Source: Actinomycetota bacterium
GTDB taxonomy: Bacteria > Actinomycetota > Actinomycetes > Nanopelagicales > Nanopelagicaceae
Length of the DNA stretch: 64,000 nt
Direction: 5' to 3'
Assembly (NCBI GenBank): GCA_026393075.1
Contig: JAPLAW010000056.1
Location: 53,973 to 117,972, forward strand
How positions within the stretch are numbered: the first letter of the stretch is position 1; each line of letters opens with the position of its first letter. Shown in pieces: positions 1 to 64,000 of the stretch. Under the pieces are notes generated by a model. The model saw only the letters and a list, made by a program, of their open reading frames with translations. It was not told where the DNA came from and searched no databases. The position numbers and the translations under genes are program-made.

Positions 1-57
1 GGTATCGAACGGAAGAACAATCCATATTTGATCGAAGCTGCGAGAGCGAGTAGATAA
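1..57 (+). CDS. C-terminal end of upstream CDS (partial), possibly an MBL-fold metallo-hydrolase
   Basis: Frame 1 reads [18 protein letters not shown] with the stop at 55-57, overlapping the hisS ATG (TAATG). The tail resembles the 'R.NPYL' end of MBL-fold hydrolases that often precede hisS in actinobacteria. Confidence 0.4.
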
Positions 58-1301
58 TGAAATTCCAGGCACCCAAGGGCGTTAGCGAGTATGTACCACC
101 GCGTAGCAACGCATTTGCATGGGTTCGTTCTACTTTAGAAAATACGATCAGCGCTGCTGGTTATCAATTACTTGAGCTCCCAATATTTGAAGATACTGAA
201 TTATTTACCCGCATCGGCGCATCCACAGATGTCGTTTCTAAAGAAATGTATACCTTCGAAGATCGCGGCGGTCGTTCCATCACATTGCGTCCAGAAGGAA
301 CAGTTGGTGCGTTGCGTGCCGTAAACGAACATGGGTTAGATCGTGGTTCGTTGCCAGCAAAAGTTTATTATTGTGGTCCATTCTTTCGGGCCGAACGTCC
401 GCAGAAAGGCCGCTACCGACAGTTTTATTCAATCGGTATTGAAGCGATTGGCACTCATGACGCGGCTCTCGATGCCGAAATTATTGCAATTGCAGATGCT
501 GGTTTTAAGAAATTAGGTTTAACAAAATACCGGCTTGAAATGACTTCGTTGGGTGATGCTGAATCACGTGCGGCACATCGGGTAGACCTAGTGAAATTTA
601 TTGCCGGTCTTGATCTCGATGAAGAGACTAAAGAACGCGCGAAGATAAATCCATTGCGGTTATTTGATGACAAGCGCGAAGAAGTTCGCGACTTGATGGC
701 AAAAGCGCCGATTTTGTTAGATTACTTATCGCCAGAATCCAAAGCTAATTTTGTTGAAGTACAAGAGCATCTAACTGCGATGGGAATCGCCTTTACGATT
801 AATCCACGCATGGTTCGTGGTTTGGATTATTACACCGGAACAACATTTGAATTTGTGCACGAGTTACTTGGGGCGCAATCAGGTATTGGTGGTGGCGGAC
901 GTTACGACGGCCTCATGGGTGAAATTGGCGGCCAAGATATAACTGGGATCGGATTTGGGCTTGGACTCGACCGTGCACTTTTGGCCGTTGAAGCTGAGGG
1001 CGTAGTTATTCCAGATACCTTCGTTAGCGATCTATTTATTATTCCAATGGGAAAAGCTGCTAAATCAGCGGCTCTTAAATATGCAGCCGAACTTCGTGCG
1101 GCGGGTTTTAAAGTTGAGTTGGCCTTTGGCGACCGCGCCCTAAAAACTGCCATGAAGATTGCCGATAAGAGTGGTGCTCGTTATTCACTAGTAATTGGCG
1201 ATGAAGAGATGGCCAGTGGGGTAGTTGAAGTAAAAGAGATGAGCAGCGGTACTACCAACTCGGTTAGACTCGATTCCTTAGCCAGCGCATTGAAGAACTA
1301 A
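57..1301 (+). CDS. hisS: Histidine--tRNA ligase
   Basis: 414 aa ORF with class II aaRS motifs: [52 protein letters not shown]. Confidence 0.97.
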
Positions 1302-1321
1302 AGGAAAGCTAGGTAGCTAAA

Positions 1322-3070
1322 TTGATCCGTACACACGGGGCAGGCACAATCCGCAAGAGCCAAGTTGGGCAGACCATCACGTTGGCTGGTTGGGTTGCGC
1401 GCCGCCGCGATCATGGCGGAGTTGCCTTTATAGATTTTCGCGACGCCACTGGTTGGGTCCAAGTTGTTATCCGCGATGAAGCCATCGCAAATATGTTGCG
1501 CGCTGAGTGGTGCTTAAAGATCACTGGTGTGGTTTCTGAACGCCCAGCTGGAAACGAAAACACCAATGTTGCCACTGGCGAAATCGAGATTATGGCCGAT
1601 GAAGTCATTGTGTTGAGCGAAGCTGCGGCTCTGCCGTTCCCGGTCGATAGCGGCGATGAAGCGAATATTTCGGAAGAAGTTCGGTTGAAGTATCGATACC
1701 TAGATCTACGTCGCGAAAAGCCTGCGGCGAATTTACGAATGCGATCGAAAGTTACAGCTGCGATCCGCCGCGTTATGGATGCCGAAGAGTTTCTAGACAT
1801 TGAGACGCCTTACCTAACTCGATCTACGCCAGAAGGTGCTCGTGATTTCCTGGTTCCGGTTCGCCTGCAGCCTGGTTCTTGGTACGCGCTTCCGCAATCA
1901 CCACAGTTGTTCAAGCAATTACTAATGGTTGCCGGCATGGAGAAGTACTACCAAATTGCTCGCTGTTTCCGCGACGAAGATTTCCGCGCTGATCGACAAC
2001 CAGAATTTACGCAACTCGACATTGAAATGTCTTTTATCGATCAAGAAGACATTTTGGTGATTGCCGAGAAGATCGTTTCGACAGTTTGGCGCGAAACTGT
2101 TAACTACGAGATCCCATTACCGCTCAAGCGAATGACGTATGCCGATGCGATGGCAGATTATGGTTCCGATAAACCAGATCTTCGTTTCGGTCAGAAGCTA
2201 ATTGAACTTACTAATTTCTTTAGTGAAACACCTTTCCGCGTATTCCAAGCACCTTACGTTGGCGCAGTTGTAATGCCTGGGGGAGCAGATTCACCTCGTC
2301 GAGAGCTAGATGCATGGCAAGACTGGGCTAAAGCACGGGGCGCAAAAGGATTGGCTTATATTTTGGTAAATGCAGATGGCACCTTAGGTGGCCCAGTAGC
2401 TAAGAATCTTTCTGAGAAAGAGTTAGCTGGAATAGTTGCCGCAGCTAGTGCGGCAAATGGCGATGCAATTTTCTTTGCGGCCGGTGAACGCGCTGCTTCG
2501 CAGAATTTGTTAGGCGCAGTTCGTAATGAAATTGGAAAGCGTTGCAATTTGATTAATGAAGGCGCTTGGGAATTTCTCTGGGTTGTAGATGCACCAATGT
2601 TCGAACCGACAGACGGCGGCGGATGGACTGCGGTTCACCACCCATTTACTGGTCCAAAACCAGAGTTTGCTGCGACGTTTAAAGATGATCCAGCATCAGC
2701 TCTGGCCTATGCCTATGACATTGTTCTAAACGGCACTGAATTAGGTGGCGGGTCTATTCGTATTCATGATCGCAATATGCAAAAGCAAGTCTTTGAAGTT
2801 ATCGGATTAACTGATGAAGAAGCCAACAGCAAGTTCGGCTTTTTACTGGATGCCTTTAATTACGGACCACCACCACACGGCGGAATTGCTCTTGGCCTAG
2901 ATCGCGTATGCGCACTTCTAAGTGGCTCAGAATCAATTCGCGAAGTGATCGCTTTTCCAAAGACCGCATCTGGTGGCGACCCGTTAACTGGTGCGCCAAC
3001 TCCGATCACACCTGCGCAACGCAAGGAAGCAGCAATTGATTGGGTTCCAGAAGTGGCTGAAAAGAAGTAG
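1322..3070 (+). CDS. aspS: Aspartate--tRNA(Asp/Asn) ligase
   Basis: 582 aa, TTG start; OB-fold N-terminus, [39 protein letters not shown]. Confidence 0.97.
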
Positions 3071-3120
3071 TTAGACACCTAAGCGGTAGGATTTAGTTAA
3101 TAGTTAACGAAAGGGATGTT

Positions 3121-3486
3121 ATGAGCGCAGGCGGAATTGCCTTAATCATTTGTGCGGTGTCGCTATTTGCGATTGCTGTGGCAGTTGCCTATGCCGTAAT
3201 TCGCTTTGGTCGACTAATTGATGAGGCCAAGGTGTCCCTGAAATCCCTAACTGACGAGACTGTTCCGTTATTAGATGGCGTTACTCAGACTGTGACGTTA
3301 GTTAATGGTCCGCTGGAAAGCTTTAACAAGATCACCAAGAACGTCGAAAACATTTCTACTAAGGCATCTGAGGCAACTTCAAGTTTCGTTGATAAAGGTG
3401 GCCCGGCCCTAAAAATTGCAGGCGCGTTAATGAGCGCAGCAGGAGCATCAAAAAAGCGTAAAGCTAAAAAGACAAAGGCAGAGTGA
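3121..3486 (+). CDS. DUF948-type membrane protein
   Basis: 121 aa; N-terminal TM helix followed by a DUF948-like helical segment; lies between aspS and alaS. Confidence 0.7.
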   Translation: MSAGGIALIICAVSLFAIAVAVAYAVIRFGRLIDEAKVSLKSLTDETVPLLDGVTQTVTLVNGPLESFNKITKNVENISTKASEATSSFVDKGGPALKIAGALMSAAGASKKRKAKKTKAE

Positions 3487-3495
3487 TCAGTAATA

Positions 3496-6171
3496 GTGGA
3501 ATCCGCCGAGATACGTTCACGCTGGCTGCGCTTTTTCGAATCTGAGAACTCTCAAGGTTTAACACATACCGTTGTTCCATCGGCATCCTTGATTGCTGAT
3601 GATCCAAATTTGCTATTAGTAAACGCCGGCATGGTGCCGTTTAAACCGTTCTTTTTAGGCGAAGTTACGCCACCCTATGCACGCGCGACATCAGTACAAA
3701 AATGCGTTCGTACTTTAGATATTGACGAAGTCGGCAAGACAACTCGTCACGCTTCATTCTTTCAAATGTGTGGCAACTTCTCATTTGGTGATTACTTCAA
3801 AGAGGGTGCGATTGCACTAGCTTGGGAGTTATTGACTAAGCCAATTGCTCAAGGCGGTTATGGTTTTCCAGAAGAGAAGTTATGGGTAACTGTTTTCCAT
3901 ACCGATGATGAAGCGGCCGATATTTGGCATCACAAGATGGGTGTTCCAAAAGAGCGAATTCAACGTCGCGGCATGGCCGATAACTTCTGGTCAATGGGTG
4001 TCCCGGGGCCGTGTGGTCCATGTTCTGAAATTTATTACGATCGCGGTCCGGCCTATGGCGCTGAAGGTGGCCCAGTAGCTGATGAAAATCGCTACCTAGA
4101 AATCTGGAACTTAGTGTTCATGCAAAACGAACGTGGCGCCGGTACCAGCAAAGATGATTATCCAATTTTGGGTGAATTGCCGGCAAAAAATATTGATACT
4201 GGTTTAGGTCTAGAGCGCACAGCCGCACTTCTACAAGGTGTCGAAAATATCTACGAAATCGATACCACTATGCAGATTTTGAACATGGCTAGTTCGCTGA
4301 CTGGTATTAAGTACGGCACCGCGGAAAAGTCGGATATTTCCTTACGAGTTATCGCCGATCATGCTCGAACCTCAGCGATGCTGATTGGTGATGGCGTAAC
4401 ACCTGGAAACGAGGGACGGGGCTACGTGCTACGTCGCATGATGCGTCGCACTATTCGCAACATGCGATTACTTGGCTCGCATGATCCGATTATCTCTGAG
4501 TTAACTAGGGCAGCGATTGGTGCCATGGGTCCGCAATATCCAGAGCTAGTTGCGGCACAAGAACGCATCTTGGCTGTGTCAGTGGCTGAAGAAGAAAGTT
4601 TCTTGCAAACACTTAAGAGCGGAACCCAGATTTTCGATTTAGCGGCAACGGCTCTAAAAGCCAAGAAAGTTTCAACTCTAGGTGGCGAAGAAGTATTTAA
4701 ACTGCACGATACCTACGGTTTCCCATATGACTTGACTCTTGAAATGGCGCAAGAAGTAGGACTCCAAATCGATACCGATGGTTTCCATCGTTTAATGAAA
4801 GAGCAGAAAGATCGTGCTAAAGCTGATTCTCGGGCAAAGAAATCTGGGCACACAGATCTATCTCAATACAAGCAGATCGCTGATGGATCTGGCTTATCAA
4901 CTTTCCTTGGCTACACGCACACTGAAGCCGAAAGCAAGATCAATGGTTTGCTAGTAGATGGCGTCATTGCACAAAGCGCCAAGAGTGGCGATGAAGTCGA
5001 AGTAATTCTTGACCGCACACCGTTTTACGCTGAAGGTGGCGGACAGTTAGCTGATGCCGGAATTATTAAACTAGCAAATGGTGCAATTGTTGAAATTGAT
5101 GATGTGCAAGCACCGGTTAATGGTTTATCGGTTCACCGTGGGCGAGTGTTAAGTGGCGAAGTTGCAGTTGGCCAGAGCGCTCTTGCGACTATTGACCAAG
5201 AACGTCGTGATGCTATTTCTCGCGCACACACTGCTACCCACATGGTTCATAAAGCTTTTCGCGAAGTGCTCGGTGAAACAGCTACGCAAGCAGGATCCGA
5301 GAACTCACCAGGTCGCTTCCGTTTTGATTTTCCAGCAACTGGCGCTGTTTCAGATGCGGCCCTTGATGAAGTTGAGTCACGGGTAAATACTTTGTTGCTA
5401 GATAATCTTGAGGTAACTGCGCAGAGCATGTCGCAGGCTGAAGCAAAAGCAATCGGTGCGATGGCGCTATTCGGTGAAAAGTACGGCGATACCGTTCGGG
5501 TTGTAAGTGTTGGCGATTGGGCTCGTGAGCTATGTGGTGGCACACACGTAGCGCGATCTGGTCAATTAGGTGTGGTAAAACTTTTGAGTGAATCATCAAT
5601 TGGTGCTGGCGTGCGACGAGTTGAAGCATTAGTAGGTGTTGACGCCTATAAATTCTTAGCTCGCGAGCATTTGCTTCTGAATTCACTTACCCAGATCATT
5701 AAGGGTGCTCGAGTTGATGAGTTGCCCGAACGAATTAATGACTTGTTAGAGAAAATCAAAGAGATTGAGAAAGAGTTAGCCACGGTTCGTTCCGCCCAAG
5801 CGCTAGGAACTGTCTCAGCAATTGCCGAATCAGTTACCAAAGTTGGCCAAGTTGATTTGATTACCGCCGTCTTACCTGACGGAATCTCTGGCGATGATTT
5901 GCGCACAATTTCTCTTGACCTACGAAATCGTTTTGCGACTTCGGTTATTGCGTTGATCAGTTCAGCAGCTGGTAAATCAGTCCTCGTTGTTGCTGCATCT
6001 GACTCAGCTCGCGCACTTGGCGCTAAGTCAGGCGCTTTGGTGAAAATTGGGTCAGCTGTACTTGGTGGTGGCGGTGGCGGTAAAGATGATTTCGCACAAG
6101 GTGGCGGCACAGATGCCAGCAAAGCAGCCGAAGCGTTGGTTGCAATAACAGCTGCAGTGGCAGCGTTATAA
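3496..6171 (+). CDS. alaS: Alanine--tRNA ligase
   Basis: 891 aa, GTG start; N-terminal [38 protein letters not shown], Gly-rich C-terminus [15 protein letters not shown]. Confidence 0.97.
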
Positions 6172-6176
6172 CGCAA

Positions 6177-6605
6177 ATGTTAAGAGGTCGCCGCATCGCA
6201 TTTGATTATGGTGATGTGCGGATCGGAGTTGCGATTTCTGACCCCGATTCGATTTTGGCATCACCTCTGACCACCCTTTCAAGCGGGGATCCGAAACTCT
6301 TTGCCCAGATCTCAGAACTAATAACTGAGCATGAACCTATAGCCATCTATGTAGGCGAACCAATTAATCTCTCTGGGCAATCAAGTACTTCAGCTCAAAA
6401 AGCCGCAACTTTTGCCGAGAAACTTCACTCCGAATTTGATCTTCCAGTAACCATGATCGATGAACGCCTGTCGACGGTGTCGGCAACGAGCGCGATGCGA
6501 CAAAGCGGAGTTAGCGCCAAGGACGCTCGCAGCAAAATAGATATGGCAGCAGCGGTAGCAATACTTGAGCAAGCTTTAGCTATTGAAAAGGCTAAGCATG
6601 CTTAA
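6177..6605 (+). CDS. ruvX: Holliday junction resolvase-like pre-16S rRNA nuclease (RuvX/YqgF)
   Basis: 142 aa; RRIAFDYGDVRIGVAISD, IDERLSTVSA, SKIDMAAAVAILE; downstream of alaS. Confidence 0.92.
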   Translation: MLRGRRIAFDYGDVRIGVAISDPDSILASPLTTLSSGDPKLFAQISELITEHEPIAIYVGEPINLSGQSSTSAQKAATFAEKLHSEFDLPVTMIDERLSTVSATSAMRQSGVSAKDARSKIDMAAAVAILEQALAIEKAKHA

Positions 6606-7626
6606 TCGCGAATCATTAAAGCGCTTAAGTATCTCTGGCATCGTGATCCTTGTGTTCACATTAGGATTGCGCGAGATCAATCAAACAGGTGCGAGCTACG
6701 CGAACTTCCCCGATCGTGTGATTGCAGAGAACGAAAAGAGCGTTTCAATTTCTATCCCCACCGGTGCAACAGGTGCCGAGATTGCGGCACTTCTTAAGGC
6801 TGCCGGAGTGGTCGCATCGGCGGAGAGTTTCTTTAGAGCAGCGGTTGCCAATCCAAAGGCTGGATCTATTGCACCTGGCACTCATTCTCTCTCTTTGAAG
6901 ATCAGTGGGAACACTGCGCTTGATCAGCTGTTAGATCCAAAAAGAATCACCGACTTAATCAAGATCGTGGAAGGGGCCTGGAACTCCGAAGTTTTCGCGC
7001 AGATGGTTGCAACTAAAAATTGGTCAACGAATCCGGCTCAATCAGCAAAGCAAGTAGTTCTACCAAAAGGTATTACTGCCCTTGAGGGAGTTCTGTTTCC
7101 CGCGCAATATAGTTTCGCCGAAGGAACCAGCCAAGTAGAAGCCTTGCAAGGTATGGTGAACAGATTCAACGAGGCAATTTCAACGCTAGATTTTGTTGAT
7201 CCAGCTGGGAAATTGAATACACAACAGTTAGTAACGTTGGCCTCATTAGTTCAGGCTGAAGGTGATACCAAGGATTTCGCAAATATTTCGCGAGTCATTC
7301 GAAATAGATTGGCGATCGGAATGCAATTACAGCTCGATTCGACAGTTCACTATTTGAAGAACACACGTGGCGAGATTTACCTAAGTAATAAGTCTACGAA
7401 ATTAAAGTCGCCTTACAACACCTATCAAAATTATGGATTGCCGCCAGCACCTATCGGTAATCCTGGATTAGCAGCTCTTAGGGCTGCGATCTCACCTGCT
7501 GAGGGCGATTGGCTATTCTTCATCACCGTAGCACCGGGTGATACCCGCTTTACCAAGTCATTTTCAGAGTTCAATAGCTGGAAGTCGCTCTACCAAAAGA
7601 ATCGAAAGGCAGGAGCATTCGAATGA
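6598..7626 (+). CDS. mltG: Endolytic transglycosylase MltG (YceG family)
   Basis: N-terminal TM helix, LASLVQAEG, SPYNTYQNYGLPPAPIGNPGLAALRAAISP. The track ORF begins at 6583; ATG at 6598 is the likely start. Confidence 0.93.
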   Translation: MLNRESLKRLSISGIVILVFTLGLREINQTGASYANFPDRVIAENEKSVSISIPTGATGAEIAALLKAAGVVASAESFFRAAVANPKAGSIAPGTHSLSLKISGNTALDQLLDPKRITDLIKIVEGAWNSEVFAQMVATKNWSTNPAQSAKQVVLPKGITALEGVLFPAQYSFAEGTSQVEALQGMVNRFNEAISTLDFVDPAGKLNTQQLVTLASLVQAEGDTKDFANISRVIRNRLAIGMQLQLDSTVHYLKNTRGEIYLSNKSTKLKSPYNTYQNYGLPPAPIGNPGLAALRAAISPAEGDWLFFITVAPGDTRFTKSFSEFNSWKSLYQKNRKAGAFE

Positions 7627-8432
7627 GAACGTTTAATGGCGCGGTTCTCGGCTCACCAATTTCGCATTCACTTTCACCGGTTATACATCAGGTCGCATAT
7701 GAGTGTTTAGAAATCTCAGCAAAGTACACGGCAGTCGAAGTAAAAGGTGGCAGTCTTGCTAAGTATCTCGAATCCACGCCACCGGAATTAAATAGTTTCT
7801 CACTAACCATGCCGCTAAAAGAAGAACTCGTTGATTTAGGATTTCCAACTTCGGAGCTAGCGAAGAGAATCAGAAGTGGCAACACCTTGATTAAAGTTGG
7901 CGATTCCTGGAAAGTGGATAGCACTGATGTGGTCGGTTTCCAACAAGGTGTGGCAGCAAAAACTAATGCTACGTTTCAAAATCTTTTAATTTTGGGCGGG
8001 GGAGCGACAGCTCGAGCTGCGATTGCGGCATTCGACAGTGTTGGCGTGTCAATAGATGTAGCAAGTCGAAGTGAGCATCGCAGTGCAAGTCTGATTAAGT
8101 CGGCGCTCTTCGCACCAGTTTCCGTGATTGGTTTTGATGATCAAGTTAATTGGTCGAAATACGATTTGATCATAAATACTTCACCAGCCGGAGCTGCCGA
8201 CGAATTAGTTGGAAAAATTGCTGGGGCCAGTGCGCTTTTATTTGAATCACTTTACAATCCTTGGCCAACTGCATTAATGGGGTTCTGGCGAAACGTAGGT
8301 CTTGAAAGCATTGATGGGTTAGATCTGTTGGTTCATCAAGCTATTTCGCAGATCTCAATCTTTTCTGGGGCCTCGGTGAAGCGTTCACAACTAGCTCCTC
8401 TTATGCGCGAGGCTGCGTTGAAGCGTTTATAG
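7623..8432 (+). CDS. aroE: Shikimate dehydrogenase
   Basis: 269 aa; GSPISHSLSPVIHQ, LTMPLKEE, Rossmann LGGGATARAA, INTSPAGA, GLDLLVHQA; 4-nt overlap with mltG. Confidence 0.95.
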   Translation: MRTFNGAVLGSPISHSLSPVIHQVAYECLEISAKYTAVEVKGGSLAKYLESTPPELNSFSLTMPLKEELVDLGFPTSELAKRIRSGNTLIKVGDSWKVDSTDVVGFQQGVAAKTNATFQNLLILGGGATARAAIAAFDSVGVSIDVASRSEHRSASLIKSALFAPVSVIGFDDQVNWSKYDLIINTSPAGAADELVGKIAGASALLFESLYNPWPTALMGFWRNVGLESIDGLDLLVHQAISQISIFSGASVKRSQLAPLMREAALKRL

Positions 8433-8498
8433 GTATTCTTCTACACAGTTCGTAGCATTAAATTCAGTGAGTGAACCACTATTCGCTATTTTGCGTTA

Positions 8499-8915
8499 AT
8501 GGTTATTCAAGTCTTATCAATCATGGTGGCTTTGATCTGGACTGCCTCAGTGATAGTTCGTGATCTATCGACTTTTCAAATATCTAATAGATCGATCCTC
8601 TGGGGCGTTGCACTGCTTTGGCCGGCTTTCTTCTTCTTGAACCTAAGCACCCATTTCAATCTCCTACTTCTGTGGATTTGCATCATGGTCTTAGTACTTG
8701 GATTCACATCACTGATCGGCATGGGTGATGTGAAGCTCGTGCTTCTGCTCGCGCCTTGGATTAATCAAGGGAAAATAGGTACCTCGATCTGGCTATTAAT
8801 AGGTATCTCGTGGCTGCAACTAATCGCAATGTCACTGATACAGCGAAGATTCCCACAACGCATTGCTTTCGCACCAGCCATCTTGCTTGTGGCAGCACTT
8901 AATATGGCTACATAA
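8499..8915 (+). CDS. Prepilin peptidase-like A24 family membrane protein
   Basis: 138 aa, hydrophobic; catalytic-type motifs VRDLSTFQISNR and GMGDVKL (GxGD). Confidence 0.75.
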   Translation: MVIQVLSIMVALIWTASVIVRDLSTFQISNRSILWGVALLWPAFFFLNLSTHFNLLLLWICIMVLVLGFTSLIGMGDVKLVLLLAPWINQGKIGTSIWLLIGISWLQLIAMSLIQRRFPQRIAFAPAILLVAALNMAT

Positions 8916-8942
8916 AAGGCAATCATCTGAGAGAATTAGTCC

Positions 8943-10124
8943 ATGCGTTGGTTAACTGCGGGTGAGTCTCATGGTCCAGCCCTCAGTGCGATCATTGAGG
9001 GAATTCCGGCTTCAGTTCAGATTACAACGGCCGATATCGACTACCACTTGGCACGCCGCCGTTTAGGCGTTGGGCGAGGAGCTCGACAGAATTTCGAAGC
9101 GGATAAAGTCACAATTCTTGGTGGAATCCGTTTGGGTCAAACTCAAGGTGGCCCGATTTCGATTCAAGTGGCAAATTCAGAGTGGCCTAAATGGGAAAAG
9201 GTGATGTCGGCCGATCCAGTTCCAGAGGATGAGATTAAAGATTTAGGTCGGAATGCACCACTTAGTCGGCCACGACCAGGGCACGCAGATTTAGTTGGAA
9301 TGCAAAAATATGATTTTGATGATGCTCGTGCAATTCTAGAACGCGCTAGTGCTCGCGAGACTGCGGCACGTGTTGCACTAGGTGCGGTTGCACGCGCTTT
9401 CTTGCAACAAACCTGTGGCATCACTGTCTTAAGTCACGTTTTATCAATTGGCTCAATACGAGTTCCTGAAAATACGCAATTGCCAGTTGAAGGCGACATG
9501 AAACGAATTGATGAAGATCCAGTTCGTTGTGCTGATGCAAAAACTAGCGCGGCTATGATCACTGAAATTGAATCTGCGCATTCAGATGGTGACACGTTAG
9601 GTGGCGTTGTCGAAGTATTGGCATATAACTTGCCGCCAGGTCTAGGTTCGCATGTGCATTGGGATCGTCGTCTTGATGCGCGTTTAGCTGCTGCCATGAT
9701 GGGTATTCAAGCAATTAAGGGTGTTGAGGTCGGCGACGGTTTCACTACCGCCACTCGTCGCGGCTCGGTAGCACACGACGAAATTGAACGCGGCCCAGAC
9801 GGTGCAATTCGGCGACGTACTGATCGCGCGGGTGGAACTGAAGGCGGAATGTCCAACGGTGAAATTTTGCGCGTCCGTGCTGCGATGAAACCAATTTCAA
9901 CCGTACCTAAGGCGCTCGATACCATCGACGTTAAGACTGGTGAAGCTGCTAAAGCAATCAATCAACGCTCTGATGTTTGTGCAGTTCCCGCAGCTGGAGT
10001 TGTAGCTGAAGCAATGGTTGCACTTGTTCTAGCTGAAGCAGTACTTGAAAAATTTGGTGGCGACAGCGTTGGTGAAACTAAACGCAATTTCGAAAGCTAT
10101 ATCGCGCACCTATCGATAAAATGA
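8943..10124 (+). CDS. aroC: Chorismate synthase
   Basis: 393 aa; [46 protein letters not shown]. Confidence 0.97.
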
Positions 10125-10624
10125 GTACTCAGATAATTCTGATCGGTCCGCCTGGAGCGGGGAAAAGCACGATTGGACATTCCCTAGCTAAGAAAATGAA
10201 GGTTAAGTTTGCTGATACCGATGCTCTGATTGAGGCGAAACTGGATAAGAAGATCTCTGACATTTTTGTAGATTTAGGTGAGCCAGTGTTTCGCACGGAA
10301 GAACTGATAGTTCTAGCTGAAGTTTTGCAGTCAGACAACGGCGTAGTCTCGCTTGGGGGAGGCGCTCCTATCTCACCGCAAGCTCAAGAATTGTTACGTA
10401 ACAGTGGCGCAACGGTGATCTTTCTTGATATCTCGTTAGGTAAGGCAGCTGCAAGAGTTGGTTTTAATCGCGATCGTCCGCTGTTACTTGGCAATCCACG
10501 TGCTCAATGGAATGAACTAATGAGTTCTCGTCGTCCAATCTATGAGAGTCTCGCGACAGCAGTAGTACCGGTTGATGATCGATCAGTAAATGAAATATGT
10601 GCAGATATTTTGGCGGTAGCCTAA
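10121..10624 (+). CDS. aroK: Shikimate kinase
   Basis: Walker [33 protein letters not shown]. Confidence 0.95.
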
Positions 10625-11679
10625 TGAAAAGCATCTCCGTTTCAGCCGATCGTGAATATGAAGTAGTTATCGATATTGATTGGCAGAAAGCAATCGAGCC
10701 ACACTTAGCTAGCCGCGGCCAAGTTGCGGTTATTGTTTCAGAAACCATGCGCGATCGCATCGTTGGATTACCTGATACCGAAGCCCAAATTCATATCTTT
10801 ACTATCCCGGATTCCGAAGCGGGGAAATCCTTGGCAACCTACCAAAAAGTTCTCGATTGGCTAGGTGCTGCTGGATTCACGCGCAATGACTTAGTAGTTG
10901 CTGTCGGTGGAGGCGCGGTTACTGATCTCTCTGGTTTCGTAGCTAGTTCTTGGTTACGTGGAATCGATTGGGTAGCAGTTCCTACAACACTCGCTGCCAT
11001 GGTTGATGCAGCAGTTGGTGGCAAGACTGGAATTAATAGTGAGTACGGAAAGAATCTAATAGGTTCGTTCTATTCACCGATTGCGGTTCTGATCGATCTC
11101 TCTTGGCTAAACACACTTAGTGATCGTGATTTCGCTGCCGGTTTAGCAGAAGTTTTAAAGAGCGGATTCATTGTCGATGGCCAAATAGTCGAATTGCTAA
11201 CCGGAAAAGAGCTGGCTGAAGTTCGTGCCAATCGGACTCTTACCCTCGAACTGATCGCTCGCACCGTAGCCGTTAAGGCGAAGGTAGTCAGTGGTGATTT
11301 CAAAGAGAGTTTTGATCGTGAGATTCTCAACTATGGACATACTCTGGGTCATGCAATCGAATCGCATTGCAAGTACACGTTACGTCACGGCGAGTGCGTT
11401 TCGATAGGTTTAGTTTTCGCGGCTAATCTAGCTAATCAAGTTGGAATCCTTTCCGATGAGATAACCGAGCTTCATATCAGAACCTTGGAAAAAATTGGCT
11501 TACCCACATCTTATGAAAGCCGCCATTGGCCAGAGTTACGCGCCAACATGGCTATCGATAAGAAATCACGATCAGGTACATTGAGATTCGTGGCCATCAG
11601 CGACATAGGCAAGACGCTACGAATTGAAGCGCCAAGTGAAAGCGACTTACTTGCCGCTTATGAGAGGCTTAGCTCATGA
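10624..11679 (+). CDS. aroB: 3-dehydroquinate synthase
   Basis: GGGAVTDLSGFVASSWLRGIDWVAVPTTLAAMVDAAVGGKTGIN, NYGHTLGHAIE, RHGECVSIG. Start at 10624 (TAATG) preferred over track start 10597. Confidence 0.96.
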   Translation: MKSISVSADREYEVVIDIDWQKAIEPHLASRGQVAVIVSETMRDRIVGLPDTEAQIHIFTIPDSEAGKSLATYQKVLDWLGAAGFTRNDLVVAVGGGAVTDLSGFVASSWLRGIDWVAVPTTLAAMVDAAVGGKTGINSEYGKNLIGSFYSPIAVLIDLSWLNTLSDRDFAAGLAEVLKSGFIVDGQIVELLTGKELAEVRANRTLTLELIARTVAVKAKVVSGDFKESFDREILNYGHTLGHAIESHCKYTLRHGECVSIGLVFAANLANQVGILSDEITELHIRTLEKIGLPTSYESRHWPELRANMAIDKKSRSGTLRFVAISDIGKTLRIEAPSESDLLAAYERLSS

Positions 11680-12107
11680 AGATCCTGGTAATTAATGGTC
11701 CCAACTTGGCTCGCTTAGATATCCGCGACTCGAGCATCTATGGCGATTTCAATTATCCGCAACTTAAGTCCTTCATCGAGGAGTCAGCAAAAAGTCATGG
11801 CTTTACGGCAGATGTTCGACAAAGCGATGACGAAGCAACCATCATCTCTTGGTTACACGAAGCTGCAGATAATTCAACGCCAGTAATTATCAACCCAGCC
11901 GCATTTACTCATTACTCGTATGCGATTCGTGATGCTGCCGAACTTGTAAAGTCACCATTAATTGAAGTGCACCTATCGAATCCATTGGCTCGCGAAGAGT
12001 TCCGGCACACTTCAGTTATCTCGGGTGTAGCAAATGGCACTATCGGTGGTTTTGGTCCCAATTCATACGCTTTGGCGGTTTCGGCGCTCAAAGGACTAAC
12101 AAAGTAA
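11676..12107 (+). CDS. aroQ: Type II 3-dehydroquinate dehydratase
   Basis: 143 aa; ILVINGPNLARL, INPAAFTHYSYAIRDA, EVHLSNPLAREEFRH. Confidence 0.95.
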   Translation: MKILVINGPNLARLDIRDSSIYGDFNYPQLKSFIEESAKSHGFTADVRQSDDEATIISWLHEAADNSTPVIINPAAFTHYSYAIRDAAELVKSPLIEVHLSNPLAREEFRHTSVISGVANGTIGGFGPNSYALAVSALKGLTK

Positions 12108-12228
12108 AACTGCGGGTACGGATTTAAGTATTCGCACGGGTATTAGGTATCCTAAGCACCTATTCGAGCCCACCGAACTGCGGTGGCTATAAGTCTGCGC
12201 TCGTTGTGCAGATAGGGGAGTTTGCAAA

Positions 12229-12789
12229 GTGGCAACCACAAGTGATCTTAAAAATGGCATGTGTCTTGATATTGAAGGTTCACTTTGGACTGTCATCGAA
12301 TTCCAACATGTTAAGCCTGGCAAAGGCCCAGCATTCGTGCGTACCAAAATGCGTCAAGTTTTGACTGGCAAAGTTGTCGAAAGAACTTTAAACGCTGGTG
12401 TGAAGATTGAGATAGCTATTCTAGAAAAGCGCGAAATGCAGTTCCTCTACAAAGAGGGTGAAGGTTTCGTATTCATGGATAACAAGACTTACGATCAGAT
12501 GAATATCTCTGCTGCAACTGTTGGTGACGCAGCTAATTACATGTTGGAAAATACTGAGGCAATCGTCGCGATCCATGAGAACAATCCGCTTTATATTGAG
12601 TTGCCAGCCTCGGTTCAACTAACAGTTACCTACACCGAGCCTGGCCTACAAGGTGATCGGTCTTCAGGCGGTACAAAGCCTGCAACAGTTGAAACCGGAA
12701 TTCAGATTCAGGTGCCACTTTTCATCAAACAAGATGAGAAGATCATGGTTGATACTAGAGATGGATCGTATCAAGGTCGCGCTAACTAG
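12229..12789 (+). CDS. efp: Elongation factor P
   Basis: 186 aa, GTG start; [42 protein letters not shown]-terminal [13 protein letters not shown]. Confidence 0.97.
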
Positions 12790-13211
12790 TGTCTGCACGT
12801 AGCAAAGCCCGAAAACACAGCTTGGATATTCTGTACGAGGCCGATATCCGAAAGAGTGACTCGTTAGCAATTATTGAAATACGTCTCAACATCAGCGATG
12901 ATGCAGATTTGCCACCAGTTCGTGATTACACCAAAGAGTTAGTTACCGGCGTCACCGAACATAAACGTAAAATTGATGAGCTGATCGCAACTTACATTCA
13001 AGGCTGGGATTTAGATCGACTGGCCGCGGTAGATAGAAATATCCTGCGGATTGCAATCTTTGAAATCCTTTGGGCTAGCGAAATTCCTGATGCGGTCGCG
13101 ATTGATGAAGCTTTGATTCTTGCGAAGGATCTCTCAACCGAGGAATCGGCGGGCTATATTCACGGGGTTTTAGCAAAAATTACTTCGATTAAGAGTGATT
13201 TATCTCTGTAA
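12789..13211 (+). CDS. nusB: Transcription antitermination factor NusB
   Basis: 140 aa; SKARKHSLDILYEADI, LAAVDRNILRIAIFEIL, VAIDEALILAK; GTG start overlapping the efp stop. Confidence 0.94.
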   Translation: MSARSKARKHSLDILYEADIRKSDSLAIIEIRLNISDDADLPPVRDYTKELVTGVTEHKRKIDELIATYIQGWDLDRLAAVDRNILRIAIFEILWASEIPDAVAIDEALILAKDLSTEESAGYIHGVLAKITSIKSDLSL

Positions 13212-13701
13212 GTAGATAGTTTTCGACAGTCAACCATTGCAGTAAATCAGCTTGCTCAATTCCCATGGCAAAACTCAAATTAAGTAAATCAGAATCACGA
13301 ATCGATAAGACTTCGCCATTCCAGTCACTGCGTTTTTTGACGATTCCGGCGCAATAACTAACGACTAAAGCCAGTCTTGCTGGATTGGTAAAACTAGGAC
13401 GGCTGATTGCTCGTAAATCGAGAGTAAGTACCAGGCCGGATCCCTGCCGAGTTGGCGACTGACCGAGCAAGTAGTCGACATCAACTCCCAGAATTCTGGC
13501 TATCTCACCAAGCCTGGAAATGGGCATGTTTCGCGATCCGCGTTCATAGGAGCCGATTACCACCGCCTTAATTTTTCCGATTTCAGCCATCTCGGCGATG
13601 GTCCAACCGCGTTTCTTGCGGGCAGCGCGCATGCGGCGACCGATCTCGATATTGCTGGGGAATGGGCGGGTAAAAGCATCTGACGGCGTATTTGTATTCA
13701 T
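13189..13701 (-). CDS. bldD: BldD-like transcriptional regulator (XRE-type HTH with c-di-GMP-binding-type C-terminal domain)
   Basis: HTH IGRRMRAARKKRGWTIAEMAEI..VVIGSYERGSRNMPISRLGEIARILGVDVDYLLG; C-terminal RSDWNGEVLSIRDSD fits RxD-x8-RxxD. Start taken as ATG at 13701 (track start 13785). Confidence 0.82.
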   Translation of the reverse strand: MNTNTPSDAFTRPFPSNIEIGRRMRAARKKRGWTIAEMAEIGKIKAVVIGSYERGSRNMPISRLGEIARILGVDVDYLLGQSPTRQGSGLVLTLDLRAISRPSFTNPARLALVVSYCAGIVKKRSDWNGEVLSIRDSDLLNLSFAMGIEQADLLQWLTVENYLLTEINHS

Positions 13702-13794
13702 GAGTACAAAGTTAGCCCGAACAGAAATCCAGTGACTTAGCCCATCCACAGGTTTGGTGCTCCTACTGCTATTCTTGCGCCGCATCCTTTAAGA

Positions 13795-13820
13795 CCCATC
13801 CTGCGAGGTGGGGAAGGAGA
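13795..13820 (+). promoter_or_regulatory. Probable PyrR-binding RNA hairpin overlapping the pyrR Shine-Dalgarno
   Basis: ACCCATC-CTGCGA-GGTGGGGAAGGAG a few nt before the pyrR ATG at 13826; matches the general layout (CCTG.GAGG loop, SD at the 3' side) recalled for actinobacterial pyrR leaders. Confidence 0.6.
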
Positions 13821-13825
13821 TTTAT

Positions 13826-14362
13826 ATGAAAACAGTTCTGCCTGCGCCCGATATGTCGCGCGCAATAGTCCGCATAGCTCATGAAATTCTGGAGCGCTAT
13901 GACGGTGCTGACTCAATCACTCTCTTAGGAATTCCTACTCGCGGGGCTCATCTTGCGACCCGTATTGCAGCCGCCATAAATGCAATTGAAGGCGGTCAAG
14001 TCGCGGTGGGAACTTTGGACACGACCATGCATCGCGATGATCTGCGAACTCGTTCTCCTAAAGCTCTATTGCCAACTCTAATTCCACCAGCAGGGGTTGA
14101 AGGTCGACACGTTGTGCTGGTCGATGATGTTCTCTTCTCTGGTCGAACTATTCGCGCAGCCCTTGATGCACTCGGTGAAATCGGTCGCCCAACCAGTGTC
14201 TCACTGGCAGTCCTAGTAGATCGTGGTCATCGCGAGCTACCAATCAAAGCGGACTTCGTCGGCAAGAACATTCCAACTTCGCGCACTGAAATTATCAAAG
14301 TTAATTTGGTTGAAGTTGATGGAACCGATGAAGTAACTATCGCCGAAGGGGGATCCAAGTGA
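13826..14362 (+). CDS. pyrR: Bifunctional pyr operon regulator / uracil phosphoribosyltransferase PyrR
   Basis: [56 protein letters not shown] at 13826 with SD GGAAGGAG. Confidence 0.95.
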
Positions 14363-15306
14363 AACATTTACTTAGCATCAACGATCTCTCGCGTGACGAA
14401 GCAATATTGATTCTTGATACTGCTGCCGAACTAGCGCGCATCTCAGATGGACCGATGAAGAAGCTACCAACTCTTCGTGGTCGTACCATCGTTAACTTAT
14501 TTGCTGAAGACTCAACTCGCACAAGAATCTCTTTCGAAGCTGCAGCAAAAAGACTTTCGGCCGATGTAATTAATTTCTCGGCAAAAGGATCAAGCCTGAG
14601 CAAAGGTGAATCGCTGAAAGATACTGCGCAAACCTTGCAAGCGATGGGTGCTGATGCAGTAGTGATTCGCCATCCAGCTTCTGGCGCACCGTTCCGATTA
14701 GCAGATAATCAATGGATGAGTGGTGCGGTAATTAATGCCGGCGACGGAACTCATGAACATCCGAGCCAAGCTTTACTTGATGCCTACACGATGCGAAAAC
14801 ATCTCGGTAAAGGCGCTAAAGATTTAGCTGGCCTACGGGTGGCAATAGTTGGTGACATTCTTCATTCTCGGGTAGCGCGTTCGAATGTTTTATTGTTAAC
14901 GAAACTAGGTGCTCACGTAACGCTAGTTGCGCCACCGACTTTGTTGCCATTCGGAGTCGATAGTTGGCCAGTCACAGTCTCGTACGATTTAGATTTGGTA
15001 ATTCCACAAGTCGACGCGATCATGATGTTGCGAATTCAACAAGAGCGAATGCACGAAATTTTCTTCCCTAGCGCTCGCGAGTATTCAAGGTATTTTGGTC
15101 TCAATCGTGATCGCGTTAATGCGCTGAATCCAAACGCCATCATCATGCATCCAGGTCCAATGAACCGCGGCCTCGAGATCACCGCTGATGCTGCCGATAG
15201 CGCTCGCTCGGTAATCGTCGAGCAAGTAAGCAACGGCGTTAGCGTGCGAATGGCGATTCTTTATCTATTACTAGGCGGGGCTCCAATCGAAGGCGGTATC
15301 AACTGA
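14359..15306 (+). CDS. pyrB: Aspartate carbamoyltransferase catalytic subunit
   Basis: 315 aa; [49 protein letters not shown]. Confidence 0.97.
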
Positions 15307-16571
15307 TGAGTTATTTGTTAAAGAATGCAACGATGCCAAACGGCAGCAAAGCCGACCTAGCTATTCACGATTCTCACTTTGTGCCTGAAAGTTCACTACC
15401 AAAAGATCATCAAGTCATTGATTTAGCGGGCAAGCAAGTACTTCCGGGTTTAGTTGATTTACACACTCATCTACGCGAACCTGGCTTTGAAGAATCTGAA
15501 ACTGTTGCTACTGGTTCGCTCTCAGCAGTGCGCGGTGGCTTTACCGCGATTAGCGCGATGGCAAATACCGCACCTGTGGCTGATACTGCCGGCGTAGTTG
15601 AGCAGGTATATCGACTTGGTCAAGCAGCTGGACTATGTGACGTATTCCCGATCGGTGCGGTTACGCAAGGTCTTAATGGTCAGACGCTTTCCGAAATCGG
15701 CGCAATGGCAGATTCAGCCGCTCGAGTGAGAGTTTTCAGTGATGACGGTAAATGTGTTTTCGATCCACTAATTATGCGACGTGCCTTGGAATATGTGAAA
15801 AAGTTTGATGGTGTTATTGCTCAGCATGCCCAAGAACCGACGCTTACTCAAGATGCGCAAATGAATGAAGGCGAAATATCAGCGCAATTAGGTCTGAAAG
15901 GATGGCCAGCGGTTGCTGAAGAAGCGATCATTGCTCGCGATGTATTGCTGGCAGAACACACCAAGTCACGTCTACATATTTGCCATCTAACTACCGCCGG
16001 CGGCGTGGAGATTATTCGTTGGGCTAAAGCACGAGGTATCCAAGTAACAGCCGAAGTAACTCCGCATCACTTGTTACTAACTGATGACTACGCTAAAAAT
16101 TATGATCCGATCTTCAAAGTTAATCCGCCATTGCGATTAGAGAGTGATGTGTTAGCGCTGCGGGCTGGTTTAGCAGATGGCACCATCGATATTGTCGCGA
16201 CTGATCACGCACCCCACAGTTCCGAAAGCAAGGATTGTGAATGGTCGGTTGCTAGTTTTGGAATGGTTGGGTTAGAAACGGCACTCTCGATTGTGATCAA
16301 AACAATGGTTGAAACAGGGGCCATGACTTATGCAGATGTGGCAGATCGTCTTTCGATCGCACCTGCGCGCATTGCTCGCTACGAAAATCATGGTCAACCG
16401 TTAGAGATCGGAAACGTTGCCAATCTCACCGTGGTAGATACGGCTTCTAACTGGATCGTTGACCGCGACCTAATGTCTACTAGATCTAAGAACACGCCGT
16501 TTCATGGATTTGAATTGCCTGGCGTCGTAACGCATACCTTCTTTAACGGAAAGCTGGTCTTTGGTGAGTAA
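15306..16571 (+). CDS. pyrC: Dihydroorotase
   Basis: 421 aa; LVDLHTHLREPGFE, HICHLTTAGGVE, TEVTPHH, ATDHAPHS. Confidence 0.96.
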   Translation: MSYLLKNATMPNGSKADLAIHDSHFVPESSLPKDHQVIDLAGKQVLPGLVDLHTHLREPGFEESETVATGSLSAVRGGFTAISAMANTAPVADTAGVVEQVYRLGQAAGLCDVFPIGAVTQGLNGQTLSEIGAMADSAARVRVFSDDGKCVFDPLIMRRALEYVKKFDGVIAQHAQEPTLTQDAQMNEGEISAQLGLKGWPAVAEEAIIARDVLLAEHTKSRLHICHLTTAGGVEIIRWAKARGIQVTAEVTPHHLLLTDDYAKNYDPIFKVNPPLRLESDVLALRAGLADGTIDIVATDHAPHSSESKDCEWSVASFGMVGLETALSIVIKTMVETGAMTYADVADRLSIAPARIARYENHGQPLEIGNVANLTVVDTASNWIVDRDLMSTRSKNTPFHGFELPGVVTHTFFNGKLVFGE

Positions 16572-17691
16572 GGCGTTACTTGTTCTAGAAGACGGTCGCA
16601 TCTTCACTGGTAATTCCTGGTCGGTGACCGGAATTACTTTTGGTGAAGCTGTTTTCTCAACTGGCATGACCGGATATCAGGAAACGCTGACTGATCCGAG
16701 TTACCACAAGCAAGTGGTGATCATGACCGCGCCCCATATTGGCAACACGGGTATGAACTCACCTGATGAAGAATCTAACAAGATCTGGGTTAGCGGTTTT
16801 GTGGTTCGTAATCCTTCCTCGGTAGTCAGTAACTGGCGCAGTGAACGTTCGCTCGAAGATGATTTGATCGCCCAAAATGTGATTGGTATTAGTGGAGTAG
16901 ATACCAGAGCGCTTACTCGGCACCTGCGTGATCGCGGCGCTATGAAAGTGGGGATTTTTTCGGGTACTGAACTTTCCATTGAGGAAATGGTTACCCAGGT
17001 TAGATCAAGTGGTGCGATGGCAGGAGCGTATTTAGCTCAAGATGTTTCTACCGATAAGCCATATGTAGTTCCAGCTCTCGGTGAAAAGAAGTTCATAGTT
17101 GCAGCACTTGATTTAGGAATTAAAGCAGCCACACCACGTTCGATGGCTGCTCGTGGAATCGAAGTTCACGTGTTGCCGGCCAAAACTAGTTTTGCTGAAA
17201 TTCAAGCCTTAAATCCAGACGGAGTATTTATCTCTAATGGTCCTGGTGACCCATCGACTATGAATGAGACTGTCGAATTGGTTCGCGAAGTTTTGTCAGC
17301 GAAGATTCCAATCTTTGGTATCTGTTTTGGCCACCAAATCTTGGGTCGCGCTCTCGGTTTTGAATCCTACAAACTGCAGTTTGGGCACCGCGGAATTAAT
17401 CAGCCGGTGATCGATAAAGTTACCGAGAAAGTTGAAATCACCGCACACAATCACGGCTTTGCAATCAAGGCCCCAACCACGGGTACTTTCACAACTGTCT
17501 TCGGACCTGGTCATGTTACCCATGTTAATTTGAACGACGATGTGGTCGAAGGTTTAGCTCTTCTAGAACAACCAGCCTTTAGCGTGCAGTACCACCCAGA
17601 AGCGGCTGCTGGACCTCACGATGCAAATTATTTATTCGATCGTTTCGTTGAATTAATGGCTGCCAATCCAGTTGGAGAAGTAAATGCCTAG
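16564..17691 (+). CDS. carA: Carbamoyl-phosphate synthase small subunit
   Basis: [29 protein letters not shown], glutaminase triad [19 protein letters not shown]. Confidence 0.97.
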
Positions 17692-20600
17692 AGATAATTC
17701 CATTAAAAGCGTCCTCGTAATAGGCAGTGGCCCGATCGTTATTGGGCAGGCTTGTGAGTTCGACTATTCGGGTACTCAAGCTTGTCGAGTACTACGTGCC
17801 GAAGGTATTCGAGTCATCTTGGTTAATTCGAATCCGGCAACAATCATGACGGACCCAGAGTTCGCTGATGCTACTTATATTGAACCGATTACCGCCGAAT
17901 ACATCGAAAAAATTATTGAGATCGAACGACCAGATGCGATTCTGGCAACTCTAGGTGGACAAACTGCGCTAAATGCCGCAATAGCGTTGAATGAGAGAGG
18001 CACGTTAGCCAAGTTCAATGTGAGGTTGATCGGTGCAGATATTCCGGCAATTAATCGCGGCGAGAATCGTGAACTCTTTAGAGCAATCGTTGAGAAAGTC
18101 GGGGGAGAGTCATCTAAATCGATCATCTGCCACACTATTGATGAAGTTTTGGCTGCGGCCGTCGTTTTGAATTATCCGGTCGTAGTTCGTCCGTCTTTCA
18201 CAATGGGCGGTCTAGGTTCAGGTATTGCCTTTGATGAGCCCTCGTTGCGCCAAATCGCCGGAGCAGGTTTAACCCATAGCCCAACGACTGAAGTATTGAT
18301 CGAAGAATCGATCATTGGTTGGAAAGAGTACGAACTCGAAGTAATGCGGGATCATAAAGATAACGTGGTAATCGTTTGCACGATTGAGAACGTAGATCCT
18401 ATGGGAGTTCATACCGGAGATTCGATCACAGTTGCTCCAGCTATGACGTTAACTGATGTCGAATACCAGCGTCTGCGTAATCTTTCAATCGATATCATCC
18501 GAGAAGTTGGTGTCGCTACCGGTGGCTGCAACATCCAGTTTGCAGTTAACCCAGTCGATGGTCGAATAATTGTTATTGAGATGAATCCACGAGTGTCACG
18601 CTCAAGTGCACTTGCATCAAAGGCAACTGGATTCCCAATTGCAAAGATTGCTACCAAATTAGCAATCGGCTACTCGTTAGATGAGATTCAAAATGATATT
18701 ACTAAAGTAACACCAGCTTCCTTTGAGCCAACGCTCGACTACGTGGTTGTTAAAGCACCACGATTCGCCTTCGAGAAGTTCGCCGATGCTGATCCTCGCT
18801 TAACGACCACCATGAAGTCAGTCGGTGAGGCAATGGCTATTGGTCGTTCCTTCGCCGAGGCACTGCAGAAAGCGTTACGTTCATTGGAACGCAAAGAAGC
18901 GCCTTTCTCTTGGCCCGCACCCGCTAGCTCGGGTGAAATTGCGGCCTTGCTTAAATCAATTGAAATACCAACTGAGTATCGTTTGCAACAAGTTCAACGT
19001 GCACTTTGGTGGGGCGTTTCGATTGCAGAAGTTTTTGATGCATGCAAGATTGATCCTTGGTTCCTAAATCAGATCGTAGAGTTAAACGAAGCCGCCAAAA
19101 TTATCGCTTTGCCTGGTGAATTAACGGACGAGATTTTGCACAACGCTAAGCAACTTGGCTTTTCAGATAAGCAGATTGGCGAATTGCGGGGAATTAGCGA
19201 ATCAGACGTTCGTGCAGCACGCGCAAACTTGGATGTTCATGCGGTTTATAAGACCGTTGATACTTGCGCCGCGGAATTCGAAGCGTTCACGCCCTACCAT
19301 TATTCGAGTTATGAACAAGAGACTGAGGTTAAGTCACGTACTAAGCCAGCAGTAATCATTTTGGGTTCTGGGCCAAATCGCATCGGACAAGGTATTGAAT
19401 TCGATTATTCCTGTGTGCACGCTTCGTTCACATTGCGAGATTCTGATTTTGAAACGGTAATGATTAATTGCAATCCCGAAACAGTTTCGACCGATTACGA
19501 CACTAGTGATCGACTCTATTTCGAGCCGTTGACGTTAGAAGATGTGTTGGAAGTGGTTCGCGCTGAAGAATTGGCAGGGCCAGTGTTAGGAGTTATCACT
19601 CAACTAGGCGGGCAAACTCCGCTCGGTTTAGCAGCTGGTTTGAAGGCCGCCGGCGTAAATATCTTGGGCACTTCACCAGAAGCAATTAATTTGGCCGAAG
19701 ATCGTGGTGAATTCGGCGAAGTCTTGGCACAACAAGAGTTAGTGGCACCAAAGTTTGGAATGGCTGCTTCGCAAATGGAAGCACTCAAGATCGCCCATGA
19801 AATTGGATATCCAGTACTTGTGCGACCAAGTTTCGTACTTGGCGGAAGGGGCATGGAAATTGTTTATGACGATGAATCGCTCTCTGGTTTTATTGCGCGC
19901 GCAACAGATATCACACCTGATCGGCCCGTTCTGGTAGATCGGTTCTTAGATAGCGCCATTGAAATTGATGTTGACGCATTGTTCGATGGTAGTGAGCTTT
20001 TCCTAGGTGGCGTTATGGAGCACATCGAAGAAGCTGGAATCCATTCGGGGGATAGCGCTTGTGTGCTTCCAGCGATGACACTTACACCTGAGATGGCTGA
20101 CGAGATTGCAGTTGCAACCGAGAAGATTGCTCGTGGGGTTGGAGTGCTAGGTTTGATAAACATCCAGTTCGCAATCGCTGAGAAACAACTTTATGTTTTG
20201 GAAGCTAACCCACGTGCATCGCGAACTGTGCCATTCGTAAGCAAAGCTACTGGTGTACCGCTGGCTAAAGCTGCAGCACGCATTTCAGTAGGTGCCACCA
20301 TTGCACAGCTTCGCAGCGAAGGCATGTTGCCGGCAGGAAACGGTAAAGCGAAAGGCATTTCAGTTAAAGAAGCCGTGCTGCCTTGGAATAGATTCCGCCG
20401 CGTCGATGGTCGTGGTGTTGATTCAGTACTAGGACCAGAGATGCGTTCAACCGGTGAAGTAATGGGGATCGCGGCTACTTTTGGTGAGAGCTATGCCAAA
20501 AGTCAGATTTCTTCGTTTGGACCACTGCCAAAAGCTGGAAAAGTATTTGTTTCACTGGCTGATAAAGATAAGAGTCACGGCATTGCGCCTGCTAAGTCAC

Positions 20601-20944
20601 TGATTGAATTGGGATTCTCGATTTTGGCAACAACAGGAACTGCTGCCTACTTACGCGAGGCTGGCATTTCAGTTACCGAAGTTCGAAAGTATTCTGAAGG
20701 TCAAGGCGCTATGGGACAACGGACAATTGTTGATCTTCTTCATGCCGGCGAAATTGATTTGGTAATTAATACGCCGGTCGGTCGGGGTACGAGGGCCGAT
20801 GGTTGGATGATTCGAACGGCTGCTATTCAGCGCTCGATCCCATGCATCACTACTACCGCTGGTTTTGCCGCTGCTGTATCGGGCATTGCGGCGCTACAAC
20901 AGGGCGAGATGAGTGTTAAATCCATTCAGAAGTGGTTGGCTTAA
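17684..20944 (+). CDS. carB: Carbamoyl-phosphate synthase large subunit
   Basis: 1086 aa; [24 protein letters not shown], duplicated ATP-grasp domains, second-half [20 protein letters not shown]. Confidence 0.98.
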
Positions 20945-20946
20945 CC

Positions 20947-21789
20947 ATGGCTGGAATTAACCGAAGCGCTGCTCAATTACTTGCAACGATTGTTGGCAAC
21001 AAAAAAGTTGGCCAGTACCACCAGATTTTGATTAGCGTTGGCGACCTAGTTGCGCAATGTAAGCCAGGAAATTTCGTAGCAATTAGTGTCGGTGGGCTAA
21101 ATTCAAAAATGGTTTTGCGACGGGCGTTTGCCATTTCGCGCACAACAACTTCACCCCAATATGGTGGCGCAATTGAGTTGATCGTTGCACCATTTGGTAA
21201 CGGTTCATCTTGGCTTTGCGGACTAGCCGAAGGGGAGCAAATTGATATCACGTTACCGCTCGGAACCGCTTTTGGAATTCCCACGACTAGCGTTAATGCG
21301 CTCTTAGTCGGCGGCGGGTACGGTTCGGCACCTCTATTTGGATTAGCTGAAGTCTTGAAAGAACGCGGATGTCGCGTAGATATGTTGTTGGGCGCAAGTA
21401 CCGGAGCAAAAATTTACGCACCTCTAGAAGGCAAGCGCAGTGTTAACTCGCTACGAATTTTTACCGAAGATGGATCAATGGGTGAAACTGGCCGCATTAC
21501 TGCCCCGATTGCACAACTGGTTTCCGAGTTACAAATCGATGTCATTTATTCTTGTGGTCCAATGGCTATGTTGAAAGCGATTTCTGAAATCTTAGCCGGG
21601 GGAGATGTCGTTCATCAGTGCGCAGTTGAAGAAGCCATGGCTTGCGGCATCGGTATCTGCATGACTTGCGTACTTCCGGTTAAAGATGAGACCGGAAAAA
21701 TTAGTAACTTGCGTTCTTGTATCGATGGCCCCGTAATGGATGGCGCCGCCATCGAATGGGACCTCGTAGGTAAGACGCTGGTGCTCTAA
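20947..21789 (+). CDS. pyrK: Dihydroorotate dehydrogenase (NAD+) electron-transfer subunit
   Basis: Ferredoxin-reductase fold GGGYGSAPLFGLAEVL, YSCGPMAML; 2Fe-2S cysteine set ACGIGICMTCVLPV..LRSCIDGPV. Confidence 0.93.
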   Translation: MAGINRSAAQLLATIVGNKKVGQYHQILISVGDLVAQCKPGNFVAISVGGLNSKMVLRRAFAISRTTTSPQYGGAIELIVAPFGNGSSWLCGLAEGEQIDITLPLGTAFGIPTTSVNALLVGGGYGSAPLFGLAEVLKERGCRVDMLLGASTGAKIYAPLEGKRSVNSLRIFTEDGSMGETGRITAPIAQLVSELQIDVIYSCGPMAMLKAISEILAGGDVVHQCAVEEAMACGIGICMTCVLPVKDETGKISNLRSCIDGPVMDGAAIEWDLVGKTLVL

Positions 21790-22733
21790 TGTCGCAACTA
21801 GATTTCTCAACGACCTTAGGGAACGCTTGGTTCCCAACTCCGATTTTCACGGCAAGTGGCTGCGCTAGTTCAGGAAAAGAGTTAGCTCAATTCTTTGATC
21901 TACGTGACATGGGTGCGATTGTTACTAAATCAATCATGACTAAACCGCGTGCCGGACGCGCGACTCCACGCATGGCTGAAACTCCAAGCGGCATGTTGAA
22001 TTCGATCGGATTGCAAGGCCCGGGGATTGATGCTTTTTTGGCCAACGATCTCGCATGGTTAGTCGAGCAAAAAGCACGCATTATCGTTTCGATAGCTGGT
22101 GAAACAGCTGAAGAGTTCGCCTCTCTTGCTCGCCGACTAAGAGGGGTAGCCGGAATTTCAGCCCTAGAAGTAAACATCTCTTGCCCGAATGTGGAAAATC
22201 GTGGCATGGTTTTCGCGTGTCATTTGGAATCTGCTCAAACAGTAATTGAAGGAGTACGCCGAACCATCGGCGGAGACTTACCAATCATTGCGAAGTTATC
22301 GCCTGATGTAACAGATATTGTTTCGATTGCTCGCGGTGTTATCGATGCCGGTGCCGATGGGTTAGCGCTAATTAATACTGTTCTGGGCATGGTCATTAAT
22401 CCAAACACCATGCGACCTCATTTGGGCGGTCGTACTGGTGGACTATCTGGCCCAGCGATCCGACCAATAGCGGTCCGTGCCATTTACCAAGTGCACGAAG
22501 CGTTACCAAAAGTTCCGATTCTAGGTATGGGTGGAGTTTCATCGGGCGCCGACGCATTCGAATTAATTCTGGCCGGTGCAAGTGCAGTTTCAGTAGGAAC
22601 CGCATCATTTGGAAACCCGACTGCGATCATGAAAATTCAAAACGAATTACGTCAGATTCTGACCGATAAAGGCTTTAGCTCGCTGCGGGAAGCTGTTGGT
22701 TTCGCACACCGACCAGAAAGCAGCGTGCGATGA
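21789..22733 (+). CDS. pyrD: Dihydroorotate dehydrogenase, class 1B catalytic subunit
   Basis: 314 aa; TASGCASSGKELAQF, GLQGPGI, LEVNISCPNVENRG, GGRTGGLSGPAIRPIAVR, GMGGVSSGADA. Confidence 0.95.
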   Translation: MSQLDFSTTLGNAWFPTPIFTASGCASSGKELAQFFDLRDMGAIVTKSIMTKPRAGRATPRMAETPSGMLNSIGLQGPGIDAFLANDLAWLVEQKARIIVSIAGETAEEFASLARRLRGVAGISALEVNISCPNVENRGMVFACHLESAQTVIEGVRRTIGGDLPIIAKLSPDVTDIVSIARGVIDAGADGLALINTVLGMVINPNTMRPHLGGRTGGLSGPAIRPIAVRAIYQVHEALPKVPILGMGGVSSGADAFELILAGASAVSVGTASFGNPTAIMKIQNELRQILTDKGFSSLREAVGFAHRPESSVR

Positions 22734-23437
22734 AAGCACCAATAATTTTAGCCACTGATACGTCGGATTTGGAAGTTGCCAAGCAATGGGCAAAGTTAGC
22801 AGCTCCACACATCACTGGAATTAAGTTGGGGCTAGAGTTCTTTCTCAACTTTGGCGCTGAAGGAGTTCGTGCGGTCTGCGCTGACCATGAGTTAGATCTT
22901 TTTCTTGATTTAAAACTGCATGACATCCCGAACACAGTTGGGCAGGCCGCGGCAGCAGTAGCTAATTTGAAACCTCGGTTTCTAACCGTTCATGCATCTG
23001 GTGGCCAAGCAATGATTGCCGCAGCTGCCAAGGAACTTTCAGCAACTGAAGTAACTGCGGTAACAATCTTGACCAGCCTGGGTGAGCCAGATTTAGTTGA
23101 AATTGGCTTTCGAGGAAACGCTTTGGATAGCGCAGTTGATCTGGCAAAATTAGCAATTTCTGCAGGCGCTCAAGCAATCGTATGTTCGCCAATGGAGGTC
23201 GCTGCAATTCGCTCCGCTGTCGGAATTGATCCAGCAATAATTACGCCGGGCGTTCGCCCTATTGATTTAACCGCGCCAGCAGATGACCAAGTTCGCACCA
23301 TGACGCCACTGGCCGCAATTACAGCTGGTGCGAGTTATGTGGTTATCGGTCGGCCTATTACTCGATTTTGGAGTCAAGGCGAGGCGGCTTTCAGCGCCAA
23401 CCTGGCACAGATTTGTGAACCACTCTTAGCCCGATAG
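22730..23437 (+). CDS. pyrF: Orotidine 5'-phosphate decarboxylase
   Basis: 235 aa; ILATDTSD, FLDLKLHDIPNTVGQAA, ITPGVRP, YVVIGRPIT. Confidence 0.95.
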   Translation: MKAPIILATDTSDLEVAKQWAKLAAPHITGIKLGLEFFLNFGAEGVRAVCADHELDLFLDLKLHDIPNTVGQAAAAVANLKPRFLTVHASGGQAMIAAAAKELSATEVTAVTILTSLGEPDLVEIGFRGNALDSAVDLAKLAISAGAQAIVCSPMEVAAIRSAVGIDPAIITPGVRPIDLTAPADDQVRTMTPLAAITAGASYVVIGRPITRFWSQGEAAFSANLAQICEPLLAR

Positions 23438-23446
23438 ATTTAGCCC

Positions 23447-24313
23447 ATGCAACCACCGCAACTCTCGCCCGAAGATCGTGCGCGAGCTCTAGCGAAAGCA
23501 GCCGCCTCAAGAAAGCGTCGCGCTGAGGTTAAAGCTCAGATTAAAAGCGGCGAGTATTCACTTATCAGAGTTTTTGAAATTAGTAAGAGTGATGAAGCTG
23601 TAGCCAAGATGCGGGTATTCGAACTTCTAGAATCTATTTCAGGTGTAGGAAAAGTTAGAGCACGATCTGTTATGGAACGTTTAAATATTTCTCCTACCCG
23701 TCGCATCCAAGGCTTAGGTGCAAAACAACTACCGGCTTTGTTACTCGAATTTGCCAGTCCAACTCTCATCGAACGTGGTAAGTTGCTAGTTCTTTCTGGC
23801 CCTGGGGGAGTTGGGAAAAGTACGGTTGCGAAAGAACTTCGCAAAGAAGCAAACTTTTATGTTTCGATAAGTGCTACAACGAGAATTCCGCGACATAATG
23901 AACATGAGGGAGTTGATTACTTCTTCATCAGCGATTCCGAGTTTGAAGCGCGTAAAGCGGCTGGTGATTTTCTGGAATGGGCCGAATTCGCAGGAGCTAA
24001 ATATGCAACGCCTAAATCACAAGTAGAAGATGCTTTAGCCAAGGGTAAAAATGTGCTTCTTGAAATCGATATTGCTGGCGCTGAACAAGTGCGAAAAGTC
24101 AGTACCGAGGCAATCCTGGTATTTCTAGAGCCACCGTCATGGGAAGAGCTAGTAACTCGACTAGAAGCGCGTGGTACGGATTCGGCCGAACGAAGGGCTC
24201 ATCGCCTCGAGTTGGCGCAAGAGGAACTAGCTCACGCCCCTAATTTCGACCATCGGATCACAAATCACTCGGTAACCCAGGTTCTTAGCGTACTGGTATC
24301 CTTGGCCTCTTGA
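23447..24313 (+). CDS. gmk: Fusion protein: mIHF-type integration host factor (N-terminal) + guanylate kinase (C-terminal)
   Basis: Residues ~1-104 resemble mycobacterial mIHF (LSPEDRARALAKAAASRKRRAEVK..VGKVRARSVMERLNISPTRRIQGLGAKQLPALL). The same frame continues into GMK (GKLLVLSGPGGVGKSTVAKEL, SISATTRIPRHNEHEGVDYFF, LEIDIAGAEQVR). Confidence 0.93.
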   Translation: MQPPQLSPEDRARALAKAAASRKRRAEVKAQIKSGEYSLIRVFEISKSDEAVAKMRVFELLESISGVGKVRARSVMERLNISPTRRIQGLGAKQLPALLLEFASPTLIERGKLLVLSGPGGVGKSTVAKELRKEANFYVSISATTRIPRHNEHEGVDYFFISDSEFEARKAAGDFLEWAEFAGAKYATPKSQVEDALAKGKNVLLEIDIAGAEQVRKVSTEAILVFLEPPSWEELVTRLEARGTDSAERRAHRLELAQEELAHAPNFDHRITNHSVTQVLSVLVSLAS

Positions 24314-24367
24314 TCGACCCAGATATTTCACAATTTCTTTGAATTACCGCTTGCTACTGGAGGACAC

Positions 24368-24616
24368 ATGGACGGCATTACAAATCCACCTATCGACGAA
24401 CTTCTCGATAAGGCCGGTTCTAAGTACAGCTTGGTTCTCTACGCTGCAAAGCGTGCGCGTCAGATCAACGCCTATTACTCACAACTTGGCGAAGGTTTAC
24501 TTGAATACGTTGGTCCGCTAGTCGAGACCCACGTTCACGAGAAGCCACTTTCAATCGCACTTCGTGAAATCAATGAAGGTTTATTGACTATCGAGAATCT
24601 CGAGCCAACCGCTTAA
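24368..24616 (+). CDS. rpoZ: DNA-directed RNA polymerase omega subunit
   Basis: 82 aa; [56 protein letters not shown] upstream. Confidence 0.95.
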
Positions 24617-24643
24617 TTTTTTGCCGGTAAGCGGGGTGGTGAA

Positions 24644-25828
24644 ATGCCAAAACGAATTAGCAAAGTAATTCTTGGAGTTGGTGGCGGAATCGCTGCCTAT
24701 AAATCCTGCGATCTGTTGCGCCGTCTACAAGAGCGTAATTACGATGTCACAGTTGTTCCGACCCCGTCTGCGTTGAATTTTGTAGGAACTGCAACCTGGG
24801 AAGCGCTGTCGGCTAAGAAAGTAACGACCCAAGTTTGGGAATCCGTTGATGAAGTAAGGCACGTAAAGCTGGCTGCTGAAAATGAACTCATCTTAATTTC
24901 ACCCGCCACGGCTGACTTGATAGCTCGCATTGCAATGGGTCGTGCAGATGATCTATTAACAAATCTTGTTCTCGCTAGCAGCGCGATCAAAGTTTTGATT
25001 CCAGCGATGCATCCGAATATGTGGAACAACGCAGCGACGGTTGCCAACATCGCACTCTTGCAAGAGCGCGGCTTTCACGTAATGCGACCGGCTACCGGGC
25101 GCTTAACTGGGGCAGATAGTGGTATTGGGCGCCTACCTGATACTTCCGAAATTCTTTCCTATTTGGCATCCGTGATTGCAGATACCCAAGACTTAATCGG
25201 CAAACGCGTGCTAATTACTGCAGGTGGAACTCGTGAGGCGATTGATCCAGTTAGGTATATTGGAAATCGGTCTTCTGGAAAACAGGGCTACGCGGTCGCA
25301 CAAGCTGCGCTCGATCGTGGTGCCGAGGTAACAATCTTGAGTGCGAATGTGACTCTTCCTGATCCGGTGGGAGCCACAGTAATAAGTGTTGAAAGCACGA
25401 AAGATTTGGAAATTGAACTCGAACGCCATTTTCAGAACACTGATTTATTGGTGATGGCAGCCGCTGTGGCTGATGCGCGGCCTACACATGTGGGTACCGA
25501 GAAACTTAAGAAAGATTCGTATCGTGAGATTTCGCTGGTAGAGAATCCTGATTTAGTAGCCCAGATCTCACAGCAAAAACGCAAGCAAATCATCGTTGGA
25601 TTTGCTGCTGAAACTTCGCTAAATATTGCGGAAGCTAATCGCAAATTGCTCGCAAAAGGCTTAGATCTGATCTATCTAAATGATGTCTCGACAGGTGAAA
25701 TATTCGGAAGTGATTCAACACAAGGTGTATTTATAACTGCCGACGGCAAAGAGATACCAGTAAGTAAGAGTAACAAGGCGACACTGGCTGGCCAATTACT
25801 TGATCTGGTCATTAGTAAGTTAAATTAG
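24644..25828 (+). CDS. coaBC: Phosphopantothenoylcysteine decarboxylase / phosphopantothenate--cysteine ligase
   Basis: 394 aa; [57 protein letters not shown]. Confidence 0.96.
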
Positions 25829-25832
25829 CCCA

Positions 25833-27023
25833 ATGTCAAAGCGCCTATTTACTTCTGAATCTGTAACCGAAGGTCATCCAGATAAGATTGCAGATCAAAT
25901 CTCTGATGCCATTCTCGACTCTCTACTTAGTCAGGATTCTAAATCGCGCGTTGCCGTGGAAACCCTTATCACTACTGGTCAAGTGCATGTCGCCGGCGAG
26001 GTAACCACTAATGGTTATGCCGACGTCATGAGTATCGTGCGCGATACTGTTTTGAATATCGGTTATGACTCATCAGATAAAGGTTTCGATGGAAATTCTT
26101 GTGGTGTTTCACTTTCAATTGGTCAGCAATCACAGGATATTGCCCAAGGCGTAGATGATGCGTACGAGAAGCGGCTAGATTCCTCAGTTGATCCACTCGA
26201 TCTACAAGGCGCTGGCGATCAAGGTTTAATGTTTGGGTATGCCTGCGAAGACACTAAAGAATTAATGCCATTGCCAATCTCCTTGGCGCACCGATTGGCG
26301 CAACGACTATCTGCAGTTCGTAAGTCTGGCGAGTTAGCTTATCTGCGCCCAGATGGAAAAACTCAAGTAACTATTGAGTATGACGGAGATAAGGCAATTG
26401 CGCTAAATACTATTGTGATCTCTTCTCAACATAGCGCTGATGTCGATGTCGCTAAGAAGTTGACTCCAGAAATCATTGATCTAGTAATTAATCCAGTGCT
26501 TGCCGATGTCGACCTACCAAAGGCAGATCTGCGCACTTTAATTAACCCAACTGGTCGCTTCGTAATCGGTGGACCGATGGGGGACGCCGGCCTTACTGGT
26601 CGCAAAATCATCGTTGACACTTATGGCGGCATGGCTCGTCACGGTGGCGGAGCATTTAGCGGAAAAGATCCATCTAAGGTTGACCGTTCTGCGGCTTATG
26701 CGATGCGTTGGGTGGCAAAAAATATTGTGGGCGCCGGTCTAGCCTCCAGATGTGAAGTCCAGGTTGCTTATGCCATTGGAAAAGCGCAACCAGTAGGTCT
26801 CTTCATTGAAACTTTTGGAACTGAAAAAGTACCTGTTTCTAGAATCCAAGATGCAGTTCTCTCAGTTTTTGATCTACGCCCTGCTGCGATCATTCGAGAT
26901 CTCGATCTATTGCGTCCCATTTATTCACTTACCAGCGCTTACGGACACTTTGGTCGCGAACTAGCCGAATTCACTTGGGAAAAGACTGATCGAGCTGCTG
27001 CTCTCCAAGCCGCAATCAAGTAA
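25833..27023 (+). CDS. metK: S-adenosylmethionine synthase
   Basis: 396 aa; [55 protein letters not shown]. Confidence 0.98.
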
Positions 27024-27061
27024 AGGCCCCAGTACAACGTTCATCTCATAGACTTGAGTTC

Positions 27062-28933
27062 ATGCTGCGACCTTTAAAACTGAAGATGCAACGCGCCCCG
27101 CAGCCGGCTGGGCCAGTAGCTACCGATTTACCTGTCGCATCAGTCTGGGTAGATACTGCAATACCCACTTTAACCGAACCCTTTTCTTATCTAATTCCGG
27201 AACAACTTAGTTCTCAAGTAAGTATTGGTTCACGCGTGCAAGTTCCTTTTAAAGATAAACATCTTGAAGGAATTGTTATTGACCGCACCGCTTTTACGGC
27301 AGATGCCCGAGAAATGAAATCGATTTACAAATTGTTGGGGGATTATCCCGTTGCAAGTTCAGAGACGCTGGAATTAATTTCATTGACGGCGAGTTTTTGG
27401 GGTGGCTCTCCATATGATGTAATTCGAAGCGCGATACCACCTCGGGTAGCAAGTGCCGAGAAGGGCCTGTCTGTCGCCGAGAAGCCATCGACTCCTAACT
27501 CAGAAGGTGCCGCTACGTTTCACTTGTTGCCGCCCAAGTTAGATCCGATTTCCGCCCTGTGTTCATTGGTTTTATCTCGCAAATCTAGGGGAGTGAAGTT
27601 GATAATTGTTCCGACTGCTCGTGATCTACTTCGATTAGCCGCATCTCTGGCTGAGCAGGAGATTGATTTCACGTCGCTTGATTCGAATTTGCCGCGAGCT
27701 GATCGGTATCGCAATTTCCTTTTTGCTTCACTTGGTGCTGCCAACATAGTAATCGGGATGCGGGGCGCTATTTTCGCCCCAATTCCGCAGCTCTCCGAAA
27801 TATATCTACATCAAGAAAATAGCGAGCATTACTTCGAGCGACGAACACCATATTGGAATACTCGTGAAGTCGCATGGATTCGCTCAAAACTTTCCAATTT
27901 AGACCTGCACTTTACTGGTTATGTTCCTAGCCTCGATGTAGCGATAGATATAGATAAAAAAGAAATTGTTTATCAGGCAACGCGGGAGAAAATTTCAGTT
28001 GTTGCGCAAGTAAGTAGTAATGGTGAATTAATTCCAAGCAAGATTTATCAACAAGTTCGAAAAGCCATCGCGATTGGACCAGTTCTATTTTTAGTACCAG
28101 CAAAAGGTTATGCGACTGCGATTAGTTGCGCTAAGTGTCGCAATATCGCGATCTGTGAATGTGGTGGCAAATTAAGTAAAAGTAGCTTAAAGAGCGAACC
28201 GACTTGCGTTCTGTGTAGCAAGAAATATTTAAACTGGAAATGCGGTTGGTGTGGCGAGGCAAGGATTTTCCTAACCAGTCGCGGCATCGAACGATTCGCC
28301 GAAGAGATTGGCAGATCGTTTCCCAATCAACCCGTGATTCAATCAACGGCTAGCGATCCGCGGGATTCTGTTAGTCGTGAACCGGCATTAGTAATCTCAA
28401 CTCCTGGCGTTGAACCTATTGCCGAAAGTGGCTATGCGGCAGTCGTCATATTGCAAGTTGATCGCTTTTTAAGTTCCAGTGCTTCAAATGGCGTCGAACG
28501 TGCCTACTCGAACTTCTTTGCCGCAAGCGCCTTGATTAGTGATGCCGGAGTGGTCGCGTTAGTAAGTGATGATGGATCACCTATTTCAAGTGCGCTAACA
28601 ACCTGGAATCCAGCCACGATTTCGAAACGAGAGATTGAACAACGCATTTCGCTGCGACTTCCACCAATATCTGGCGCCGTTCAAGTTGTGGCAGATTCGA
28701 CCGAACTCGTCAGACTTAAGAGTGCATTAGAAAGTGCCACAGAAGAAAGCAGAGCTCCCAAATCGTTAAGAGTTTATGGGCCGACCACTGGTGAAGGGGC
28801 AAAGGTCACACTCTTGGTTGATGCAACCGAGCAGATTGAACTAGTTTCCTTGTTGCGTGAGATCAATAAACGTCGAGCCATCTCAAAGAAGCCGCTGCTG
28901 GAATATCGAGTAAATCCATACTCACTCGATTAA
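27062..28933 (+). CDS. priA: Primosomal protein N' (PriA), probable non-helicase form
   Basis: 623 aa; PriA N-terminal domain VWVDTAIPTLTEPFSYLIPEQL..GSRVQVPFKDK, Zn-binding CAKC..CECGG..CVLC..CGWCG. No Walker A found. Confidence 0.88.
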   Translation: MLRPLKLKMQRAPQPAGPVATDLPVASVWVDTAIPTLTEPFSYLIPEQLSSQVSIGSRVQVPFKDKHLEGIVIDRTAFTADAREMKSIYKLLGDYPVASSETLELISLTASFWGGSPYDVIRSAIPPRVASAEKGLSVAEKPSTPNSEGAATFHLLPPKLDPISALCSLVLSRKSRGVKLIIVPTARDLLRLAASLAEQEIDFTSLDSNLPRADRYRNFLFASLGAANIVIGMRGAIFAPIPQLSEIYLHQENSEHYFERRTPYWNTREVAWIRSKLSNLDLHFTGYVPSLDVAIDIDKKEIVYQATREKISVVAQVSSNGELIPSKIYQQVRKAIAIGPVLFLVPAKGYATAISCAKCRNIAICECGGKLSKSSLKSEPTCVLCSKKYLNWKCGWCGEARIFLTSRGIERFAEEIGRSFPNQPVIQSTASDPRDSVSREPALVISTPGVEPIAESGYAAVVILQVDRFLSSSASNGVERAYSNFFAASALISDAGVVALVSDDGSPISSALTTWNPATISKREIEQRISLRLPPISGAVQVVADSTELVRLKSALESATEESRAPKSLRVYGPTTGEGAKVTLLVDATEQIELVSLLREINKRRAISKKPLLEYRVNPYSLD

Positions 28934-28960
28934 GGCTGCACACTTGATAGGATTGCACCC

Positions 28961-29521
28961 ATGTCGATTCAACCAATCCGTCTTTTCGGAGATCCAGTGC
29001 TGGTCACGCCAGCGGCGAACGTTGTTGACTTTGATAAAGAACTTCGCAATCTGGTCGCCGATTTAACCGAAACCATGCTTGAAGCTCCAGGGGCCGGATT
29101 GGCTGCGCCTCAAATCGGAGTTTCCCTACGCGTCTTCGTCTGGGATGTAGATGACGAGCTGGGGCACTTAATTAATCCGACCCTAGATTTAAGCGATGAA
29201 CTGCAAGATGGCGAAGAAGGTTGTCTGAGCTTTCCTGATTTACGTTACCCAACACCGCGCGCGATGCGCGTAGTAGCCAAGGGTTTTAATATGCATGGCG
29301 ATCCGATCAGAGTCGAAGGTAGCGAACTACTAGCGCGAGCCATTCAGCATGAGACTGATCATTTAGATGGCATTGTGTTTATTGACCGATTGTCTACTGC
29401 AGATCGAAAGCTGGCCATGAAAGAGATCCGCGAGTCAGAATGGTTCGGGTCTGCGATCGCCAACGGTACTTCACCAGTAATTAAGGTATCTCCACATTTC
29501 ACTAATGGTTTAGGAAACTAG
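28961..29521 (+). CDS. def: Peptide deformylase
   Basis: 186 aa; APGAGLAAPQIGVSLRVFV, EEGCLSFP, AIQHETDHLDGIVFIDRL. Confidence 0.97.
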   Translation: MSIQPIRLFGDPVLVTPAANVVDFDKELRNLVADLTETMLEAPGAGLAAPQIGVSLRVFVWDVDDELGHLINPTLDLSDELQDGEEGCLSFPDLRYPTPRAMRVVAKGFNMHGDPIRVEGSELLARAIQHETDHLDGIVFIDRLSTADRKLAMKEIRESEWFGSAIANGTSPVIKVSPHFTNGLGN

Positions 29522-30426
29522 TGAAGATTGCGGTTGCCGCATCGCCTGAGGTAGCAATTCCAACGTTGGAATATCTCCGAGCATCCGAACATGAACTTGC
29601 ACTGATTATTTCACGCCCCGATAGCCCGGTTGGTAGAGGCCGCGAATTAACACCAACCGCAGTTTCGCAATGGGCTACTTCCAACGGAATTGAACTCTAT
29701 CGCCCTAATAAGGCAGCAGATTTTGATGAGCGTCTTAAGGATTATGACTTGGTAATCACCATTGGGTACGGCGTTTTGCTACCTGAGTACATTCTTGAAC
29801 AACCAAAGCATGGGTTCATTAATCTTCATTTCTCACTATTGCCGCTGTTACGTGGCGCAGCACCTGCACAACGCGCAATCATTGATGGACTTACCAAAAC
29901 AGGTATCACGGTTTTCCAACTAGATGCCGGAATGGATACTGGCCCCATCTATGTACAAACTGAACATTTCATAAAACCAAATATCACCTCGGGTGAATTG
30001 CTCGCTGAGTTAGCACTACTAGGTCCGAAGGCGATTAGTCAGACCCTAACGGCAATTGAAGCTGGTGTTATTCCGGTAGCGCAAGATCATTTACTTGCTA
30101 CCAGCGCTGCCAAATTAGGAAAAGCCGAGGCACAAATTAGCTGGTCTGATCCGGCGCAAAAGATTGTTAATAAGATTTTGGGTTTCGCACCTAACCCAGG
30201 CGCAACCGCTAAATTTCGAGGCGAAGTTTTGCGAATAACGAAAGCCCAAGTTACTGAAGTAACGCTACCGGTTGGTGAGATTTCGTTAGTAGCGGGGTCT
30301 GTACATGTAGGTACTGCAACAAATGCAGTTGAACTACTTGAAGTAACTCCTGCCGGTAAGAAACCAATGTCCGCTGCAGCGTGGGCTAATGGTGCTCGTT
30401 TTACAGCCGGGGAAACCATTGAATAA
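29521..30426 (+). CDS. fmt: Methionyl-tRNA formyltransferase
   Basis: 301 aa; FINLHFSLLPLLRGAAPAQRAIIDG, TGITVFQLDAGMDTGPIY. Confidence 0.96.
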   Translation: MKIAVAASPEVAIPTLEYLRASEHELALIISRPDSPVGRGRELTPTAVSQWATSNGIELYRPNKAADFDERLKDYDLVITIGYGVLLPEYILEQPKHGFINLHFSLLPLLRGAAPAQRAIIDGLTKTGITVFQLDAGMDTGPIYVQTEHFIKPNITSGELLAELALLGPKAISQTLTAIEAGVIPVAQDHLLATSAAKLGKAEAQISWSDPAQKIVNKILGFAPNPGATAKFRGEVLRITKAQVTEVTLPVGEISLVAGSVHVGTATNAVELLEVTPAGKKPMSAAAWANGARFTAGETIE

Positions 30427-31774
30427 GCCGGTTCCGCGCACCTATAAGCGCGCTAATCCTGATGCTGTGCGGCTTCTAGTTTTTGATTTACTAACTGAAG
30501 TTAATCGCAGCGACGGTTATTCGAATTTACTTTTGCCGCAAGCGCTAACAGCGAGCAAGTTCGACGATCGTGATAAAGCTTTTGCCACTGAACTGCTTTA
30601 TGGAACTCTTCGAATGCAAGGTCGTCATGATTGGATATTGGCGCAAGTTTCTAATCGGCCCTGGAATCAGGTAGACCCAGGTGTCATAGATGTCGGGCGT
30701 ATGGCGCTTCAACAGATTCACGAGATGCGCGTGCCTGATCACGCTGCAGTTTCAGCTTCAGTAGATATTGCGCGTAAACGATTAGGCGAGGCCCAAGGTT
30801 CCTTCTTAAATGCTTTACTTCGCGCTGTTTTGAAGAAATCACTTGAAGAATGGTTGGCACCGCTGGCTGAAATCAAAGACCCAATCGAACGACTTTCGAT
30901 TCAATATTCACATCCACAATGGATTGTCTCGGCCTATTTCGATTTACTTAAGAGCGAAGCAGATGTCACCGCAGCTTTAATCGCCAATAATATTCCGGCC
31001 CAGCCAACGCTAGTCTCTTGGCCAGGTCGTTCTACTCAGGCTGAATTGATTGAACTCGGGGGAGTGCCGACGCAATTTTCTCCGTACGGCGTAAGACTCT
31101 CTGGTTCTCCTGGCGCTATACCGGCAATTAGAGATCGACGGGCCGGCGTTCAAGATGAAGGTTCCCAATTAGTTGCTGAAATATTCGCCGCAGTTAGCCA
31201 AGGTGCACACAACTGGCTCGATCTTTGCGCGGGACCTGGTGGCAAAGCAGCACTTATCTCCAGTATCGCAGCACTTGGAGATCACACATTTACTGCCAAT
31301 GAAATTTCGCAGCCGCGAGCAAACTTAGTTTCCCAAGTTGTTGAGTTCGGTCAAGTAATAGTTGGTGATGGTCGTGAAATCGCTAAGAGTGGCCGTACCT
31401 TTGATGCCATTTTAGCTGACGTGCCTTGTACTGGTTTAGGTGCGCTGCGACGGCGTCCGGAAGTTCGCTGGCGACGCACGCTAGCGGATTTACGAACACT
31501 GACTGATCTGCAAATTGAGTTAAGCGATGCGGCGATTTCAGTGCTTAATCCGAACGGATACTTTGCTTACGTTACTTGTTCGCCACACTTGGCTGAAACG
31601 AAGTTTCAAATATCAGCAATTCTCAAGAAACATCCGCAGCTGCAAAAGATTGATCTGCGCCCATATTTCCCGGCTGGGCTGGTGAGTGCAAATGATGATG
31701 GCTCACTGTTGCTTTGGCCGCAAATACATAACACGGATGCCATGTTCATGACCATCTTTCAGAAGTCGAGTTAG
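30419..31774 (+). CDS. rsmB: 16S rRNA (cytosine-967-C5)-methyltransferase RsmB
   Basis: NusB-like N-terminus, VQDEGSQLVAEI, LDLCAGPGGKAALI, ADVPCTGLGALRRRPEVRWRR, YVTCSPHLAET. TTG start at 30419 inferred (track start 30389). Confidence 0.93.
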   Translation: MNKPVPRTYKRANPDAVRLLVFDLLTEVNRSDGYSNLLLPQALTASKFDDRDKAFATELLYGTLRMQGRHDWILAQVSNRPWNQVDPGVIDVGRMALQQIHEMRVPDHAAVSASVDIARKRLGEAQGSFLNALLRAVLKKSLEEWLAPLAEIKDPIERLSIQYSHPQWIVSAYFDLLKSEADVTAALIANNIPAQPTLVSWPGRSTQAELIELGGVPTQFSPYGVRLSGSPGAIPAIRDRRAGVQDEGSQLVAEIFAAVSQGAHNWLDLCAGPGGKAALISSIAALGDHTFTANEISQPRANLVSQVVEFGQVIVGDGREIAKSGRTFDAILADVPCTGLGALRRRPEVRWRRTLADLRTLTDLQIELSDAAISVLNPNGYFAYVTCSPHLAETKFQISAILKKHPQLQKIDLRPYFPAGLVSANDDGSLLLWPQIHNTDAMFMTIFQKSS

Positions 31775-31783
31775 GCTTTAGTC

Positions 31784-32449
31784 ATGGCTCATCAGATCCG
31801 GATTACCCCAAGTATTTTGAACGCAGATTTTGCTAATTTGGGTGCAGAGATTGAACGAATCTCGGTTACTTCAGATCTAGTTCACCTCGATGTCATGGAT
31901 GATATTTTTGTTCCGAACTTCACCTTTGATTTCGCACACGCATCCGAAATCATCTCGGTAAGTAAGCTGCCGGTCGATGCGCACCTAATGGTTGCAGATG
32001 TCGATCAGATCGCCCCGAAGTATGCTGAAGTTGGATGCGCAAGCGTGACAATTCACGCTGAAGCTACAACTGATATTCGAAGTACCTTAAAGGCAATTCG
32101 TAGCAATGGCGCCCGAGCATCGCTGGCACTTAAGCCCAAGACTTCACTCGATCCATACCTAGAGTTTCTAGATGACCTCGACATGTTGCTGATCATGACT
32201 GTTGAACCAGGTTTTGGTGGACAGAAATTTATGACTGATCAGCTACCGAAGATTGCGCAGGCACGTAAGGCGATCGGATCTAAACCAATTTGGCTGCAAG
32301 TTGATGGTGGTGTCTCGCTCGAAACCATCGAGTCTGCGGCTGCGGCTGGCGCCGATACTTTCGTAGCTGGCAGCGCGGTATTTAACAGCGCAGATCCAGC
32401 GCAAATGGTCACCATTCTGCGTGAAAAGGCCCAGTCAGCTAAGAATTAG
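31784..32449 (+). CDS. rpe: Ribulose-phosphate 3-epimerase
   Basis: 221 aa; ITPSILNADFANLGAEI, HLDVMDDIFVPNFTF, MTVEPGFGGQKFM, QVDGGVSLETI. Confidence 0.96.
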   Translation: MAHQIRITPSILNADFANLGAEIERISVTSDLVHLDVMDDIFVPNFTFDFAHASEIISVSKLPVDAHLMVADVDQIAPKYAEVGCASVTIHAEATTDIRSTLKAIRSNGARASLALKPKTSLDPYLEFLDDLDMLLIMTVEPGFGGQKFMTDQLPKIAQARKAIGSKPIWLQVDGGVSLETIESAAAAGADTFVAGSAVFNSADPAQMVTILREKAQSAKN

Positions 32450-32501
32450 TTACGATGTTAATAGTGACTCGCGATCTACGTACCTGAAGTAAACTGATCC
32501 C

Positions 32502-32765
32502 ATGAAGTCATTTGAATCGCTCTTCGCTGAACTATCTGAGAAAGTCGCATCCCAGTCAGCTGACTCGGCCACCGTAGCTGCGGTTAGTGCTGGAGTTCAT
32601 TCAATTGGCAAGAAAGTTCTAGAGGAAGCTGGGGAAGTTTGGCTAGCTGCTGAACATGAGGGCGATGAGGCGCTGGCCGAAGAGATCAGCCAACTGCTTT
32701 ATCACTTACAAGTTCTGATGCTAGCTCGCGAAATTTCACTCGCCGATGTTTATCGTTACCTGTAG
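32502..32765 (+). CDS. hisE: Phosphoribosyl-ATP diphosphatase
   Basis: 87 aa; [54 protein letters not shown]. Confidence 0.95.
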
Positions 32766-32774
32766 GAGTAAACC

Positions 32775-33614
32775 ATGATTCGAATAGCTGTTCCGAACAA
32801 GGGTTCCCTGGCTGATTCATCTATTGCTATTCTAAAAGAGGCTGGCTATCGCCAGCGAGTTGATGCTCGTGATTTGGTTCTTTTGGATCCGGAAAATGGG
32901 GTCGAGTTTTATTACTTACGACCACGCGATATTGCTATCTATGTGGGATCTGGTGAACTAGAAGCTGGCATTACCGGTCGCGACTTACTTATTGACTCTG
33001 GCGCACCTGCAAAAGAGATCTTGAGTTTAGGTTTCGGCGGTTCTACATTTCGTTTCGCTGGCAGTGCCGATCGTGATTGGAAGATAAGCGATCTGGCCGG
33101 AAAACGCATTGCAACTGCTTATCCTGGCTTGGTTGCGGATCATCTCAAGGACCTGAAAATTTCAGCAGAAGTTGTTCGTTTAGATGGTGCTGTCGAAAGC
33201 AGTGTTCGACTAGGGGTGGCAGATGTAATCGCCGATGTAGTCAGCACCGGAAATACCTTGCGACAAGCAGGGCTCAAGATTTTCGGCGAACCAATCCTGA
33301 ACAGTGAGGCGGTATTGATTAAGAATGCTAGTCAAGCTGATGGCCTAGAAATCCTTATGCGACGACTACAAGGCGTTGTTACTGCTCGACAATATGTTTT
33401 GCTTGATTACGATATTCCAAAAAGCGCACTTGATCGCGCCTGCGAACTAACACCAGGGCTAGAGTCGCCAACTATTTCGCCACTTCAAAAGTCCGACTGG
33501 GTCGCGGTCCGTGCGATGGTGCCACGTCAGGACACAAACGCCGTCATGGATGATCTTTGGACGATCGGTGCTCGCGGCATCTTGGTAACAGATATCCACG
33601 CCTGCCGTCTATAA
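32775..33614 (+). CDS. hisG: ATP phosphoribosyltransferase (long form)
   Basis: 279 aa; [67 protein letters not shown]. Confidence 0.96.
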
Positions 33615-33615
33615 C

Positions 33616-34806
33616 TTAGATGTTAGCTGCTTCAACATCTTCGCGGGTAATGCCCAATAAATAAAGAACTGAATCCAAATATGGCGCAGTTAAGGAACTA
33701 TCCGCGGCGGCACGTACTGCAGGTTTTGCATTAAATGCAATTCCCAAACCTGCTGCAGCAATCATGTCTAGATCGTTAGCACCGTCGCCAATAGCAATAG
33801 TTTGTTCCAGTGTCACGCCAGTCTTAGCTGCAAAATCGCGTAGTGCTTGAGCTTTAGCAGCTCGATCAATAATTGGTGCCAAAACTTGGCCCGTTAATTT
33901 TCCGCCGACAATTTCGAGGTTATTGGCGCGATAGTTAGTAATTCCTAATTCGGAAAGTAGCGGCTCGATCACAGCAGTGAAACCACCTGAAACAACGGCA
34001 ACTTCGTGACCTAATTTCTGAAGAGTCTTGACCAAAGTTCTGGCTCCGGGCGTTAGTTTTATTTCGCTCCGCACCTGCTCCAAAATATCTTCGGAGGCGC
34101 CAGCCAATAAGGCAACTCGCGCTCGCAGTGATGCTTCGAAATCTAGTTCACCTGCCATGGCAGCGTTCGTAATCTCGATAACTTCTTTCTCGACACCGAC
34201 TTTGGCAGCGAGTAATTCAATTACTTCCTGTTGAATCAAAGTTGAATCTACATCCATCACAACGAGTTTCTTAGCTAATCGGGCTAGACCACCAGGGGAG
34301 ACTGCAATATCGATTCCTACTTCACGAGCTACTAGAGCAAGAGAAGTACGAAGTTGGTCAACACTGGCTGCAGATACTTGGAACTCAACTGCCGTAACTG
34401 GGTATGAAGCCATACGAAAGATGCGTTCGATATTTCCGCCTTGCGCAGTTATCGCGGTGGCGATCTGAGCAATTGCACTTGGTTGCAGCTTTTGCGACAA
34501 TGCAACAACATGTAATAGACCTTGCTTGGCTTGAATCGAGCTAGTAGCTGAATCTGAAAATAACGTCGCAATGTCCACGCCTAACTTGTTTGCGCATTCA
34601 TCCAAATCTTCTTCGATAGCTTTGCTATGTGCTGGGCTTAATCCAATCAAGACTGTCAGGATCAAGCGATCGCTAATGACCACCTGTTCGATATCCAAAA
34701 CGGTGATGGCAAATGGTTCTAGGGTGGCAAAGAGCGCTTGTGTTATGCCTGGGGCATCGGTGCCAGTTAGAAGGATCAGGCCAGTGTGTTGCGCATCGCT
34801 GCTCAT
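33616..34806 (-). CDS. serB: Phosphoserine phosphatase with N-terminal ACT domains
   Basis: 396 aa; LVVMDVDSTLIQQEVIELLAAKVG, HAD motifs AVVSGGFTAVI, AIGDGANDLDMIAAAGLGIAFNAKP. Confidence 0.95.
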   Translation of the reverse strand: MSSDAQHTGLILLTGTDAPGITQALFATLEPFAITVLDIEQVVISDRLILTVLIGLSPAHSKAIEEDLDECANKLGVDIATLFSDSATSSIQAKQGLLHVVALSQKLQPSAIAQIATAITAQGGNIERIFRMASYPVTAVEFQVSAASVDQLRTSLALVAREVGIDIAVSPGGLARLAKKLVVMDVDSTLIQQEVIELLAAKVGVEKEVIEITNAAMAGELDFEASLRARVALLAGASEDILEQVRSEIKLTPGARTLVKTLQKLGHEVAVVSGGFTAVIEPLLSELGITNYRANNLEIVGGKLTGQVLAPIIDRAAKAQALRDFAAKTGVTLEQTIAIGDGANDLDMIAAAGLGIAFNAKPAVRAAADSSLTAPYLDSVLYLLGITREDVEAANI

Positions 34807-34846
34807 ATGCGCAGATTACCGTGAATTCACGCTATCTTTTCGCTCT

Positions 34847-35638
34847 ATGGCAAGCGATACCGTTCTAACTCTCGATGAAGTAACTGTTCGTCGTGGGGCC
34901 TCAACAATCTTGGGGCCGCTTTCGCTGACCTTACGAACTGGGCAACGGTGGGTGATTCTGGGCCCTAATGGAGCGGGTAAATCCACTCTTCTGCAATTAA
35001 TTTCTACTCGAATTTTTCCAACAACTGGATCAGCCCAAATTCTAGATAAAGCAATGGGTAAAGTTGATCTTTTTGAATTACGAACCAGAATCGGATTGGT
35101 TTCGGCGAATAGCACAACTGGTATTCCAGATGATGAACTTGTTCGAGACGTTGTTTTGACTGCAGCATATGCAATCAGTGGTCGTTGGAATGAAAGTTAT
35201 GACCTCTGGGATGAATCTCGGGCCATCGCGCTACTGACAACTTTTGGGGTGCGGGCACTTGGGGATCGTGCTTATGGAACTCTAAGTGAAGGTGAACGCA
35301 AACGTGTCACCATCGCTCGAGCTTTGATGGTTGATCCCGAATTAATTCTGCTTGATGAGCCAACTTCAGGGTTGGACCTGCCGGGTCGAGAAGATCTGCT
35401 AACTCGGTTCGCAACCTTTGCCAGTGATCCATCTTCTCCTGCTTCGATTATTGTTACTCATCATCTCGAGGAGATACCAGTCGGCACTACTCATGCGCTC
35501 CTAATCAAAAATGGTCAAATCGCGTATTCGGGCGAGATTGATGAAGTTCTAACTACTGCAAACGTCTCTGATGTTTTTAACTATCCACTGACTGTTACCA
35601 AAGAAGGTGCTCGGTTCTTTGCTCGCGCAAATCGATGA
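34847..35638 (+). CDS. ABC transporter ATP-binding protein
   Basis: Walker A GPNGAGKSTLLQLI, signature LSEGERKRVTIARALMVDPELILLDEPTSGLD. ATG at 34847 is more plausible than track start 34571, which overlaps serB. Confidence 0.9.
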   Translation: MASDTVLTLDEVTVRRGASTILGPLSLTLRTGQRWVILGPNGAGKSTLLQLISTRIFPTTGSAQILDKAMGKVDLFELRTRIGLVSANSTTGIPDDELVRDVVLTAAYAISGRWNESYDLWDESRAIALLTTFGVRALGDRAYGTLSEGERKRVTIARALMVDPELILLDEPTSGLDLPGREDLLTRFATFASDPSSPASIIVTHHLEEIPVGTTHALLIKNGQIAYSGEIDEVLTTANVSDVFNYPLTVTKEGARFFARANR

Positions 35639-36260
35639 TAGTTGGCGAACATTATTCGCTGAGTATCATTCAGAGCTCGCCCAGATCCAACAGATTATTG
35701 CTGCGCAACGCATAACCCCTGCTCATGAAAATGTTCTACGCGTCTTTAGTTATTCAATTTCTCATTACCGTGCTGTCATCGTGGGCCAAGACCCATACCC
35801 AACGCGTGGATATGCAACTGGATTCGCTTTCAGTGTGAACCCCGAAGTAAATCCAATTCCAGCCTCACTTAAAAATATTTTCACTGAATATGTCTCTGAC
35901 ACTGGCTTTAGCTTTCCGATTAATGGCGACTTATCGAACTGGGCCAGCAATGGGGTCGCGTTACTAAATAGTTCATTAACTTTAAATCTTGACGATAAAG
36001 CTGAGCACCTCAAGATTGGTTGGCAACGTATAACTGCGGCAGCGCTAGATATTCTGGGAAATAACGGATGTGTGGCGATCCTGTGGGGGAGCCAAGCACA
36101 AAAATTGGGAACCTCTTTCGCGCCATCACGGAAAGTTGAGTCAGTTCATCCCAGCCCACTCTCGGCCTGTCGCGGGTTCTTCGGTAGTAAACCGTTTACA
36201 AAATGCAATGAACTACTGATTGCTTCGGGGCAAGATCCGATCAACTGGCAATTGCCATAA
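35607..36260 (+). CDS. ung: Uracil-DNA glycosylase (family 1)
   Basis: 217 aa; VIVGQDPYPTRGYATGFAFSV, LNSSLTL, HPSPLSACRGFFGSKPF. Confidence 0.95.
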   Translation: MLGSLLAQIDDSWRTLFAEYHSELAQIQQIIAAQRITPAHENVLRVFSYSISHYRAVIVGQDPYPTRGYATGFAFSVNPEVNPIPASLKNIFTEYVSDTGFSFPINGDLSNWASNGVALLNSSLTLNLDDKAEHLKIGWQRITAAALDILGNNGCVAILWGSQAQKLGTSFAPSRKVESVHPSPLSACRGFFGSKPFTKCNELLIASGQDPINWQLP

Positions 36261-36265
36261 AAGAA

Positions 36266-36299
36266 AGCGGGCCACGATTTCTCGTGGCCCGCTTCTATT
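36266..36299. terminator. Bidirectional Rho-independent-type terminator between convergent ung and NCS2 permease
   Basis: 12-bp inverted repeat AGCGGGCCACGA/TCGTGGCCCGCT with a short loop; T-rich tail TCTATTT on + and TTTCTTTT on -. Confidence 0.85.
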
Positions 36300-36311
36300 T
36301 AACTCTAGTAC

Positions 36312-37766
36312 CTATGCAGTCCAGTTATTAATTGGAGATGATAAGAAGTAGATCATGAATAGACCAGAGACGAAGTACAACAAAGCATGAACTTCTTTGC
36401 CGCGACCTTGGAATACTCGGATCAAGACGTGAGTGATGAATCCAGCGCCAATACCAACTGAGATGTTGTAAGTAAATGGCATCAAGATAATAGTTAGGAA
36501 TGCAGGGATTGCGATTCCTAGATCATCCCAATCGATATTCTTAATCTGAGTCATCATTAGGAAACCTACGATGATTAGCGCTGGGGTTGCCGCCTCGTAA
36601 GGAATGATTGCAACTAGTGGCGCTAAGAAGGTAGTTAGCAAGAAGCAGATACCGGTAACGATTGAAGCTAAACCAGTACGAGCACCTTCGCCTACACCTG
36701 AAGCTGATTCAATATAACTGGTATTCGATGAGATACCTGCAGCGCCACCTGCAGCAGCTGCAAGTGAGTCAACTAGCAAGATCTTCTGAATGTCATCTAC
36801 ATTTCCATCTTTATCTGCGAGTCCTGCTTCGTGACCAATTGCGGTAACTGTTCCAACAGTGTCGAAGAAATCAGAAAGTAGCAAAGTGAATAGAAGAAGG
36901 ATTGCAGCGATCAAAGTTACGTTATCTAGCTGGAACGCTCCGAAGAGATCGAATTGTCCAGTGAAGTCGAACTTAGGTGTTGCGACAATATCGGTTGGTA
37001 CGTTAGGAATGTTTAATCCCCAGCCGCCGTCAACAATCTTTGGTGGGTTACCAGCTGTGAATCCTGGTGCAATGTTGTACATCTTCTGGACAACAACAGC
37101 CACAACGGTTGCGCCTACGATGCCAATCAGGATTGCACCCTTAACTTTACGAACCATTAAGCCGATCATCAAGATAAGACCGAATACGAACACCACAGTT
37201 GGCCAGCCAACTAGGTTTCCATTCACACCTAGACCTACTGGAACGGGACCGCTCGCAGTTTTGCGAACGAACCCTGCGTCAACTAGTCCAATAAGTGCGA
37301 TGAATAGACCGATACCAACTGAGATCGCGATCTTGATCTGCGCTGGAACTGCCTTAAATACCGCTACTCGGAAACCAGTTAGAACTAGTACCAAGATGAT
37401 TAGACCTTCAAGAACAACAAGGCCCATTGCTGCAGCCCAAGTCATCTTCGATGCGATGCCAACTGCAACGAAAGTGTTGAGTCCAAGACCGGTTGCAAGT
37501 GCCAATGGATAATTGGCAACTGAGCCCATAAGAATTGTGAGCAAGCCAGCTATCAAAGCTGTAGTTGCGGCGACCATTGCCGGAGCAGGAGCTGCGCCAC
37601 CAAATAGGAACTGGCCATTTGCATCTGGTGAATACGCCAGAATGATTGGGTTAAGGGCCACGATGTAAGCCATCGTGAAGAAGGTAACGAGTCCGCCACG
37701 GATTTCAGTTGATACTGAAGATCCACGTTGCGAGATCTTGAAATAACTGTCTAGGAATTTAGTCAA
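36312..37766 (-). CDS. NCS2/AzgA-type purine (adenine/guanine/hypoxanthine) permease
   Basis: 484 aa, TTG start; RGGLVTFFTMAYIVALNPIIL, ATGLGLNTFVAVG, LLLSDFFDTVGTVTAIG, SSNTSYIESASGVGEGARTGLASIVTG. Confidence 0.92.
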   Translation of the reverse strand: MTKFLDSYFKISQRGSSVSTEIRGGLVTFFTMAYIVALNPIILAYSPDANGQFLFGGAAPAPAMVAATTALIAGLLTILMGSVANYPLALATGLGLNTFVAVGIASKMTWAAAMGLVVLEGLIILVLVLTGFRVAVFKAVPAQIKIAISVGIGLFIALIGLVDAGFVRKTASGPVPVGLGVNGNLVGWPTVVFVFGLILMIGLMVRKVKGAILIGIVGATVVAVVVQKMYNIAPGFTAGNPPKIVDGGWGLNIPNVPTDIVATPKFDFTGQFDLFGAFQLDNVTLIAAILLLFTLLLSDFFDTVGTVTAIGHEAGLADKDGNVDDIQKILLVDSLAAAAGGAAGISSNTSYIESASGVGEGARTGLASIVTGICFLLTTFLAPLVAIIPYEAATPALIIVGFLMMTQIKNIDWDDLGIAIPAFLTIILMPFTYNISVGIGAGFITHVLIRVFQGRGKEVHALLYFVSGLFMIYFLSSPINNWTA

Positions 37767-37786
37767 TGAGGTGCCTTTCTGATTTT

Positions 37787-37834
37787 GTTAACGGAGGTGT
37801 TTGCGACTCCGAGCCGAAAGAACGTTCGGCTAAC
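37787..37834 (-). promoter_or_regulatory. Candidate structured 5' leader of the NCS2 permease gene
   Basis: On -: GTTAGCCGAACGTTCTTTCGGCTCGGAGTCGCAAACACCTCCGTTAAC. Adjacent hairpins AGCCGAA/TTCGGCT and CGGAG/CTCCG are enclosed by GTTA/TAAC. Confidence 0.4.
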
Positions 37835-37862
37835 GTAGGGAACTTAAGGCCAAACCTAAGGC

Positions 37863-38561
37863 TTACTGAGAAGTATTTGAGGTAAGCCGAGCCACGATCC
37901 CTAAGAAAATTGCGATCGATTGGCCGATTAATAGGGCAAATAGGGCAGTTCCGAGACCTAAATTCCCACCGAGCAGCGCTCCCAGAACCAAAACTGTTCC
38001 TTCAATAGCTAAGCGAACTCGTCCAACTCGGATACCACTCTTATGGTGAAGGGCTGTCATCAGGCCATCTCGCGGTCCCGGACCTAGGCCACAAGTAATA
38101 TAGAGACTTGATCCAGCACCTACTAATGCGATGCCGACGAAAACATAGATGAGTCCAACTACTGTATTTTCAGCAGGTGGAATGAAATCGATACCAAGTT
38201 GAATCGCAGCAGCGATTATTACGATATTTGAAACCGTGCCGAATCCAGGCTTTTCTTTTAGCGGAATCCACAGCAACAGGACGATCGCACTGATTATGAA
38301 AGTCAAAAGTCCAATCTCTGAATCAAAAGTCTTAGCTAGCCCTTGTGCCAAAACGGACCAAGGTGCATTTCCCAAATTTGATAGAATTAATAATGAATCG
38401 CCAATGCCGAAAATGAATAATCCAAAGAACAAAATCGTCACTCGCGAAACCGATAAGTCCCAACGATTTGATGCTCGCCACGGTGTTACAGGAATGGTCT
38501 TATGTGGTCGCAAGAAATCTAGGAATCGAGGGGTCAATGACATTTGCCGAGGATAGCCCAC
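37863..38561 (-). CDS. YczE/YitT-like integral membrane protein
   Basis: 232 aa, multiple TM helices; LFIFGIGDSLLILSNLGNAPWSVLAQGLA, TCGLGPGPRDGLMTALHHKSGIRVGRVRLAIEG. Confidence 0.8.
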   Translation of the reverse strand: MGYPRQMSLTPRFLDFLRPHKTIPVTPWRASNRWDLSVSRVTILFFGLFIFGIGDSLLILSNLGNAPWSVLAQGLAKTFDSEIGLLTFIISAIVLLLWIPLKEKPGFGTVSNIVIIAAAIQLGIDFIPPAENTVVGLIYVFVGIALVGAGSSLYITCGLGPGPRDGLMTALHHKSGIRVGRVRLAIEGTVLVLGALLGGNLGLGTALFALLIGQSIAIFLGIVARLTSNTSQ

Positions 38562-38593
38562 TTCGCAACGGCGCGAGATAGCATTGCGCCCTA

Positions 38594-39331
38594 ATGGAAT
38601 TCCCGGGCCTAGGCACTTTAATCAATACCTTCACCATCATTGGTGGGGCGGTTCTCGGCGTTCTAATTGGTGCCCGAGTTAGTGAAAAGCTGCGAGATTT
38701 AGTAACCGACATTCTGGGCCTAGTAACTCTCTTAGCTGCGGCAAGTGCGCTGATTCCGCTTTTGTCTTCTGAATATATTTCAGCACTTCCTAAAGGCTGG
38801 ACACTTCTTTGTGTATTGGGCTCACTCTTAATCGGAGCCTTGATCGGAAGCGCATTGCATCTCGAAGAGAAACTTGAAGTTCTTGGTGAGAATTTGCGTA
38901 AGCGTTTCCGCGCTTCTAAAGAAAGCCCATTTATCGAAGGTTTCGTGAGCGCCTCGCTGCTATTTGCAATCGGACCACTAGCAATCTTGGGCTCGATAAG
39001 TGATGGCATGGGCACCGGGATCGATCAGTTGATCTTGAAATCGACACTCGACTTCTTTGCCGCCATGGCTTTTGCGACCTCCCTTGGTTGGGGAGTTGCC
39101 GCGTCTGCGATTCCGGTAGGTATTTATCAAGGCGCATGGACTTTAGTAGGCCTCGGATTAGGTTCGATCTTAAGTGGCTATCAGATTGCCGCCATGACCA
39201 TTGTTGGTGGGCTTATGCTTCTTTGCATCGCGCTTCGTTTGTTGAAGATCAAAGAAGTAGCGGTTGCAAATTTATTGCCAGCTCTAGCTATTGCGCCAGT
39301 GTTCGCACTCGTAGTGCATCAATTCGTTTAG
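38594..39331 (+). CDS. DUF554 family membrane protein
   Basis: 245 aa; GLGTLINTFTIIGGAVLGVLIG, FVSASLLFAIGPLAILGSISDG, DFFAAMAFATSLGWGV. Confidence 0.85.
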   Translation: MEFPGLGTLINTFTIIGGAVLGVLIGARVSEKLRDLVTDILGLVTLLAAASALIPLLSSEYISALPKGWTLLCVLGSLLIGALIGSALHLEEKLEVLGENLRKRFRASKESPFIEGFVSASLLFAIGPLAILGSISDGMGTGIDQLILKSTLDFFAAMAFATSLGWGVAASAIPVGIYQGAWTLVGLGLGSILSGYQIAAMTIVGGLMLLCIALRLLKIKEVAVANLLPALAIAPVFALVVHQFV

Positions 39332-40368
39332 AGCGTCGCGATTTCAATTACGAAACGAAAGCGAACATCGCTTTTAACGGTTCGTTCATAAGCAGTATTT
39401 ACATAGTCAGCGTTAATTAATTCAATCTCACTAACAATATTTTTCTCGCCACAGAAATCAAGCATTTCTTGGAGTTCAGAAATGCCACCGATCATCGAGC
39501 CAGCCATGGAGCGACGGCCAGAAAGTAATGAGTCTGCGTTAACCGCAAACGGGACGCCAGGAAGCCCAATAACCACCAAGGTTCCATCGGTGGTCAGCAA
39601 CGACAAGTAATCATTAATATTATGTTCAGCGCTGACCGTATTTAGAATCAAATCGAATTTACGTTTAATCAACTTCATTTGAGCCGGATCGCTGGTAACT
39701 ACAAAGTGGTCTGCACCTAGCTCACGAGCATCCGCCTCTTTACTGGGGGAGTGAGACAACACTGTTACTTCAGCACCGAGAGCGTGCGCGAATTTCACTC
39801 CCATATGTCCAAGTCCGCCAAGGCCCATTACGGCTACTTGCTTTCCTGGCCCAGCTTTCCAGTGCTTCAATGGTGAATACAAAGTGATACCGGCACATAA
39901 AAGTGGTGCGACTACAGCGAGGTCTAAACCAGATGGAATTTTGACTGCATAATTTTCATTGATTACATAGCCATCGCTATAACCGCCCATTGTCGGCGTA
40001 AAACCATCACGCTCAAGACCGTTATAAGTCGGCGTCATTCCATTTTCACAATACTGTTCAAGCCCTTGATTACAGCTTGGGCAATTGCGACAAGAGTCGA
40101 TAAATACTCCTACGCCGATCAAATCGCCGACTGCAAACTTAGTAACCGAACCACCAACTGCGCTCACTACGCCAGCGATCTCATGACCTGGCACCATAGG
40201 AAAACGGGCTTTGCCCCATTCCTCTTTCACTTGATGAATATCAGAGTGACAGATGCCGGCGTATTTAATTTCAATCGCTACATCGCTTGGTAATAACTCT
40301 CTACGCGTAAAAGAGTAGGGAGTTAAAGGGGCGTTCTGACTTAAGGCAGCTAATCCACGTACGTTCAT
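39328..40368 (-). CDS. Zinc-dependent alcohol dehydrogenase (cinnamyl-alcohol dehydrogenase-like)
   Basis: 346 aa; AGICHSDIHQVKEEWG, PMVPGHEIAGVV, CRNCPSCNQGLEQYC, GLGGLGHMGVKFAHALG. Confidence 0.92.
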   Translation of the reverse strand: MNVRGLAALSQNAPLTPYSFTRRELLPSDVAIEIKYAGICHSDIHQVKEEWGKARFPMVPGHEIAGVVSAVGGSVTKFAVGDLIGVGVFIDSCRNCPSCNQGLEQYCENGMTPTYNGLERDGFTPTMGGYSDGYVINENYAVKIPSGLDLAVVAPLLCAGITLYSPLKHWKAGPGKQVAVMGLGGLGHMGVKFAHALGAEVTVLSHSPSKEADARELGADHFVVTSDPAQMKLIKRKFDLILNTVSAEHNINDYLSLLTTDGTLVVIGLPGVPFAVNADSLLSGRRSMAGSMIGGISELQEMLDFCGEKNIVSEIELINADYVNTAYERTVKSDVRFRFVIEIATL

Positions 40369-41009
40369 GAATTGAAGGGTAGAGGATCTCCCGAAGTATG
40401 TCCTGCCCTAGAAACTCGAGCAGTCAACTGACGCATGTGATGACGACGACATAGAACTTCATAGGCCACTTCATCAGCCTTATTGGTATCTCCGACCACA
40501 ACTTGCTCGCCTTCAGTAACCATAATGCCATTAATGGTTCGTGCATTGTGTGTCGCGCGTTGACCGCACCAACAAAGAGCTTCGACTTGCAAGGTATTTA
40601 CTCGGTCAGCCAATTCAACTAGTCGAGCAGAACCTGGAAAAAGTTTGGTGCGAAAGTCAGCCAGAATTCCAAATGCATAGACATCGATACCAAGACCATC
40701 GACGATGCGAGCTAACTGATCTATTTGATCTGGTTCGTAAAATTGAGCTTCATCACAGATGATGTAATCGACTCGAGATCCAATTGATAACTGATCAACC
40801 ACAAATCGGTGAATATCCAATTCTGGGCCTACTTCAATTGCCGCACTTTGCAGTCCAAGTCGCGATGAAATTACGCCAACGCCCGCACGATCTTGATTGG
40901 TAAAAATTAATCCCGTACGACCTCGGCTTTGATGGTTATGCGCTGTCTGAAGTGCAAGCGTTGATTTACCGCTATCCATCGTTCCGCAGTAGTACGTCAA
41001 CTCAGCCAT
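40365..41009 (-). CDS. tdk: Thymidine kinase (type II)
   Basis: 214 aa; YYCGTMDSGKSTLALQTAHNH, DYIICDEAQFYEPDQIDQLA, YGILADFRTKLFPGSARL-like region. Confidence 0.93.
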   Translation of the reverse strand: MAELTYYCGTMDSGKSTLALQTAHNHQSRGRTGLIFTNQDRAGVGVISSRLGLQSAAIEVGPELDIHRFVVDQLSIGSRVDYIICDEAQFYEPDQIDQLARIVDGLGIDVYAFGILADFRTKLFPGSARLVELADRVNTLQVEALCWCGQRATHNARTINGIMVTEGEQVVVGDTNKADEVAYEVLCRRHHMRQLTARVSRAGHTSGDPLPFNS

Positions 41010-41027
41010 GTTGGTAATCCTGCCACA

Positions 41028-42887
41028 TTAAAGCGTAAAACCTTTAATAATCAGCGCCTGCCAAAGTAAATCTGAAAGTTCCAATGAAGTCGCAACGCTA
41101 ATGTGTGAGGCATCACGATAAGCGACATTTCCACGAACAATACCTGGGCAGTCAAATTGGCAAAGCCATTCAGCCGGATCAATAATCTCGAAGTTGGCTA
41201 GTTGTGGTAATCCCAGCTTTGAATTAGCTAAACATTTATCAGCGCTAGTACTTGCCAAGCAATCTGGAATATTCCGCTTTGGTAGGGGAGTGTCGAGTAG
41301 ATAAACGATCTTTGAAGTGAGCGGTTTCAAGGTTTGAAATGTTCGTTCGGAACCTTCGGCCCACCATTGTTCAACGTTTCGTGGATCGCCTGGTGGGACG
41401 AAATGCTCGAACGAAGAAAGAATGATCAGATCTGGTTTGGCTTCAGTTATTCGCGCGATTGCATTCTGCCGCCAGGCTGCGCAATTACTCATCTTGAAAG
41501 CACCAATACTCTCGCGCACAACATCAATTGATGGGCAGGCTGATTTGGTCAAAGTGATCAACTTAAAGCCCTTTTCATTGGCTAATTTTTCTAGCGCCGG
41601 AAACCACTGCACCGCATGAGAGTCGCCATAAAGAACAACGGTCTTAGTGTTATCCAATTTTCCAAACTCACAACGTGGCGAGACTGATTCATGATAATTC
41701 AGATGGCAACCATCGTCATAAGGAGTTGGTCGCGATTCAATGCTCGCTAACGTAACTTGCTTTCCGTTTACCAGAATGGAAGAAGTTGTTGACTGCGCAA
41801 TCCCGAAGCCAACTAAGAGCGCAACTACCATCGCTGTTGCAGTGCTTAGAACAACTTTTCGAGGTGCAAAATTCTTGATACGCAATGGTTCTTCTACGTA
41901 CCTGGTGGTTAAGTCAGCTAGAACCACAGTGACTATTAGTGCTGCGATTCGCTCCCCAAGATTTAGACCTCGGGCGAATAGTGCGATAGGCAAAACCAAA
42001 ACTGGCCAGTGCCAAAGGTACAGCGGATAAGAAATCTTGCCGAGCCAAACCGAAACTGGATTAGTGGCTAACCACCTCAAAGGTTGTGGCCATGCGCCAA
42101 TGCTTGATAGCAACGCGGCAGTTCCCAAAACTGGCAATAAGGCGTAGGCACCGGGGAAAGGTGTCCGTTCGTTAAACCATAAGGCTGAAACGACAAGCGC
42201 GATGCATCCAAAGATGGCTAGTACTCGACTCTGCCTTCTTAAAGCGGGCAACAGCGCAATTAGTGCGCCAATACTTAACTCCCAAGCTCGAGTGGGCAAC
42301 GAATAGAAGGCCCAGATCGGCGCAACAATTGTTAGCCAAACTCCAAGGGCAAAAGTAATGATAGTTGCAGTTGAGAATCCGATTAAGAATTTTCGAGCGC
42401 TTTTTAGCTTCGCCAGCGCGATGATAAATAGTGGCCAAAAGATATAGAACTGTTCTTCGACAGCCAGTGACCAGTAGTGAATAAACGGGGAGGGCGTCGC
42501 ATTCAGATTCTGATAATCATTCTGCCACCACGAAAATAAGTAATTCGAAATATAGAGCGTTGTCGCGATTAAGTCTCGGCCTATCGACCCGCGTGAGATC
42601 GGTGGCAACACTAGCCACGCAAATATGGCGGTAACGAATAGCACTAGGAAGGATGCCGGCAGCAGGCGCTTACTTCGACGTAAGTAGAAAGCTTTGAGTG
42701 AAATCCGTCCGTTGGAGTTAAGTTCTTTGAGTAGCAGGCCGGTAATCAGGAATCCGGATATCACATAGAAAATATCGACTCCGACAAAACCGCCCGAAAT
42801 GAATTTCGCGTGAAATACCAGAACTAAAGTTGCGGCAAGTGCGCGCAGTCCTTGGATCTCTAAAATCTTATTCGTAGCCGATTTCAA
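41028..42887 (-). CDS. OafA-type acyltransferase 3 family protein with C-terminal SGNH domain
   Basis: 619 aa; EIQGLRALAATLVLVFHAKFISGGFVGVDIFYVISGFLITGLL, SYPLYLWHWPVLVL; SGNH motifs VVLYGDSHAVQW and DASHIS. Confidence 0.92.
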   Translation of the reverse strand: MKSATNKILEIQGLRALAATLVLVFHAKFISGGFVGVDIFYVISGFLITGLLLKELNSNGRISLKAFYLRRSKRLLPASFLVLFVTAIFAWLVLPPISRGSIGRDLIATTLYISNYLFSWWQNDYQNLNATPSPFIHYWSLAVEEQFYIFWPLFIIALAKLKSARKFLIGFSTATIITFALGVWLTIVAPIWAFYSLPTRAWELSIGALIALLPALRRQSRVLAIFGCIALVVSALWFNERTPFPGAYALLPVLGTAALLSSIGAWPQPLRWLATNPVSVWLGKISYPLYLWHWPVLVLPIALFARGLNLGERIAALIVTVVLADLTTRYVEEPLRIKNFAPRKVVLSTATAMVVALLVGFGIAQSTTSSILVNGKQVTLASIESRPTPYDDGCHLNYHESVSPRCEFGKLDNTKTVVLYGDSHAVQWFPALEKLANEKGFKLITLTKSACPSIDVVRESIGAFKMSNCAAWRQNAIARITEAKPDLIILSSFEHFVPPGDPRNVEQWWAEGSERTFQTLKPLTSKIVYLLDTPLPKRNIPDCLASTSADKCLANSKLGLPQLANFEIIDPAEWLCQFDCPGIVRGNVAYRDASHISVATSLELSDLLWQALIIKGFTL

Positions 42888-43417
42888 ATCTTCACCAGTG
42901 ACCGGATCTTTAGATCTGGGAAAGCAGCCAAAATTCGTTCGCGGCCACCTAGTGCGCTGATCTCTAATAAGACGGCAATCTCACAGATTTCACCAGCCAA
43001 ATCCGCGATCAATTCAAGAGCGGCAATCAAGGTTCCACCCGTCGCAAGTACGTCATCAATTAGCAAAACTTTGGGATTTTCTATGTGAGCCAAAGCGTCT
43101 ACCTGCATCTCAAGGCTGTCGCTTCCATATTCCAACCCATACTCACGCTTGATAACTGCGCCAGGTAATTTTCCAGCTTTGCGAATAGGAACGAAGCCGA
43201 CAGCACTATCAATAGCAATAGCACTGGCTAAAATGAATCCTCGAGATTCAACACCAGCAACCAAGTTAAACGGAGATTCGGTCTGCGCGAATTCTTTGGT
43301 GACTAATTCGTAAGCTTTCGGATTTGCAATTAGCGGGGCAATATCTTGGAACAGAACACCGGGAATCGGGAAATCTGGAATCGGGCGAATCAGAGCGAGC
43401 GCGTCGTCAATCTTCAT
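42884..43417 (-). CDS. apt: Adenine phosphoribosyltransferase
   Basis: 177 aa; IPDFPIPGVLFQDIAPLIANP, AGVESRGFILASAIA, VLLIDDVLATGGTLIAALEL. Confidence 0.95.
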   Translation of the reverse strand: MKIDDALALIRPIPDFPIPGVLFQDIAPLIANPKAYELVTKEFAQTESPFNLVAGVESRGFILASAIAIDSAVGFVPIRKAGKLPGAVIKREYGLEYGSDSLEMQVDALAHIENPKVLLIDDVLATGGTLIAALELIADLAGEICEIAVLLEISALGGRERILAAFPDLKIRSLVKI

Positions 43418-43458
43418 GCGCTCTACCTTTCGAAGCTTAAGTTTCTTTCCAACACGTG

Positions 43459-43542
43459 TGTCCGGAAGGGGACTTGAACCCCTAAGCCCTTGCGGGCACT
43501 AACACCTCAAGCTAGCGCGTCTGCCAATTCCGCCACCCGGAC
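43459..43542 (-). tRNA. tRNA-Leu (anticodon GAG)
   Basis: - strand GTCCGGGTGGCGGAATTGGCAGACGCGCTAGCTTGAGGTGTTAGTGCCCGCAAGGGCTTAGGGGTTCAAGTCCCCTTCCGGACA: acceptor stem GTCCGGG/TTCCGGAC region, class II variable arm, GGTTCAAGTCC T-loop; CCA not encoded. Confidence 0.95.
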
Positions 43543-43633
43543 GAGTGGTATTTCAAAGGAAGGATAGCAACAGAGGTCACATCTCGCCAAAAGGTCTAGA
43601 TACTTCACATTTTGGCTTAGGAAATGAAAGAGT

Positions 43634-44950
43634 ATGCCCATGAGTCAAGATCGCCTATCGCTAGAAGAAGAAACAATTCGAATTTGCCAAGAGTTGATTC
43701 GTATCCCGAGTGTCAACTATGGCGAAGGCAAAGGTGATGAACGAGCAATTGCTGCCTATGTTGTTGATTCCCTTGCCGAAGTTGGCATCACTGCAACTAC
43801 TTATGAGTCGGCGCCTAATCGCGTTAATGTAGTTGCGAAGATAAAAGGAAGTGATTCGCTCCGGCCTGGTTTGGTCGTGCATGGACATATCGATGTGGTT
43901 CCTGCAGAGGCGAAGGATTGGTCGGTTGATCCATTCAGCGGTGAAATTAAGGATGGCTTTATTTGGGGTCGCGGCGCTGTCGATATGAAAAATGTTGATG
44001 CCATGATTTTAGCGATCGTACGCAAGTGGGCACGCGAAGGATATGTTCCGCCTCGCGATATCGTCCTCGCCTTCTTTGCCGATGAAGAAGCGGGTAGCGA
44101 ATACGGTTCGCGTTATATGACAGCAAATCACCCTGATGTTTTTGAGGGTTGCAGTGAAGCTGTTTCAGAAGTGGGCGGATTTTCTATCGCTCTCAAAAAT
44201 GGTAAGCGCATGTACATTATTGAGACCGCGCAAAAAGGGATTCATTGGTTCAAGTTAACGGCCAAAGGAACTGCCGGACACGGCTCCATGATCAATAAGG
44301 ACAATGCGCTCACTGCACTCGGTGAAGCAGTTGCGAAATTGGGAAATCACGTTTGGCCACAGCGTTATACCGCAACGGTAAAGTCACTTTTTGCGAATGT
44401 CGCAAAATTAACTGGTAATAAATATGACGAATCTGATTTTCGTCCACTTCTTGAGGAGTTCGGTCCGGCCGCCAAGATGTTCGGTGCGACATTGCAAAAC
44501 ACAGCTAACCCGACGATTTTGTCATCGGGTTACAAAGCAAATGTCATACCGCAGACAGCTTCTGCAGTTGTCGATGGCCGATTCTTACCGGGCTACGAAG
44601 ATGAGTTCAACCAAACTATTCGTGAAATAGTTGGGCCGGACATTGAAATTGAAACGCTTACTCGCGACATATCGCTAGAAGCCGATTTCAGTGGCGATCT
44701 GGTCGAAGCAATGGTTCAAGCTTTGATGGCTGAAGATCCTGACGCTATTGCGGTTCCGTACATGATGAGTGGCGGCACCGACAACAAAGCGCTTTCAGAG
44801 TTGGGAATAATCGGTTACGGATTTGGCCCGTTAAAGTTACCGCCGGGTCTAGATTTCTTCTCGCTATTTCACGGTGTTGACGAGCGAGTCCCGATTGATG
44901 GCTTGAGATCTGGCGTGCACATGATGGAGCGTTTTTTAAAGAATTGCTGA
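43634..44950 (+). CDS. M20 family metallopeptidase/dipeptidase-like hydrolase
   Basis: 438 aa; VVHGHIDVVPAEAKDWSVDPFSGEIKDGFIWGRGAVDMKN, FFADEEAGSEYGSRYM, GTAGHGSM, MMSGGTDNKALSELG. Confidence 0.92.
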   Translation: MPMSQDRLSLEEETIRICQELIRIPSVNYGEGKGDERAIAAYVVDSLAEVGITATTYESAPNRVNVVAKIKGSDSLRPGLVVHGHIDVVPAEAKDWSVDPFSGEIKDGFIWGRGAVDMKNVDAMILAIVRKWAREGYVPPRDIVLAFFADEEAGSEYGSRYMTANHPDVFEGCSEAVSEVGGFSIALKNGKRMYIIETAQKGIHWFKLTAKGTAGHGSMINKDNALTALGEAVAKLGNHVWPQRYTATVKSLFANVAKLTGNKYDESDFRPLLEEFGPAAKMFGATLQNTANPTILSSGYKANVIPQTASAVVDGRFLPGYEDEFNQTIREIVGPDIEIETLTRDISLEADFSGDLVEAMVQALMAEDPDAIAVPYMMSGGTDNKALSELGIIGYGFGPLKLPPGLDFFSLFHGVDERVPIDGLRSGVHMMERFLKNC

Positions 44951-45886
44951 TACCTCACTAAGTGCTTCACGAACAACTTCAGGCAAACTAATTTGTTCTG
45001 AAGTCAATATTCCGCGAAGCTGAGCGCTGGTGCGCGCGCCAACAATTGCACTTGTTACACCTGGTGCATCTCGTACCCAAGCTAAAGAAACCTCTAGCGG
45101 CGAGTAACCCAAACCATCGGCTGCAACACAAACTGCTTCAACGACACGTGATGAACGCGCATCTAAATATGGTTCTACAAATCCAGCAAAGTGCGCGCTG
45201 GCACCGCGGGAATCACTAGGCAATCCATTGCGATATTTTCCAGTTAAAACTCCGCGACCCAAGGGTGACCACGGCAGGAATCCGAAACCTAAAGCTTGTG
45301 CGGCAGGAATAATTTCTCGCTCAACTTCGCGATTTAAAAGTGAATACTCAGATTGAATCGTTGCGATCGGTGCTTTGCCACCTTGGTTACTTTGACGCGT
45401 TACGCAATGAGCTGTTTGCCAACCCGAGAAGTTTGAAATTCCAACATAACGTGCACGCCCGGAGTTATATGCCCAATCCAATGCTGATAACGCATCAGAA
45501 ATCGGATTCTCGCTATCCCAAGTATGTATTTGCCATAGATCAACGTAATCAGTACCAAGTCGCGCCAGGGAATTATCAAGTTCAGCCATCAAAGCAGCAC
45601 GAGAGTTATTTACGGTACGGATTCCATCTGGAAAAGTGATTCCTGCCTTAGTTGCTAAGACAATTTCCTCACGTTTGAAGAGCGAGCCAGCTAGTCCACC
45701 GATAACGCGTTCACTATCACCATCGCCATAGACGGCTGCGGTATCAATGAAATTTCCACCGGCATCTAAGTATGCCCGCATTTGATCAGCGGCCTCGTGT
45801 TCATCGGTATCGCGACCCCAGGTCATTGTTCCCAGGCCTAGTCGTGATAGAGATAAGCCACTATCGCCGGCACGCCTAAGTTCCAT
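44936..45886 (-). CDS. Aldo/keto reductase
   Basis: 316 aa; LGLGTMTWGRDTDEHEAADQMRAYLDAGGNFIDTAAVYGDG, YVDLWQIHTWD, ARYVGISNFSGWQ, PWSPLGRGVLTGKY. Confidence 0.93.
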   Translation of the reverse strand: MELRRAGDSGLSLSRLGLGTMTWGRDTDEHEAADQMRAYLDAGGNFIDTAAVYGDGDSERVIGGLAGSLFKREEIVLATKAGITFPDGIRTVNNSRAALMAELDNSLARLGTDYVDLWQIHTWDSENPISDALSALDWAYNSGRARYVGISNFSGWQTAHCVTRQSNQGGKAPIATIQSEYSLLNREVEREIIPAAQALGFGFLPWSPLGRGVLTGKYRNGLPSDSRGASAHFAGFVEPYLDARSSRVVEAVCVAADGLGYSPLEVSLAWVRDAPGVTSAIVGARTSAQLRGILTSEQISLPEVVREALSEVSAIL

Positions 45887-45936
45887 GGCGCAAACCTAGC
45901 AAGGCGAGGGCCGAATTACTGCGATAACCTTTCAGG

Positions 45937-46608
45937 GTGCCAAAAATAGTTTTGATTCGACATGCTCACTCAACCGCCAATGCAGCTGGGGTTCTCTCTG
46001 GTCAATTGCCGGATGTGCACTTATCAAAATCGGGACAAGAGCAAGCAGGACGATTGGCAGAACGTCTAGGAAAGTTAACTATTTCCCAAGTTCAATTGAG
46101 TCCAATGGATCGCTGCTCGGAAACTTTGGCGCCTTGGCTGGCCAAATATGGAAAGGGCGTAACTGTCATTTCAGAGCCGAACCTAGTTGAAGTCAATTAC
46201 GGCAAATGGTCTGGCAAGAAGTTAGCAACCCTTTCACGAGCAAAGTTATGGCGCAAAGTGCAAGGTCAACCGAGTTCGGTCACTTTCCCAGATGGTGAAA
46301 GTCTGGCGCAAATGCAAGTACGGGCTATGCAGTCAGTTCATGATTTCTTTGCATCTGATTTAGAACTCACCATCATGGTTTCTCATGGTGATGTTATAAA
46401 AGCAATTGTTGCAAGTTCAATGGGAATGCACCTAGATGATTTTCAACGAATTGTGATCGATCCGGCTTCCATCACAATTCTTGAGTCAAGTGGTGGCGCA
46501 ATTAGGCTCACGCGCCTTAATGATTCAGATTCTTCAGTTAGCGAACTATTGCAGAGTAAAAGTAAGCGTGGCCATTTACTTGGCGGGGGTAAAGGCATAA
46601 CCAAGTGA
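45937..46608 (+). CDS. Histidine phosphatase family protein (MSMEG_4193-like)
   Basis: 223 aa, GTG start; IVLIRHAHSTANAAGVLSGQLPDVHLSKSGQEQAGRLAERL, VNYGKWSGKKL, MVSHGDVIKAIVA. Confidence 0.9.
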   Translation: MPKIVLIRHAHSTANAAGVLSGQLPDVHLSKSGQEQAGRLAERLGKLTISQVQLSPMDRCSETLAPWLAKYGKGVTVISEPNLVEVNYGKWSGKKLATLSRAKLWRKVQGQPSSVTFPDGESLAQMQVRAMQSVHDFFASDLELTIMVSHGDVIKAIVASSMGMHLDDFQRIVIDPASITILESSGGAIRLTRLNDSDSSVSELLQSKSKRGHLLGGGKGITK

Positions 46609-47153
46609 GTCGGATTGTTTACGATTTCAATCCAGTAGAGCGTTTTGTTTGCGGAACCGTGGGCGAACCCGGTGAACGCAGTTTCTTCGTCCAAGCACGA
46701 ACAGGTTCACGAATCACCTCAGTTGGATTAGAGAAAATTCAGGCGGCAGCTTTAGGTGATCGAGTGGGTGCGATACTCCGAGAGATTAAGCGTGGCAATC
46801 CACTTATTGGCTACTCACGGTTAGGCGTTGATACCGAACCTCTTGAGCAACCAATATTCGAAGAGTTTCGGGTCGGCGTTATCGGCCTTTCATTTGTAAC
46901 CGAAACCGAAATGGTTTTAGTTGAGTTGCAGTGTGCGACACCAGCTGATTCCGAGGAAGAAGAGTTGGTAGACGATGACGAAGACGAAGCACCAGATTTA
47001 CTTCGGGTTTCACTTACTCTGGCCCAAGCCGACGCGTTCGCAAAGAGAACCGCAGCAGTAGTTGGTGCCGGTCGCTTGCCTTGTCCTTTCTGTGGAATCC
47101 CAATCGATAACACTGGACACCTATGTCCGAGGGCCAATGGTTACCGCAGATAA
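46605..47153 (+). CDS. DUF3090 family protein with C-terminal Zn-ribbon-like motif
   Basis: 182 aa; RIVYDFNPVERFVCGTVGEPGERSFFVQARTG, acidic linker, C-terminal CPFCGIPIDNTGHLCPRANGYR. Confidence 0.88.
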   Translation: MSRIVYDFNPVERFVCGTVGEPGERSFFVQARTGSRITSVGLEKIQAAALGDRVGAILREIKRGNPLIGYSRLGVDTEPLEQPIFEEFRVGVIGLSFVTETEMVLVELQCATPADSEEEELVDDDEDEAPDLLRVSLTLAQADAFAKRTAAVVGAGRLPCPFCGIPIDNTGHLCPRANGYRR

Positions 47154-47859
47154 TCGCGACGAGATTCTTGCCGCCCTTGGCTATGGCGATCTCAAAGTCA
47201 CCGGTCGCCTAGTAGATGCATCGAATGCGACACTCTTCGGTAAAATTACTGTTGGTGAAAATTCATTTAACTGTATCTATAAGCCCGTAACGGGAGAGCG
47301 GCCACTATGGGATTTCCCAGATGGCACATTAGCTAACCGGGAATACGCTGCCTACTTGATCAGCGAAGCGATGCAACTGAATTGCGTTCCGCCAACGTTG
47401 TTACGCGAAGGGCCATTTGGTTTCGGCATGGTGCAACTTTGGATTGATATCGACGAAGAAAATGATTTGGCTGAGCTATATCGAAAGGATTTACCTGGGT
47501 TACGTAACCTCGCACTTTTTGATGTAGTGATTAATAATACCGATCGTAAAATCGGTCATCTTTTACCAACGATTAATGGTCATATCTACGGCTGTGATCA
47601 CGGCGTAACTTTTCATTCCGAAGATAAATTACGGACAGTTCTTTGGCAGTGGGAGCAATTAGCGCTACTTGATTCCGAAATCGAAACATTAACTCTTCTG
47701 GAAAGTGAACTTAACGGAGAGATTGGTGATCTGATCCAATCTCTGATTACCGAGGAAGAGTTCGATGCTTTAAAGGTGCGAGTGTCACGTTTAAAAGCTG
47801 CGAAAGTCTTTCCATCGCCTAGCCCAGATTGGCCAGCAGTTCCGTGGCCGCCGTTCTAG
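47137..47859 (+). CDS. SCO1664 family protein (atypical PI3/4-kinase-like fold)
   Basis: GKITVGENSFNCIYKPVTGERPLWDFPDGTLANREYAAYLIS, LALFDVVINNTDRKIGHLL, GCDHGVTFH. ATG at 47137 inferred (track start 47062 lies within DUF3090). Confidence 0.87.
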   Translation: MVTADNRDEILAALGYGDLKVTGRLVDASNATLFGKITVGENSFNCIYKPVTGERPLWDFPDGTLANREYAAYLISEAMQLNCVPPTLLREGPFGFGMVQLWIDIDEENDLAELYRKDLPGLRNLALFDVVINNTDRKIGHLLPTINGHIYGCDHGVTFHSEDKLRTVLWQWEQLALLDSEIETLTLLESELNGEIGDLIQSLITEEEFDALKVRVSRLKAAKVFPSPSPDWPAVPWPPF

Positions 47860-47868
47860 GATAGGTCA

Positions 47869-49110
47869 ATGCGTTCTTGGCCCACAGTTGCGATCCCGGC
47901 AGTAGATCCTAAATACGCGCTGCCGAAACTGACGTTAAAAGACACACTTTCTGGAACTAAGAAAGCGCTGCCAACTAAGACCCTTTATCGCATGTACGTC
48001 TGCGGCATTACTCCATACGATGCAACCCACTTGGGGCACGCAGCTACCTATCTAACATTCGATTTGATTAACCGTTATTTGAGAGCTACCGGCGCAGAAG
48101 TTCGATACGTGCAAAACATAACTGACATCGATGATCCGCTACTTGAGCGTGCCAAACGTGACGGGATTGATTGGGAAGAATTAGCTCATTCACAAATTGA
48201 ACTTTTCCGAAGCGATATGGTCCATCTTCATATCTTGCCACCAGAAAGTTACATCGGCGCTGTTGAGGCGATTCCTTTGGTTACCAAAGCTATTGAGGTT
48301 CTTAAAGAGGCGAACAGTATTTATCCAGTAGAAAACGATCTTTATTTCTCTGTTCGCAGTGATGCTGAATTCGGTACACGTTCTCACTATTCCCAAGTTG
48401 AAATGCAAGATATTTTTTCTCAACGTGGGGGAGACCCAGATCGAGTTGGAAAAAAGGATGTGCTCGATTGTTTAGTCTGGTTGGCAGCCCGTCCAGGTGA
48501 GCCATCATGGCCGTCACCGTTTGGCGAAGGTCGGCCAGGTTGGCATATTGAATGTAGTGCGATCGCATTGGCGTACTTGAAGCCAGATCCAGCAGATGAT
48601 TACGCCATTGATATTCAAGGTGGTGGCAGTGATTTAATTTTTCCACATCATGAAATGGGCGCCTCGCAAGTTACGATCATGACTGGCAAGCCATACGCAC
48701 GTACCTATATTCACGCTGGCATGGTTGGGTTAGAAGGCGAGAAAATGAGTAAGAGCAAAGGCAACTTAGTCTTCGTTAGTAAATTGGTTGCTGCAGGCAT
48801 TGACCCAATGGTCATTCGATTAGCACTTCTTAGCGCCGCCTATGGTCGTGACCGCATGTGGACTGATTCAGTGTTAGCCGAAGCGAGTGCTCGAATGGAC
48901 CGTTTGCGAAGTGCTCTTAGTCGCAATGAGGTTGCACCTACCCAAGAGTGCATTGCTTTGATCATTGCTAGTTTGGCCGATAATTTAGACACAGTTCGGG
49001 CTATCAAAGCTATTGATATTTGGATCGAGCAGACTGAAAGCGGCCTAACAGGTGGCAGTACCGGTGAACTAAATAGAGCCCTTGATACCTTCTTGGGTAT
49101 CGCGATCTAA
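47869..49110 (+). CDS. mshC: Cysteine--1-D-myo-inosityl 2-amino-2-deoxy-alpha-D-glucopyranoside ligase (mycothiol biosynthesis)
   Basis: 413 aa; MRSWPTVAIPAV, YVCGITPYDATHLGHAATYLTFDLINRYLRATG, GWHIECSAIA, IQGGGSDLIFPHHEMGASQ, EKMSKSKGNLVFV. Confidence 0.94.
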   Translation: MRSWPTVAIPAVDPKYALPKLTLKDTLSGTKKALPTKTLYRMYVCGITPYDATHLGHAATYLTFDLINRYLRATGAEVRYVQNITDIDDPLLERAKRDGIDWEELAHSQIELFRSDMVHLHILPPESYIGAVEAIPLVTKAIEVLKEANSIYPVENDLYFSVRSDAEFGTRSHYSQVEMQDIFSQRGGDPDRVGKKDVLDCLVWLAARPGEPSWPSPFGEGRPGWHIECSAIALAYLKPDPADDYAIDIQGGGSDLIFPHHEMGASQVTIMTGKPYARTYIHAGMVGLEGEKMSKSKGNLVFVSKLVAAGIDPMVIRLALLSAAYGRDRMWTDSVLAEASARMDRLRSALSRNEVAPTQECIALIIASLADNLDTVRAIKAIDIWIEQTESGLTGGSTGELNRALDTFLGIAI

Positions 49111-49144
49111 ACGCCAAAATTTATCTACTGGTAACCTTGCGCCA

Positions 49145-52100
49145 ATGAGCCTGACTAAAACGCCTTCTTTGCTTCGTCAGGCGTTGGCCGAGCGCATCGT
49201 AATCGCTGATGGTGCTATGGGCACGATGTTGCAAGCCGCCGATCCAACTCTGGAAGATTTTCAGAATCACGAAGGCTGTAATGAAATTCTCAATATCTCG
49301 CGTCCCGATATTGTGGCCAGCGTTCACAATGAATATTTGGCAGTTGGCGTAGATGCGATTGAAACAAATACTTTTGGTGCGAACTGGGCGAACTTAGCCG
49401 AGTACGGCATCGAGGATCGAATCTACGAGTTAGCTTTTGCTGGTGCCAAGATTGCGTGGGAGTGTGCAGATAAATTTTCCACCGCAGATAAACCTCGCTT
49501 TGTTTTAGGTTCACTTGGGCCCGGAACCAAGCTGCCAACTCTCGGACACACAACATATGAATTCTTACGCGATGCATACGAAACGGCAGCGCAAGGTTTA
49601 TTAGATGGTGGATCTGATGCGCTTCTGATTGAGACTACCCAAGATTTATTGCAAGCAAAGGCAGCGGTGAACGGTTCACGCGCTGCGATGGCCAAAGTTG
49701 ATCGTGATGTAATTTTGATCGCCCAAGTAACTGTCGAGCAAACCGGAACCATGTTGTTAGGTTCTGAAATTGGCGCAGCTCTAAACGCCCTTGCACCCCT
49801 AGAAATTGATTTGATCGGACTTAATTGCGCCACTGGGCCAGCTGAAATGTCCGAGCACTTGCGGTACCTATCTCAAAATTCTAAAGTCGCTCTTTCGGTT
49901 ATGCCAAATGCGGGTCTACCAATTCTTGGCAAGAAAGGTGCGGAATATCCACTCGGTCCTGATGAACTTGCTACCGCACTTGATACTTTCGTATCCGACT
50001 ATGGCATCTCTCTTTTAGGTGGTTGTTGCGGAACAACTCCGGCTCACTTGGCGGCAGTTGTCGAAAAATTCAAAGGTCACCAAATAAAGGATCGCAGTCC
50101 GGTAACTGAAGCTGGCGCTTCTTCGCTTTATCAATTCGTACCATTTCGCCAAGATAAGACTTACTTAGCGATCGGTGAACGCACCAATGCCAATGGTTCT
50201 AGAGCATTTCGCGACGCCTTAATAGTTGAGGATTGGCAAACCTGCGTAGAGATTGCCCGCGATCAAATTCGTGAAGGTGCTCATATGCTTGATCTTTCGG
50301 TTGATTATGTGGGCCGCGATGGCGCCAGAGATATGACTGAACTTGCTAGCCGATTCGCTACCGCATCTACCTTGCCGATTGTTCTAGATTCAACTGAGCC
50401 AGGCGTTCTGAAAGCCGGTCTTGAACAATTAGGTGGCCGCAGTGTTATTAACTCGGTTAACTACGAAGATGGCGATGGTCCGACATCGCGTTTCGCCAAA
50501 ATCATGCCGTTAGTACAAGAACATGGAGCTAGCGTTGTTGCGCTGACAATTGATGAAGAAGGCCAAGCTCGTACGAAAGAGTGGAAACTTAAAGTAGCTC
50601 GTAGATTGATTCTAGATCTAACGACTAATTGGGGGATGGCTACCGGCGATATCTTGATCGATTGTTTAACTTTCCCAATCGCAACTGGTCAAGAAGAAAC
50701 TCGTCGCGATGGCATTGAAACAATCGAAGCAATCCGCGCCTTAAAACTCGAATTCCCCGAAGTGCAAACAACTCTTGGGGTAAGCAATGTTTCCTTTGGC
50801 TTAAATGCCGCATCTCGCATCGTCCTCAACTCAGTATTCCTGCACGAATGTGTTGAAGCAGGTCTTGATTCGGCAATCGTGCATCCATCCAAAATCACGC
50901 CTATGGCCCGGATCGATACGCGCGCCCGTGAAGTCGCACTTGATCTAATTTATGATCGTAGAACTTATGCAGATGGTGAATGTACTTATGACCCACTGAC
51001 TGAGTTTCTACAACTATTCGAGGGTGTCGAGGTTGCGGCGACCCGTAACTTGCGTGCTGCAGGTTTGGCCGCGTTGCCTCTTGAAGAGCGACTACAACGA
51101 CGCATTATCGATGGCGAGAAAGTCGGGTTGGACACAGATCTAGATTTAGCGATGACGCAGGGAATCAAGCCGCTACAGATAATTAATGATCATCTACTTG
51201 AAGGCATGAAAGTAGTTGGCGAACTATTTGGTAAAGGCGAAATGCAATTGCCGTTCGTTTTGCAGAGCGCAGAAGTTATGAAGAGCGCAGTTGCGTATCT
51301 AGAGCCGTATATGGAAAAGACTGATGACCAAGGTCGCGGTCGCATGCTGCTGGCAACTGTTAAGGGCGATGTGCACGATATTGGAAAGAACCTAGTTGAC
51401 ATCATTTTGTCTAACAACGGTTATCAAGTTGTTAACATCGGAATTAAGCAGACCATCAATCAAATTGTTGATGCGGCTCAAGAACAGAATGTTGATGCAA
51501 TCGGTATGAGTGGTCTCTTAGTTAAATCTACCGTAATCATGAAAGAGAATCTCGAAGAGATTACAGCGCGAGGGCTAGATCAAAAATGGCCGATTGTTTT
51601 AGGTGGCGCGGCACTTACTCGTGCTTTCGTAGAACAAGATTTAGCCGAAATTTTCCCCGGTGAAGTTCGCTACGCACGAGACGCGTTCGAAGGCTTGCGC
51701 TTAATGGATTCGATCATGGCGGTTAAACGTGGCGAGCCAGGAGCTGCACTTCCTGCGTTACGCGAACGAAAAGTTAAATCCACTCGCAACATTGAAGTCA
51801 GTGATGAAGTCGATACTAAGCGAAGTGATGTGGCACTTGATATTGATATTCCTAACGTGCCGTTCTTCGGTTCTCGAATTGTTAAAGGTATTCCGTTAGC
51901 GGATTATTCAGGCATGCTCGATGAGCGCGCTCTGTTCATGGGGCAGTGGGGTCTCAAAGGCGCTCGTGGTGAATATGACGCAATGGCTGAAACTGAAGGC
52001 CGCCCACGCCTTCGCGCTCTACTGAACCAAGTTCAATCCGAAGGTTGGTTAGAAGCGGCAGTTGTATATGGATATTTCCCATGCGTAAGCGAAGGCAATG

Positions 52101-52642
52101 AACTCGTAATTCTGCATCATGAAGGACCGGATAAAGGAAAAGAGCGAACTCGTTTCTCATTCCCACGTCAGCGTCGAGATCGCCGTTTATGCATTAGTGA
52201 TTTCTTCGTAAGTAAAGAGTCCGGCAAAGTCGATGTCGTTGCTTTCCATGTGGTAACAATGGGCAACACAATCAGTAAAGCTGCAGCTGAGCTATTCGCT
52301 AAAAATGAGTACCGTGAATATCTAGAATTGCATGGCTTATCTGTGCAGTTGACCGAAGCGCTTGCCGAATATTGGCATCAACGTATTCGCGAAGAAATGC
52401 AAGTGCGTGCCGAAGATGCCCCTGACTTACAAGGCATTCTTGATCAGGGCTACCGCGGTTCTCGTTATTCATTTGGTTATCCAGCTTGCCCAGATATTGA
52501 GCAGCAAGTTCAACTATGTGAACTATTGGAACCTGGTCGCATTGGTGTGGAACTTTCCGAAGAATTCCAACTGCACCCAGAACAATCGACGAGTGCGATC
52601 ATCGTGCATCACCCTGAGGCAAAATATTTCAATGCCAACTGA
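49145..52642 (+). CDS. metH: Methionine synthase, cobalamin-dependent
   Basis: ~1165 aa; IVIADGAMGTMLQAADPT, GGCCGTTPAHLAA, pterin-binding domain, VKGDVHDIGKNLVDIILSNNGYQVVNIG. ATG at 49145 inferred (track start 49082). Confidence 0.96.
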   Translation: MSLTKTPSLLRQALAERIVIADGAMGTMLQAADPTLEDFQNHEGCNEILNISRPDIVASVHNEYLAVGVDAIETNTFGANWANLAEYGIEDRIYELAFAGAKIAWECADKFSTADKPRFVLGSLGPGTKLPTLGHTTYEFLRDAYETAAQGLLDGGSDALLIETTQDLLQAKAAVNGSRAAMAKVDRDVILIAQVTVEQTGTMLLGSEIGAALNALAPLEIDLIGLNCATGPAEMSEHLRYLSQNSKVALSVMPNAGLPILGKKGAEYPLGPDELATALDTFVSDYGISLLGGCCGTTPAHLAAVVEKFKGHQIKDRSPVTEAGASSLYQFVPFRQDKTYLAIGERTNANGSRAFRDALIVEDWQTCVEIARDQIREGAHMLDLSVDYVGRDGARDMTELASRFATASTLPIVLDSTEPGVLKAGLEQLGGRSVINSVNYEDGDGPTSRFAKIMPLVQEHGASVVALTIDEEGQARTKEWKLKVARRLILDLTTNWGMATGDILIDCLTFPIATGQEETRRDGIETIEAIRALKLEFPEVQTTLGVSNVSFGLNAASRIVLNSVFLHECVEAGLDSAIVHPSKITPMARIDTRAREVALDLIYDRRTYADGECTYDPLTEFLQLFEGVEVAATRNLRAAGLAALPLEERLQRRIIDGEKVGLDTDLDLAMTQGIKPLQIINDHLLEGMKVVGELFGKGEMQLPFVLQSAEVMKSAVAYLEPYMEKTDDQGRGRMLLATVKGDVHDIGKNLVDIILSNNGYQVVNIGIKQTINQIVDAAQEQNVDAIGMSGLLVKSTVIMKENLEEITARGLDQKWPIVLGGAALTRAFVEQDLAEIFPGEVRYARDAFEGLRLMDSIMAVKRGEPGAALPALRERKVKSTRNIEVSDEVDTKRSDVALDIDIPNVPFFGSRIVKGIPLADYSGMLDERALFMGQWGLKGARGEYDAMAETEGRPRLRALLNQVQSEGWLEAAVVYGYFPCVSEGNELVILHHEGPDKGKERTRFSFPRQRRDRRLCISDFFVSKESGKVDVVAFHVVTMGNTISKAAAELFAKNEYREYLELHGLSVQLTEALAEYWHQRIREEMQVRAEDAPDLQGILDQGYRGSRYSFGYPACPDIEQQVQLCELLEPGRIGVELSEEFQLHPEQSTSAIIVHHPEAKYFNAN

Positions 52643-53315
52643 GGCGCGTAAGGATTTCTACAGCGCAGTCTTTTTTGACATGGATGGTTTATTGGTTGAT
52701 TCCGAACCTCTCTGGTTAATTTCTGAAACAGAGATGATGGCGGAATACGGCTACCAATGGCTGGAATCGGATCAAGCTGCATGTTTAGGCGGCCCACTAG
52801 ATCGGGTTGGTAACTACATGTCGGGTTTAATCGGCGGTAAGCGCGATGGACACTCATTAATGATAGAAATTATTGAACGCATGGTGGATAAATTTAAAGG
52901 TGAATTACCTTTCATGCCTGGGGCGATCGAGCTCATAAATGATCTTCGAGCGCATGGGATTCCGTTGACTTTAGTTTCGGCAAGCCCGCGATTATTAGTT
53001 GATGCGGCGTTGAGTAACTTCGAGGTAAGCCCATTTGTTAGATCGATTTCAAGTAACGATGTGAAAGTGTCAAAACCAGATCCAGAAGGTTATCAGCTCG
53101 CAGCAGCTAGCGGGGGACACGACATTTACAATTCACTAGTACTGGAAGATTCGTTAACCGGCGTTACGGCAGCTAAAGCTTCTGGTGCTTGGGTATTGGC
53201 GGTACCGCACTTAGTTCCGATTGAGAAGAGTGGGCGAGTTGATGTCACTAGTTCACTTGCTAATTGGAGTTATGAAAAGTTAGCTCTTAAGTATGCGCAG
53301 GACAGATCGCTTTAA
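52632..53315 (+). CDS. HAD family hydrolase (beta-phosphoglucomutase-like)
   Basis: FFDMDGLLVDSEPLWLISE, LVSASPRLLVDAAL, VSKPDPEGYQLAA, VLEDSLTGVTAAKASG. ATG at 52632 (track start 52362 lies inside metH). Confidence 0.9.
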   Translation: MPTEARKDFYSAVFFDMDGLLVDSEPLWLISETEMMAEYGYQWLESDQAACLGGPLDRVGNYMSGLIGGKRDGHSLMIEIIERMVDKFKGELPFMPGAIELINDLRAHGIPLTLVSASPRLLVDAALSNFEVSPFVRSISSNDVKVSKPDPEGYQLAAASGGHDIYNSLVLEDSLTGVTAAKASGAWVLAVPHLVPIEKSGRVDVTSSLANWSYEKLALKYAQDRSL

Positions 53316-54057
53316 AGAAACACCAGTCACACAATCTGGAAGGTTTAGTTGGCCAGATATCTTTCTCTATTGCCAATTTGATTTCATTGGCAATGCGAAT
53401 CAAAGTAGCTTCAGTCGCTGCCAGATCAGCCAACGTTGGAGTGCTTTTAACGAGGGCGCCATCGCCTAAATAAATCAGCAGTAATAAACGCGGCAACACG
53501 TTATGTGTCTTGTAATAAAGCAGCGCGTACACCTGTAATTGAAATAGCGCTTTAGCTTCCCAACCTGGCTTCGGTGATTTGCCAGTTTTATAATCAACGA
53601 TACGAACTTCGCCAGTAGGTGCCACATCTAGTCGATCTACATAGCCGTGCAGGTATAGGTCAGAATTCAAATCGAACTCAAGGTGTAACTCTCTAAAACT
53701 TGGCTCGAAAGTTTCTGGCTTTTCCAATTTGAAATAGGTAGCCAACAGCGCATTCGCCCGATCGATCCATTCTTTTTCGTTGCTAATCAATGGCGCTAAG
53801 TCGGGTTTAGCGGCTAATTGAGCTTGCCAACGTGAAGGCAATAGTCCAACTGCAGTATCTAAATTTCTAAGTTCGGCAGGGGATTCAAAGAGATCGTGAA
53901 GAACGGTGTGCACCAATGTTCCGCGTTCGGCATCAATGCTTGGAGGTTCGGGCAATTTATCAATACTGCGATATTTGTAGAGTTGTGGACAATTTGTGAA
54001 CTCTGAAACTCGACTAGGAGATAACCGCATATTTGCCACTCGCTCAAGATAGGCCAT
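53287..54057 (-). CDS. RecB/AddB-like PD-(D/E)XK nuclease with putative Fe-S cysteines
   Basis: 256 aa; LSPSRVSEFTNCPQLYKYR, GTLVHTVLHDLF, YVDRLDVAPTGEVRIVDYKTGK, C-terminal CDWCFFKAIC. Confidence 0.88.
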   Translation of the reverse strand: MAYLERVANMRLSPSRVSEFTNCPQLYKYRSIDKLPEPPSIDAERGTLVHTVLHDLFESPAELRNLDTAVGLLPSRWQAQLAAKPDLAPLISNEKEWIDRANALLATYFKLEKPETFEPSFRELHLEFDLNSDLYLHGYVDRLDVAPTGEVRIVDYKTGKSPKPGWEAKALFQLQVYALLYYKTHNVLPRLLLLIYLGDGALVKSTPTLADLAATEATLIRIANEIKLAIEKDIWPTKPSRLCDWCFFKAICPAHT

Positions 54058-54111
54058 AGGTGTGACAAAGTTGGGCTGACTTTCATACTCTGCCTGAACT
54101 AGGATGCGTTC

Positions 54112-54999
54112 ATGTCCGAAAATACCCCGGCTCCGAAATCACTCGCTTCGCTACAAGCGGGCACTTTCGCCTACGGCGATCGAATTCAGTTAACCGATCC
54201 TAAGGGGAAGATGTATTCCTTAACGATTACCGCCGGCAAGGAATGGCATACCCATAAAGGCTGGATCGTTCATGACGAGCTAGTTGGAATTCCAGAAGGA
54301 TCCGTTATCAGTACAACCGCCGGGTTAAAGTTCACCGCGTTCAAGCCACTTCTAGGTGACTATGTCTTATCTATGCCACGCGGAGCAACCATCGTTTATC
54401 CCAAGGATGCCGCTTTCATTTTAGGTTTTGCCGATATTTATCCAGGTGCGCGAGTGTTAGAAGCCGGTGTTGGTAGTGGTGCTTTGACAATCACCTTGCT
54501 TCGCGCTGTTGGGGCTGAAGGGTTAGTTCATTCAGTTGAACGTCGCGAGGAGTTTGCCGATATTGCTAAAGCAAACGTGAACGATTATTTTGGCGAAACA
54601 CCTAGCAACTGGAGTTGTGATTTAGGTTCGGTGCAAGAAAAGGAATTTACCCATCAATTCGACCGGGTAGTTCTGGACATGTTGGCCCCTTGGGAATGTG
54701 TTGATATGGCCGCAAATGTTTTGCGCCCCGGTGGCGTTTTCTTAGCTTACGTCGCGACAACTACTCAATTATCAGCAACTGCCGAAGCGCTAAAAGCTGA
54801 CGGCCGTTTCACTGAACCTGAAAGTAATGAATCAATGATTCGCGGGTGGCATCACGAAGGTTTAGCAGTACGCCCGCAACAACGGATGATCGCTCACACT
54901 GGTTTCCTAATCATTAGCCGACGCATGGCACCTGGAGTAGAAGTATTAGCGCGCCGCCGTCGCCCAGCGAAAGGAGCCTACGGTGTCGCGGAAGAATGA
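54112..54999 (+). CDS. trmI: tRNA (adenine-58-N1)-methyltransferase TrmI
   Basis: 295 aa; PRGATIVYPKDAAFILGFADIYPGARVLEAGVGSGALTITLLRAVG, VVLDMLAPWE. Confidence 0.93.
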   Translation: MSENTPAPKSLASLQAGTFAYGDRIQLTDPKGKMYSLTITAGKEWHTHKGWIVHDELVGIPEGSVISTTAGLKFTAFKPLLGDYVLSMPRGATIVYPKDAAFILGFADIYPGARVLEAGVGSGALTITLLRAVGAEGLVHSVERREEFADIAKANVNDYFGETPSNWSCDLGSVQEKEFTHQFDRVVLDMLAPWECVDMAANVLRPGGVFLAYVATTTQLSATAEALKADGRFTEPESNESMIRGWHHEGLAVRPQQRMIAHTGFLIISRRMAPGVEVLARRRRPAKGAYGVAEE

Positions 55000-55921
55000 G
55001 CGCCTAGTTAATTTAACAATCGCGCTGCTGGCTACCAAAAGATATTTAACCAAGAACGAAATCTTTAGAAATATCGAAGGCTACGAAGGTAGCGCCGAAG
55101 CGAAAGAACGAATGTTCGAACGCGATAAAGATGATCTACGTAAATTAGGTATTCAGATTGAAGTTGGGGGGCTAGATCCACTTTTCGATGATGAAGCTGG
55201 CTATCGAATTCGCCCGGAGAGTTATGCACTTTCATTACGTGACTTAACGCCAACCCAGGTCACGTTTCTCTCGTTAGCCGCCCAAGCTTGGCAAGACGCC
55301 GCATTCACTGACCTTTCACAACAAGCGTTACGTAAATTGACTTCGATTGGTTTAGATACTGACTCATCTCAGCTACCAGTAATGGCCCCGAAACTAATTG
55401 GTGCCGATGAAAACTTACGAAGCGCATTAGATGCGCTCACCTCGTTAACAACTATTGAATTTGATTACTTGAATGTTCAAGGCGTCGCGCAGAAGCGTCA
55501 ATTGCAGGTTTATGGAGTTCAAGCGCGTAAATCACACTGGTACTTGATTGGGTTAGACACCGAAAAAAGTGCGATTAGAAATTTTCGGGTAGATCGCATT
55601 CAAGGTGACGTAACTCCGATTGGCAAAGCACAAAGTTATGAGATCCCGCCCAGTTTTGAAATCGCAGAACTCGAACCGGCCATTGAAACACCACTTGCTG
55701 TCCTGCAAGTCAGACCTGGGGCTGGTTATCAACTTCGTCGCATGGCAACCACTGTCGAAACCGCAGATGATTGGGATCTACTTGAAGTACCGATTTTTGA
55801 TCTCGCTTTCATGACGAACTTAGTGCTTTGGCATGGTGAAGATGTAATTGTTTCATCGCCGCTACAACTAAGAAGCGCTGTCATGTCTGGTCTGGAAAAG
55901 TTGGTGAAAATTCATGGCTAA
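54983..55921 (+). CDS. pafB: WYL-domain transcriptional regulator PafB
   Basis: 312 aa; N-terminal HTH region RLVNLTIALLATKRYLTKNEIF, WYL-type SHWYLIGLDTEKSAIRNFRVDRI; followed by a second WYL gene and tatA. Confidence 0.88.
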   Translation: MSRKNERLVNLTIALLATKRYLTKNEIFRNIEGYEGSAEAKERMFERDKDDLRKLGIQIEVGGLDPLFDDEAGYRIRPESYALSLRDLTPTQVTFLSLAAQAWQDAAFTDLSQQALRKLTSIGLDTDSSQLPVMAPKLIGADENLRSALDALTSLTTIEFDYLNVQGVAQKRQLQVYGVQARKSHWYLIGLDTEKSAIRNFRVDRIQGDVTPIGKAQSYEIPPSFEIAELEPAIETPLAVLQVRPGAGYQLRRMATTVETADDWDLLEVPIFDLAFMTNLVLWHGEDVIVSSPLQLRSAVMSGLEKLVKIHG

Positions 55922-56822
55922 ACAAGAGAGTGGTCTGGCTCGAACTGCGCGACTTTTAGATTTGGTACCTTACTTAACAACGCACCAAGGCATTGCAATC
56001 TCGGAATTAGCGAAAACTTTTAATACAACTGTCAAAGAAATTACGGATGATCTAAATACCCTCTGGATGTGTGGGTTGCCTGGATACACGCCGCTGGAAT
56101 TAATAGATCTCGAATTTGAATCTGGTTTTGTTTCAATCCGTAATGCCGAGACATTGGCGGCTCCAAGAGCGTTAGATCGCGCTGAAGCACTTTCGATTTA
56201 CATGGGACTCGATCTATTAAGTGCAGAGCTAGGCGCTTCCAATGGTGCTCTAGTTTCTGAGATTGAAAATCTGCAAGAACAACTCCGCTCTCAATTGATT
56301 TCAGCGCCACAAGTTCAAATAGAGGCAAGTCTTGCTTCCGAACTGCGTGCGCTAATACTGCGTGCAATTCGTCGGCGCGGTTGGCTAGAGATCACTTATC
56401 ACTCAGCTGCCAACGATCAAGTATCAACGCGACAAGTAGCACCTTACGAACTATCACAGTCGGGTTCACATGAGTATTTGCAAGGATATTGCGATAGCGC
56501 GAAAGCAGTTCGTAACTTTCGTGCTGATCGAATTGTAAATATCAAGGAAATTGCTGACCAACTGTGGCCAACTAACCAAGTAGTTTCCAAGGACGAGGCT
56601 ATTGAATACCAAGTAGAGGTTCATTCTGCTTCGCGCCAGGTTCTCGAAGTGTTACCGCAGGTAGAGCCAGGCTCCTCAACTGCAACAATCCAGGGCTTTA
56701 ACGCTCAGTGGATTTCACGAGCGATCCTTTCGCTCGGAGGTCAGGTGGAAGCTGTCAACCCAAGTGAGATTAGGGCTGCGGTACATGCTCGAGCATTGGC
56801 TGCGTTGGGAAATTATCACTAA
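55914..56822 (+). CDS. pafC: WYL-domain transcriptional regulator PafC
   Basis: 302 aa; LARTARLLDLVPYLTTHQGIAISELAKTFNTTVKEITDDLNTLWMCGLPGYTP, RNFRADRI; 8-nt overlap with pafB. Confidence 0.88.
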   Translation: MAKQESGLARTARLLDLVPYLTTHQGIAISELAKTFNTTVKEITDDLNTLWMCGLPGYTPLELIDLEFESGFVSIRNAETLAAPRALDRAEALSIYMGLDLLSAELGASNGALVSEIENLQEQLRSQLISAPQVQIEASLASELRALILRAIRRRGWLEITYHSAANDQVSTRQVAPYELSQSGSHEYLQGYCDSAKAVRNFRADRIVNIKEIADQLWPTNQVVSKDEAIEYQVEVHSASRQVLEVLPQVEPGSSTATIQGFNAQWISRAILSLGGQVEAVNPSEIRAAVHARALAALGNYH

Positions 56823-56904
56823 TTTCTAAAGATCGAACTGAGCGGCAGCCCTGTTTGATGCGCTAGCGTTTACCCATAGAAGCTGAAACTAAAGGAGTAA
56901 TTAG

Positions 56905-57078
56905 ATGCCTCGTGGTCAAGAGTTAATCGTAATTCTGATTGTCATCGCTGTCCTCTTTGGGGCTAAGCGTCTGCCTGATTCAGCCCGCTCTTTAGGTCGC
57001 TCACTTCGTATCTTCAAATCTGAAATGAAAGAGATGAAGGACGACGACAAGAAAGATGACGACTCATCTTCTAAGTAG
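56905..57078 (+). CDS. tatA: Sec-independent protein translocase subunit TatA
   Basis: 57 aa ORF, below the track cutoff: [57 protein letters not shown]; TatA TM-hinge-amphipathic helix; SD AAAGGAG; upstream of tatC. Confidence 0.92.
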
Positions 57079-57089
57079 TCATTTTCGAA

Positions 57090-57899
57090 ATGTCTAAACG
57101 CAACAAAGGCAAGATGCCGTTACTTGAGCATCTGAATGAATTCCGAAAACGTTTTCTTCGCTCCGTCATCGCGATTCTCGCGGCATCAACCGCTGGTTGG
57201 TTTCTTTATGACCAAATAATCACGCAGCTTGCCAAACCAGTTTGTGATCTCGCCGCAGCTAGAGCCACGGGTTCTGATGAATGCGGTTCACTTTATATCA
57301 ACGGAATTTTAGGACCACTCAACCTGCAAATTAAGGTCGCGATTCTTAGTGGTTTTATTGTGGCTGCGCCAGTTTGGCTTTATCAACTTTGGGCATTCAT
57401 AGCACCAGCGCTACATCGTAAAGAGAAGCGATATTCGATCCTTTTCCTCTTTGCTGCAACCCCATTCTTTGCAATAGGCGCGACCATTGGTTATCTAATC
57501 TTGCCCGTTGCGATTAAGGTTCTTTTTGGTTTCACCCCAGATGCGCTGACGAATCTGGTCAAATTTGATGATTATTTAGATTTTGTATTGCGGATGATTT
57601 TGTTATTTGGCTTAGCTTTCGAGCTACCCGTATTTCTGCTGACTTTCAATCTAATTGGGTTCTTGCGTGGCGCAACCATCTTAAAACCATGGCGAATCTG
57701 GGTATTCTCAATCACCTTGGCGGCTGCAGCATTGACCCCAACATCAGATCCAATAACAATGAGTTTTCTGGCTGGCCCACTCGTTCTTCTATATTTCTTA
57801 GCCGGCTTGATTGCGCTCTTGCTAGATCGACGTAGAGACAAACGCAAGCAAACCCAAGATTCAGCAGATTTTGATCCATCCGCATCGCCAATAGATTAA
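57090..57899 (+). CDS. tatC: Sec-independent protein translocase subunit TatC
   Basis: 269 aa; MPLLEHLNEFRKRFLRSVIAIL, six-TM protein, FELPVFLLTFNLIGFL, TPTSDPITMSFLAGPLVLLYFLA. Confidence 0.95.
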   Translation: MSKRNKGKMPLLEHLNEFRKRFLRSVIAILAASTAGWFLYDQIITQLAKPVCDLAAARATGSDECGSLYINGILGPLNLQIKVAILSGFIVAAPVWLYQLWAFIAPALHRKEKRYSILFLFAATPFFAIGATIGYLILPVAIKVLFGFTPDALTNLVKFDDYLDFVLRMILLFGLAFELPVFLLTFNLIGFLRGATILKPWRIWVFSITLAAAALTPTSDPITMSFLAGPLVLLYFLAGLIALLLDRRRDKRKQTQDSADFDPSASPID

Positions 57900-57921
57900 T
57901 TCGAATCGATAGGTTTACCTC

Positions 57922-58788
57922 ATGTGGTTGGTGGTTGTAAATCCTAAAGCGGGCTTAGGCGCAGCAGCGTCGCTGGCTACCCAAGTTGTTGGCTTTCTAC
58001 AGTCTCGCGAGATTGCTTACCGCATGATTTCCCCGAATAGTGCTGCCGAAACTAAAGCACTAGTCGCAGAGTCATTGCGAAACGGTGAGGCCACTCGGTT
58101 ACTTAGCGTTGGGGGAGATGGCTTATTTCACCTTTTATTGCAGTTTGCCATTGAGTTTAAAGTCCCACTAGCGATAGTTCCAGGTGGAACTGGTAATGAT
58201 TTCTATCGAACCTTAGGTTGGTTTGATCACGACTTGACTGAGTATCTCGAACACTTGAATTCAATCGCGCCAACCTTGGTAGATGTTGGAGTCGTCGATG
58301 GTGAATATTTTGGCGCTGTTCTATCAAGTGGTTTTGATTCCGTGGTAAACGAACGAGCTAACACAATGAAATGGCCAAAAGGACCGGCAAAATACAATGC
58401 GGCGATTGTTCTCGAGTTTCCCAAATTTCAGCCGATAGAGTTCAAGATTTTTGCAGATGAGAAGATTTTAGAAGTCGAAGCAATGTTGATCGCAATCGGA
58501 AATGGAAGTTCTTATGGCGGCGGGATGCGAGTTTGTCCCGATGCGGATTTACAAGATGGACTTTTTGACCTCATGATTTTACATCCAGTTTCAAAGTTAG
58601 AATTCATCAAGGTATTTCCAACGGTCTATAAAGGAACCCATATCGAACACCCGCAAGTCGAGGTAATCCGAGCAAAAGCGATTCGCATCGAATCTTCAGC
58701 CGTCGCATATGCCGATGGTGAACGAATCGGCCAGCTGCCAGTTCAAGTCGAATCTTTACCGCAAAGCCTGCTAACTTGGCCCGCATGA
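57922..58788 (+). CDS. Diacylglycerol/lipid kinase family protein
   Basis: 288 aa; VVNPKAGLGAA, LLSVGGDGLFHLLLQFA, IVPGGTGNDFYRTLG, VCPDADLQDGLFDLMIL. Confidence 0.92.
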   Translation: MWLVVVNPKAGLGAAASLATQVVGFLQSREIAYRMISPNSAAETKALVAESLRNGEATRLLSVGGDGLFHLLLQFAIEFKVPLAIVPGGTGNDFYRTLGWFDHDLTEYLEHLNSIAPTLVDVGVVDGEYFGAVLSSGFDSVVNERANTMKWPKGPAKYNAAIVLEFPKFQPIEFKIFADEKILEVEAMLIAIGNGSSYGGGMRVCPDADLQDGLFDLMILHPVSKLEFIKVFPTVYKGTHIEHPQVEVIRAKAIRIESSAVAYADGERIGQLPVQVESLPQSLLTWPA

Positions 58789-61175
58789 GCGGCCCGGATC
58801 AACTTTCACCCGCCGAAGCTTATGCAGCAGCCATATCACGCGCTAAGCACGCGGTAACTCAGGAATTTATCGATTCCTTCGATTTTGGTTTCGATGAATT
58901 TCAGATCGAAGCTTGCCATGCTCTCGAAGACGGTCACGGAGTATTAGTTGCGGCCCCAACTGGCGCTGGAAAGACCGTTGTAGGGGAATTCGCAGCTTAT
59001 TTCGCTCTCAAGAATGGCAAAAAGTGTTTCTACACCACTCCAATAAAAGCGCTCTCAAATCAAAAGTTTGCTGAATTCGTCGAGCGTTTTGGTGAAGAGA
59101 AAGTTGGCTTGCTAACTGGAGATACCAGCATCAACAGTGAAGCCGATATTTTGGTCATGACTACTGAAGTTTTACGCAACATGCTTTATGCCGGATCAAA
59201 CACCCTGAATAACTTGGGGTGGGTAGTAATGGATGAAGTTCATTATCTGGCCGATAAATTTCGTGGGGGAGTCTGGGAGGAAGTACTTATTCACTTGATG
59301 GAAAGCGTGCAAGTTATTTCACTCTCGGCCACAGTTTCCAATGCCGAAGAGTTTGGTGAATGGTTGAATGAGATTCGCGGGAATACCACTGTTGTAGTTA
59401 GTGAAGTTAGGCCGATTCCGCTTTATCAACATGTGCTGATTGGACAACGATTAGTTGATCTCTTTAGTAAACCTGGCCAAGTAAATCCCGAAATCCTTAA
59501 ACTCGAACGCGAAGCAATGCGCAAAGTTCATACAGATCGGCATCGACGGGAGCGATTTGGTCAGAACGAAAGCCGATTATCGCGTGCCGATATAATTGAG
59601 AAGTTAAATCGTGAGAATCTATTACCCGCGATTACTTTCATTTTTTCTCGCGCTGGGTGCGATGCAGCGGTAAATCAATGTTTAAACGCCGGGCTGCGTC
59701 TTACTAATTCCGAAGAACGTGCCGAGATTAGCAAGACCGCCCTCTATTACACGCAGAATTTAGCTGAAGAAGATTTAGCAGTTCTTGGCTTTGATCAATG
59801 GTTGAGTGCACTTGAACGAGGTATCGCGGCGCACCATGCTGGTTTGCTTCCAAGTTTTAAAGAGGCCATCGAAGATCTCTTCAAACGCGGATATATCAAG
59901 GCAGTTTTTGCCACTGAAACACTTGCCTTGGGCATCAACATGCCAGCTCGAACTGTGGTTTTAGAGAAGTTAACTAAATGGAATGGTGAAGCACATGTAC
60001 CCATCACGCCAGGGGAGTACACGCAGTTAACTGGGCGAGCAGGCCGTCGCGGAATTGATATTGAAGGAAACGCTGTTGTGCAATGGTCACCTTCAGTTGA
60101 TTCAGCAACCGCCGCTGGTTTAGCTTCTACGCGAACATATCCACTTCGTTCCTCATTTACCCCTACTTACAACATGGCGATCAACTTAATTAGTCGCTTC
60201 GGTCGCGAACGAGCTCGCGGATCACTTGAATCATCGTTTGCGCAATTCCAAGCCGATCGTGCTGTAGTTGGCCTTGATCGACAAGTACGTCGTAACCAGA
60301 CCGCAATTGATGAACTCGTAGATTCAGCGCAATGTCACTTAGGTGATTTCAACTCGTATGCATCGATGCGTCGTGAGATAAAGGAACTTGAAGCGCTGTT
60401 ATCTAAGCGCGGCGGACGCAAGACATTTGATAATCGGCAACGTCAACATCTAGAGGGCGAAATCGATCAACTTCGTAAAGCTTTGCGAAATCACGCTTGC
60501 CACGGATGTAATGAGCGCGAAGCGCACGCACGTTTACAGGAACGAGCCGGTCGATTACGTCGCGAGAACGAAGGCTTAACTAATCGCATTGAGAACCGCA
60601 CACACGTTATTGCTAAAACATTCGATCGCATCTGCGCTGTCCTAGATGAGCTCGGATATATCGAGGGTGAAAAACCGCTGGCCCAAGGAAAAATACTGGC
60701 GAAAATTTACGCCGAGTCCGATCTATTGCTCACTGAAACGATTCGCTTAGGTCTGCTCGATGAGTTGAATCCAGCTGAACTGCTCTCAGTGGTTTCCTGC
60801 ATGATCTATCAATCTCGTTCCCAAGAGGATTTAGCACCTAAAATTCCGCACCAGAATGTGGCCAATGCGCTGGGTGAAATCGCACATGTGTGGGGTCAGC
60901 TCGAGGAAATCGAAGAAAAGCACCAAGTTCAAACACAGAAAGCCCCAGATCTCGGGTTCTGTTACATCTCTTATCGCTGGGCGAATGGCAACTCACTGAA
61001 CAACGTCCTTAAGGGCAGCGATATGTCGGTAGGCGATTTTGTCAGATCAACCAAACAGCTAATAGATCTCATGAATCAAATCGCAGCGGCGAGTGAAAAG
61101 TTACGCCCAACTTGTCGCGAGGCAGTTAAGCGAATTGATCGGGGAGTAGTCAGTTATATGCTGGGTGACTTATGA
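58785..61175 (+). CDS. helY: DEAD/DEAH-box RNA helicase HelY (Ski2-like)
   Basis: ~796 aa; GVLVAAPTGAGKTVVGEFAAYFAL, VVMDEVHYLADKFRGGVWEEVLIH, ISLSATVSNAEEFGEWL, YTQLTGRAGRRGIDIEGNAVV. Confidence 0.94.
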   Translation: MSGPDQLSPAEAYAAAISRAKHAVTQEFIDSFDFGFDEFQIEACHALEDGHGVLVAAPTGAGKTVVGEFAAYFALKNGKKCFYTTPIKALSNQKFAEFVERFGEEKVGLLTGDTSINSEADILVMTTEVLRNMLYAGSNTLNNLGWVVMDEVHYLADKFRGGVWEEVLIHLMESVQVISLSATVSNAEEFGEWLNEIRGNTTVVVSEVRPIPLYQHVLIGQRLVDLFSKPGQVNPEILKLEREAMRKVHTDRHRRERFGQNESRLSRADIIEKLNRENLLPAITFIFSRAGCDAAVNQCLNAGLRLTNSEERAEISKTALYYTQNLAEEDLAVLGFDQWLSALERGIAAHHAGLLPSFKEAIEDLFKRGYIKAVFATETLALGINMPARTVVLEKLTKWNGEAHVPITPGEYTQLTGRAGRRGIDIEGNAVVQWSPSVDSATAAGLASTRTYPLRSSFTPTYNMAINLISRFGRERARGSLESSFAQFQADRAVVGLDRQVRRNQTAIDELVDSAQCHLGDFNSYASMRREIKELEALLSKRGGRKTFDNRQRQHLEGEIDQLRKALRNHACHGCNEREAHARLQERAGRLRRENEGLTNRIENRTHVIAKTFDRICAVLDELGYIEGEKPLAQGKILAKIYAESDLLLTETIRLGLLDELNPAELLSVVSCMIYQSRSQEDLAPKIPHQNVANALGEIAHVWGQLEEIEEKHQVQTQKAPDLGFCYISYRWANGNSLNNVLKGSDMSVGDFVRSTKQLIDLMNQIAAASEKLRPTCREAVKRIDRGVVSYMLGDL

Positions 61176-62074
61176 CTTTAATGTTGCTCGATAGCGCATC
61201 GCTTTGGTATCGCGCTTATTACGGAATGCCCGACACTTTGTTGGGTCCAGATGGAACACCGGTTAACGCAATTCGCGGTTACCTGGATATGACAGCGCGG
61301 TTGGTTGGCATCTATAAGCCTGATCGATTAGTAGCTTGCCTTGATGGAGATTGGCGACCTAGTTGGCGCGTAGATATTTTCCCAGCTTATAAAGCTAATC
61401 GCTTAGAAGAAGAGAGTGATGAAGAAGTAGAACCAGAAACGTTAACTCCACAAATTCCGATCTTGCTAGATATTCTTGATCTTTTTGGAATCCCAGTAGT
61501 TGGCGTTGATGACTATGAAGCCGATGATGTCATGGCCACTTATGCCGAAGTTGAACCAGGCCCGATCAGAATTGTTACTGGTGATCGAGATTTATTCCAG
61601 ATGGTTGATGACAAACGCGATATCAAAGTTGTCTACTTAGCTAAAGGAATTTCGCAACACGACTTAGTCGATATCAAATATGTTGCCGATAAGTATGCAA
61701 TTCCAGGTGATCGTTACGACCTATTCGCAATGTTCAGAGGCGATCCATCTGATGGACTCCCTGGCGTAAAAGGGATCGGTGAAAAAGGCGCAGCTGTTAT
61801 TGCGAACAACTTTGCTACCGTTGAAGATGCCCTCGCTGCGGCACATGGCGCGCACGATTCATTACCGCCGGCACTTGCGAAGAAGATTATTGCTGGTGCC
61901 GATTACTTAAGTATCGCGCCTAAATTAGTGCGAGTTGCTCGTGATGCACCGCTGCCAAAAGTTGACTTATCAATGCCTAAAGCGCCAGCTGACTTATCAA
62001 AGCTCTATCAAATCAAAGATCAATATGGTCTAGGCGCAAGTATTGACCGTTTAATTGCTGCCTTTGGCTGGTAA
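61172..62074 (+). CDS. 5'-3' exonuclease (PolA N-terminal-like/FEN family)
   Basis: 300 aa; LLDSASLWYRAYYGMPDTLLGPDGTPVNAIRGYLDM, VDDYEADDVMATYA, VTGDRDLFQMV, FRGDPSDGLPGVKGIGEKGAA. Confidence 0.93.
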   Translation: MTLMLLDSASLWYRAYYGMPDTLLGPDGTPVNAIRGYLDMTARLVGIYKPDRLVACLDGDWRPSWRVDIFPAYKANRLEEESDEEVEPETLTPQIPILLDILDLFGIPVVGVDDYEADDVMATYAEVEPGPIRIVTGDRDLFQMVDDKRDIKVVYLAKGISQHDLVDIKYVADKYAIPGDRYDLFAMFRGDPSDGLPGVKGIGEKGAAVIANNFATVEDALAAAHGAHDSLPPALAKKIIAGADYLSIAPKLVRVARDAPLPKVDLSMPKAPADLSKLYQIKDQYGLGASIDRLIAAFGW

Positions 62075-62077
62075 TAC

Positions 62078-63505
62078 ATGTTTGCACTCTATTCATTCTT
62101 AAGTGGGCTATTGCTATCGGCTGCGTTTAAGCCAATTGGTCTCTGGTTTGCCGCCCCTCTGGCAATCGCGCTCCTGATTTATTCGATAAACAAGAATGGA
62201 AGGTACTTCGCATCCTTTGCGATGTTTGCATTTACTTTCAATGCTGTGGGCTTAATTTGGAGTAATAAATATGTCGGAATTACGCCCTGGATCGCACTTG
62301 TACTGCTGCAAACTATTTTCTACCTGCCACTGGGCTTTCTAAAACGAATAGGGGAGTCCTGGTATTTCTTTCTTCCGGTCGCCTTTCTTGCGCTAGAAGA
62401 GATACGTTCGCGTTTTCCATTTGGTGGTTTCGGTTGGTTGCGCATCGGATTCTCGCAAGTTGATGCACCATATGCTCGCCTTGCCAGCATCGGAGGAGTG
62501 TCACTGCTTTCGCTAGCCACGCTTTTACTCGGTGTTGCAGCATTCCAATTGGCAAAGCGGGGAAGTGGCATAACTCTGCCAGCTATTGCAATTGCGCTGA
62601 CACTTTCAGGAATTTTCATATTGCCAAATAACTCCCCCCGACAGACTTTTCAAGTTCTTGCCGTGCAAGGTTCAGTTCCGAAATTAGGACTTGATTTCAA
62701 TGAGCGAGCTACCGAAGTTTTCTATCGACATGTAGTCGAAACAGAGAAATCGCTCACCAAAGGAAAGAAACCAAATTTGATTATTTGGCCAGAGAATTCC
62801 GTTGATGTAGATCCATTTAACAATCCTAAAATCGGAGCTGCGATATCCTCATTAGTCGACAAAGCAGAAGTTCCGTTAATCATCGGGGCAGTTCTGCGCT
62901 CTGATGGACAATTGCAAAATGCCTCAATTCTTTGGGCACCTAAAAGTGGAGCCTCTACAAGATATGTAAAACGACATTTGACGCCATTCGGTGAGGTAAT
63001 GCCGCTGCGTTCTGCGTTGACATTCTTCTCTGATTTGCCCAACCAAGTCGAAGACTTTTCACCCGGCAATTCAGCTGTAATCCATCAGGTGGGTCAGGCA
63101 AAAATTGCTCCAATTATCTGTTTCGAGTTAATTGATGATCGCCTGATTCAAAGTTCAGCTAGCCAGAGCAACTTGTTCGTCGTCCAAACAAATAGTGCGA
63201 CTTTTGCCAATACGGCCGAAAGCGCCCAGCAATTGGCACTCACTCGAATTCGAAGTATTGAACATGCCAGATATTCAGTCAGCGTTTCGACAGTTGGTAT
63301 TTCGGCAATTGTCGACACAAACGGCATCGTTTTGAAATCAACCAAAGAGAACATAGCTGCGAGTATCAACGGAGCGGTTGCACTAAATGCCACACGAACT
63401 ATTTACGATCGAGTGGGCGAGTTTGCTTGGGCGTTGGTGTTGCTGATTGGCCTGGGATTTGGGGCCGGTTTGACCTATGCCGCCAGGGTAGTTAAACGCC
63501 GATAA
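62078..63505 (+). CDS. lnt: Apolipoprotein N-acyltransferase
   Basis: 475 aa; multi-TM N-terminus, nitrilase-like domain with IIWPENSVDVDP, KRHLTPFGEVMPLR, IAPIICFELI. Confidence 0.92.
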   Translation: MFALYSFLSGLLLSAAFKPIGLWFAAPLAIALLIYSINKNGRYFASFAMFAFTFNAVGLIWSNKYVGITPWIALVLLQTIFYLPLGFLKRIGESWYFFLPVAFLALEEIRSRFPFGGFGWLRIGFSQVDAPYARLASIGGVSLLSLATLLLGVAAFQLAKRGSGITLPAIAIALTLSGIFILPNNSPRQTFQVLAVQGSVPKLGLDFNERATEVFYRHVVETEKSLTKGKKPNLIIWPENSVDVDPFNNPKIGAAISSLVDKAEVPLIIGAVLRSDGQLQNASILWAPKSGASTRYVKRHLTPFGEVMPLRSALTFFSDLPNQVEDFSPGNSAVIHQVGQAKIAPIICFELIDDRLIQSSASQSNLFVVQTNSATFANTAESAQQLALTRIRSIEHARYSVSVSTVGISAIVDTNGIVLKSTKENIAASINGAVALNATRTIYDRVGEFAWALVLLIGLGFGAGLTYAARVVKRR

Positions 63506-63568
63506 GTTACATTATGTTAAGTAAAAGAAATTAACCACTACCCCTTTTGAGCGTGACTTAGCTCTTAC

Positions 63569-64000
63569 TTATTCGGCGTATTCGGCTATTGGTGTGCAAG
63601 AACAGATCAAGTTCCGGTCACCATGAACGCCATCGACACGACCGACGGTAGGAAAATACTTACCGCGAGTACCGATTAATTCGTCTAAAACTGCCTCAAT
63701 GGTGTGAGGTGCATTTCTAAGGGCTGAACCCTCAACCTCTACTTTACCTTCTATGATCTGGTCAATTTCGGCCCGAATCGCCTTCATGGCGGCTATAAAG
63801 CGGTCTAACTCGGAAATATCTTCACTCTCAGTCGGCTCAATCATGAAAGTACCCGCAACCGGGAAACTCATGGTTGGGGCGTGGAATCCATAATCCATTA
63901 AACGCTTGGCGATGTCATCGACAGTAACGCCACTGATCTTGGTGATCTCGCGCAAATCAAGAATGCACTCGTGAGCCACCAAGCCATTAGCTCCGGTGTA
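63569..64000 (-). CDS. gcvP: Glycine dehydrogenase (aminomethyl-transferring), C-terminal part (truncated by window edge)
   Basis: - strand [48 protein letters not shown]; the frame stays open to the window end, beyond the track start at 63982. Confidence 0.93.

Follow-up and report, generated by a model that had tools for sequence, protein, structure and literature searches.

A single uninterrupted gene in the window (the whole 64,000-nucleotide stretch of DNA analyzed) encodes the nucleoid protein mIHF and guanylate kinase (GMK) as one chain of 288 residues. To judge from sequence comparison, this architecture is fixed and convergently evolved in this order and in Microbacteriaceae-type genomes, with at least three origins. 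The chain probably represents a bifunctional protein with two working, independently folding domains, derived by loss of the boundary between tightly packed mIHF and gmk genes.

Domain architecture of the fused gene

The first-pass annotation had described one 288-residue frame holding a complete mIHF followed by a complete GMK. The frame runs from an ATG to a TGA codon without an internal stop, as one gene, and profile searches bore out the description, with both domains scoring above the curated cut-offs. The NCBIfam model actino_IHF (NF041260) matched with 118.8 bits (cut-off, 60; model positions 3-101 of 102), and guanyl_kin (TIGR03263; EC 2.7.4.8) matched with 206.8 bits (cut-off, 160.45; model positions 1-177 of 180). 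The Pfam families H2TH_5 (residues 32-102) and Guanylate_kin (residues 111-283) were in agreement, and the domain limits of the annotation (about 23447-23755 and 23767-24310) were right to within a few codons (Table 1). The solved structures nearest to the N-terminal part by phmmer were Streptomyces coelicolor SCO1480/sIHF (4itq) and mIHF (6tob), while those nearest to the C-terminal part were guanylate kinases. The typing of NF041260 as "equivalog_domain" suggests that its curators were aware of the domain inside longer proteins. An AlphaFold2 model had a pLDDT of 95 overall and 74 in the linker block (residues 101-110), with a pTM of 0.71, consistent with two rigid predicted domains in loose relative orientation joined by a short, less certain linker.

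Table 1. Features of the mIHF-GMK fusion gene and its neighbors (positions in the window)
Feature	Position	Strand	Remarks
mIHF-GMK fusion gene, 288 aa	23447..24313	+	single copy in its assembly
actinobacterial IHF (mIHF/sIHF) domain, residues 4-102	23456..23752	+	NF041260; phmmer to 4itq, 6tob
RRIQGLG motif, residues 85-91; unfused proteins usually RRxRGLG	23699..23719	+	alignment
interdomain linker, residues 103-110	23753..23776	+	lowest pLDDT block; length and sequence vary among relatives
guanylate kinase domain, residues 111-286	23777..24304	+	TIGR03263; fold match M. tuberculosis GMK
P-loop GPGGVGKS, residues 118-125	23798..23821	+	G118, P119, G123, K124 invariant in 71 fused proteins
pyrF, end 9 nt upstream of fusion gene	22730..23437	+	same operon neighborhood
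rpoZ (RNA polymerase omega), downstream neighbor	24368..24616	+	then coaBC, metK, priA

The mIHF-type position between pyrF and gmk/rpoZ is conserved for the fusion gene. Gene order was similar in annotated Microbacterium and Tsukamurella records, insertions aside; in the Tsukamurella record, a gap of 6 nt separates mihF from gmk, and two genes are inserted after pyrF. Like mIHF of Mycobacterium (Rv1388) and sIHF of Streptomyces (SCO1480), the N-terminal half is a whole domain above the NCBIfam equivalog-domain cut-off within an operon neighborhood of pyrF, mIHF, gmk, rpoZ, coaBC and metK. However, the protein of those genera is free, about 105 residues long and encoded separately from gmk, in support of what the annotation had stated, whereas here the chain runs on into GMK and the third arginine of the motif is a glutamine. 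The C-terminal half is like bacterial Gmk (M. tuberculosis Rv1389; PDB 1znw/1s4q) in its complete domain, P-loop, invariant substrate-site positions and best fold match, but it is preceded by a DNA-binding-type domain, whereas Gmk starts shortly before the P-loop strand.

A search of the gene's own assembly gave no match elsewhere to a second mIHF or a second GMK. Thus, the linkage of mIHF to GMK is an obligatory 1:1 at the gene level, in line with the constrained stoichiometry that the annotation had proposed.

Distribution and origins of the fusion

The source of the gene is a draft assembly of 70 contigs, a setting in which two ordinary genes could look fused if a sequencing or assembly artefact masked a stop or frameshift. 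Independent assemblies of related organisms, a comparison that the first-pass annotation had proposed, showed neither at the junction. In a search of 37 genomes of the genus, the match was uninterrupted in 33 of 33, and the four genomes without a match were 56-82% complete. The same frame was found fused and uninterrupted in 63/63 genomes of the genus drawn from the order, many of them single-contig, as well as in genomes of the family coded f35 and in an annotated public Microbacterium record. Since relatives share the uninterrupted frame, an error at the junction is excluded, and we give an artefact practically no credence.

Across the order, the genes were fused in 127 of the 149 genomes with a match and were two genes in the other 22; these unfused genomes were confined to a few genera (codes g28, g30, g31, g34, g36 and g38). 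The MAG BACL15 and the chromosome of LanE43 are among the named fused records, and their frames were checked. Both families were matched by all 71 fused proteins in a profile search. Four MAGs titled "Bifidobacterium breve" (L023, CAMCXZ010000002.1; L025, CAMCYS010000001.1; L027, CAMDBB010000001.1; L036, CAMDCL010000001.1) carry fusion genes 63-92% identical to the gene studied here; they look like members of this freshwater lineage, and their names are apparently wrong.

A class-wide draw of 395 genomes extended the architecture to 21 of the 22 genomes of f35 and to both genomes (2/2) of genus g91 in family f33. No uninterrupted fusion was present in the other sampled families of the class among the matches listed, and none was seen outside the class among about 137 genomes of other classes in a phylum-wide draw. 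The one candidate from outside the class (G603) turned out to consist of two genes whose frames differ. Two-domain matches in Actinomyces, Schaalia, Scrofimicrobium, Nitriliruptoria and Bacillota MAGs were likewise separate genes, divided by stops, frame changes or a gap of at least 300 nt.

A tblastn search of an f35 protein against plasmid records identified Microbacterium sp. NIBRBAC000506063, in which a 298-aa CDS annotated only as "guanylate kinase" (WP_223172673.1) contains both mIHF (69.6 bits) and GMK (208.9 bits) above their cut-offs. Because this protein shares 74-78% identity with one set of f35 proteins and 61-65% with the others, f35 very probably corresponds to Microbacteriaceae. 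WP_223172673.1 shares with the fusion studied here the two-domain architecture in one CDS; however, its origin appears independent by the tree of its nearest relatives in f35, and its mIHF part is much more diverged and goes unmentioned in the annotation. The Microbacterium record itself (L207; NZ_CP072877.1, 436693-443496) is labeled a plasmid and carries the core genes pyrF (as two CDS), fused mIHF-gmk, rpoZ, metK and priA. Two Fic-family genes separate gmk from rpoZ in this record, which is perhaps a piece of chromosome. Separately, an mIHF homologue (113-121 bits) lies near gmk in four Bacillota/Firmicutes MAGs (L071, L078, L080 and L082); the gene order in L080 (2983-4213) is yicC-like gene, mIHF, remA-like (DUF370) gene, gmk, rpoZ and coaBC. 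Thus, either mIHF is not strictly actinobacterial or these MAGs are misassigned.

A tree built from the joined mIHF and GMK domains, with the linker left out, contained four changes between the fused and separate states in a short search and five in a careful one. The fused groups of the home family, f35 and f33 stood apart in this tree, which argues for at least three origins. A single ancient origin of all fusions was rejected, as constraining them to one clade lowered the log-likelihood by 67 (p-AU, 0.025). Two unfused genera of the home family, g30 and g34, were nested among fused ones (SH-aLRT of 92 for the enclosing fork), indicating that the genes either fused a second time or were split secondarily; the Q or K that these genera have at the third arginine of the mIHF motif (see below) suggests a fused ancestor that later split again.

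Where the home family has unfused genes, mIHF and gmk mostly overlap (ATGA) or lie a few nucleotides apart, and in two such loci (L147 and L148) they share a frame that is interrupted by a single stop. Thus, one small change would be enough for fusion. The linkers of fused proteins varied in length and sequence, suggesting that the join is not preserved for its sequence.

Conservation of the GMK and mIHF halves

Selection on the fusion gene was examined among its closest relatives (at least 87% identity in each half). Pairwise dN was about 0.02-0.09 in both halves, while dS ranged from about 0.26 to saturation; overall dN/dS was about 0.03-0.06 where dS was unsaturated, and both halves were low. 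These values indicate strong purifying selection on both halves.

In the GMK half, the P-loop and TTRxxR region were common to fused proteins and unfused GMKs by alignment. Beyond the P-loop positions of Table 1, residues R146, R149, E152, Y158, E177, Y186, E206, R238, R242 and R253 were invariant in the 71 fused proteins; these invariant positions include conserved GMP-site residues of the family. The top Foldseek matches of this half were the M. tuberculosis GMK structures 1z8f/1znw (E = 6.6e-21). With its kinase motifs intact, the GMK half is a predicted ATP:GMP phosphotransferase.

The mIHF half differs from free forms in one basic residue. The sequence RRxRGLG is a usual, not formally defining, feature of actinobacterial IHF; the fusion protein keeps the first two arginines and has a glutamine at the third, and so departs from it. 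The third arginine was absent from all 98 fused proteins (Q, A or G in 94 and lysine in 4), but 42 of the 45 unfused outgroup proteins retain it; the remaining three, from Bacillota MAGs, have glutamine. Within the family, the position holds Q or K in the unfused genera g30 and g34, a trait that their loci L137-L142, L147, L148 and L150 have in common, and arginine in the other unfused genera. The comparison of fusion with loss of this arginine comprises three supported independent contrasts only. In M. tuberculosis mIHF, the counterparts of the motif arginines are presumably R170, R171 and R173, all three of which are reported to be important for DNA binding. In f35, the mIHF half was strongly diverged, scoring 68-92 bits where free forms reach about 108-144, while GMK scores were not lowered. 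Together, the replaced arginine and the divergence in f35 suggest that DNA binding by the fused mIHF half may be altered or weakened.

The same two features would also be expected if the mIHF half had lost its nucleoid role and become an N-terminal structural or regulatory appendage of GMK, leaving HU to pack the DNA. The nucleoid proteins found beside the fused mIHF made a short list: a single HU-family gene (C8:29856-30122; open frame of 155 aa) is present in the genome, which fits such a division of labor, and a search of the whole genome gave no match to Lsr2. However, the mIHF half is under strong purifying selection in the clade of the fusion gene, R22, R25, G68, G91 and Q94 are invariant in the 71 fused proteins, with G89 nearly so, and the domain still has a net charge of about +8. 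We therefore consider an appendage unlikely, if worth keeping in mind.

Products and meaning of the fusion

A fused gene could still yield two products, a full-length chain and a free GMK, the latter either released by proteolysis or translated from an internal start close to the junction, in which case GMK would not really be tethered. Distinct junctions from the home family (n = 67) and f35 (n = 16) were scanned for ATG, GTG or TTG codons at which free GMK could start. In the home family, 28 of 67 junctions had an in-frame ATG and 17 had a start codon with a Shine-Dalgarno-like stretch, so that some of these relatives may make dual products. However, no candidate start was present at 17 of 67 home-family junctions or at 12 of 16 f35 junctions, indicating that an internal GMK start is not a conserved device. 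In the scanned stretch of the gene's own junction, the only candidate was a TTG that falls within the last mIHF helix and lacks a Shine-Dalgarno motif; a further TTG encodes L113 (23783-23785), the first residue of strand 1 of GMK. Proteolysis may release the two domains, but overall a two-product outcome seems improbable.

The observations at hand are one frame, two complete domains, intact kinase motifs, purifying selection, fixation, repeated origin and the absence of a second copy from the assembly. We favor, as the probable explanation, a bifunctional single chain with two working domains. A small frame or stop change would have removed the boundary between adjacent mIHF and gmk. The N-terminal domain would bind DNA without sequence specificity, as a mobile monomer would, and sIHF has been reported to bind DNA nonspecifically as a monomer (PMC10028186). 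The C-terminal domain would make GDP from GMP and ATP as usual. As the sole source of both functions, the fusion would fix their ratio at 1:1, and DNA binding would tether the kinase to the nucleoid at least transiently. We infer that the full-length chain accumulates uncleaved and that its mIHF half still binds DNA, from which the tethering follows.

In M. tuberculosis, mIHF is essential and ranks within the top ten proteins by abundance (PMC6155035). At that abundance, an equimolar supply of GMK would look wasteful; in organisms with the fusion, either GMK is in excess or mIHF is now a minor player. The simplest reason for the persistence of the fusion is that it is tolerated, or mildly favored in compact genomes, and the evidence does not require a regulatory benefit. 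A repeatedly selected fusion, in which there is a functional benefit from tethering GMK to the nucleoid or from linking the DNA binding of mIHF to the kinase's GMP/GDP/ATP state, would explain the repeated origins, the fixation and why one arginine of the mIHF motif is missing from all fused proteins. If so, the benefit might be, for example, a local supply of GTP for transcription and replication, or a nucleotide-sensing nucleoid protein; we hold this to be a long shot.

Both protein families and the adjacency of mIHF and gmk are already known, and their fusion is new as far as the open-license literature goes, a search of which turned up no description of it. sIHF is treated in a review of 100 actinobacterial genomes, which contains neither the word "guanylate" nor the word "fused". 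When such proteins are annotated simply as "guanylate kinase", the nucleoid protein goes unseen, and surveys can score mIHF as missing.

Guanylate kinase is an essential enzyme (PMC5686395). In small-genome freshwater-type actinobacteria and Microbacteriaceae-type genomes, mIHF and this enzyme are obligatorily one chain. This arrangement offers a clean test case for whether a nucleoid protein must be free and in excess, a question that can be taken up in the laboratory with Microbacterium, which carries the fusion and is culturable.
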